A stretch of DNA of 34,899 bases, from assembly GCA_025062155.1 (NCBI GenBank), contig JANXAM010000026.1, positions 1 through 34,899 of the forward strand, read 5' to 3'. Shown here piece by piece: positions 1 to 34,899 of the stretch. Position 1 is the stretch's first letter. Each line of letters starts with the position of its first letter. A program made the translations under genes and the position numbers. The notes under the pieces were generated by a model. That model was not told where the DNA came from, searched no databases, and worked only from the letters and a program-made list of their open reading frames with translations. Source of the DNA: Gloeomargarita sp. SKYB120. GTDB lineage: Bacteria; Cyanobacteriota; Cyanobacteriia; Gloeomargaritales; Gloeomargaritaceae.

Positions 1-40
1 CACCAGCGCCCAAACGACTTTATCAGACTAAGGCTCTGGA

Positions 41-422
41 CTAGTGACTACGTAACAGCGTCACCAGTTCCATCGCTGTCGCTTCATCCGTGATGTCTTT
101 ACTAAACCGTTGCAAGTTGGTCGCTAGTGGCCGATAGACCGCCGCTATCCGTTGTGCTGGTAGGTGCGTTTCCACTCGCTTGCCATAGCACCAGTGCAGA
201 TACGTCTGCTGGTTTAGCCAGTTTTGGGCGGTAACGCTCCGGCGTCGCATCAATCGAACTCGATCTGCTGAGCCGTTGCTTGCGCCAACTTCAGCCGGTT
301 ATGCCCTAGCGCCAGCACATACCCCCCACACTCCAGTGCAACACCAACAGCCCGTTAACGCGCTTTATCCCTGGCCGCCCCTTGCGCCCAGGCTCGACTA
401 ACTCCCACTCCACCTTGCTCAT
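41..422 (-). pseudogene. Broken gene of unknown family
   Basis: Three minus-strand reading frames seem to be pieces of one protein. The first opens at an ATG at 422 (MSKVEWELVEPGRKGRPG) and soon stops. The second continues in another frame with a stretch reading GGYVLALGHNRLKLAQATAQ. The third, from about 253 to the TAG at 41-43, encodes about 70 residues beginning MRRRSVTAQNWL and ending ELVTLLRSH. Joined, they would give about 125 residues, so at least two indels separate them. I do not recognise the family. It could be a remnant of a mobile-element gene. The last piece alone might still be translated. The stretch from 423 to 540 shows nothing I can identify. Confidence 0.4.
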
Positions 423-540
423 TAGCCTAAACCCTTTAGGAGATGCTCCAACAGGCTCGAAGGGACCACTAACTGGCTTGCTGTGTACTGCTGGCAGAGG
501 GACTAGGACTGTGGTGATGGTCGTCGGGTTTTTGTTTGGA

Positions 541-614
541 TCGGAGCGGCGGGATTTGAACCCACGACCCCCACTACCCCAAAGTGGTGCGCTACCAAGC
601 TGCGCTACGCCCCG
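541..614 (-). tRNA. tRNA-Pro (anticodon GGG)
   Basis: On the minus strand the sequence folds into a complete 74-nt cloverleaf. The acceptor stem is CGGGGCG with CGCTCCG (one G-U pair), the D arm is GCGC/GCGC, the anticodon stem is CCACT/AGTGG with loop TTGGGGT, and the T loop is TTCAAAT. Positions 34-36 read GGG, so it decodes CCC and CCU proline codons. The discriminator is A and no CCA follows, so CCA must be added after transcription. Confidence 0.93.
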
Positions 615-710
615 GTCTCCTCTTTCCCATCATACCTAAAACCACACCCTTGCCAGCACCGTACTGCCTGCTCTACACTGTTATCCGTAGTCGTTACGAG
701 TTTGTGTTAC

Positions 711-2093
711 ATGAGCACCCCTGCTGTAGAAAATCTGGTGATTATTGGGTCGGGGCCGGCGGGTTACACGGCGGCGATTTATGCTGGGCGGGCCAACCTG
801 AAACCGGTGGTGTTTACAGGGGTGGTGCGGGGGGGTCCCGCTGGTGGTCAGTTGATGACCACGACCGAAGTGGAAAATTTCCCCGGCTTTCCCGAGGGGA
901 TCTCAGGGCCGGAGTTGATGGAACGGATGAAAGCGCAGGCGGTGCGCTGGGGTGCTGAACTCATTACAGAAGACGTAGTGGCGGTGGATTTTCGCCAGCG
1001 GCCCTTCGTCCTGCGTTCAACCGAGCGGGAGGTGAAAGCCCACGCTGTGATCATCGCCACAGGGGCCACGGCCAAACGCTTGCATCTGCCGTCGGAGGAG
1101 AAGTTTTGGAATATGGGGATTTCGGCCTGTGCGATTTGCGATGGCGCGTCGCCGCTGTTTCGGGGCGTGGAGTTGGCGGTGGTCGGCGGTGGGGATACGG
1201 CTTGTGAAGAAGCTCTCTATCTGACCAAATTCGGTTCCCATGTCCACATGCTGGTGCGCTCGGGGCGGATGCGGGCCAGTAAAACTATGCAGGACCGGGT
1301 GTTGCGCCATCCCAAAATCACGGTGCACTGGCACACGGAGGCGGTGGATGTCTATGGCGACGGCCAATTGGCTGGGGTGCGGCTGAAAAACAACCAAACT
1401 CAGGAAATCTGGGACTTGCCGGTGGGGGGATTGTTCTACGCGATTGGTCACACCCCCAACACGGATTTGTTCCGTGGGCAGCTAGAACTGGATGCTGCCG
1501 GTTACATCGTCACAGAGCCGGGGTCGGTCAAAACGAGCGTTGAGGGGGTATTTGCCGCCGGAGATGTGCAAGACCACCAGTATCGCCAGGCAGTGACGGC
1601 GGCCGGTACGGGGTGCATGGCGGCGCTGTTAGCCGAACGATGGTTGTCGGAGCATGGGTTAATCCAGGAATTTAGCGCAACGACGACGGCAGCACCGGCG
1701 ACAGAAGCAACACCAGCGCCTGCTCCGCAACCGGCGACGACGGCCACCTTTGACCCGAGCGCCACGATTCAGGAGGGAAGTTACGCCCTGCGCAAGCTCT
1801 ACCACGAAACCGACAAGCCCATCCTAGTGATGTACAAAGCGCCAGGGTGTGGACCGTGCCGTTCCCTCAAACCCATCCTAGAGAAGGTGGCCCAGGAATT
1901 CGCTGGGCAAATGTACCTGGTGTTGATCGACATCGAACAGGACCCGGACATTGCCCAAGCGGCGGGCGTGACGGGCACGCCTACCGTCCAACTGTTCCAG
2001 CGCAAAGCCAAGCTCCAGGAGTGGCGGGGGGTCAAACCCAAGAGTCTCTACCGCGAAGCGGTCCAACAGTGCTTGGCCTGCGCCCCCAGTTAG
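711..2093 (+). CDS. ntrC: NADPH-thioredoxin reductase C (TrxR-Trx fusion)
   Basis: This is an NTRC (not the nitrogen regulator NtrC). A flavin-dependent thioredoxin reductase is fused to its own thioredoxin and passes electrons from NADPH to 2-Cys peroxiredoxins and other disulfides. The protein is about 460 aa. An FAD-binding GSGPAG motif lies near residue 14, the reductase CAIC site is C140/C143 followed by DG, and an NADPH-binding GGGDTA motif follows. A linker rich in Ala, Thr and Pro (about 325-350) leads to the thioredoxin domain with CGPC at C380/C383. The ATG at 711 is preferred over the TTG at 702. The usual RR of the NADP-phosphate motif reads R183-S184-G-R186-M-R188 here. YbjN follows 32 nt downstream. 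The fusion is typical of cyanobacteria and chloroplasts. Confidence 0.95.
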
Positions 2094-2125
2094 TACAATA
2101 GGGGGGTTAGCCAACGGGATTGTCT

Positions 2126-2689
2126 ATGGCCGCCACATTGGCGCAAATCAGCCGCTATCTAGACGGGATGGGCTGGCGCTATGACGTGGATACGGAGCGC
2201 AACCGCATTGTCACGGGCGTCAAGACTACCCACATGGAGCGGCTGCTGCTGGTGATTGCCCTGGAGGAAAATGGCGAGTTTTTCAAGCTCTACGCGCCCC
2301 AGGTGCTGCAAATCCACAACCACCCCCACCAGGCCGCCGCCCTACAAACCCTGTTGACCATTGCCTGGGAAACCAAGATGGTGCAGTGGGAGTACGACCC
2401 CAGCGACGGCGAAGTGCGGGCCATCATTGAGTTCCCCCTCGAGGACGCTCCTTTGACCGAGCGGCAGTTCATGCGCTGTTTGGACGCTTTGGTGCGGATC
2501 GTGGACGAAAAAGCCTATCCCCGCCTACAGGAAACGCTGGCCACCGGCGAAGACCCTGGTGACGTCACCGACGACGAGCGGTTTTTGCTGGAGTTTGAAC
2601 GGCAGTTGCCGGGGGTGGCCGAACGCATCTACCGGGCTGTCCTGCGCCGTAAGCAGCGGCTGCAAGCGCAAAAACTCGCCGATAGCTAG
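2126..2689 (+). CDS. YbjN-domain protein
   Basis: The protein is about 187 aa and soluble, with no signal peptide. The N-terminal ~125 residues match the YbjN/type III secretion chaperone-like fold as I know it from cyanobacteria: an alternating strand/helix region with GWRYDVD near the start and the central VQWEYDPSDGEVRAIIEFPLED. Homologues are common in cyanobacteria and are thought to act as chaperone-like or regulatory proteins, but no precise role is known to me. The ATG at 2126 is preferred over the TTG at 2120. It probably shares a transcript with NTRC. Its TAG stop at 2687-2689 overlaps the stop of the convergent hydrolase gene in the palindrome CTAG. Confidence 0.75.
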   Translation: MAATLAQISRYLDGMGWRYDVDTERNRIVTGVKTTHMERLLLVIALEENGEFFKLYAPQVLQIHNHPHQAAALQTLLTIAWETKMVQWEYDPSDGEVRAIIEFPLEDAPLTERQFMRCLDALVRIVDEKAYPRLQETLATGEDPGDVTDDERFLLEFERQLPGVAERIYRAVLRRKQRLQAQKLADS

Positions 2690-3534
2690 CTGCGCAACCA
2701 TTCCAGCAGCAGGGGATTGACCAGCTCCGGCGCCTCGTCCTGGGGGCAATGTCCCACTTGGGGCAAGGGGATAAACCGCTGGATCTGGGGAAACTGCTGG
2801 GCCAGCTCTCGTCCCTGGGTCACTGGTTCCCAGGGGTCCGCTTCGCCCCAAACCAACCACACGGGGCAATGCACCTGGGGCAATAAATCCTCTAACAGCG
2901 GCCCGTCGCTATAGCGCACAAAGGACAAAAACACGTCCACCGCGCCGGGGTCCTGGGAGGGCCGGTACAGGCACTCCACCAGCTCATCGGTGATGGCGTC
3001 TGGACGCGCATATGCCTGCTGCAAAATCCGGCGGATGACCGAAGGTTGGGCCAAACGGTGGAAAAACCAGCGTCCAAAGGGTTGCCAGCCCAACAGGTGT
3101 TGCAACGCTACCGCGCTCCACCGCTGGTACCAGGGCAACCGATGGCGCTTGCGCCGGTGCAGTAACCGCAGCGATGGGTTGAGTAAGGCCACCCGCGTTA
3201 CCCAGTCGGGTGCCAGCACGGCGGTTTGTAACGCCACGACGCCCCCAATCGAATTACCTACCACCGCCGCCGGTTGTTGAACCACCTGCTGGAGAAAGTC
3301 CGCCACTAGGGTCCCCCAGGTTTCAAACCGGTAAGCGATGGCCGGTTTGGCCGACGCGCCAAACCCCAACAAATCCAGCGCGTAAGTCGGATGCCGTTCC
3401 CCCAACACCGGTAAATTCCGCCGCCAGTGGTCGCTCGACGCCCCAAAGCCGTGAATCAGCACCACCGGCATACCAGCTTGGCCCGCTCCCGCCACTTGGT
3501 AGCGGATCCGATGCCCACGCCACAAGTAATCCAT
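2686..3534 (-). CDS. Alpha/beta-fold hydrolase
   Basis: The 282-aa protein is a classical single-domain alpha/beta hydrolase. The oxyanion-hole region reads VLIHGFGASSDHW near residues 25-37, the nucleophile elbow is GNSIGG, the acid is probably the Asp in WGEADPW, and the catalytic His lies in VGHCPQDEAP close to the C terminus. A cap region rich in Arg and Trp sits between. Related cyanobacterial proteins are broad esterase, haloperoxidase or pheophytinase-like enzymes. The substrate cannot be told from sequence. The ATG at 3534 opens a single-gene unit divergent from comFB and convergent with the YbjN gene. Confidence 0.85.
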   Translation of the reverse strand: MDYLWRGHRIRYQVAGAGQAGMPVVLIHGFGASSDHWRRNLPVLGERHPTYALDLLGFGASAKPAIAYRFETWGTLVADFLQQVVQQPAAVVGNSIGGVVALQTAVLAPDWVTRVALLNPSLRLLHRRKRHRLPWYQRWSAVALQHLLGWQPFGRWFFHRLAQPSVIRRILQQAYARPDAITDELVECLYRPSQDPGAVDVFLSFVRYSDGPLLEDLLPQVHCPVWLVWGEADPWEPVTQGRELAQQFPQIQRFIPLPQVGHCPQDEAPELVNPLLLEWLRS

Positions 3535-3599
3535 AATATGACAAAAGCTTCATGCGCTACTTGAAGTTTACTAAAGAAAAGTGTAGTTAGGTGAAGAAG

Positions 3600-3736
3600 C
3601 CCCCTGAACCGGTGACAACGGGGGTGAGCAGAAGATGGTGTTAGTACAGTTATCTGGTTCGTTAAACATTTCTCCCCGACGGCCTGGCAAAGCCATAGCA
3701 AGATTGCCGATAGCCAGGGGGTTTGCCGTTCAGGGG
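3600..3736 (+). promoter_or_regulatory. Structured leader RNA candidate upstream of comFB
   Basis: The 315-nt gap between the hydrolase and comFB holds no convincing gene but has unusual pairing potential. CCCCTGAAC at 3601-3609 is a perfect complement of GTTCAGGGG at 3728-3736. Nested inside is CCTGGC (3683-3688) with GCCAGG (3713-3718), closing a 24-nt loop. Two competing helices are possible: CCCC with GGGG in 3600-3624 as a local hairpin, and CCCC (3674-3677) plus ACGGC (3679-3683) with GCCGT (3725-3729) and GGGG (3733-3736). Mutually exclusive helices in a 5' leader suggest a riboswitch, attenuator or stand-alone small RNA. I could not match it to a known class. Strand is assigned from the downstream gene. 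Confidence 0.4.
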
Positions 3737-3849
3737 CCGCACTACAGGCCGGAAGCGGGAAGACGAAGTTTCGTAAAGGGCGGGTGAAAACGGTGCCAGG
3801 ATTGATAGTAGGGAGATGTTTCCCAGGCTTTTCGTCGCAGGTGCCGGTC

Positions 3850-4194
3850 ATGTACAAGACAGTGGTCAACCTGAATGAGCAACTAATCATCAGTGAAATC
3901 GAGGCGGTGTTGGACAGCTACCCGCATCACCCGTACCAGCAAGCCTTTGCCATCCCCGAATTGCGTCAGGAACTGGTGGTTTATGTGCTAAACCATTTGC
4001 CCCAAGCGGGCCTGTACGTCACCCAGGACCAGGTATGGCAACAGCGCCAGTCCTGCACAGCGCGGCGGCTGGAAATCGAAAAGCTGGTGCATCAGGGGAT
4101 TCACGATATTTTTCAACAGCGCAGCGATTGGATCAGCCGCCACATTCCCCAGGTGGTGGAGGCGGGGCGGGAGCCATCCCACTGGTTCGGTTAA
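3850..4194 (+). CDS. comFB: ComFB-family protein
   Basis: The protein is about 114 aa and starts MYKTVVNLNEQLI. That opening and the later ELVVYVLNHLPQAGLYVT match the cyanobacterial late-competence ComFB family (an N-terminal helix, then a short conserved ALN-LPP-like motif). The Cys residues seen in Bacillus-type ComFB are absent. Cyanobacterial members are reported as c-di-GMP receptors that affect competence and motility; this is family knowledge and is not shown here. The ATG at 3850 is preferred because the family begins MYKTVVN. An upstream in-frame extension from 3784 would add about 22 unrelated residues. The TAA stop overlaps the Rel/SpoT stop in the palindrome TTAA. Confidence 0.7.
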   Translation: MYKTVVNLNEQLIISEIEAVLDSYPHHPYQQAFAIPELRQELVVYVLNHLPQAGLYVTQDQVWQQRQSCTARRLEIEKLVHQGIHDIFQQRSDWISRHIPQVVEAGREPSHWFG

Positions 4195-6371
4195 GCCTGA
4201 CCCACCCGTTGTAGGTGCAGGACATCGCTCATCTTGCGCACGTGGCTCAGGGCGGTTTGCAACTGCTCGCGATTGAGCACATCCAGGCGTAAGGTAATTA
4301 CGGCCGTTTGGTTGGCGTGGGTGGTCATGCGCACATCGCTGACGTTGATCCGCTGGTCGCTCAGGCGGCTTAGGACATCCCGCAGCACCCCCACCCGGTC
4401 AATCACCGTGACTTGGATCATCACGGGATAGGTTTGGCGCCGGTCTTCAACCCCGTCCCAACTCACCGGCAACAGGCGCTCGACGGGAATGGATTTGAGA
4501 TTGGCGCAGTCCTGGCGGTGGATGGAAATGCCCCGTCCGCCCAGCGTCACCACCCCCACAATCGGCTCGCCCGGAATCGGGTAGCAGCAGTGGGCTAGGT
4601 GATGAGCCAGCCCCTGTAAACTGGCAATTTCGCCGGCGGGGGTCGGTTTCGTTTCTGGTGAGGTCTCCAGCGGCCCAGTCTCGGCGGGAGATTGGGTTTG
4701 CTGCTTGATCACCTCCTGCCAGCGGCCAATCACCTGCTTCAAACTGATTTCCCCGTACCCCAGCGCCGCCAGCAAGTCTTCGACCTGGGCGTAGTTGCAT
4801 CGCTGGGCCACCTGCAGCATCAGGTCGGACTTGAGGAGGTTATCCAGCCCTGTGCGTCCCAGCTCTGCCTCCAGCAGCGCTTTGCCCTGCGCGATGTGCT
4901 CTTCCCGATTGAACTTCTTATACCACTGGCGGATGCGGTTGCGAGCGGTGTTAGTCACCACAAAGTTTAACCAGTCCAGGCTGGGACGGGCGTTCTCCCG
5001 CGTCAGGATTTCCACAATGTCCCCATTTTTCAGGGGGGTGTGTAACGGCACCAGGCGGCCATTCACCCGTGCTCCCCAGCAGTGGTTGCCTACTTCCGTG
5101 TGAATCCGGTAAGCAAAGTCCACTGGCGTTGCCCCCGCCTTCAAATCCACAACGTCCCCCTTTGGTGTGAAAACGTACACCTCCTGTTCGAACAGGTTGT
5201 CCTTGAGGTTGTCTACGTACTCCTGAGCGTCCTTCAAATCCTGTTGCCACTCCAGCAACTGGCGCAACCAGGTAAAGCGCTCGTCCAGATGACTGGTTTT
5301 AACGCTGGCTCCCGCTTCCTTGTACTTCCAGTGGGCGGCAATTCCGTATTCGGCTACGTAGTGCATCGCCAGGGTGCGGATCTGCACCTCCACGGGCTTG
5401 CCCTTTGGCCCAATGACCACTGTATGCAGCGATTGGTAGTTGTTGGGTTTGGGGAGACCGATGTAGTCCTTGAACCGCCCCGGCACGGGGGTAAAGGCGT
5501 TATGCACCACCGCCAGCGCCCGGTAGCACTCATCCACTGTGTTGACGATAATCCGCACCGCCGCCAAGTCCATAATCTCGTGGAATTCCTTTTGCTGGCG
5601 GCGCATTTTTTGGTAAATGCTGTAGAGGTGTTTAGGGCGCCCAGTCATCTCGATAAAGGGAATGCCTGCCTCCTGCAACTTGTCCTGAAGTTGACCAATG
5701 ACGTGTCCAATATAGGCTTCCCGGTCCGCCCGTTTTTCCATCACATACTGCTGCATTTGCCGGTAAGCCTCTGGCTCCAAATACTTGAAGGCCAGGTCCT
5801 CCAGCTCCCACTTGAACCGCCAAATCCCCAGGCGGTTGGCCAGGGGCGCGAAGATGTCCAGCGTTTCCTGGGCAATCCGGCGCTGGGTCTCCGGCTCCAG
5901 GTACTCCAGCGTGCGCATGTTGTGCAGGCGGTCTGCCAATTTCACCACAATCACCCGGATGTCCTGGGCCATTGCCAAAAACATCCGCCGGAAACTTTCC
6001 GCCTGTCGCTCTGTCTTACTGGAAAAGCTGAATTTCGAGAGTTTAGTGACCCCTTCAACCAAGCGGGTGACTTCGGGACCAAATTCCTGGGTGAGGGTTT
6101 CCGCCGTGACCTGAGTGTCTTCTAGCACATCGTGCAAAAAGCCAGCGGCCACCGTCTGGGCATCCCCGCCCAGCTCCCACAGCAAGGTTGCCACCGCCAC
6201 CGGATGGACAATGTAATCCTCGCCCGATTTCCGCTTCTGACCCCAATGGAGCCGCTTAGCAAATTCAAACGCCTTGGTCATCAGCAGCGAGTCCGGCGTG
6301 GGATTCCGGTTGAGTTCCTGTAACCATAGGGGATAAGTAACCGGCTGCGGAGCCGCTACGACCGCATCCAC
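4191..6371 (-). CDS. spoT: Bifunctional (p)ppGpp synthetase/hydrolase Rel/SpoT
   Basis: The 726-aa length fits full Rel/SpoT enzymes, which make and degrade the stringent-response alarmone (p)ppGpp. The HD hydrolase domain near residues 40-190 keeps HPVAVA and the HDVLEDT motif. The synthetase domain (about 245-370) keeps RFKDYIGLPK, NYQSLHT, EVQIRT and GIAAHWKYKE. A TGS domain follows (VYVFTPKGDVVDLKAGATPVDF), and an ACT domain ends the protein (VTVIDRVGVLRDVLSRL). Both catalytic signatures look intact, so it should be bifunctional, as expected when a cyanobacterium has a single long Rel. The ATG at 6371 gives a normal N terminus. It is probably monocistronic and lies 33 nt downstream of the DUF3493 gene. 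Confidence 0.96.
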   Translation of the reverse strand: MDAVVAAPQPVTYPLWLQELNRNPTPDSLLMTKAFEFAKRLHWGQKRKSGEDYIVHPVAVATLLWELGGDAQTVAAGFLHDVLEDTQVTAETLTQEFGPEVTRLVEGVTKLSKFSFSSKTERQAESFRRMFLAMAQDIRVIVVKLADRLHNMRTLEYLEPETQRRIAQETLDIFAPLANRLGIWRFKWELEDLAFKYLEPEAYRQMQQYVMEKRADREAYIGHVIGQLQDKLQEAGIPFIEMTGRPKHLYSIYQKMRRQQKEFHEIMDLAAVRIIVNTVDECYRALAVVHNAFTPVPGRFKDYIGLPKPNNYQSLHTVVIGPKGKPVEVQIRTLAMHYVAEYGIAAHWKYKEAGASVKTSHLDERFTWLRQLLEWQQDLKDAQEYVDNLKDNLFEQEVYVFTPKGDVVDLKAGATPVDFAYRIHTEVGNHCWGARVNGRLVPLHTPLKNGDIVEILTRENARPSLDWLNFVVTNTARNRIRQWYKKFNREEHIAQGKALLEAELGRTGLDNLLKSDLMLQVAQRCNYAQVEDLLAALGYGEISLKQVIGRWQEVIKQQTQSPAETGPLETSPETKPTPAGEIASLQGLAHHLAHCCYPIPGEPIVGVVTLGGRGISIHRQDCANLKSIPVERLLPVSWDGVEDRRQTYPVMIQVTVIDRVGVLRDVLSRLSDQRINVSDVRMTTHANQTAVITLRLDVLNREQLQTALSHVRKMSDVLHLQRVGQA

Positions 6372-6404
6372 ACAGACCCTCGGCTCGATGCTGCTTGGTA
6401 AATT

Positions 6405-6665
6405 CTATCTTAACCAATGGCGCTGGCGATGACGACGTTCCCACCGCCACAGCGTCCCCATGGCCGCCACCAAACCGAGTTGCAGGAGCAGATTGACGCC
6501 GGTGCGGACATCTCCCTGACCGCTAAGCAAATCAGTGGCAAACACGAGCGCGCCGATGGCCCCGGACAACCCAAACGCCAGGTAAATAAACTGTCGCAAC
6601 CCGCGATAGGGCGCTTTAGTTGCTTCGCGCAACCGCCACCGCCGTTCCTGATCCCAAACGCTCAT
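6405..6665 (-). CDS. DUF3493 small membrane protein
   Basis: The protein is 86 aa. A charged N terminus (WDQERRWRLREATKAPYRGLRQF) is followed by two hydrophobic segments, about residues 27-45 and 58-72, and a basic tail. The PYRGLR-FIYLAFG-SGAIGA pattern is typical of DUF3493 proteins, found in cyanobacteria and plastids. Their role is not established; thylakoid membrane location is plausible. The ATG at 6665 has a purine-rich stretch upstream on its strand. It may be co-transcribed with Rel/SpoT, whose start lies 33 nt downstream. Confidence 0.75.
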   Translation of the reverse strand: MSVWDQERRWRLREATKAPYRGLRQFIYLAFGLSGAIGALVFATDLLSGQGDVRTGVNLLLQLGLVAAMGTLWRWERRHRQRHWLR

Positions 6666-6705
6666 GGAGGTCGTTTAGTTTGATATTCTTAATTCTAAGC
6701 GCGGT

Positions 6706-6777
6706 GCCGGTGTAGCTCAGCGGTAGAGCACTCGATTCGTAATCGAGCGGCCGTGAGTTCGAATCTCATCACCGGCT
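6706..6777 (+). tRNA. tRNA-Thr (anticodon CGT)
   Basis: A complete 72-nt cloverleaf is visible: acceptor GCCGGTG/CACCGGC, D stem GCTC/GAGC, anticodon stem CTCGA/TCGAG with loop TTCGTAA, and T arm GTGAG-TTCGAAT-CTCAT. Positions 34-36 are CGT, so it reads ACG threonine codons. No CCA is encoded. Its last 9 nt (6769-6777) lie opposite the last codons and stop of malQ. Confidence 0.95.
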
Positions 6778-8292
6778 TGGGTCGGCTGTCTCCCACGGCT
6801 GGTGCGCGCGACCGTAGGTGTGGGTAAGCTGAGCCAACTTGGCGGCCAAATCGGCAGTGAGCCGGTCGGGCGGGCAGCGCCATTCCCAATTGCCGTTGGC
6901 GGCTCCCGGCGCGTTCATGCGTCCCTCCGAACCCAAGCCCAGCACGTCCTGTAAGGGTACGATGCACCAGCGCGCCACTGACATCATCCCCAGGCGGATC
7001 AAATCCCAGTGGATCCCGTGGGCGCTCAGGTGACCCAGGTAGCGAATCACCCGCCGTTGGGTTTCCGGCTCCAACGCTTCGTACCAGGCCACCGTCGGGG
7101 GATTGTCGTGGGTGCCGGTATAGACCACGCAGTGGGGCGTGAAGTTGTACGTCAAAAAGGGGTTCTCGGGGTTGCCGTCAAACGCGAATTGCAACACCTT
7201 GGTGCCGGGCAACTGGAAGGCATCCCGCAGGGCCTCTACTTCAGGCGTGATCACCCCCAAATCCTCCACGATGATGGGGAGTTCTCCCAGTTCCTGCTGG
7301 AGCGTGCGTAACAGGTCTGCCCCAGGTGCAGGCACCCATTCCCCGTTGATAGCTGTGGTTTCCCCTTGGGGGACCCGCCAAAAGGACTCCAACCCGCGAA
7401 AGTGGTCAATCCGCACAATGTCCACCAGTTGCAACAACTGCCGAAAGCGCTGCACCCACCAGGCAAAATGCGTCTCGGCCAGCACGTCCCAGTTGTACAC
7501 CGGGTTGCCCCACAGTTGACCGGTCTTGCTGAAGTAATCTGGGGGCACGCCCGCCATAAAGGTCACCTGGCCCGTCTCCCGGTCAATCGCAAAAAACTCC
7601 GGGTGTGCCCACACGTCGGCGCTGTCGTGGGCCACGTAGATGGGGAGGTCGCCGATAATCCGCACCTGCCGGGCGTGGGCATAGGCCCGTAATTCCCGCC
7701 ACTGCTCCCAAAACAGGTATTGCAAAAAGCAGTGAAACGCCTGGGCCGGGCGGACCTGGTCTTGCCAGCGCGCCAAGGTCTGGGGGTCCCGTTGCGCCAG
7801 CGCCGGCTCCCAATCGTACCAGGGTTGACCCGCGTGGGCCTCCTTCAGGGCCATAAACAGGCTGAAATCCGCCAGCCAGTGGGCCTGCTCCTGGATAAAG
7901 GCCTCTAGGGACGCCATCGCCGCCCTGTCCTGTTGAAAGTAGTGCCAGGCCAACCGCAGCAGGGGCATTTTGTGCAGGTAAACCGCGTCGTAATCCACCC
8001 GCTGGGCCGGCAACTGGGGCGGCGCCAACTCCTTGGGCAACCAGCCCCGCTCCTGCAGGGGTTCCAGGCTGATCAACAGGGGATTCCCCGCCATCGCTGA
8101 GTAGGAGAGATAGGGGGAATTGCCGTACCCCGTCGGTCCCAGCGGCAAAATTTGCCAGAGCCGTTGGTCGGCCTGGGCCAAAAAGTCCACCCACTGGCGA
8201 CTCGCCGCGCCCAAATCCCCGATGCCCCACCCGCCGGGCAACGACGTCGGATGGAGCAGAATACCGCTACAGCGGGGCCACGTCATGGACAT
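6769..8292 (-). CDS. malQ: 4-alpha-glucanotransferase (amylomaltase)
   Basis: The protein is about 507 aa and belongs to glycoside hydrolase family 77. It moves maltodextrin segments between glucans during glycogen breakdown. Visible family landmarks are SGILLHPTSLPGGWGIGDLG at the N terminus, WQILPLGPTGYGNSPY, the nucleophile region VRIDHFRGLESFW, the acid region VEDLGVITPEV, and YTGTHDNPPTVAWYE with the third carboxylate. The open frame extends upstream to 8385, but family proteins begin just before SGILLHPTSLPG, so the ATG at 8292 (or 8286) is preferred. The TGA stop at 6769-6771 lies inside the tRNA-Thr gene on the other strand, so the final three codons and stop are complementary to the tRNA 3' end. 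Confidence 0.95.
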   Translation of the reverse strand: MSMTWPRCSGILLHPTSLPGGWGIGDLGAASRQWVDFLAQADQRLWQILPLGPTGYGNSPYLSYSAMAGNPLLISLEPLQERGWLPKELAPPQLPAQRVDYDAVYLHKMPLLRLAWHYFQQDRAAMASLEAFIQEQAHWLADFSLFMALKEAHAGQPWYDWEPALAQRDPQTLARWQDQVRPAQAFHCFLQYLFWEQWRELRAYAHARQVRIIGDLPIYVAHDSADVWAHPEFFAIDRETGQVTFMAGVPPDYFSKTGQLWGNPVYNWDVLAETHFAWWVQRFRQLLQLVDIVRIDHFRGLESFWRVPQGETTAINGEWVPAPGADLLRTLQQELGELPIIVEDLGVITPEVEALRDAFQLPGTKVLQFAFDGNPENPFLTYNFTPHCVVYTGTHDNPPTVAWYEALEPETQRRVIRYLGHLSAHGIHWDLIRLGMMSVARWCIVPLQDVLGLGSEGRMNAPGAANGNWEWRCPPDRLTADLAAKLAQLTHTYGRAHQPWETADPSR

Positions 8293-8383
8293 CTGTGTAA
8301 ACAAACATTTCAATCTTACTCTCCGAAGGGACGAATTCCTGGCGCGTCCCGGAAATCCTGGCACAATAAGGAAAGTAAGCAGC

Positions 8384-8402
8384 ACTTATCCATTCGATAA
8401 GT
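8384..8402. promoter_or_regulatory. Inverted repeat in malQ-ftrC divergent region
   Basis: ACTTATC and GATAAGT form a perfect 7-bp inverted repeat around a 5-nt spacer (CATTC). It sits 36 nt upstream of the ftrC ATG and about 92 nt upstream of the malQ start, in the region shared by the two divergent promoters. It could be an operator for a dimeric regulator or a small hairpin in the ftrC leader. No known regulon motif is recognised. Confidence 0.35.
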
Positions 8403-8437
8403 TCTGTTGTCATCTTACACACTATCTGCTGACTGTC

Positions 8438-8776
8438 ATGACTGCGACTGCAACTGCCAACACGTTGGAGACCATGCGCAAGTTTGCCGAGACCTATGCC
8501 CAGCGCACCGGCACCTATTTCTGTGTTGATTTGGGGGTCACCGCCACCGTCATTCGAGGGCTGGCCAAGCACAAGGAGGAACTGGGCGCGCCCTTGTGCC
8601 CCTGCCGTCACTACGAGGACAAGGAGGCCGAGGCCAAGCAAGGGTTTTGGAATTGCCCCTGTGTGCCGATGCGGGAGCGCAAAGAGTGCCACTGCATGTT
8701 GTTTTTGACCCCTGACCACGATTTTGCCGGCTCGGCCCAGACCATTGACCCAGACTTTCTCGCCCATTGCGCCTAG
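8438..8776 (+). CDS. ftrC: Ferredoxin-thioredoxin reductase catalytic chain
   Basis: The 112-aa protein is the catalytic (beta) subunit of ferredoxin:thioredoxin reductase, which uses photosynthetically reduced ferredoxin to reduce thioredoxin. The diagnostic pattern CPC-X16-CPC-X8-CHC is complete: C54, C56, C73, C75, C84 and C86. By homology with the Synechocystis enzyme, C54, C73, C75 and C84 bind the [4Fe-4S] cluster, while C56 and C86 form the active disulfide next to it. The ATG at 8438 gives the expected length; the open frame continues upstream into malQ antisense and is ignored. The variable subunit (ftrV) is not in the window. The TAG stop shares the palindrome CTAG with the convergent START-domain gene. 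Confidence 0.95.
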   Translation: MTATATANTLETMRKFAETYAQRTGTYFCVDLGVTATVIRGLAKHKEELGAPLCPCRHYEDKEAEAKQGFWNCPCVPMRERKECHCMLFLTPDHDFAGSAQTIDPDFLAHCA

Positions 8777-9336
8777 GGCGGGTCGGTTGCCAGTTGGGCA
8801 ACTCGTTGGCGAATCGCCAGTAGATTCAGAGCGACGCCCCGTCGAATCTGGCCTTCGATGAGTCGCACTGGCAACCCCACGCGCGGGCGGAGATGGACGG
8901 TGTAACACAACTGGGTCGTCTGGTGCTGGGGGTGCAATTCCCAAGCGCCCCGAAAGATCACAAAATCCCCCTCAACGCCGTTAAACGCGATGCGTTCGGG
9001 GTAGAACTCTTCGATATCCAGCACCATCCGCGCGCGAAAGTGAAATTTGAGAAAACCGTGGGCGCCCACTTGCTCGAGACGAATCTTGCCCTCGGGGTGG
9101 GGCACTCGCCGGCTCAGCACCACACTAGGGAGAAAGTCCGCCAGCTTGTCGTAATCCGTCAGCACCCGCCAAATCGGTTCCACCGGCTGGGGAATCGTAA
9201 TAACCGCACAAATCCGGCGCTCCCCAGGGTTGAGCGGTTCAATCGCCACCGTCACGTCTGCCAGTTCATCGGGCGGTGGGCTTAGTAGGACATGCGCCGG
9301 ATAGGGACGCTTGTCGATGAGTTGCTCTGGATGCAT
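8773..9336 (-). CDS. SRPBCC/START-domain (COQ10-like) protein
   Basis: The 187-aa soluble protein has the polyketide-cyclase/COQ10-type START fold. After about 40 N-terminal residues comes CAVITIPQPVEPIWRVLTDY, then DKLADFLPSVVLSRRV, a beta-rich centre, FVIFRGAWEL, and a C-terminal long helix (IRRGVALNLLAIRQRVAQLA). Such proteins bind hydrophobic ligands in a helix-grip pocket. Cyanobacterial members have no firmly assigned ligand. The ATG at 9336 lies 12 nt downstream of the HAD gene stop, so the two are likely co-transcribed. Confidence 0.8.
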   Translation of the reverse strand: MHPEQLIDKRPYPAHVLLSPPPDELADVTVAIEPLNPGERRICAVITIPQPVEPIWRVLTDYDKLADFLPSVVLSRRVPHPEGKIRLEQVGAHGFLKFHFRARMVLDIEEFYPERIAFNGVEGDFVIFRGAWELHPQHQTTQLCYTVHLRPRVGLPVRLIEGQIRRGVALNLLAIRQRVAQLATDPP

Positions 9337-9348
9337 GAGTTCTCCCCG

Positions 9349-10077
9349 CTAAGGTAGCACAGCGGCGGGACTGAGGTGGCGCAAACCCGGTAAAACGACC
9401 TGGGCACCAGACTGGTGTAGGGTTTGGGTGTAGCTCTGGACATCCTGGACGTGGGGCGGCAGGATCCCAACCGCCCGCCAGGTGTATTCCGGGTACTGCA
9501 CGCGCGCCCGTTGCACCGTGAGCATATCGGCCACCGTATCGCCGGCGTAAATAATCGGGGTGCCCGGTGGGCAAGACCATGCCTGCACCAGGGTCCATAA
9601 ACCCGTTGGGTCCGGTTTGCCAGGGGCGTCCTCCATGGCCACCAGCGGTGCGTCGGCAAGCCCTAGCCGCGCTAGGGCGTATCGCGCTTCTCGCCGGGGT
9701 GCGCCACTGAAAAATCCCCACCGCCAGCCCTGCTCTGTCCAGGTCTCAAAGTAATCCCCCGTAATTAGCAAGGTCTCCTGGGTAATCAAGCCCGTCGGCG
9801 CTTCCGTATCTCCCCAGTACCGGCTCTGGAAGTAGGCGGTGATGTCCGCTAGAGGTACGTCCTGGCCCCAGCGCCGCAACAATTCCCGAGCCGCTTCCCA
9901 GTCGTTGTTCCAGTAGCCCTCCTGCTTGAGCTGGTCAATGTCCGCCAGGCTGGGACAATAACGGCCCTGGGAGAAATGAGCGACCGTGTCTTGAATTGCC
10001 CGCCGGTAGGAGCTGCTGACATCGCGGACCACGCCGTCAATATCGCAAACCAAGACCCCCACCGAAGAACAGGTCAC
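9349..10077 (-). CDS. HAD-family hydrolase (TIGR01548-like)
   Basis: The 242-aa protein carries the haloacid dehalogenase core. Motif I is DIDGVVRDV near residue 12, with the nucleophile Asp and the acid Asp two residues later. Motif III is the Lys in GKPDPTGL. Motif IV is IYAGDTVADM. A helical C1 cap lies between motifs I and II. The pattern fits the cyanobacterial/archaeal subfamily IA group TIGR01548, of unknown substrate. It starts with GTG at 10077; a second GTG 15 nt in (VGVLVCDID) is an alternative. It probably forms a two-gene unit with the START-domain gene. Confidence 0.8.
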   Translation of the reverse strand: MTCSSVGVLVCDIDGVVRDVSSSYRRAIQDTVAHFSQGRYCPSLADIDQLKQEGYWNNDWEAARELLRRWGQDVPLADITAYFQSRYWGDTEAPTGLITQETLLITGDYFETWTEQGWRWGFFSGAPRREARYALARLGLADAPLVAMEDAPGKPDPTGLWTLVQAWSCPPGTPIIYAGDTVADMLTVQRARVQYPEYTWRAVGILPPHVQDVQSYTQTLHQSGAQVVLPGLRHLSPAAVLP

Positions 10078-10143
10078 GCCAGCGATAGCTAAAATTGAGG
10101 TGAATACGGTACGCTAAATAAGCTAACACGAATCCTTGACCTC

Positions 10144-10150
10144 GGGAGGT
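10144..10150 (+). promoter_or_regulatory. Ribosome binding site of psrp3
   Basis: GGGAGGT is a strong Shine-Dalgarno match seven bases before a TTG at 10158. It overlaps the only upstream GTG (10149), which therefore cannot be the start, and so fixes TTG as the initiation codon of psrp3. Confidence 0.7.
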
Positions 10151-10157
10151 GTACCGC

Positions 10158-10460
10158 TTGAAGTTTCAGTTGAAGGCCCTGTGGTTGCAAAAAGACGTGG
10201 GAATTGCCGTGGATCAGATTGTGGGCACGGGAAGTAGCCCTTTGACCTGTTACTTTTTCTGGCCCCGGGACAACGCCTGGGAGCAGTTGAAAAATGAGCT
10301 GGATGCCAAGTCCTGGATCCCCGAAGCCGATAAGATAGAGTTGTTGAATCAGGCGACCGAATTGATTAATTACTGGGAGGAGGGGCGCTTAGGTCGTCCT
10401 CATACCCTCCAAGAAGCCCAAGCTCGCTTTCCTCACATCGTCTTTGCCGGTAGCAACTAG
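10158..10460 (+). CDS. psrp3: 30S ribosomal protein PSRP-3/Ycf65
   Basis: The 100-aa protein is the plastid-specific ribosomal protein 3 family member (Ycf65), a small-subunit protein found only in cyanobacteria and plastids. Conserved blocks are KFQLKALWL at the start, [36 protein letters not shown] and [15 protein letters not shown]. The family begins with M-K-F, which agrees with a TTG start at 10158 behind the GGGAGGT site. It heads a plus-strand run of four genes ending in recF. Confidence 0.92.
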
Positions 10461-10514
10461 AGCTGCAACACTGGTTCGGTTGCGTGCAGTCCTGTGCATT
10501 TTGTGAGGTGTGTT

Positions 10515-11399
10515 ATGACGGAGCAGTCCCCGCCCACGTCCCTGCTGACAGCGTTGGCCTGTCTGGACGTGGACTTGACGCAGGAGTTGCAACGTTGGCG
10601 AGCCGAACGTCCCCAGTGGACGCCGGAGGTATGGGCCAGATGGCAAGCGGAGCATCCGACCCCGCCGCCCGAGACGGCTTGGGCGTTCCCGCCAGCAGTC
10701 AGCGCTGACCCACCGACCGCTTTGGCGGCTGAAGATGACAGCCAGGCGGTTGCCCCTCTGACAACGCCACCACCGGAAACTGACTCAGCTTCTCCAGCCG
10801 TAGAGGACACCACCGAATTGGCCCCACGGCCCTCCTGGTCCGAGCGACTCAACCGGGTCTTTGTGCGGCGGCAAGCCCAAGAGAACCAGCCAGCCCCCGA
10901 GGCTTGGGCGTTTCCCGAGAGCTGGTATCAGCCGACACGCCACCGGGGAGTCCCCCAGTCGCTGTTGGGGTTTGTCATAGGGTTGACGCTGGCGACCGTG
11001 GGAACCGTCGGGGTTCTCCTGGTGGTGCGACGACCGCCATCGCCCGAACCGACAACGTCCCCCCTGAGCGTGCCGGCCCCGCCTCCAGAGCATGCGGTGT
11101 TGCCATCACCAGTGCCAAATCTGGCCCGCAAGGAACTGCCTGACTTGAGTGCGGTGCCAACCGTCAGCCCACCGGCTACGCCCAAAGCCCCTACGAATCC
11201 CAGCTTGTACTACGTGGTCACGGATTACCAGAACGAACAGAGTCTTCTGCGGGCGCAAAGGGTGGTGCCGGAGGCCTTTGTGTGGCAATTTGACACAGGC
11301 TTAAAGGTGCAACTAGGGGCCTTTGAGACCCGTGACCAGGCGGAGGCATTTGTGGCAGACTTAAAGGCGAAGGGGCTGCAAGCCCAGGTGTACCCCTAA
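10515..11399 (+). CDS. SPOR-domain single-pass membrane protein
   Basis: The protein is about 294 aa. An acidic/Pro-rich N-terminal region (roughly 1-150) is followed by a transmembrane helix around residues 155-180 (SLLGFVIGLTLATVGTVGVLL), a Pro/Ser linker, and a C-terminal domain. The end, VQLGAFETRDQAEAFVADLKAKGLQA, is a clear SPOR-domain core, which binds denuded septal peptidoglycan. The predicted topology puts the SPOR domain outside the membrane, suggesting a role in cell division or wall turnover. The ATG at 10515 follows GAGGTG and is preferred over the ORF opening at 10494. A short gap separates it from the next gene. Confidence 0.75.
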   Translation: MTEQSPPTSLLTALACLDVDLTQELQRWRAERPQWTPEVWARWQAEHPTPPPETAWAFPPAVSADPPTALAAEDDSQAVAPLTTPPPETDSASPAVEDTTELAPRPSWSERLNRVFVRRQAQENQPAPEAWAFPESWYQPTRHRGVPQSLLGFVIGLTLATVGTVGVLLVVRRPPSPEPTTSPLSVPAPPPEHAVLPSPVPNLARKELPDLSAVPTVSPPATPKAPTNPSLYYVVTDYQNEQSLLRAQRVVPEAFVWQFDTGLKVQLGAFETRDQAEAFVADLKAKGLQAQVYP

Positions 11400-11411
11400 A
11401 GAGGTAGAGCG

Positions 11412-11879
11412 GTGAAGTGGTGGCCTTGGTGGAATACGTCCAATCCAGACCAACGGCTGGAGCAGTGGGTGAGTCGGTTGCAGCGGCAATTGCGCCAGGT
11501 GAAGCGGGCAGTAGCGGTGGTAGTGGCGACCCAGCGTCGTCTGCGCCGTCAACTCCAAGGCGCTTGCTCGCCAGTCATCCGTCAGGAATTACAGCAGGCC
11601 TTGGCCCATCAGAGTCGCCATTGCCGTCGTTTACAACAGCAGCTGCTAGCGATCGAGCAGCAGGTGCAAGCACTCCAGGCGCGGCGGGAAATCCTAACAG
11701 CTCGGGTTTCCACGGCGGAAGCTCGTAAGGCGCTGCACGACCTGCGCCAGCACATCAGTGATGGCCCGTTGCCCCACCTGCTACAGGATACGGAGGACCT
11801 GGTGCATCGGCTGGAGGCGGAAGTGGAACTCCTTGACCACAGTCTCGGGGAATGGGTGCCGCCGGTGACCGGGCGCTAG
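11412..11879 (+). CDS. Coiled-coil hypothetical protein
   Basis: The protein is 155 aa and strongly basic and Gln/Arg-rich. Nearly all of it, from about residue 15 to 145, is predicted helix with coiled-coil heptads (for example LQRQLRQVKRAV and LLAIEQQVQALQARRE). There is no signal or membrane segment. It distantly resembles PspA/IM30-type helical proteins in the stretch REILTARVSTAEARKAL, but I cannot claim membership. The GTG at 11412 follows GAGGT. It lies 12 nt after the SPOR gene and 3 nt before recF, so it is very likely co-translated with both. Confidence 0.6.
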   Translation: MKWWPWWNTSNPDQRLEQWVSRLQRQLRQVKRAVAVVVATQRRLRRQLQGACSPVIRQELQQALAHQSRHCRRLQQQLLAIEQQVQALQARREILTARVSTAEARKALHDLRQHISDGPLPHLLQDTEDLVHRLEAEVELLDHSLGEWVPPVTGR

Positions 11880-11882
11880 CGC

Positions 11883-12989
11883 GTGTATCTGCAATCCCTG
11901 CATCTGCGACACTTTCGCAATTACACCGACCAGGTCGTCACGTTCCAGGCCCCGCAAACTATTCTGATTGGCGACAACGCCCAGGGCAAATCCAACCTGC
12001 TTGAGGCGATTGTGCTGCTGGCGACCCTGCATTCACCTCGGGTGCAGCGGGATGGAGAACTGGTGCAAACCGGCCAAACCACCGCCCAGATTCAGGGATA
12101 TGTGCAACGGCAACCGGAGCCGGCGGAATTGACCCTGGTGTTGCGGGTCTCGGGGCGGCGAACCCTGGCGGTCAACCAGCAGGTGCAACGGCGGCAGATG
12201 GATTTTTTGGGGTATCTGCGGGCGGTTTTTTTTTCCTGTTTGGACTTGGAACTGGTGCGGGGCGGTCCGGGCCAGCGGCGGGATTGGCTGGATCAAACGC
12301 TGGTGCAACTGGAACCCCTGTACAGCCAACTGCTCCAGGACTACCAGCGGGTGGTGCGCCAGCGCAATGCCCTATTGCGACAGGAAACGGTGACTCCCGC
12401 CCAATTAGCCCCCTGGGACGACCTCCTGGTGCAGACTGGCACCCGTTTGATCCGCCGCCGTTACCGGCTCGTGGAACGACTCCAGCCCTTAGCCCAGGCT
12501 TGGCATCAACGGATCAGTCAGACGGGAGAGCAATTCAACCTGGCCTATGCCCCCGCTGTGCCGGTGCCAGTCAACGAAGGTGACGTCATCCAGGAGGAAT
12601 TCCGGCGGCAACTAGCCCAGAAAGCCTCTGCTGAACGGGCGCAACAGACTACGCTCGTGGGGCCGCACCGGGACGAGGTGATGTTGACGCTAGACGGTCA
12701 ACCTGCTCGCCACTATGCCTCCCAAGGGCAACAACGCACGCTGGTGTTGGCGCTCAAACTGGCCGAGTTAGAACTCTTGGAAACGGTGTTTGGGGAAACG
12801 CCGCTATTGCTGCTCGACGATGTCCTAGCGGAACTCGACCAGAAACGGCAGCGGCACTTGTTGACAGTGATTGCCGACCGGGTGCAAACGATTATCACCA
12901 CGACGGACTTGGCCCGTTTTGAGCCGCCCTGGTTCAGCAGCGCCCAGCAACTCTACGTCGAGCAGGGACGGATATGGCCCCGCAAGTGA
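11883..12989 (+). CDS. recF: DNA replication and repair protein RecF
   Basis: The 368-aa protein is RecF, an SMC-like ATPase that loads RecA through RecOR at single-strand gaps. It opens YLQSLHLRHFRNY, has Walker A GDNAQGKSN near residues 33-41, VGPHRDEVML in the centre, the ABC signature-like ASQGQQRTLVLALKLAE, and Walker B LLLLDDVLAELD. The start is GTG at 11883, 3 nt after the upstream stop. A run of nine T (12226-12234) lies in frame within the VFFS segment. Placement behind a SPOR protein rather than dnaN is unlike the classic dnaA-dnaN-recF order, though recF is often displaced in cyanobacteria. Confidence 0.95.
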   Translation: MYLQSLHLRHFRNYTDQVVTFQAPQTILIGDNAQGKSNLLEAIVLLATLHSPRVQRDGELVQTGQTTAQIQGYVQRQPEPAELTLVLRVSGRRTLAVNQQVQRRQMDFLGYLRAVFFSCLDLELVRGGPGQRRDWLDQTLVQLEPLYSQLLQDYQRVVRQRNALLRQETVTPAQLAPWDDLLVQTGTRLIRRRYRLVERLQPLAQAWHQRISQTGEQFNLAYAPAVPVPVNEGDVIQEEFRRQLAQKASAERAQQTTLVGPHRDEVMLTLDGQPARHYASQGQQRTLVLALKLAELELLETVFGETPLLLLDDVLAELDQKRQRHLLTVIADRVQTIITTTDLARFEPPWFSSAQQLYVEQGRIWPRK

Positions 12990-13029
12990 TTGTCTAACCC
13001 CATTCAACTTGTGTAAGATAAAAAAGCTT

Positions 13030-13101
13030 TCCTCAGTAGCTCAGCGGTAGAGCGGTCGGCTGTTAACCGATTGGTCCCTGGTTCGAATCCAGGCTGAGGA
13101 G
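13030..13101 (+). tRNA. tRNA-Asn (anticodon GTT)
   Basis: A complete 72-nt cloverleaf: acceptor TCCTCAG/CTGAGGA, D stem GCTC/GAGC, anticodon stem GTCGG/CCGAT with loop CTGTTAA, and T arm CCTGG-TTCGAAT-CCAGG. Positions 34-36 are GTT. CCA is not encoded. It lies 40 nt after recF and next to a gene-poor stretch with a transposase remnant. Confidence 0.95.
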
Positions 13102-13483
13102 TTAGGTGATGCTGTACAGTCTATCTTGCCTGCATGAGCGGCCGACTGCGCCTTGCCCCATCCTCCATCTGGCTACTCGCTGACCTGTCAACCGAGTCCA
13201 AAGACGTAAAAGCTCTTCAGGGCAATGGTTTCGACCTCCACTTTTGTCGGGTATAGCTAAGCACACAATGTTTGGCATGAGCTACAACTAGAGGCCTTGA
13301 CGCTTTTGCCTTGCCCGCTGCTCAAACACGCCAGCTCAAATGTTTTTTGCTATAAGTAAGCTGTCCAGATTTATGGCCACAGCTAAGCCGCTTTAGTTTG
13401 TCAGAGAGGGGAGAGAAAACTCAAGGGTGGGGCCGTGCTCTGGAACCCAGGGGCTGACAACCATAGATGGCTCAGCTATAAAA
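13102..13483. other. Gene-poor region after tRNA-Asn
   Basis: I see no supportable gene in these 382 bases: all frames are interrupted and no family is recognisable. Short AT-rich patches such as TATAGCTAAGC (13252-13262) and CAGCTATAAAATCACAG (near 13473) might be decayed ends of the neighbouring IS630-type element, but I could not pair them convincingly as terminal inverted repeats. Confidence 0.4.
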
Positions 13484-13720
13484 TCACAGAACTTGACATA
13501 AGCTACGGATGGTTTCATTGACCAAAGATTGCATATTTTCCATTGCATTTACCTGTAACTTGCGCACCGTTTGCTTGATGCGATACCACACATGTTCAAT
13601 CGGAAATCTGGCGAATATTCAGGCAAATATATCAGCTCGTACCCAGCAGCTTCCCCTAGATGACTTGGCGATAGGGGTGCCATTCGAGACGGCTTCTACC
13701 ACCTTCTTTCACAAGTCGTA
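13484..13720 (-). pseudogene. Degraded IS630-family transposase (C-terminal part)
   Basis: On the minus strand, GYELIYLPEYSPDF followed in another frame by IEHVWYRIKQTVRKLQ is the hallmark LPxYSPDxNPIEHVW block of IS630/Tc1-type DDE transposases, containing the final catalytic Glu. Where six bases for Asn-Pro are expected only two (CG, 13601-13602) remain, a 4-nt deletion that breaks the frame. The last piece ends at a TGA at 13484-13486 (SLCQVL). Upstream the similarity fades through further frame breaks, with a possible remnant of the DNxxxH region. The element is not functional. Intact copies elsewhere in the genome would be expected. Confidence 0.75.
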
Positions 13721-13859
13721 GTTGTATGGCCTGTAGCAGAAAACATTTAGGTTGTCGCTCCTAGGAAGGCATCAACGCGGAAACACCCAGGGTCCCGGTT
13801 ACTGCCTATGTCAAGCATTCTATGCCTAGCTATAGGCATTTTCCCACTCCGTATAGCCG

Positions 13860-15632
13860 TCAAAAATCTCGTCGCTGTTGCACCGCCTGGAGAAGCCGTT
13901 CCTGGACCTCGGCAATGGTCAAGGTGCCCATGTCGCCCCCGTGCCGCGTGCGGATGCTCAGCGTTCCCGTCTCTTGCTCCTTGGCCCCTACAATTGCCAT
14001 CACCGGAATCTTGGCCGTTTCAGCGTTGCGGATCAATTTCCCTAACCGTTCGCCGGAGGTGTCCACTTCCACCCGCAGGCCCTGCTTTTGCCAATCAGCG
14101 GCGATGGTCTGAGCGTAGGGCACGTACTGTTCTCCCACCGGTAAAAAGCGCAGTTGCACCGGCGCCAACCACAGGGGAAAATCGCCCGCATAGTTCTCAA
14201 TCAAAATCCCAAAAAAGCGCTCCAACGAGCCAAAAATTGCCCGGTGGATCATGATGGGCGTTTGCCGCGAACCATCGGCGGCCACGTATTCCAACCCAAA
14301 CCGCTGCGGCAAATTGAAATCCACCTGAATCGTCGAGCATTGCCACAAGCGCCCAATAGCATCCCGAATCTTGATGTCAATCTTGGGGCCGTAAAACGCA
14401 CCACCGCCCACATCTTCTTTGTAAGCCCAATCCTTGGTACGCAGGGCATTTTTGAGAGCATTTGTCGCCAGTTCCCACGCCTCATCTGAGCCGACCGATT
14501 TTTCGGGACGCGTGGAGAGATTCACCTCATACTCCCGGAACCCGAAATCCGACAGCACCTGCTCGGTCAAGTTCAACACCCCCAGGATTTCCGCCTCCAC
14601 CTGTTCCGGCAGACAAAAGATATGGGCGTCGTCCTGGGTAAAGCCCCGCACCCGCATCAACCCGTGCAGCGTCCCGGAGCGTTCGTAGCGATAGACCGTC
14701 CCCAGCTCCGCGTAGCGAATCGGCAATTCCCGGTAGGAGTGCAGGTGCGTTTTATAGGTCAACACGTGGAACGGGCAATTCATTGGTTTGAGCTGATACG
14801 CCTGGGACTCCACCGCCATCGGCTCAAACATGCTCTCGCGGTAAAAATCCCAGTGCCCCGAGGTTTTCCACAGGTCCAAGTGGGCCAGGTGGGGCGTGTA
14901 GAGCAGCTCATAACCCGCCCGCAGGTGGGCCTCCCGCCAGTAATTTTCAATCACCAGCCGCATCCGCGCCCCCTTGGGATGCCAGAACACCAGGCCACCG
15001 CCCGCCTCCTCGTGGATGCTGAACAGGTCTAGCTCCTGGCCCAACCGCCGGTGGTCTCGCCGCAGGGCTTCCCGTTTCTGGTGCAAGTAGGCTTGCAACT
15101 GTTCGGGGGTCTCCCAGGCTGTCCCGTAGATGCGCTGGAGCATGGGATTGCGTTCATCGCCCCGCCAGTAGGCCCCCGCTACACTTTCCAGCTCAATGGC
15201 ATCGGGGTTCAGTTCTCCTGTGTTGTCCAGGTGCGGCCCCGCGCACAGGTCCCACCACTCGTCCCCCAAGTGATAAATAGTGATGGGCTCTTCCTTGATG
15301 TCGTTCAGAATCTCCAGTTTGTAGGGTTCGTTGAGGGCCTCAATCCGTCGCCGTGCCTCTTCCCGCGTGACCTCCTCCCGAATCACCGGCAATTTTTTCT
15401 TGATAATTTTCACCATCTCTTTTTTGATGGCTTTTAAGTCCTGCTCAGTAAAGGGTTCAGGGTGGTCAAAGTCGTAGTAAAACCCATCCTCAATCCACGG
15501 CCCAATCGTGACTTTCGCCTTGGGAAAGAGACGTTGAACCGCCATCGCCATCACGTGGGAGGCGGTATGCCGAATGCGCTTGAGTCGCTCCGACTCGCTG
15601 GTTTTGGGCAAAGGTACCGGCGTCGCAGTCAT
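13860..15632 (-). CDS. thrS: Threonyl-tRNA synthetase
   Basis: The protein is about 590 aa and charges tRNA-Thr. The editing domain starts at once, with the HTASH zinc-like motif (H22, H26) and CAGPH. The class II catalytic core follows: MNCPFHVL, RYERSGTLHGLMRVRGFTQDDAH, and a C-terminal anticodon-binding domain (GEQYVPYAQTIAADW). The N-terminal TGS domain of the E. coli enzyme is missing, so the protein begins directly with the editing domain; this is common for cyanobacterial ThrRS as far as I know. The ATG at 15632 is chosen because the family sequence begins shortly after it. The open frame to 15695 overlaps cheW. It lies 4 nt after the cheW stop and is surely co-transcribed with it. Confidence 0.95.
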   Translation of the reverse strand: MTATPVPLPKTSESERLKRIRHTASHVMAMAVQRLFPKAKVTIGPWIEDGFYYDFDHPEPFTEQDLKAIKKEMVKIIKKKLPVIREEVTREEARRRIEALNEPYKLEILNDIKEEPITIYHLGDEWWDLCAGPHLDNTGELNPDAIELESVAGAYWRGDERNPMLQRIYGTAWETPEQLQAYLHQKREALRRDHRRLGQELDLFSIHEEAGGGLVFWHPKGARMRLVIENYWREAHLRAGYELLYTPHLAHLDLWKTSGHWDFYRESMFEPMAVESQAYQLKPMNCPFHVLTYKTHLHSYRELPIRYAELGTVYRYERSGTLHGLMRVRGFTQDDAHIFCLPEQVEAEILGVLNLTEQVLSDFGFREYEVNLSTRPEKSVGSDEAWELATNALKNALRTKDWAYKEDVGGGAFYGPKIDIKIRDAIGRLWQCSTIQVDFNLPQRFGLEYVAADGSRQTPIMIHRAIFGSLERFFGILIENYAGDFPLWLAPVQLRFLPVGEQYVPYAQTIAADWQKQGLRVEVDTSGERLGKLIRNAETAKIPVMAIVGAKEQETGTLSIRTRHGGDMGTLTIAEVQERLLQAVQQRRDF

Positions 15633-15636
15633 GGCC

Positions 15637-16068
15637 CTATGATAGCGCAGGGGATGGCCGGCAGAGGGAAGCCAAGCGCTGGCTGTCCAGGACAAACAGG
15701 GTCAGGTCGTTGGGCAAACGCACCACATGGCTAGCTAACCCTAGCGTATCCGCTTGCCGGTACGTAGGGGGCAACGGCTGCATCTGTTCCGGTGCCACGT
15801 CCACCAGCGCCGGAATGGTTGGGCAAGGAATGCCGTAGAGTTCCCCATTGCTGCGGGCCACCACCAGATGGGTTGGGGGTGTCGGGCTGGGTTGACCAAA
15901 TAAATACCTATGCACGTCCAGGACAATGACCTCCTGCTGCTCAAAATGGGCTAGGCCCACAGGTTTCTGGCCGCTGCTGAAAACAGGTGGGTAGGGAATG
16001 ACTTTTTGAACCTGGGTCAATGGCAACCCTACCTGAAGCGACCCCAGGGGAAAATGTAAGACCTTCAT
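15637..16068 (-). CDS. CheW-like domain protein
   Basis: The protein is 143 aa. It opens VLHFPLGSLQVGLPLTQVQKVI, a CheW-type start, followed by VGLAHFEQQEVIVLDVHRYL, HLVVARSNGELYGIPC and a C-terminal TLFVLDSQRL strand. CheW adaptors couple receptors to CheA kinases and in cyanobacteria serve phototaxis or pilus control. No cheA or receptor is nearby, so it may be a stand-alone adaptor. The ATG at 16068 heads a two-gene unit with thrS (4-nt gap). Confidence 0.7.
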   Translation of the reverse strand: MKVLHFPLGSLQVGLPLTQVQKVIPYPPVFSSGQKPVGLAHFEQQEVIVLDVHRYLFGQPSPTPPTHLVVARSNGELYGIPCPTIPALVDVAPEQMQPLPPTYRQADTLGLASHVVRLPNDLTLFVLDSQRLASLCRPSPALS

Positions 16069-16156
16069 AGCTGGTTAGGTTACTCTGTTTCCTCTATTAT
16101 GGGTCTCAGGGCCTGTCGCAGGCGTGTCAATGCGCCAGCTGGTCAAGTAATCGGGG

Positions 16157-16330
16157 TTGATCGCCAGTCTAGTGGGAGTCACTGTGGCGCTCGCTGCTTC
16201 CCACATGGGTCAACGGGATTTTGACCGGTTGCGCTTTGAAAGTTTGAAAGTATTTCTTACCAGAACCTATACCGGCGTTATTTTCGTATTCATTGGGGCG
16301 GGGTTAGGGTTTGCGTCGGGAGCCGCCTAG
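16157..16330 (+). CDS. Possible small membrane protein
   Basis: From a TTG at 16157 to TAG at 16328-16330 a 57-residue protein can be read. It has a hydrophobic N-terminal segment (LIASLVGVTVALAAS), a charged middle (GQRDFDRLRFESLKVF) and a second hydrophobic segment (GVIFVFIGAGLGFA), the look of a real two-pass membrane protein. An ATG at 16130 in the same frame is cut off by TAA at 16148-16150, so the gene either starts weakly at TTG/GTG or is disabled by a nonsense change. A TATTAT box at 16095-16100 precedes it. I recognise no family. Confidence 0.35.
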   Translation: MIASLVGVTVALAASHMGQRDFDRLRFESLKVFLTRTYTGVIFVFIGAGLGFASGAA

Positions 16331-16360
16331 TCCTGGGTATCCCGACCGTGAATGAGCTTG

Positions 16361-18217
16361 CTAATTGTTCCTTTTGAAAGCGTGGATGGGTTGCTGCGGT
16401 GAACAATAGTCACTTAATCTATTGGTATCCAGAAATTCTTGCACGCTGTTGAACGCATTGAAAAACAAGGGAGTTCCAGCAAAGGAAAGAGGAGAAACGG
16501 GGCCAATGGTCATGAAGGAATATTCTCTACTGGCAATGTCAAATGAGGAGTGGGGGTCTCGGAATAGCTGGTAGAGATCGAGAGCTTTGCTGCGCCCACC
16601 CACCAATTCACCTAAGGCTTTGAACTCAGACCCCATCCCCAGGCCAAAACCAAAGAAAAAGATACGTAGTTGTTCCAGGATTTCCCGATGGAGACTGGAA
16701 AGCGTTTGGCTAATAAAAAACCACCCCACGCCGTATTTGCGGGTCGTGCGAGCTGCGTCAATTAAAATGGCGCGTACAGCTTTTTCCTCATCACTGTCTG
16801 GTTCTTCTCTGGGCGCTAGACGATGAGCTTCATCCATCAGCACTAATGTATTAAGACTGCGGTTTTGTTGGTAGGCTTGTTCCGCAGCAGTGCGAATGCC
16901 TTCTAGTAACCTTTTGATGACGAGAGATTGAATGGTCTCGTTCCAGAACAAAGGGATACTTTGGGATTCGGATACATCGCCGCCAAACAGGGGAAGTGTA
17001 TCCCAGCCGTTTGTTGTATTGGTTCCCTGTTCCACAGATAGGTCAATTACTACCAGGGGCCGTTGTGCTTGCTCAGGCGTAAACAAATCCGACAACAACC
17101 GTTCTACTTTTTGCGCTCCTTGCCGGTCGTCACGAAAGAGTTGCGTCACAGGTAGCCAAACATTCTGGTAGAGTTCATTGGGATTGGTTGCAGCTATCTG
17201 TTGAGTGACTCGTTCCCTAGCTTCTTTAGAACCATAGAATTGCACTTGGATGCGTTCTTCTCGCAGCCAGCGCCAAACCTTATCGAAACTCTCCCTTTTG
17301 TGTAAATCAGCCAGCCGCCCGTGGTTTTTGCGTAGCTGTTCACTGATGACTTCTGCTGCTTGCCGCTGGTTTTCTGCCGCTTTTACACCCAGCCGCTGAA
17401 AGAACCCAGATTCCAGCAGAATTTGCTCAAACAAATACCACCGGTCTAAGACCAAATCCCTGACGCTATAGACCTGTACAGGCTTCCCCAGACGATTCAA
17501 AATACGCCGCATTGGCAACTGAAACGCACCCGATGCCGCTTCACCCCTGGCGTCCTTGGCAAATTCGCCTTGGGGGTCAATGACCAGCAGGGCCATTTGA
17601 GGGTAGCGGGCATAGGCCAGCAGTATCATCTTGGCCAGCACTGATTTCCCCGAGCCAGTTTTGCCAAAAATGCCCAGGTGATAGGCTTCACCCGCCCCCT
17701 GCGGTCCTGTATCAAAATGCTTAAACCACAAGGGCAACAAGGGTTTGGAACCGTAAACATGCCCTAGATAGAAAAGCTGGTCTCGGTAGGGCGAAAGTAA
17801 TTCGTCGAGCACCCGATCATTCACCAGGCAAATGGGCGTACCGGTTGCAGGAACCGTTCCCAAAATGCTGGGGCAATAACCATTCACTCCCGCAGAAAAG
17901 ACAGCGCTGATGACCATCTCGCCGGCATGGGTGTCTTGGCGCTCGCTGACTGTGTCAATGCGTCCCCGCTGGCGAACCAAGCTCCGCATCGTCGGGTCTT
18001 CATGCCAAACGTTACGCAGCGTCACTTCGGTGATTTGACCGAGGGCGTAATGGGGAAACCCATCCTGCTGGTAGCGAAAGAGCGCTAGTTCCCCGACCAG
18101 TTTTTTGTTCACGGCGCTGGCCAGAATCTCTAGTGATATAGCACTACTTGAGGAAGGCGACCCGATGACCCCAATGCGTTCTGCTTGGTCAACAAGTTGG
18201 TCTAATTCCAGTCCCAT
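16361..18217 (-). CDS. herA: HerA-type ATPase (DUF87)
   Basis: The protein is about 618 aa from the ATG at 18217. HerA ATPases are hexameric DNA translocases that work with NurA nucleases. An N-terminal HAS-barrel-like region (IGVIGSPSSSS) precedes Walker A GKTGSGKS (185-192), LLVIDPQGEFA, Walker B LVLMDEAHRLAP (D462, E463) and a sensor-like FISQTL. The family match is to bacterial HerA/FtsK-superfamily proteins. An in-frame ATG at 18271 would overlap nurA by 29 nt and add 18 residues; either start is possible. It is last in the seven-gene run and directly follows nurA. Sampled lines are more AT-rich than the housekeeping genes around. In bacteria HerA is often part of anti-phage systems. Confidence 0.88.
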   Translation of the reverse strand: MGLELDQLVDQAERIGVIGSPSSSSAISLEILASAVNKKLVGELALFRYQQDGFPHYALGQITEVTLRNVWHEDPTMRSLVRQRGRIDTVSERQDTHAGEMVISAVFSAGVNGYCPSILGTVPATGTPICLVNDRVLDELLSPYRDQLFYLGHVYGSKPLLPLWFKHFDTGPQGAGEAYHLGIFGKTGSGKSVLAKMILLAYARYPQMALLVIDPQGEFAKDARGEAASGAFQLPMRRILNRLGKPVQVYSVRDLVLDRWYLFEQILLESGFFQRLGVKAAENQRQAAEVISEQLRKNHGRLADLHKRESFDKVWRWLREERIQVQFYGSKEARERVTQQIAATNPNELYQNVWLPVTQLFRDDRQGAQKVERLLSDLFTPEQAQRPLVVIDLSVEQGTNTTNGWDTLPLFGGDVSESQSIPLFWNETIQSLVIKRLLEGIRTAAEQAYQQNRSLNTLVLMDEAHRLAPREEPDSDEEKAVRAILIDAARTTRKYGVGWFFISQTLSSLHREILEQLRIFFFGFGLGMGSEFKALGELVGGRSKALDLYQLFRDPHSSFDIASREYSFMTIGPVSPLSFAGTPLFFNAFNSVQEFLDTNRLSDYCSPQQPIHAFKRNN

Positions 18218-18242
18218 AAAAAGCTTGCCATTCTGCTTGTGA

Positions 18243-19394
18243 TCATACCCCTGATTCTGTGCGATAGCCATGCAGTCCAAAGAAGACGTCGTCGAGATTG
18301 CCCTGGTAGGTTTCTGCAATCTGCTGACTCGTGATTTGCCGAAACGTGGGGATGGTTTTGGATAAATGTTTCACCATCCGGTCAGCCATGTATAGCGGGT
18401 AGGGTTCCATCATGGCGGGTGTACCGCACTGGTGACGAATACCGTGCAGGGCAATGGCAAGACGGGCTTGATTCTCCGCCACCGCACGGCTCATTTCAAT
18501 GCGCAGCGCCGGCAACCAGGGATACGGACGGTAGTAGAGCACCTGAATTTCACCAAGTAAGGCAATAATCTTCTCGGCCAACGGTTCAACTTTCGCCCGC
18601 ATTTCCAACTCGAGGGGATGCAAATTCAAATGCCAGGGTTCACTCGGTGGTTGCAAGCGTCTGGGTCGGGTGTATTCGCCCGGTTCCAACAAAAAGCTCA
18701 AAAGGCCCCGGTCATCATGGGTAGCCGGCCACCCCATCGCTTGGCCAATTTCTCGCTTGGTTGTGTACTTGGGGATAGCTAACCAACAGCGGTCGGTGCG
18801 CGTTGCAGCCAACACGGTCCAGTAAGCAGCCAAGATGTCGGGCACTTGCTGGCGAAAATGAGCGGTTGTCTCTAGCGATGCCGCCGCTTCACATCTATTC
18901 AGCGCCTGGTTGCAGTAAATCAGCGGCGTGGTGAGCGAACCGTCTAGGAAAACAACTTCATGGGGCGCCTGGGCTGCCAATTCCAGTTCCATACCTATCA
19001 TGAGTGCCCGCAGGATGGTCGTGGTTTCCGTTTCGTGCGTTTCTGTCTCCACCCAGACGCGATGTCGCGGTTCTGGCCAATGGCGCGTTTCTGAAGGCGG
19101 AGTCAGCCCTTCCACTGCCACTGCGGCTGCCGCGACCAAATCGTTGGTCAACAGGCGTTCAATTGCATAGGCACCATCAATACCGCAGGTGGTGGGAATG
19201 GGCACATAGGGCAACTCGGCATCTCGGCCCAACCAACCCGCCTGCTGGAGCTGTGCTCGCCATGTTTGCCGCTGTGCTCGGACGCGCTCGAAGTCCTGGA
19301 GCAATTTCTGGCCTAGGTTCTCCGTCCGTTGGAGCACTTCTTCCACCAGGGCTGCCGGCAACTCACCAAAGGGACGTTCTGCAAAGGTCATCAT
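18243..19394 (-). CDS. nurA: NurA-domain nuclease
   Basis: The 383-aa protein has the NurA layout. A helical N terminus is followed by a first metal-binding Asp in GIDGAY (D73), the second acidic motif VVFLDGSL (D151), a conserved region with the WLAIPKYTTKREIG stretch, and a C-terminal PYPLYMADRMVK motif. NurA is a Mn-dependent 5'-3' exonuclease and endonuclease with an RNase H-like fold, driven by HerA. The N terminus overlaps the last 32 nt of druA, and the herA start lies 25 nt after its stop, so the three are translationally linked. The start is one of two tandem ATGs (19394 or 19391). The only HerA/NurA pair in the window is this one. Confidence 0.85.
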   Translation of the reverse strand: MMTFAERPFGELPAALVEEVLQRTENLGQKLLQDFERVRAQRQTWRAQLQQAGWLGRDAELPYVPIPTTCGIDGAYAIERLLTNDLVAAAAVAVEGLTPPSETRHWPEPRHRVWVETETHETETTTILRALMIGMELELAAQAPHEVVFLDGSLTTPLIYCNQALNRCEAAASLETTAHFRQQVPDILAAYWTVLAATRTDRCWLAIPKYTTKREIGQAMGWPATHDDRGLLSFLLEPGEYTRPRRLQPPSEPWHLNLHPLELEMRAKVEPLAEKIIALLGEIQVLYYRPYPWLPALRIEMSRAVAENQARLAIALHGIRHQCGTPAMMEPYPLYMADRMVKHLSKTIPTFRQITSQQIAETYQGNLDDVFFGLHGYRTESGV

Positions 19395-20514
19395 TTGGGG
19401 TTAGCAGCAAGCGTTGTGGGATTTCTTGTTTACGCCACTCTTGCCATCGCTGGACCCGTTCAACACGCGGCAACAACCAACGCACTCGCCACCAGGCCAC
19501 CAGGTCTGCCAACGGTAAATCCCGATAGACCGGCGCTGCGTCCTGACCAGCCATGTAGGCTTCCAAGTTATCCACTAAGCGGAACAAAAATACTTCTCGC
19601 TTAACGCCGTGTCGCAACCAGTCCGAAGGGAGTCCCAGCCGGTGCAAGGCGCGCACCATTGTTTGCCATTTTAGGCGGGGTCCTGTGCCGAAACCGCCGC
19701 GCGTGGAAATCCCTTGCTGTTCCAAAAATTGGCGAAACAGGGGATAAAGCTCCATGAGATGGAAGGTGCCGTAGCCTTCAGTGTAACCCAGCGATTCGGC
19801 AATGAGCAGGTCCTTGTAGCGCAGGCGATTGTAGAGACTGCTACGGCCAAAGGCGCTGGTGGTGGTCAGAGCCACGAGATGGGCAGGTAATAGCCGTTGT
19901 TCGATTTCGGTATAGTGACCGGCGTATTTGCGGGCATAGGTCTGGCGAATCTCATTGGATGCTGCGATCAGAGCAATCAATTTACCGGCCAGCAAGTCAG
20001 CGTAGGGTGGCACCGCCCCCAAGGTTTGAATATCCATCGTTTGGTTGACAAAGAGCGTCTTTTGCCCCGGGGGATAGCGAAACAACCGGTCCCGCGCCGG
20101 AAAACTCAAAGGTGGTGACTGCAACGCCAGCAATCCCATGAGTTTGCCGTTGGACTGGTCCATCACTAGAAAACGCAATCGCCGCCCATAGCCCTTGGAA
20201 AATGGAATGGACCACAACAGGCGAGCCAGGCGAAACAGGTTGTGTTGGGACTCCGTTCTAACTTCCCACAGCACTGGGTCAATCCGTTCCGGTACAACGT
20301 CACAGCCATCGGCGAAAAAGTCCAGGTACTTCGGCAAGTGTTGCCGTAACCACCCTTGGCGAGCGACAATTTCCAACTGCGCAGCCGGCTGATGGATATG
20401 CCGCAAACGCTCTTTGCTCACCCCTTGAAAACACAACTCGCCATCTACGGCAATGCCAAATCCCAGCGCCTTGAGTTTATCCAGAACTAATTCCCGCAGC
20501 GTGGCCGCGTCCAC
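19363..20514 (-). CDS. druA: DruA-family (DUF4338) protein
   Basis: The 383-aa protein closely follows the DUF4338/DruA pattern of the Druantia type I anti-phage system. Landmarks are WSIPFSKGYGRRLRFLVMD (101-119), KLMGLLAL followed by the PARD motif (124-142), GAVPPYADLLAGKLIALIA (166-184), ALTTTSAFGRSSLYNRL (215-231), a GFGTGPRLKW motif (274-283) and HGVKREVFLFRL (302-313). The molecular role of DruA is not established; a nucleic-acid-acting function is usually presumed. The GTG at 20514 is the first start after an in-frame TGA. The gene overlaps nurA. No DruB-E genes are found, so the neighbours differ from known Druantia types. Confidence 0.88.
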   Translation of the reverse strand: MDAATLRELVLDKLKALGFGIAVDGELCFQGVSKERLRHIHQPAAQLEIVARQGWLRQHLPKYLDFFADGCDVVPERIDPVLWEVRTESQHNLFRLARLLWSIPFSKGYGRRLRFLVMDQSNGKLMGLLALQSPPLSFPARDRLFRYPPGQKTLFVNQTMDIQTLGAVPPYADLLAGKLIALIAASNEIRQTYARKYAGHYTEIEQRLLPAHLVALTTTSAFGRSSLYNRLRYKDLLIAESLGYTEGYGTFHLMELYPLFRQFLEQQGISTRGGFGTGPRLKWQTMVRALHRLGLPSDWLRHGVKREVFLFRLVDNLEAYMAGQDAAPVYRDLPLADLVAWWRVRWLLPRVERVQRWQEWRKQEIPQRLLLTPNDDLCRTSLW

Positions 20515-20559
20515 TCCTCACCGCTTTGATTGCATTCCAAACCCACTATACTCCAAACG

Positions 20560-20835
20560 TCACACATCAGATTCAGCATCAGTATCAAACTCCTGTAACG
20601 CTGCGTGGGCAACCGCCGGATGACAATACTGGCACCCCAAACAGTCGTACTGCAACGGTTGCATTTTTTGAGATGCAGTCGCCAGGAGTGCTTGCAGGTC
20701 AGAAGCGTCGTTGGGATTGAGCTTAGGCAACATCTCTGTTAGGAACTTGAGCACATAAGCCATGCAGCCACATTTCTGGCATTTCGGTAGGGCCATAGCG
20801 GTTTCAATTTCATAGCGAACTTTGTCTAAAGACAT
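20560..20835 (-). CDS. Six-Cys small protein, putative metal/Fe-S binding
   Basis: The 91-aa protein has two Cys clusters: C19-X2-C22-X-C24 (PKCQKCGCM) and C65-X2-C68-X2-C71-H72 (DCLGCQYCHPAVAHAAL). A helix separates them. The spacing suggests one zinc or iron-sulfur site formed by both clusters. It faintly recalls N-terminal segments of larger cyanobacterial proteins containing CLGC-x-CYPA, but I cannot name the family. Its C-terminal tail is acidic. It lies 45 nt upstream of druA and 68 nt downstream of the CARF gene on the same strand, so it may be an adaptor or regulator of the cluster. Confidence 0.7.
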   Translation of the reverse strand: MSLDKVRYEIETAMALPKCQKCGCMAYVLKFLTEMLPKLNPNDASDLQALLATASQKMQPLQYDCLGCQYCHPAVAHAALQEFDTDAESDV

Positions 20836-20903
20836 AGCTGCTGCAAGTTTGTCAGCGAGATCATTGGAAAACCAAGAACGGAGCTTTGACCAGCATCAGT
20901 GAC

Positions 20904-22058
20904 CTAGCCATGCGAGCGATAACGCCGGTTCAATTGGTCAGCAGCCCACACTAGCGATTGCGGCGATTCATCGGTCAAAAGCAATCGAAAACGACCCCCA
21001 AAGTTGCGGTCTTGATACGTACCTATCAATTGCTTTTCCGTACCATTATCCCACACATAGAAACCAGTCCCTTTGATGGCTGATTGTTTGTCGTAGGGAA
21101 GTGAAAATGCAGTTTTTACCCAGGGTGTCTCTCGCCATACCTTTTCGACAAATTCTGCAAATCCTTTGGGATAGTTATCATCACCAAAACGGGGTTGCTT
21201 CTTCTGTTCACCCGTCGCTGGTACAAGCTGAATGGGTTTGGGATGCCGTATCCGAAACCCGTCCAAATAAATTTGCCCAACCGGACTCAATTCATAAACC
21301 GGTGTACCGTCCATTTCCACTTCAATCAACAGCACCTTTAATTTCTCATCCACTCGGCCAATTTCATCTTCAGACAGGGCTTCCCCTTTCTCAAAGTCAG
21401 TAAGCAACCACGAATTTCGACCAAGCAAATCGTAGTCGAAGGCAACTGGTAACGGCGGGAAATCAATAATTTCTGAGAAGCGTTCATGCTTGTAAAAGAC
21501 GGGTATATCTAGTACTTGACCCATAATAACAGCTACAGCAATCTGAGCTTTGTAACCACCGGTGGCATCAATAGCGACATACTCAGGCCCGCCAAAGCGC
21601 TGGATGATCTCCCCACACTTGCGCACCAGATTCCGTAACCCATGGATTTTGAAATCCGTGGGACGTTGGTCCTGCAACTGCTCGACAACAATGTATTCAA
21701 TATTACGCAGCTTTAAGTCTGAACGGTTCTCAAAATAAATTTGTAAAAACTGACCGGTATTTTGACCGATGGGCGTATCGGAAACCAGAAAAATTAGATT
21801 CTCCAGAGACAACCACTTTTTACGACGGGCTTCTTCAATGGTGTTGATTTCCGCGCCACACAGTCGCTCAGTAGGAGGTATGCGCAGGAGTTCTTTGGCT
21901 AATTCACGCCAGTTTTGGGCATCGTAGGCTCGCCGGATGGCTTCCCAATTGGCTGGCGCGTTGGGTGTAACAGCCGACAACCGGCTCAAGTTGCCTTCGA
22001 ACAGACTGGTGCCAACGGTGCAAATGAGAGTGTTGCGCTTTGACATGGTGTCGCTCAC
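20904..22058 (-). CDS. Orphan CARF protein (APE2256-like)
   Basis: The 384-aa protein has an N-terminal CARF Rossmann fold of the Cas_APE2256 type. It opens LICTVGTSLFEGNL (11-24) and carries the ligand-pocket motif VAIDATGGYKAQIAVA (161-176), then IPVFYKHERFSEIIDFPPLP. A winged-helix-like segment follows (about 225-270). The last 100 residues (285-384) are a separate domain of unknown type. A RelE-like toxin fold is conceivable from its small mixed alpha/beta look, but not shown. CARF domains bind cyclic oligoadenylates made by type III CRISPR Cas10; no cas gene is in the window. The GTG at 22058 overlaps the preceding stop (GTGA), so translation is coupled to the protease-like gene. Sampled lines are AT-rich. 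Confidence 0.82.
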   Translation of the reverse strand: MSDTMSKRNTLICTVGTSLFEGNLSRLSAVTPNAPANWEAIRRAYDAQNWRELAKELLRIPPTERLCGAEINTIEEARRKKWLSLENLIFLVSDTPIGQNTGQFLQIYFENRSDLKLRNIEYIVVEQLQDQRPTDFKIHGLRNLVRKCGEIIQRFGGPEYVAIDATGGYKAQIAVAVIMGQVLDIPVFYKHERFSEIIDFPPLPVAFDYDLLGRNSWLLTDFEKGEALSEDEIGRVDEKLKVLLIEVEMDGTPVYELSPVGQIYLDGFRIRHPKPIQLVPATGEQKKQPRFGDDNYPKGFAEFVEKVWRETPWVKTAFSLPYDKQSAIKGTGFYVWDNGTEKQLIGTYQDRNFGGRFRLLLTDESPQSLVWAADQLNRRYRSHG

Positions 22059-22561
22059 AGTCCACGGGGATGGTCAAGGGGGACAACCCGAAAAATGCGT
22101 TTCGTGTGATGGTCATTGCAGCGATGAGAAAAAGCATCGGTTGCCTGTCCGGTTTGGGGGTCTAGAATCTGGTCGCGATGCAACACCACGATATGGGAAC
22201 CCGTGACCCAGCCCCGCTCATCGGGGTCGCCAAGAATTGCCGCCGGGTCATTGCGAGTGTAATAGCTTAGGGTAAACAGGTCATCCAGCGCCACTAGCTC
22301 CGCCATGTAGTACTTCAACTTGCGGACATCAGTGGGACAGTAAGCCAGCTTCATGTTGGCCACCTGTAGCGCTTCCGACCAGGAGACCGGGTCTTGGGTG
22401 TTAATCCGGCCTTGGAATTCTTCAGGTGTGCGACCGGTCAAGATGGCCAACACGGTTGAAACACAATGGGGACCCTGTTGCTGGATGGGCTGGAACACCC
22501 GTTTGCGGAAAAACGCTTCGTCTTGGCGGGGCCACAGCGAGCAGGTTGCGTCGTAGGGCAT
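22055..22561 (-). CDS. Papain-like (C39-type) putative cysteine protease
   Basis: The protein is 168 aa and resembles single-domain papain-fold/C39-like peptidases. A QQQGPHCVSTVLAILTG stretch fits the catalytic Cys region (C33, with Q28 or Q29 as oxyanion Gln). GSHIVVLHRDQILDPQTG fits the catalytic His (H123) and Asp (D134) pattern seen in this fold (H, then strand, then DP). It has no signal peptide. Substrates cannot be guessed. Alternatives are transglutaminase-like or an inactive relative. It is coupled to the CARF gene by a 4-nt GTGA overlap and lies 8 nt after the 137-aa gene. A protease next to a CARF sensor is suggestive. Confidence 0.5.
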   Translation of the reverse strand: MPYDATCSLWPRQDEAFFRKRVFQPIQQQGPHCVSTVLAILTGRTPEEFQGRINTQDPVSWSEALQVANMKLAYCPTDVRKLKYYMAELVALDDLFTLSYYTRNDPAAILGDPDERGWVTGSHIVVLHRDQILDPQTGQATDAFSHRCNDHHTKRIFRVVPLDHPRGL

Positions 22562-22569
22562 GGCTGTTT

Positions 22570-22983
22570 TTATCCCCCCTGCAAGCGCTCCTGAATCTCC
22601 ATTAATTGTTCGCGCTCATCCACCACTCCATGGGGCAAGGGCAATTCTAGGTTCGGCCATAGGGGTAAATCGGCACACGGACAGGGGCCGGTCTGCATTC
22701 CCACTACCTTGACGGGCACGGGCATTCCACAACGACTACACGGAATAAACTCCCATTCGGGGGAACACAACTGCGCCAGCGTGACCTCAGTACCGCTCAG
22801 GGAGTAACGCTCTAGACCGTCCTGCTCCATCTGTCGCCACAGCGCCAAAAATTCAGGGCTATAGTCTCCTGCTTGGGCGACATGCACTGGCCGCCAATGG
22901 CGTTGGCCATCCGTGACCGTCTTGCCCGCCTGGAACCAACAGGCAAGATAGTGAAAAACGGCTTCCCTAGCGGCCATAGGCAT
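22570..22983 (-). CDS. Conserved hypothetical with CxxC/CPC motif
   Basis: The 137-aa soluble protein has a central IPCSRCGMPVPVKVV motif and a later GPCPCADLP (C82, C85, C101, C103), probably binding one zinc. The N-terminal half is helical. I recall similar cyanobacterial hypothetical proteins but no function. It is first in the seven-gene minus-strand run. ATGs at 22983 and 22977 are both possible. A TATAGA box lies at 22994-22999, only about 10 nt upstream, which would give a nearly leaderless transcript and is a weak promoter candidate. Confidence 0.6.
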   Translation of the reverse strand: MPMAAREAVFHYLACWFQAGKTVTDGQRHWRPVHVAQAGDYSPEFLALWRQMEQDGLERYSLSGTEVTLAQLCSPEWEFIPCSRCGMPVPVKVVGMQTGPCPCADLPLWPNLELPLPHGVVDEREQLMEIQERLQGG

Positions 22984-23061
22984 TCTCAGAACATCTATAC
23001 TTTACGCTAGCAAATTGTCGCCTGGGGGGCCGGTAAGCGTAAGAAAGGTTTAAGCAACGGT

Positions 23062-23571
23062 TTATTCAGAAAAAAAGAAATACTTCACCAGCGCGCCAAG
23101 CATGCCCACCACAATCGCCCCGAACGCACTACGGCTGAGCAGTTCTTCATTGGCAACCCGCTTGTCGAGACCATTGAATCGCTCATCAAGGCGCTTGATT
23201 TCTCCCTTGAGTTCCGTAAAGTGAACATCTATTTTCTTGTCTAATTCCCCAAAACGGACATCAATCTTTCTGTCTAATTCAGCAGCGCGATTCTCAGCTT
23301 TCTTGTCTAGCTCAGCAAAGCGAGTGTCCACTTCCGCAAATCGAACATCAATCTTTTTTTCCAGCTCGGCAAAGCGGGTGTCCACTTCTGCAAAGCGGAC
23401 ATCAATCTTTTTTTCCAGCTCGGCAAAGCGGGTGTCTATCTTTTTGTCCAGTTCAGCAAAGCGGCTGTCCACCTCGGCAAGGCGGACATCAATCTTCCGG
23501 TCTAGGGCGTCAATCTTGCGGTCCAGGGCAAGTAGAATCTCTCGCAAGTCCTGATTGCTGGATTCACTCAT
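23062..23571 (-). CDS. Repeat coiled-coil protein with C-terminal membrane anchor
   Basis: The 169-aa protein is a long helix built from repeated KIDVRFAEVDTRFAELEK-like units (18 residues, variants of F-A-E-[LV]-[DE]-x-[KR]), extending from about residue 10 to 135. It ends with a hydrophobic segment (SAFGAIVVGMLGALVKYFF) near 148-166. This resembles DUF1640/CCDC90- or Bdr-type coiled-coil proteins that project from a membrane. It has no signal peptide, so the anchor is probably a C-terminal tail. The function is unknown. It lies 78 nt upstream of the island's first gene on the same strand, so it could read into it. Confidence 0.65.
   Translation of the reverse strand: MSESSNQDLREILLALDRKIDALDRKIDVRLAEVDSRFAELDKKIDTRFAELEKKIDVRFAEVDTRFAELEKKIDVRFAEVDTRFAELDKKAENRAAELDRKIDVRFGELDKKIDVHFTELKGEIKRLDERFNGLDKRVANEELLSRSAFGAIVVGMLGALVKYFFFSE
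23324..23431 (-). repeat. Two tandem 54-nt repeats inside the coiled-coil gene
   Basis: Two adjacent 54-nt units (23324-23377 and 23378-23431) are nearly identical, each encoding an 18-residue block. A third, partial unit follows from 23432, and diverged blocks precede. Such a tract can change copy number by slippage in multiples of 54 nt without breaking the frame. Confidence 0.8.
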
Positions 23572-23614
23572 GGGTAAATGCTGGCAATACCAGTAAAATT
23601 TTAACCCATGAACG

Positions 23615-24391
23615 CTAGTTAATCGAACTCGCCGCCAGTGATAGCTCCACCGGTTCTCCAGGCGTCAATTCCAGCACTCGCGTCGGTAAACCTGCTTGGG
23701 TCATTTGCTGTTGCAGCGTGGTCACGTCTCCCTTGGCCTGGACGAATCGCAATAGCAAACCACTGGCTTCGTAATCCCCCATCGCCGTAGAAAGCAGCAC
23801 CTGGGGTTTGAGTTTCTGGGCGAGTTCCAGCGCCACCTGATTCCCACGAATAATCGGCCCCACCAAAGGCAGTGTCAAATCAATCACCGGCGCAATGGCT
23901 ACATCTACCTTGTCCGTCACCTGAAAGACGCCCTGGTGATAGCCGTGGGGTTCGTAATACAGTGTTTGTCCCGTTGCTAATTCCCGCAGCAGATAGGCGT
24001 TTTCCACCTGCGTAGGCCCCACCGGCGCGCCAGGTAAGGCTTGCACGCGGAGCTTATCCGCCAGGGTCGTCTGCTCCCCATGTGCTAGGGCCGTCACCTG
24101 GGTGTAGCCGAGTTCTCGCACCACCTTGGCAGCGCTGGGACTGGCAATCACGGGCGTGGTCGGGTCTAGACGTTTCAGCGTCGCCGGATGGCAGTGGTCT
24201 TCTAGACCCTGGGTAATGACAATGGCATCTAAGTGACTGGGTAGTTCTGGGATGGGTCGCCGCCGTTCCGCCTTGAACAGCCACTCCATGCCCCCAAACA
24301 CCAGCGGCCCCACCAGCCACGGGTCCACCAGCAAGCGCAACCCCGCCCATTCCAGCAACCACGTGTTCGCCTCAAACCACGTCACCCGCAT
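23615..24391 (-). CDS. MBL-fold protein with degenerate metal motif
   Basis: The protein is about 258 aa from the ATG at 24391; the open frame extends to 24526, but family members start near VTWFEANTWLLEW. It has UlaG-like features: the N-terminal LLVDPWLVG, then AIVITQGLEDHCHP where the canonical T-H-x-H-x-D-H would be (both His replaced, D-H retained), and a C-terminal domain. Related plant and cyanobacterial proteins share a QSLDDHCH-like motif, so this is a family trait rather than damage. The substrate is unknown. It lies 31 nt after the lipase-like gene and is third in the putA unit. Confidence 0.75.
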   Translation of the reverse strand: MRVTWFEANTWLLEWAGLRLLVDPWLVGPLVFGGMEWLFKAERRRPIPELPSHLDAIVITQGLEDHCHPATLKRLDPTTPVIASPSAAKVVRELGYTQVTALAHGEQTTLADKLRVQALPGAPVGPTQVENAYLLRELATGQTLYYEPHGYHQGVFQVTDKVDVAIAPVIDLTLPLVGPIIRGNQVALELAQKLKPQVLLSTAMGDYEASGLLLRFVQAKGDVTTLQQQMTQAGLPTRVLELTPGEPVELSLAASSIN

Positions 24392-24422
24392 CGCCCGACC
24401 CCCGCATGCTCCTTTACATAAT

Positions 24423-25109
24423 TTAACGTTTCGGGACGGGATCGGCAGTAACCAGGGGAAGCCATTGGGGTAAAACGTCGGGAGCGCCATACCAAGGGCC
24501 TGGCGAACGGGGGGAATGCCAGACACCGGTTAACGTCAGGTTCATCGCCCCTTCCAGATGGGCAGCAGCGACTGGCGTAATGCCGTCCCCCCACACGTCC
24601 CCTTGCCCCACCGTCAGGCGGTAACTCTCGTAGGTAAAGGTCCAGGGTCGCCCCTGCACGGCGTGACCGGCAATGCAAATGTACGTCACCTGCGGGTAGT
24701 AAGCGCCAGGGTAAGCCGTGTTCACAAACTCTAGATTCCGGCGGGTCCAGCGTTCTTGGCTGCGATGGGGTGTGCCGAGCGTGAGTAAACGTTCCACCCG
24801 CTCTACACCGGCCCAAACGCGCCCTTCGTAGGGTTTATCCCCCAGATAAATCCGGCCAATCCACCCTCCTGCGGAGTGACCGATGAGCGTGATTTTCTCC
24901 CCGCCGTACTGCTGCTGGACACGGCGCACGGTTTGGTCCAGGGCTTCGAGTATAGGGGTTACGGGTCGTCCGCCCAGCGTCGGCAGCCAATCCCACCAGC
25001 GCAAGGGCACCACGTGCAAATCCACGCCAAACGCTCGCGCGGCTTTCACCAGGTCGGTATAGGGTTCCCAACCGGCCAGATAACCGGGCAGCAGGACCAC
25101 CGGTTTCAT
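24423..25109 (-). CDS. Lipase-like alpha/beta hydrolase
   Basis: The protein is about 228 aa. VVLLPGYLAGWEPY opens the fold, LIGHSAGGWIGRIYLG carries the nucleophile Ser, and LLTLGTPHRSQERW follows, as in triacylglycerol lipases and PGAP1-like esterases. A likely Asp lies in GDGITPV. The start is the ATG at 25109, which overlaps the putA stop in ATGA. The longer frame to 25226 lies inside putA and is disregarded. Translation is therefore coupled to putA. The substrate is unknown. There is no signal peptide, so it is probably cytoplasmic. Confidence 0.8.
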   Translation of the reverse strand: MKPVVLLPGYLAGWEPYTDLVKAARAFGVDLHVVPLRWWDWLPTLGGRPVTPILEALDQTVRRVQQQYGGEKITLIGHSAGGWIGRIYLGDKPYEGRVWAGVERVERLLTLGTPHRSQERWTRRNLEFVNTAYPGAYYPQVTYICIAGHAVQGRPWTFTYESYRLTVGQGDVWGDGITPVAAAHLEGAMNLTLTGVWHSPRSPGPWYGAPDVLPQWLPLVTADPVPKR

Positions 25110-27997
25110 GCCTCGTCCTCCAGGGGAGCAAAGCCATGCCGTTGGATGTTCTCGGTGACCACCTTGGGGTCCACAAATTGCAGCAGGTAATCCGGCCCGC
25201 CTGCTTTGGAACCGACGCCGGAGCAACGAAAGCCCCCAAAGGGTTGGCGGCCCACAATGGCTCCCGTGATGCCCCGGTTGATGTACAAATTACCGCAGGC
25301 GAACGTCTGGGCGGCCTGGTGAATATGGCTGGGCGTCCGGGAATATACCCCACCGGTCAGGGCGTAATCGGTGTTGTTGGCAATCTGTAATGCCTGGTCG
25401 AAATCTTGGGCGCGTAGGACCGCCAGCACGGGGCCGAACCACTCCTCTTGGGCTAGCGGGTCCTCCGGCGCAACGTCGCCAAAAATCACCGGCCCCACGT
25501 AATAGCCCCTGGTCGGCGCTGGACATTCCACGAGCACCGGATAGCGCTGTTTCGCCGCTGCGATGGCTTGGTGGAGACGGGTGTGCGCCTCCTGGTCAAT
25601 CACAGGACCTACCGTTGTGGCCGGGTCGGTGGCGGGGCCAATGACCAAGGAAGCTGTAGCGGCGGTCAACCGTTCGATGAACGTCTCGTACACCGGCGGC
25701 AGGACAATCACCCGCGAGCAGGCGGAACACTTTTGCCCGGCATACCCAAACGCCGATTGCACCACCCCTTGCACGGCTTGGTCCAGGTCCGCGCTGGCAT
25801 CCACAATGATGGCGTTTTTGCCCCCCATTTCCGCCACCACCCGTTTCAGATGGCGTTGCCCCGGTTGTTGCTGGGCCGCTTGGGCATAAATCTGGCACCC
25901 CACCGCCCGCGAACCCGTAAAGGCAATCCAATGCACGCCCGGATGATTCACCAGCACTGGCCCGATGATTTCGCCCCACCCCGGCAATCCCTGAAACACA
26001 CCTTCCGGCAGGCCCATGTCCCGGAGCAAATCGCTGATGAGTTGACTGAGCTTGCACCCGATCACAGACGACTGCTCCGCCGGTTTGTAGAGCACGCAGT
26101 TGCCCGTGACCAGCCCCGCCGTGATCATCCCCACCGAAATCGCCAGGGGATAGTTCCAGGGGGCAATCACCACGCCGACGCCCTTGGGTTGGTAGATGTA
26201 GCGATTGGTTTCGCCCCAGAGGTCATAGACATAGCCTTGAGCCAAGCGTTCGGCCTGCTGCGCATAGTACCGGCAAAAGTCAATCGCTTCGGTGACTTCA
26301 GCGTCGGCTTCTCGAATGGGTTTGCCCACTTCCCAGGCCATCCACGCCACCCATTCGGCCCGCTGCGCGGCTAACTGGTCCGCTAGCCGATGTAATAACT
26401 GGGTGCGCGTTGACAAGGGCGTTTGTCCCCACACGGGCTGGGCTGCTTGGGCCAACTCCATCGCCTGGATGACCGCCTGGACATCTGCCAGTCCAACCCG
26501 GCCAATGACTTGCTCCGGGTCACTGGGATTCACCGACACTAGGATGTCAGCCGACGAGCAGTGGGGGAGCAGGTAGTCCTGGCCCAGTTGCGCGCGTACC
26601 TGTTCAATGGCCTGGAGAAAGGGGTCGCTGGTAGCGGGCAGGGCAAAGTTGGTGTCAGCAGCGCCAGCAAAGGCCAATCCCGTGGGCAACGGCGTTGTCG
26701 GTTCCGCTGGGGTGGGGGGAGCCAGGAGCTCAGCGGCGTTTTCCTTCTGCAATTGCTGGCGCAAGAAAGACGTGTTGGCCGTGTTTTCTAACAAACGCCG
26801 GATCAAATAGCTCATCCCTGGCAGGAGTTCGCCGTAGGGGCAATACACGCGCACCTGTTGTCCCCGCGCCACCAGCGCCCGCGCCAGCGCATCCCCCATC
26901 CCGTAGAGCACCTGGGATTCCCAGGCGGTGGCGGGTAAGTGCAGGGCTTCGGCGACGGCCAGGGCATGGGCTTGGGAGCGGACGTTGTGACTGGCAATGG
27001 CCGGATAAACTGCGTCGTGCTGCTCCAGCAGTAAACGGGTGAGTTTTTCAAAGTTGGCGTCGGTGGAACCTTTGTGGCGATAGACCGGGGGCGGCCAGCG
27101 TTTCTGTTGCGCCAGGATGATTTCCTGGTCCCAGTAGGCGCCTTTGACCAAGCGCACGGTCAGCGGCGTTCCCCGCAACCTGGCCCAGGCGAGCAGCTCC
27201 CGCAGGTCCTGTTCACTGTCGGTCAAATAGGCCTGGAGGGTGACGCCCACATCGGCGCGCGACCGGAATTCGTCCTGGAGCAAGACTTCCTTCAGGATAG
27301 AGAGCGTCAGGTTTTTGTACTGGTACTGCTCCATGTCGAAATGCACGGCCACCCCCAGTTCACCGGCTTTGCGAAGCAGCGTGGTAATCGCCTGGGTGAC
27401 CTGGGCGCGGGTGCGTTTCTCGGTCAAGGGGTCGAACTGGGAATAGAGCGCCGTGAGCTTGACGGAGACCTGCGGCTGACACCCCCAATCCACGGCAGCC
27501 AGTTCCGTCATCAAATCCAGGTAGCGCTGCAGGTAGGCGCGGGCTTCGGCGTCGCTGAGCACGGCTTCCCCCAGGATGTCCAGGGTAAAGGTCATTCCCT
27601 GGCGGCGCAGGCGTTCGAGCGTGTGACGGACGGCGGCGAAATGCTGACCGGCAATGTATTTGCGGGCTAGCGTGCTGACTGCTGTGGTAAAGGTCTGGGC
27701 GGCGATAGCAGGATGCGTGGCTTGCAATAGATTTTTCAGCAGTCCCGGCAATTCCACCTGGGGTTGGTCGAGATATTCGCGCAGGTGCTGGTGGATGGCA
27801 TCGCTGCTACTTAAGCTGGGCAAAGTGTCAATCAACCGGAACAACTGGGTGCGCAACCCCGGGTGAGTCATTGTCCAGGCCAGCAGTTTCTCGTCCCATT
27901 GGAATTGCTCTTGCACCTGCGCCCACCAGGAACGACCGGGACGAGTGGCAGCCAGCAATTCCTGACCCAGGGCTTGGGTGCGGGCTTCAAGAGACAT
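25106..27997 (-). CDS. putA: Bifunctional proline dehydrogenase/P5C dehydrogenase
   Basis: The 963-aa protein oxidises proline to glutamate in two steps with an FAD-linked proline dehydrogenase domain (N-terminal half: VKLTALYSQFDP, GVAVHFDMEQYQYKN, VRLVKGAYWDQEI, ASHNVRSQAHALA) and an NAD(P)-linked aldehyde dehydrogenase domain (C-terminal half: PWNYPLAISVGM, FTGSRAVGCQ, EMGGKNAIIV, catalytic Cys region GQKCSACSRVIV). No DNA-binding N-terminal domain is present, so it is not an autoregulator of the E. coli type. It is divergent from ispE with an 83-nt gap. The overlap with the downstream lipase gene makes it the head of a three-gene operon. Confidence 0.95.
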   Translation of the reverse strand: MSLEARTQALGQELLAATRPGRSWWAQVQEQFQWDEKLLAWTMTHPGLRTQLFRLIDTLPSLSSSDAIHQHLREYLDQPQVELPGLLKNLLQATHPAIAAQTFTTAVSTLARKYIAGQHFAAVRHTLERLRRQGMTFTLDILGEAVLSDAEARAYLQRYLDLMTELAAVDWGCQPQVSVKLTALYSQFDPLTEKRTRAQVTQAITTLLRKAGELGVAVHFDMEQYQYKNLTLSILKEVLLQDEFRSRADVGVTLQAYLTDSEQDLRELLAWARLRGTPLTVRLVKGAYWDQEIILAQQKRWPPPVYRHKGSTDANFEKLTRLLLEQHDAVYPAIASHNVRSQAHALAVAEALHLPATAWESQVLYGMGDALARALVARGQQVRVYCPYGELLPGMSYLIRRLLENTANTSFLRQQLQKENAAELLAPPTPAEPTTPLPTGLAFAGAADTNFALPATSDPFLQAIEQVRAQLGQDYLLPHCSSADILVSVNPSDPEQVIGRVGLADVQAVIQAMELAQAAQPVWGQTPLSTRTQLLHRLADQLAAQRAEWVAWMAWEVGKPIREADAEVTEAIDFCRYYAQQAERLAQGYVYDLWGETNRYIYQPKGVGVVIAPWNYPLAISVGMITAGLVTGNCVLYKPAEQSSVIGCKLSQLISDLLRDMGLPEGVFQGLPGWGEIIGPVLVNHPGVHWIAFTGSRAVGCQIYAQAAQQQPGQRHLKRVVAEMGGKNAIIVDASADLDQAVQGVVQSAFGYAGQKCSACSRVIVLPPVYETFIERLTAATASLVIGPATDPATTVGPVIDQEAHTRLHQAIAAAKQRYPVLVECPAPTRGYYVGPVIFGDVAPEDPLAQEEWFGPVLAVLRAQDFDQALQIANNTDYALTGGVYSRTPSHIHQAAQTFACGNLYINRGITGAIVGRQPFGGFRCSGVGSKAGGPDYLLQFVDPKVVTENIQRHGFAPLEDEA

Positions 27998-28080
27998 CGG
28001 CGGCGACCAATAGGTTATTTCCTAGTCTAAACGCTGGCTTTCAGGGACAATGGGTAAGGAAGCGCTGGGGATGAACGGCA

Positions 28081-28983
28081 ATGGCCCGGTGTACGCTGAC
28101 AGCGGCGGCCAAAATCAATTTGTACTTGCGGATTCTCGGGCGACGGGCAGACGGCTATCACGACGTGGCGATGGTGCTGCAAAGCGTCAGCCTGCGGGAT
28201 GTGATCCATCTAGCGACCCACCCTGGCAAAGGCATCCACCTGACCTGTCAGCACCCCCACGTGCCCACCGATGCCACCAACCTGGCCGTGCAGGCGGCGC
28301 AACTGCTGACGCACCGGTTTCCCCAGGCAGCCACCGGCGTGAACATCCATATCGAAAAACACATTCCGGTGGCAGCGGGTCTGGCCGGGGGGTCGAGCAA
28401 CGGTGCGGCAGTGCTGGTGGGACTCAATCACCTGTGGGGCTTGGGACTGACGGTGGGGGAACTCCAAGAATTGGCGGCCCAGTTGGGTTCGGATATGCCC
28501 TTTTGCGTGCAGGGGGGAACGGCCCTGGCCACCGGACGCGGAGAAACTTTAGAACCCTTGCCGCCGCTTACAGGGGGAGCCATTGTGCTGGCCAAGCATC
28601 AAAACTTGAGCATTTCCACGCCCTGGGCCTATCGCACCTACAGCGAGCAATGGGGGCATACGTTTGGGGACGTTCCTGACCAGTCGGACCATTTTGTACA
28701 AATCCTGGCCCAGCACGATTTCACCCACATCGCCGCCCATTTACACAACGATTTTGAAAAGGTGGTGTTGCCGGCCTATCCCGAAATTCAAGTGCTCAAG
28801 CAGGCCCTGCTGGCAACTGGCGCCCTGGGGAGTTTGCTGTCGGGTTCAGGGCCAACCGTCTTTGCCATTTACCCAGACCGGGCGACCGCTGAGCAAGCCA
28901 TTCTTACGTTGCAAGCCCAGCAGCCAGAGGTGGATTTTTGGCTGTGCGAATGTTGCCCCTGGGGGATTCAACTAGTGGCTTAA
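28081..28983 (+). CDS. ispE: 4-diphosphocytidyl-2-C-methyl-D-erythritol kinase
   Basis: The 300-aa protein is a GHMP kinase of the MEP isoprenoid pathway. It phosphorylates the 2-hydroxyl of CDP-methylerythritol. Visible motifs are AAKINLYLRILGRRADGYHD (N-terminal), PVAAGLAGGSSNGAA (ATP-binding loop), DMPFCVQGGTALATGRGE, and LSGSGPTVFAIY near the C terminus. The ATG at 28081 gives a normal start. It is divergent from putA. The convergent phosphoribosyltransferase gene ends 3 nt after the stop. Confidence 0.95.
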   Translation: MARCTLTAAAKINLYLRILGRRADGYHDVAMVLQSVSLRDVIHLATHPGKGIHLTCQHPHVPTDATNLAVQAAQLLTHRFPQAATGVNIHIEKHIPVAAGLAGGSSNGAAVLVGLNHLWGLGLTVGELQELAAQLGSDMPFCVQGGTALATGRGETLEPLPPLTGGAIVLAKHQNLSISTPWAYRTYSEQWGHTFGDVPDQSDHFVQILAQHDFTHIAAHLHNDFEKVVLPAYPEIQVLKQALLATGALGSLLSGSGPTVFAIYPDRATAEQAILTLQAQQPEVDFWLCECCPWGIQLVA

Positions 28984-28986
28984 CTT

Positions 28987-29469
28987 TTAGCCGTCAAATT
29001 GCCAATGCTCATAGCGCTCAAAAGGCTGATGAATCCAGGGGTTATCGGCCAAGAATTCCACGTAGTAATCTGGTTGAAATTGGGTGTGGGCTTTGACCCA
29101 GAGCACGGCTGTTTTCAGGGCCTGGATGTCGGCGTTGGGGTCCCCCAGTAAATGATTCACGATTTTCGCCAGGGTTTGCCCCGAATCCACCATGTCGTCT
29201 ACGACCAGCAAGCGCGGCCCAAGCTGGGGTTGGGTGGTGGTGATGCAGTTGGCCAGGCGCACGTCTCCCCGCTGTTGACCCACGTAGGACTGGGCGCTGA
29301 TAATGGCCAAGGGTTTGTGAAACATGCGCGATAGCGTATCGCCAATGCGGAGTCCCCCCCGGGCAATCGCCAGAATTTGGTCAAACTCCCAACCCGACCG
29401 GTAAATCTGTTGCGCCAGGGTCTCAATCAACTGGTGGTAGCGCTCCCAGGTGACGTGGTAATCGGGCAT
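28987..29469 (-). CDS. Phosphoribosyltransferase (purine salvage type)
   Basis: The protein is 160 aa. The PRPP-binding motif LLVVDDMVDSGQTL (around 88-101) is clear, with ILAIARGGLRIGDTLSRM upstream and a C-terminal YYVEFLADNPWIHQPF. This layout fits the Gpt/Hpt-like short purine phosphoribosyltransferases (xanthine/hypoxanthine type). The exact base cannot be told. The ATG at 29469 starts it, divergent from ilvD with an 83-nt gap. Confidence 0.85.
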   Translation of the reverse strand: MPDYHVTWERYHQLIETLAQQIYRSGWEFDQILAIARGGLRIGDTLSRMFHKPLAIISAQSYVGQQRGDVRLANCITTTQPQLGPRLLVVDDMVDSGQTLAKIVNHLLGDPNADIQALKTAVLWVKAHTQFQPDYYVEFLADNPWIHQPFERYEHWQFDG

Positions 29470-29552
29470 GGCTGGCGGCTCCGGGGTGTATTTCGATTTT
29501 ACGCACCCAGGGCAATGGTAAAATGTCCATTCATTGGCATGACGGATGATAT

Positions 29553-31238
29553 ATGACCTTCTCGCGCCGTAGTCAAGCCATTACTGCCGGCGTCGAACGC
29601 TCCCCGAACCGGGCGATGTTGCGGGCAGTGGGGTTTACCGATGCCGATTTCGACAAACCCATCGTGGGGATTGCCAGCGCCTATAGCACCCTGACACCCT
29701 GTAATGCGGGGCTCAACGATTTAGCGTTGCAGGCGGAAGCGGCGATCCGGCAAGCGGGCGCGATGCCCCAACTGTTTGGCACCATCACCATCAGCGATGG
29801 GATTTCCATGGGCACGGAGGGGATGAAGTGCTCCCTGGTGTCGCGGGAAGTGATTGCCGACTCAATTGAAACGGTGTGCCTAGGCCAGAGCCTGGATGGG
29901 GTGCTGGCGATTGGCGGCTGCGACAAAAACATCCCAGGGGCGCTGATTGCCATGGCGCGGCTGAACATCCCGTCGGTCTTTGTCTATGGGGGAACGATTA
30001 AACCAGGGCATTACAAAGGCCAGGATTTAACCATCGTCAGCGCTTTTGAAGCGGTGGGAGCCTACAGCGCTGGCAAGATCACTGAGACAGAATTGCTGGA
30101 AATTGAGCGGCGGGCCTGTCCGGGGGTGGGTTCCTGCGGCGGCATGTACACGGCCAACACCATGTCGTCAATTGCCGAAGTGCTGGGGTTGAGCCTAATG
30201 TATTCATCCACCATGGCCGCCGAAGACCCCGAGAAGCTGGAAAGCGCGGCATTATCGGGCAAAGTGCTCGTGGAAGCCATCCGGCAGCAGATTCTCCCGC
30301 GCCAGTTGATCACCCGCCAGTCCTTGGAAAATGCCATTGCCCTGTTGATGGCGGTGGGGGGGTCCACCAATGCCGTGTTGCACCTGCTGGCGATTGCCCA
30401 TGCCGCCGAAGTGCCCTTAACGTTGGATGACTTTGTGCGCATCCGGGAGCAGGTGCCGGTGCTGTGCGACCTGAAACCGTCGGGGCGGTATGTGACGGTG
30501 GATTTTCACCGGGTGGGGGGCGTGCCCCAGGTGCTCAAAATCCTGCTCAACCACGGCTGTTTCCACGGCGATTGTTTGACGGTCACGGGCAAGACCTGGG
30601 CGGAACTGCTGGCAGATGTACCTGATGAACCGCCTCCTGACCAAGACGTGATCCGTCCCTGGCGCAATCCGGTCTATCCCCAAGGTCACATCGCCATCCT
30701 GCGGGGGAACCTGGCGACCGAAGGCGCGGTGGCGAAAATTTCCGGGATTCAGCAGCGGCAGATCACAGGGCCGGCGCGGGTGTTTGATTCCGAAGAAACC
30801 TGTTTGGCGGCCATTCTCGCCGGTCAGATCAAGGCGGGAGATGTGGTGGTCATTCGCTACGAAGGACCTAAAGGCGGGCCAGGGATGCGGGAAATGCTCT
30901 CGCCCACATCGGCGATTATCGGCGCGGGACTGGGAGATAAGGTGGGTTTGATTACCGATGGCCGGTTTTCGGGCGGCACCTACGGGCTGGTGGTGGGCCA
31001 TGTTTCGCCAGAAGCCGCAGTCGGGGGTGCGATTGCCCTGGTGCAGGAAGGGGATTTGATTACGATTGATGCCGACCGGCAACTGTTGCACCTGCACGTG
31101 AGCGATGAAGAACTGGCCCGCCGGCGCGCGCAATGGCAACCCCCGGCTCCCCGCTACACTCGCGGTGTCCTGGCGAAATATGCCAAGTTGGTGTCAGGGA
31201 GTCATTTGGGCGCTGTCACTGACCTGAACTTGCTCTAG
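29553..31238 (+). CDS. ilvD: Dihydroxy-acid dehydratase
   Basis: The 561-aa protein catalyses the dehydration of dihydroxy acids in valine, isoleucine and leucine synthesis and carries an iron-sulfur cluster. Cluster-ligand regions are present: TPCNAGL near residue 49, [17 protein letters not shown] near 120, and [16 protein letters not shown] near 190. The C-terminal [21 protein letters not shown] is also typical. The length and pattern fit the plant/cyanobacterial [2Fe-2S] group. It begins with ATG at 29553, and cbiET begins 4 nt after its stop. Confidence 0.96.
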
Positions 31239-31242
31239 CGCT

Positions 31243-32484
31243 GTGGCTGCGACCATTCATGTGATTGGCATGGGCGGGGATGGCCCCAGTCCCCTACCGG
31301 AAGTCCAGCAGGTACTAGCCCAGGCGCAAATTCTTTGTGGGGCTGAACGGCATCTGGCCCATTTCCCGGAGCATCCAGCGCGGCGCTTGGTTTGGGGTCA
31401 TCTCGACCAGGACATCGCTGCGATGAAAGACTCTATTGCCCAGGGGTATGAGCACATCGTGGTTTTGGCCTCGGGGGACCCCTTGTTTTTTGGCATTGGG
31501 CGCCTGTTGCTGTGCCATTTCCCAGCCGATATGCTGCGGTTTTACCCCCATCTCAGCGCCGTGCAGTTGGCCTTTAGCCGCCTGAAGCTGCCCTGGCAAG
31601 ACGCCCGCATTATTAGCCTGCATGGTCGCGCCTGGGAAAATCTCCTCCAGCCTCTGAAGCAAGGCGTGGAAAAAATTGCCATTTTCACCGACCCCCAGCA
31701 TTCCGTCGCTGAAATTGCCCAGGTGCTGCAAGGGCTGGTATTACCGGTCCACTACCGAATCTGGGTGTGTGAAAACTTGGGAACTCCCCAGGAAAACGTG
31801 CAGTGTTTAGATATCGAAACCGCTCGCCATTACCAAACGCCGGGGTTAAATGTCGTGGTCTTGGTGCGCGAATCGGTATCACCGGTTTTACCCCCATCGC
31901 TTCCCCTGGTCGGTCTAGCAGACCACTGGTTTGAGAGTTTTCCCGACCAGCCAGGTCTCATGACCAAAAAAGAAATTCGTGTGCTGGTTTTATCGCTGTT
32001 GCATCTCCAGGATGGGCAGGTGATTTGGGACGTGGGGGCCGGAACTGGCAGCGTCAGCATTGAAATCGCCCGGCTATTGCCCCATAGCACTATCTATGCC
32101 ATCGAAAAAAACAGTTTGGGGGTGCAATTGATTCGCCGGAATCTCGCGCGCTTTCAGGTGAACAATGTCGCTGTCATCAGCGGTGCAGCCCCCCAGGCCC
32201 TGGCAACCTTGCCCGCTCCCCAGCGAGTGTTTATTGGCGGCAGTGGCAGGGAACTTTTATCCATCCTAGATGCGGTGGCGACGCGGTTATCCCCAGGGGG
32301 TGTGGTGGTGCTGGCGCTGGCGACGCAGGAACACCTAGCCCAGACGCTCCAGTGGTCGCAGCAGCAAAGCTGGCGGTACCAAGCGCTGGATGTGCGCTTA
32401 GCCCGCTCCCTGGCCATTGGCGAGTTGACCCGCTGGCAGCCCTTGAATCCGGTGACCCTGGTGCAATTGACCAAACCCGCTTAA
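31243..32484 (+). CDS. cbiET: Bifunctional precorrin-6Y methyltransferase CbiET
   Basis: The 413-aa protein carries two modules of cobalamin synthesis. The N-terminal CbiE domain (about 1-195) opens IHVIGMGGDGPSPLPEV, and has HIVVLASGDPLFFGIGRLL, typical of tetrapyrrole C5-methylases. The C-terminal CbiT domain (about 220-413) starts MTKKEIRVLVLSLL and has the SAM motif IWDVGAGTGSVSIEIARL, a C15-methylase/decarboxylase. The GTG at 31243 follows the ilvD stop after 4 nt, so the two are probably co-transcribed though metabolically unrelated. The TAA stop overlaps that of the pentapeptide gene in TTAA. Confidence 0.93.
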   Translation: MAATIHVIGMGGDGPSPLPEVQQVLAQAQILCGAERHLAHFPEHPARRLVWGHLDQDIAAMKDSIAQGYEHIVVLASGDPLFFGIGRLLLCHFPADMLRFYPHLSAVQLAFSRLKLPWQDARIISLHGRAWENLLQPLKQGVEKIAIFTDPQHSVAEIAQVLQGLVLPVHYRIWVCENLGTPQENVQCLDIETARHYQTPGLNVVVLVRESVSPVLPPSLPLVGLADHWFESFPDQPGLMTKKEIRVLVLSLLHLQDGQVIWDVGAGTGSVSIEIARLLPHSTIYAIEKNSLGVQLIRRNLARFQVNNVAVISGAAPQALATLPAPQRVFIGGSGRELLSILDAVATRLSPGGVVVLALATQEHLAQTLQWSQQQSWRYQALDVRLARSLAIGELTRWQPLNPVTLVQLTKPA

Positions 32485-33560
32485 TTCGGCTGGGCGCGTC
32501 CGACCGTCTTATCCAGGCCCAGCGTGCCGTTGAGATTGACGCCCGCCATTACCGCCTGTTGCACCCGCGCCCCGGTTAGATCGGCACCTTCGAGATTGGC
32601 GCCCGTGAGATTGGTATCGGTCAAATTCACCACGCTCAAATTGCTATGGCTCAGATTGGCATTTTGCAACCGCGCCCGCGAGATATTCGCCCCCCGCAAA
32701 TCGCTGTGGCTCAAATCGGCTTGGACGAGATTGGTTGCCAGCAAATTCGCTGCGACCAGGCTCACCTTGTGCAAGGTTGCCCCTTCCAGCGTCGCCTGGG
32801 ATAAATTCACCCGGTCGAGTCGCGCCCCGGTCAAGTCCACCCGCGTCAAATCCGCCTGGCTCAAGTCTGCTTCTCGTAAATTCGTTCCCTTTAACTTCGC
32901 ATCCACCAGTTCCGCCCGTTGCAGGCGCGCCCTGGGTAGCATTGCCCCTACTAAACTGGCGTTCCGCAGTTTGACCCCTTCTAAGCGCGCATCGGTCAAA
33001 TCGGCCCCGTCCAAATTCACCCGATTCAACACAGCATTGGTCAATCGCGCCTGGGATAAATTCACTCCCGTTAACAGGGAACCCGTTAGGTCGGCGTCGC
33101 TGAGATTCACATCGGCCAAATTGGACTTTTCTAGCGTCACCAAACTCAAGGATGCCCGCCGCAAATTGGCTTCACTCAAATCCACGTGGGCCAGGTTGGC
33201 GCCGTTCAAATTCGCCCGCTCCAAATTCGCCCGAACCAGCACCGATTTCGCCAAGTTGGCATTTCCCAAGTCGGCCTGTTTGAGATTGGCATTCCCTAGA
33301 TTGGCTTCGCTCAAATTGGCGTTGAATAGCTTGGCCCCTTCAAGATTGGCACCGGCCAGATTCGCGCCCTTCAGATTGGCATGGCCCAAGTTAGCCCCTA
33401 CCAACACCATTCCCCGCAAATCGGCACCCGACAAATCGCATTTAGGGCATTGATTGGTGCTGGCCAATTGCTGGAGATGTTCGGGATTGGCTGCTTGCGC
33501 CTGCGAACTGATCAGCAACCCCATGCCGATGGTCAACACGCCCCACACCGCCACTCGCAT
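32481..33560 (-). CDS. Secreted pentapeptide-repeat protein (61 repeats)
   Basis: The protein is 359 aa. A Sec signal peptide is clear (a short hydrophobic stretch ending SSQAQA, cleavage near residue 23). Then come a short helix (NPEHLQQLAS) and CPKC, followed by an unbroken in-phase run of 61 pentapeptides of the A(D/N)LxG type, from CDLSG to VNLNG, with almost no exceptions at the central Leu. This should form a right-handed quadrilateral beta-helix of about 15 turns. The location is periplasm or thylakoid lumen. The function is unknown; such proteins are abundant in cyanobacteria. The ATG at 33560 follows a GGAGA box. Confidence 0.92.
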   Translation of the reverse strand: MRVAVWGVLTIGMGLLISSQAQAANPEHLQQLASTNQCPKCDLSGADLRGMVLVGANLGHANLKGANLAGANLEGAKLFNANLSEANLGNANLKQADLGNANLAKSVLVRANLERANLNGANLAHVDLSEANLRRASLSLVTLEKSNLADVNLSDADLTGSLLTGVNLSQARLTNAVLNRVNLDGADLTDARLEGVKLRNASLVGAMLPRARLQRAELVDAKLKGTNLREADLSQADLTRVDLTGARLDRVNLSQATLEGATLHKVSLVAANLLATNLVQADLSHSDLRGANISRARLQNANLSHSNLSVVNLTDTNLTGANLEGADLTGARVQQAVMAGVNLNGTLGLDKTVGRAQPN

Positions 33561-33611
33561 TGCTTATCTCCCCTGACAACGTGCGCACAATCGCTATAAC
33601 GTTTGCCTGCA

Positions 33612-33617
33612 ATTATA
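33612..33617 (-). promoter_or_regulatory. Candidate -10 box of the pentapeptide gene
   Basis: On the minus strand the bases read TATAAT, a perfect sigma-70-type -10 box, 51 nt upstream of the ATG. A matching -35 box is weak, the best being a GACAAC-like stretch 17-18 nt upstream. The divergent metallophosphoesterase gene has its own weak TATATT at 33704-33709. Confidence 0.4.
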
Positions 33618-33736
33618 CTGCTGAGCATTGTGTTTGTTGTCGTCATAACCAAAACAATGAGTGAATGCTTCAGACGGTGGGTGCAAACTCCAGTAGCTGG
33701 TGTTATATTCATGGCAGGGTGTTGGGGAAGTGAGTC

Positions 33737-34899
33737 ATGCGCTGGGGCCGGTTAGGAGTGCAGCTTGTCCTGGGGATACTGGTGGGAATCGGTTTAGCCT
33801 TCGGCATCCATGCCCTCATCGGCCCATCGTCACCCCAAGTGACTGTGACCCAAACGCCAGCCTCACCCGCGCCGGCGGTTGTGGAACAGCGGCCCAAGGA
33901 GTTGCCTCCGGAAACAAAAGAAGTCTTGGCGCAATTTGGCAACAAGATTGAAAACCCACCCCGTGGGGATGTGCGGTTGATGGTCATTAGCGATTTGAAC
34001 GACATGTATGGAGCGACCACCTACGCGCCGGAAGTAACGCGAGCGATTAAGCTCATCCCGTTCTGGCAACCCGACATGATTGTGTGCAGCGGCGATATGG
34101 TGGCGGGGCAATATCCAGCCCTAACCGAAGCGCAAATGCGGGCCATGTGGGAAGCATTTGACCGCACCGTTGCCGCCCCGATTCGTCAACTCAAAATTCC
34201 CTACGGATTTACGATTGGCAATCACGATGCGTCGAGTGCCCTGAGTGTGAATAAAACTTTTTTGTTCCAAAAAGAGCGAGATGTAGCGGCGGAATACTGG
34301 CGCGACCCCAAGCATGACCCCGGCGTCAACTTTGTGGACAAGTTTGAATTTCCTTTCTATTTCACGTTTGAGTTTAAAGACATTTTCTTCTTGGTTTGGG
34401 ATGGGTCGTCCCACCACATTCCCCCAGACAAGCTGGCGTGGGTCGAAAAATCCTTGGCTAGTCCCCGCGCGCAACAGGCCAAGATGCGTATCCTGCTCGG
34501 CCACTTACCCCTGTATGCAGTAGCGATTGGACGCAACGACCCCGGCGAAGTTATGGAAAACGCTGACAAGCTGCGGGCGATGCTGGAGAAATACAACGTT
34601 CATACCTACATCAGCGGCCATCACCACGCCTATTACCCAGCTCACAAGGGGAAATTACAACTGTTACACACGGGAATTCTGGGCGCTGGACCGCGACCTC
34701 TCCTAGCTGGCAACACTCCCCCTTGGAAAACCCTGACGATTCTGGACATCCGCTTTGACAGTCCCGAATTAACCACCTACACCACCTACGACATGCAGAC
34801 GATGAAGGTGATTGACCAGACGCTGTTGCCGCGTTTCATCGCCGGTCATAACGGGGTGGTGTTGCGTCGAGATGTGGACCAGCTTACTGCTAGCGAACA
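33737..34899 (+). CDS. Membrane-anchored calcineurin-like metallophosphoesterase (partial)
   Basis: 387 residues are visible and the gene runs off the window end. A single N-terminal hydrophobic segment (VQLVLGILVGIGLAFGIHAL) acts as a signal anchor, followed by a Pro-rich linker. The phosphoesterase core shows VISDLND (D86; N88 replaces the usual His of D-x-H), CSGDMV (D120), IGNHD (N162-H163-D164), ILLGHLPLYA and SGHHHAYY. The D-L-N variant is familiar from cyanobacterial members, so the enzyme is probably active. The substrate is unknown. The ATG at 33737 is the only plausible start. The catalytic domain would face the periplasm. Confidence 0.85.
   Translation, partial: MRWGRLGVQLVLGILVGIGLAFGIHALIGPSSPQVTVTQTPASPAPAVVEQRPKELPPETKEVLAQFGNKIENPPRGDVRLMVISDLNDMYGATTYAPEVTRAIKLIPFWQPDMIVCSGDMVAGQYPALTEAQMRAMWEAFDRTVAAPIRQLKIPYGFTIGNHDASSALSVNKTFLFQKERDVAAEYWRDPKHDPGVNFVDKFEFPFYFTFEFKDIFFLVWDGSSHHIPPDKLAWVEKSLASPRAQQAKMRILLGHLPLYAVAIGRNDPGEVMENADKLRAMLEKYNVHTYISGHHHAYYPAHKGKLQLLHTGILGAGPRPLLAGNTPPWKTLTILDIRFDSPELTTYTTYDMQTMKVIDQTLLPRFIAGHNGVVLRRDVDQLTASE

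What the first reader, a model, noticed from the sequence alone, without database searches (positions are those of the whole stretch)
16361..20514. DruA-NurA-HerA operon: candidate undescribed defence system
A DUF4338/DruA homologue overlaps nurA by 32 nt, and herA follows 25 nt after nurA. Known Druantia systems pair DruA with DruB-E (the helicase DruE is the shared component), while NurA-HerA is a DNA end-resection motor and nuclease. None of DruB-E is present. The overlap means the three proteins are made together and probably act together, suggesting a compact anti-mobile-element machine in which DruA supplies recognition or modification and NurA-HerA degrades DNA. The association with defence is inference from family knowledge.
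Basis: partly seen in the sequence, partly recalled or inferred. Interest (0 to 1): 0.85.

Follow-up and report, generated by a model that had tools for sequence, protein, structure and literature searches.

The report
DruA-NurA-HerA: three-gene DNA-targeting module
Three adjacent genes in a Gloeomargarita cyanobacterium, a DNA-pumping motor (HerA), a DNA-cutting enzyme (NurA) and a DruA protein whose fold resembles a phage DNA-marking enzyme, recur together in at least nine bacterial and archaeal phyla, and probably form an undescribed system that destroys foreign DNA.

Summary
DruA is Pfam DruA (E 1.5e-76) and HerA is DUF87/HerA (4e-15). The "NurA" misses Pfam's cut-off (E 0.059), but its predicted structure is NurA (Z 21.9) and its D/E/D residues are invariant. 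The 32-nt overlap and 25-nt gap hold.

The trio is not chance. In 386 cyanobacterial genomes, 6 of 7 with DruA carry a linked NurA of one of two families, against 2 of 379 without (Fisher 4e-11). In 34 DruA loci from 84,980 prokaryotic genomes, 26 hold all three genes, in two gene orders and across at least nine phyla. That scan was seeded with trio-type DruA. One relative sits beside DruE, as in Druantia. On the tree, partners have changed repeatedly. No held paper names DruA, NurA and HerA together.

DruA is the key. Its model is a GNAT-like fold whose top (tied) match is phage Mu Mom, a DNA-adenine modifier. Profile comparison links DruA to small DUF4338 (E 3e-16) and these to Mom (E 3e-9), but not DruA to Mom directly. 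Two phage-like contigs carry DruA with no NurA/HerA found beside it.

Most likely: HerA-NurA degrades invading DNA while DruA marks or senses DNA. Protection is untested, and defence-island enrichment was not seen.

The parts
19363..20514 (-). DruA (PF14236/DUF4338), 383 aa, GTG start; GNAT-like fold
   Evidence: Pfam E 1.5e-76; PADLOC DruA1; AF2 pLDDT 89.4; PDB matches are GNATs and Mu Mom
18243..19394 (-). NurA-family nuclease (divergent, type N1), 383 aa; invariant D73, E136, D151; overlaps DruA by 32 nt
   Evidence: AF2 model matches NurA 9x1m_G and 2ygk_A at Z 21.9 and Foldseek E 2e-11; residues invariant in 14 homologues
16361..18217 (-). HerA/DUF87 translocase ATPase, 618 aa from the ATG at 18217; Walker A GKTGSGKS, Walker B LVLMDEAH
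   Evidence: PF01935 E 4.3e-15; motifs; best PDB sequence match TdpA 8wet
20560..20835 (-). 91-aa cysteine-rich protein 45 nt upstream of DruA; found only in the two Gloeomargarita copies, so not core
20904..22058 (-). CARF protein (Cas_APE2256 family), same strand, 68 nt before the 91-aa gene; possibly co-transcribed, not conserved with the trio
   Evidence: PF09651 E 1.3e-31; PADLOC CARF7 E 5e-99; found at no other trio locus
22055..22561 (-). 168-aa protein overlapping CARF by 4 nt; near the right end of the stretch missing from sister G002

Best explanation
The three genes are a self-contained, horizontally moving module that attacks foreign DNA. HerA forms a ring that pumps double-stranded DNA into NurA, which cuts it (inferred from the families). 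DruA is the self/non-self component. Its fold is related to the phage Mu Mom DNA-modification enzyme, so I think it most likely marks host DNA chemically and so keeps HerA-NurA off, or is a descendant of such an enzyme that now senses or guides. Shown here: the conserved trio, the NurA and GNAT-like folds, intact motor and nuclease motifs, the link of small DUF4338 proteins to both DruA and Mom, and partner exchange with DruE. Inferred: complex formation, degradation of foreign DNA, and DruA's chemistry.
For: The trio is conserved in at least nine phyla, in two orders, with overlaps or gaps mostly under 50 nt. In 386 cyanobacterial genomes 6/7 with DruA have N1 or N2 NurA, against 2/379 without (Fisher 4e-11). 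NurA fold and D/E/D residues are conserved in N1 and N2. N1-linked HerA has Walker motifs. DruA of the same subfamily sits beside DruE1 in L019 (E 4e-285) and upstream of DruD1 in L048; DruE-linked DruA fall in two places on the tree. The DruA model's top match is Mom 8bv8, Z 9.8 over 177 residues. Small DUF4338 against DruA prob 98.7, E 3e-16 and against Mom prob 96.1, E 3e-9; a genuine GNAT scores prob 0.8 and 2.1. Phage-like contigs carry DruA beside a terminase (L050) or an exonuclease (L051) with no NurA/HerA found. Six Synechococcus phages have DruA-like proteins by structure (PMC12774648). Patchy within the genus, lower GC. Decayed copies. Thermococcus HerA-NurA is a 6:2 complex that cleaves dsDNA and is proposed to act in viral defence (PMC12977600).
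Against: No phage or plasmid protection was tested. Neighbours are not clearly defence genes. Direct DruA-against-Mom profile comparison is not significant, and Mom's structural lead over ordinary GNATs is within the tie range. The HY pair invariant in Mom and present in some small DUF4338 proteins is replaced by a W-S-x-P motif in DruA. NurA-HerA can also serve DNA repair; this genome has another NurA on C47. The genome-contig scan was seeded with trio-type DruA, so 26/34 overstates how often DruA in general is so linked; the plasmid DruA genes I opened sit in other contexts.
Confidence: 0.58

Rival explanations
1. DruA is a sensor or adaptor, not a modifier. It binds an invader feature (DNA structure or protein) and recruits or switches on HerA-NurA, as it may recruit the DruE helicase in Druantia I.
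For: DruA pairs with unrelated motors: HerA here, DruE in L019 and plasmid Druantia, FtsK-type in haloarchaeal plasmids. The Mom HY pair is not kept in DruA; W101, P104, G108, G110, R111 and R112 are invariant instead.
Against: DruA found without NurA/HerA in phage-like contigs fits a protective modifier better. Small DUF4338 proteins are related to Mom.
Confidence: 0.35
2. The trio is a DNA-repair or end-processing operon (accessory NurA-HerA) with DruA as a regulator, not a defence system.
For: NurA-HerA was named from DNA end resection (PMC12977600).
Against: The genome already has a separate NurA. Very patchy distribution: 2 of 7 Gloeomargarita, 6 of 386 cyanobacteria. Broad spread, low GC, decay and partner exchange fit conflict systems better.
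Confidence: 0.15
3. The trio is part of, or cargo of, a mobile element and helps the element move rather than defending the host.
For: Short DUF4338 proteins lie beside or fused to transposase genes; a serine recombinase lies by the trio in L015 and a recombinase-like gene by DruA in L048 (sequence read by eye).
Against: No consistent integrase accompanies the trio; neighbours differ locus by locus; the nuclease and motor look active.
Confidence: 0.08
4. The functional unit in Gloeomargarita is six genes, with the CARF protein sensing a cyclic nucleotide made in infection and switching the trio.
For: All six genes lie on one strand with gaps of at most 68 nt, and are shared by G000 and G006.
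Against: No CARF gene was found at any trio locus outside the two Gloeomargarita genomes, so it is not required.
Confidence: 0.12

Closest known systems
Druantia type I (DruA-DruB-DruC-DruD-DruE)
   Same: DruA of the same Pfam/PADLOC family (E 1e-97); a relative 47% identical is followed by DruE1 (L019)
   Different: No DruB-E in the locus; NurA and HerA take their place; much more compact (about 4.2 kb)
HerA-NurA nuclease-translocase (archaeal, Deinococcus)
   Same: NurA fold at Z 21.9 with the acidic residues, HerA/DUF87 motor
   Different: N1 NurA sequence is below Pfam's threshold; linked to DruA; patchy, accessory distribution
Tdp system (TdpA HerA-like, TdpB NurA-like, TdpC modifier; PDB 8wet, 8wfd)
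   Same: Same design of HerA-like motor plus NurA-like nuclease; NurA model Z 13.7 to TdpB, N2 profile hits TdpB at E 7e-5, HerA best PDB hit is TdpA
   Different: The third component is DruA, not a phosphorothioation enzyme (TdpC's role is from my own knowledge; no held paper)
Mom family (PF25680), phage Mu DNA-adenine modification
   Same: GNAT-like fold; DruA's top structural match (Z 9.8, tied); Mom is homologous to small DUF4338 (prob 96, E 3e-9), which are homologous to DruA
   Different: Not significant in direct DruA-Mom comparison; HY pair lost in DruA; different gene partners
HerA-SIR2, HerA-DUF4297 and DndFGH 'HerA/FtsK capture' systems
   Same: HerA/FtsK motors combined with varied effectors in defence (PMC10853773; PMC11291478)
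   Different: Other effectors and no DruA-NurA pair; PMC10853773 notes a DUF4338 GNAT domain fused to some DndF proteins and does not mention NurA

Membership tests
Druantia | DruA homologue (type I) | tested here: met
   PF14236 E 1.5e-76, PADLOC DruA1 E 1.2e-97
Druantia | DruE helicase in the same operon (component shared by types I-III) | tested here: not met
   No DruE among the genes scanned at the locus; a DruE-family protein exists on contig C4 in another operon
Druantia | DruB, DruC, DruD (type I) | tested here: not met
   No PADLOC hit among the eight genes at 16361-23571
HerA-NurA | HerA central domain with Walker motifs | tested here: met
   PF01935 E 4.3e-15; GKTGSGKS and LVLMDEAH
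HerA-NurA | NurA fold (RNase H-like) with conserved acidic residues | tested here: met
   Z 21.9 to 9x1m_G and 2ygk_A; D73/E136/D151 invariant in 14 homologues; reading these as the catalytic triad is from own knowledge
HerA-NurA | 6:2 complex and nuclease activity | not testable with these tools
   Needs biochemistry
Tdp | HerA-like and NurA-like pair | tested here: met
Tdp | TdpC phosphorothioation enzyme | not tested
   No TdpC model was run; DruA occupies the third position
Mom / GNAT DNA modifiers | GNAT-like fold | tested here: met
Mom / GNAT DNA modifiers | Sequence-profile homology to Mom | tested here: inconclusive
   Direct: prob 0.4; via small DUF4338: prob 96.1 and 98.7
Mom / GNAT DNA modifiers | Invariant Mom residues (HY pair) in place | tested here: not met
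   DruA has W-S-x-P at the aligned position
Anti-phage defence system | Enrichment in defence islands | tested here: inconclusive
   120 neighbouring genes: few defence families, 2-3 members each; no control set run
Anti-phage defence system | Protection against phage or plasmid | not testable with these tools
   Experiment needed

The most novel reading that the evidence does not exclude
DruA is a Mom-type enzyme that puts a non-methyl group on host DNA bases, and NurA-HerA degrades unmarked DNA: a restriction-modification system built on a GNAT modifier and a translocating nuclease. Druantia I would then be a sister design using DruE instead of NurA-HerA, and phages carrying DruA without NurA/HerA would be using the mark for escape.
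Probability: 0.27. Interest if true: 0.92.

Novelty: new variant of a known kind. Interest (0 to 1): 0.74.

Why it matters
I found no described function for DruA in the papers I could search. Finding it with two alternative engines (DruE helicase, or HerA-NurA) separates what DruA does from what its partners do, and the link to Mom gives a specific, cheap test: look for a new base modification. If right, it adds a compact three-gene system to the prokaryotic immune repertoire and gives a mechanistic entry point to Druantia I.

Tried and rejected
(1) Chance arrangement or MAG artefact: rejected, since the same trio occurs in the sister genome and at least nine phyla. (2) NurA misannotated: Pfam alone would reject it (E 0.059); structure rescued it. 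(3) Solved homologue of DruA by sequence: none. (4) Direct DruA-Mom profile match: not significant; Foldseek on the DruA model gave only acetyltransferase-type matches near the top, at E 0.008 or worse. (5) First GNAT control for hhalign picked wrong frames; after redoing, only L127 is a valid GNAT frame, so the control is thin. (6) DruA in sequenced phage records: no tblastn match. (7) More phage copies in IMG/VR: two further scans found only the same two contigs. (8) Defence-island enrichment: not seen, and no background set was run. (9) Literature: no held paper has DruA with NurA and HerA, or Druantia with NurA; the library lacks most subscription papers, so priority is not proven. (10) A survey in other phyla centred on other genomes was not possible. 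(11) The N2-linked HerA proteins did not match my strict Walker A pattern; they pass Pfam DUF87 and read GQSGFGKT-like by eye, which I did not test further.

Full report
What is there. The window is one whole contig of a Gloeomargarita-like cyanobacterial genome (G000:C26; its close relative is a Gloeomargarita sp. SKYG116 record, L014). On the minus strand lie druA 19363-20514, nurA 18243-19394 and herA 16361-18217. DruA and HerA are clear by Pfam. NurA is not: Pfam gives only E 0.059. The AlphaFold model of NurA (pLDDT 86.7, pTM 0.84) settles it. It matches Thermococcus NurA 9x1m_G and Sulfolobus NurA 2ygk_A at Z 21.9, with TdpB (8wfd_G) at Z 13.7 and other RNase H-like proteins at about 9 and below. 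D73, E136 and D151 are invariant in 14 homologues, and the corresponding D/E/D are invariant in the 16 members of a second family, N2. N2 itself passes Pfam's NurA cut-off (27.4 against 21 bits). HerA carries GKTGSGKS and LVLMDEAH.

Not chance. I searched the same 386 cyanobacterial genomes with DruA, N1 and N2. Seven have DruA. Six of them have N1 or N2 within about 3 kb of it. Among the 379 without DruA, two have N1 or N2, one a partial match and one a truncated frame. Fisher's exact p is 4e-11. A scan of one genome for each of 84,980 prokaryotic species with a DruA alignment gave 34 loci. Twenty-six hold all three genes. Four more hold a reduced, fused or third-type version (L035, L037, L045, L047). 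L043 holds DruA with a HerA piece at a contig edge. Two (L018, L041) are cut by contig ends, and one (L019) has DruE instead. The 26 come from Cyanobacteriota, Bacillota, Chloroflexota, Armatimonadota, Deinococcota, Bacteroidota, Calditrichota, Acidobacteriota and a Heimdall archaeon; many are metagenome bins. Gene order is DruA-NurA-HerA or NurA-HerA-DruA, and gaps are mostly between -62 and +47 nt. This scan was seeded with trio-type DruA and so is biased towards them; the cyanobacterial survey is not.

Partners change. The DruA tree needs at least five changes for the N1 label and five for N2, and DruE-linked DruA fall in two separate places. One of these, L019 (47% identical, with DruE1 at E 4e-285 and a type IIG restriction enzyme upstream), groups with the window's own clade. 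Plasmid DruA genes in Pseudomonas putida, Nitrosococcus and Meiothermus sit with a very large DEAD/DEAH helicase, as expected of Druantia. Long haloarchaeal DruA sit near FtsK-type translocases. DruA therefore seems to be a component that works with several motors, and NurA-HerA is one of them.

What DruA may be. The DruA model (pLDDT 89.4, pTM 0.87) matches GNAT acyltransferases. The top entry after realignment is phage Mu Mom, 8bv8, Z 9.8 over 177 residues, but ordinary GNATs follow within one Z unit, so this alone is a tie. PMC10853773 also calls DUF4338 a GNAT domain. Direct profile comparison of DruA with 13 Mom proteins finds nothing. Small DUF4338 proteins, some beside or fused to transposase genes, bridge the two: prob 98.7, E 3e-16 to DruA, and prob 96.1, E 3e-9 to Mom. 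A genuine GNAT from the same genome gives only prob 0.8 and 2.1, though this is a single control protein. By eye the shared motif is G-x-x-Y-x-A-x-N-[FW]-x-x-x-G, seen in DruA as FGKSSIYNRL-NW-F-GYT-G. Mom's invariant HY pair is kept in some small DUF4338 proteins but not in DruA, so the chemistry cannot be assumed to be the same.

A clue from phages. Two IMG/VR contigs carry DruA without an adjacent NurA or HerA: L050 upstream of a terminase large subunit (PHROG E 6e-33), and L051 near a recombination exonuclease (E 8e-31). The L051 DruA is 88% identical to a Cytophagales trio DruA. It lies at a contig end, so only its upstream side could be checked; L050 has only 694 bases upstream. An independent paper reports DruA-like proteins in six Synechococcus phages by structure (PMC12774648). 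A phage-borne DruA is what one expects if DruA marks DNA so that HerA-NurA spares it, in the way phages carry methyltransferases. This is inference from two contigs.

Mechanism. From the Thermococcus structure, HerA-NurA is a 6:2 complex that feeds double-stranded DNA through a ring to the nuclease, and its authors suggest a role in viral defence (PMC12977600). The design of motor, nuclease and third component resembles Tdp, whose third part is a DNA modifier (TdpC's role is from my own knowledge; the PDB titles name TdpA/TdpB). I therefore favour DruA as self-marker or a descendant of one, with sensing as the main rival. Protection, complex formation and any modification are untested.

Genome context. 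The trio is in 2 of 7 Gloeomargarita genomes. Sister G002 keeps the sequence right of about 22.53 kb in the same order but has no match to 16361-22530 at that place, and this stretch is poorer in GC than its flanks. The left junction differs between G000 and G006. In G006 a copy of a dispersed repeat of about 90 bp (many matches in G000) lies near it, so a rearrangement or an assembly join at the left side cannot be told apart. This does not affect the trio, which is intact in both assemblies. The CARF, 91-aa and 168-aa genes upstream travel with it only here.

Defence neighbourhood. Of 120 neighbouring genes at 24 trio loci, only a few match defence families (mads, AbiEii, Uma2, two or three members each), and no background was run. 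The claim of defence rests on architecture, patchiness, decay and kinship with Druantia, not on island enrichment.

Noticed in passing
window 20904-22058: CARF protein of the Cas_APE2256/CARF7 family directly upstream of the module on the same strand, overlapping a 168-aa gene by 4 nt; not conserved with the trio elsewhere.
   Followed up: partly
G000:C4 about 67630-73875 (L165:4631-10876): A 2081-aa DruE-family helicase (E 1.4e-249) in the same genome, next to 320-aa and 1275-aa proteins that match no PADLOC model at 1e-10; possible unlinked Druantia-like system.
   Followed up: partly
L050:695-1789 and L051:5944-7008: DruA genes in phage-like contigs with no NurA or HerA found beside them, next to a terminase and a recombination exonuclease.
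   Followed up: partly
L019: DruA-DruE1 pair downstream of a type IIG restriction-methyltransferase and a helicase in a Dehalococcoidia genome; a minimal Druantia without DruB-D recognised.
   Followed up: partly
L117, L118, L054, L119, L122, L124: Short DUF4338 proteins, some beside or fused to transposase genes, are homologous to the Mom DNA-modification family (prob 96, E 3e-9).
   Followed up: yes
L070, L071: Haloarchaeal plasmids carry a long DruA (705-877 aa) with hypothetical genes and an FtsK-type translocase nearby: another possible DruA-plus-motor combination.
   Followed up: no
L067:1707-5948: Roseivivax plasmid DruA (662 aa) preceded by two ATP-binding proteins that look GHKL-type by sequence: yet another DruA context.
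   Followed up: no
L035:5167-6801, L045:3012-4259, L031, L047: Decayed systems in cyanobacteria and an acidobacterium: apparent in-frame deletions fusing HerA to DruA or NurA to DruA, shortened frames, and one locus without HerA.
   Followed up: partly
L037:2953-4038: A third, further-diverged NurA-like gene (361 aa, judged by eye) before HerA and DruA in Trichodesmium.
   Followed up: no
window 13381-13468 and about 45 other places in G000: Dispersed repeat of about 90 bp, at several contig ends and near the left junction of the module in G006.
   Followed up: partly
G000:C26:14000-15900 and G000:C42:421-2325: Two copies of the thrS region 79% identical in one genome, suggesting a duplicate or a mixed bin; relevant to the window's left half.
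   Followed up: no
window 23062-23571: Coiled-coil repeat protein that differs strongly between the two near-identical loci (74% against about 97-99% around it).
   Followed up: no
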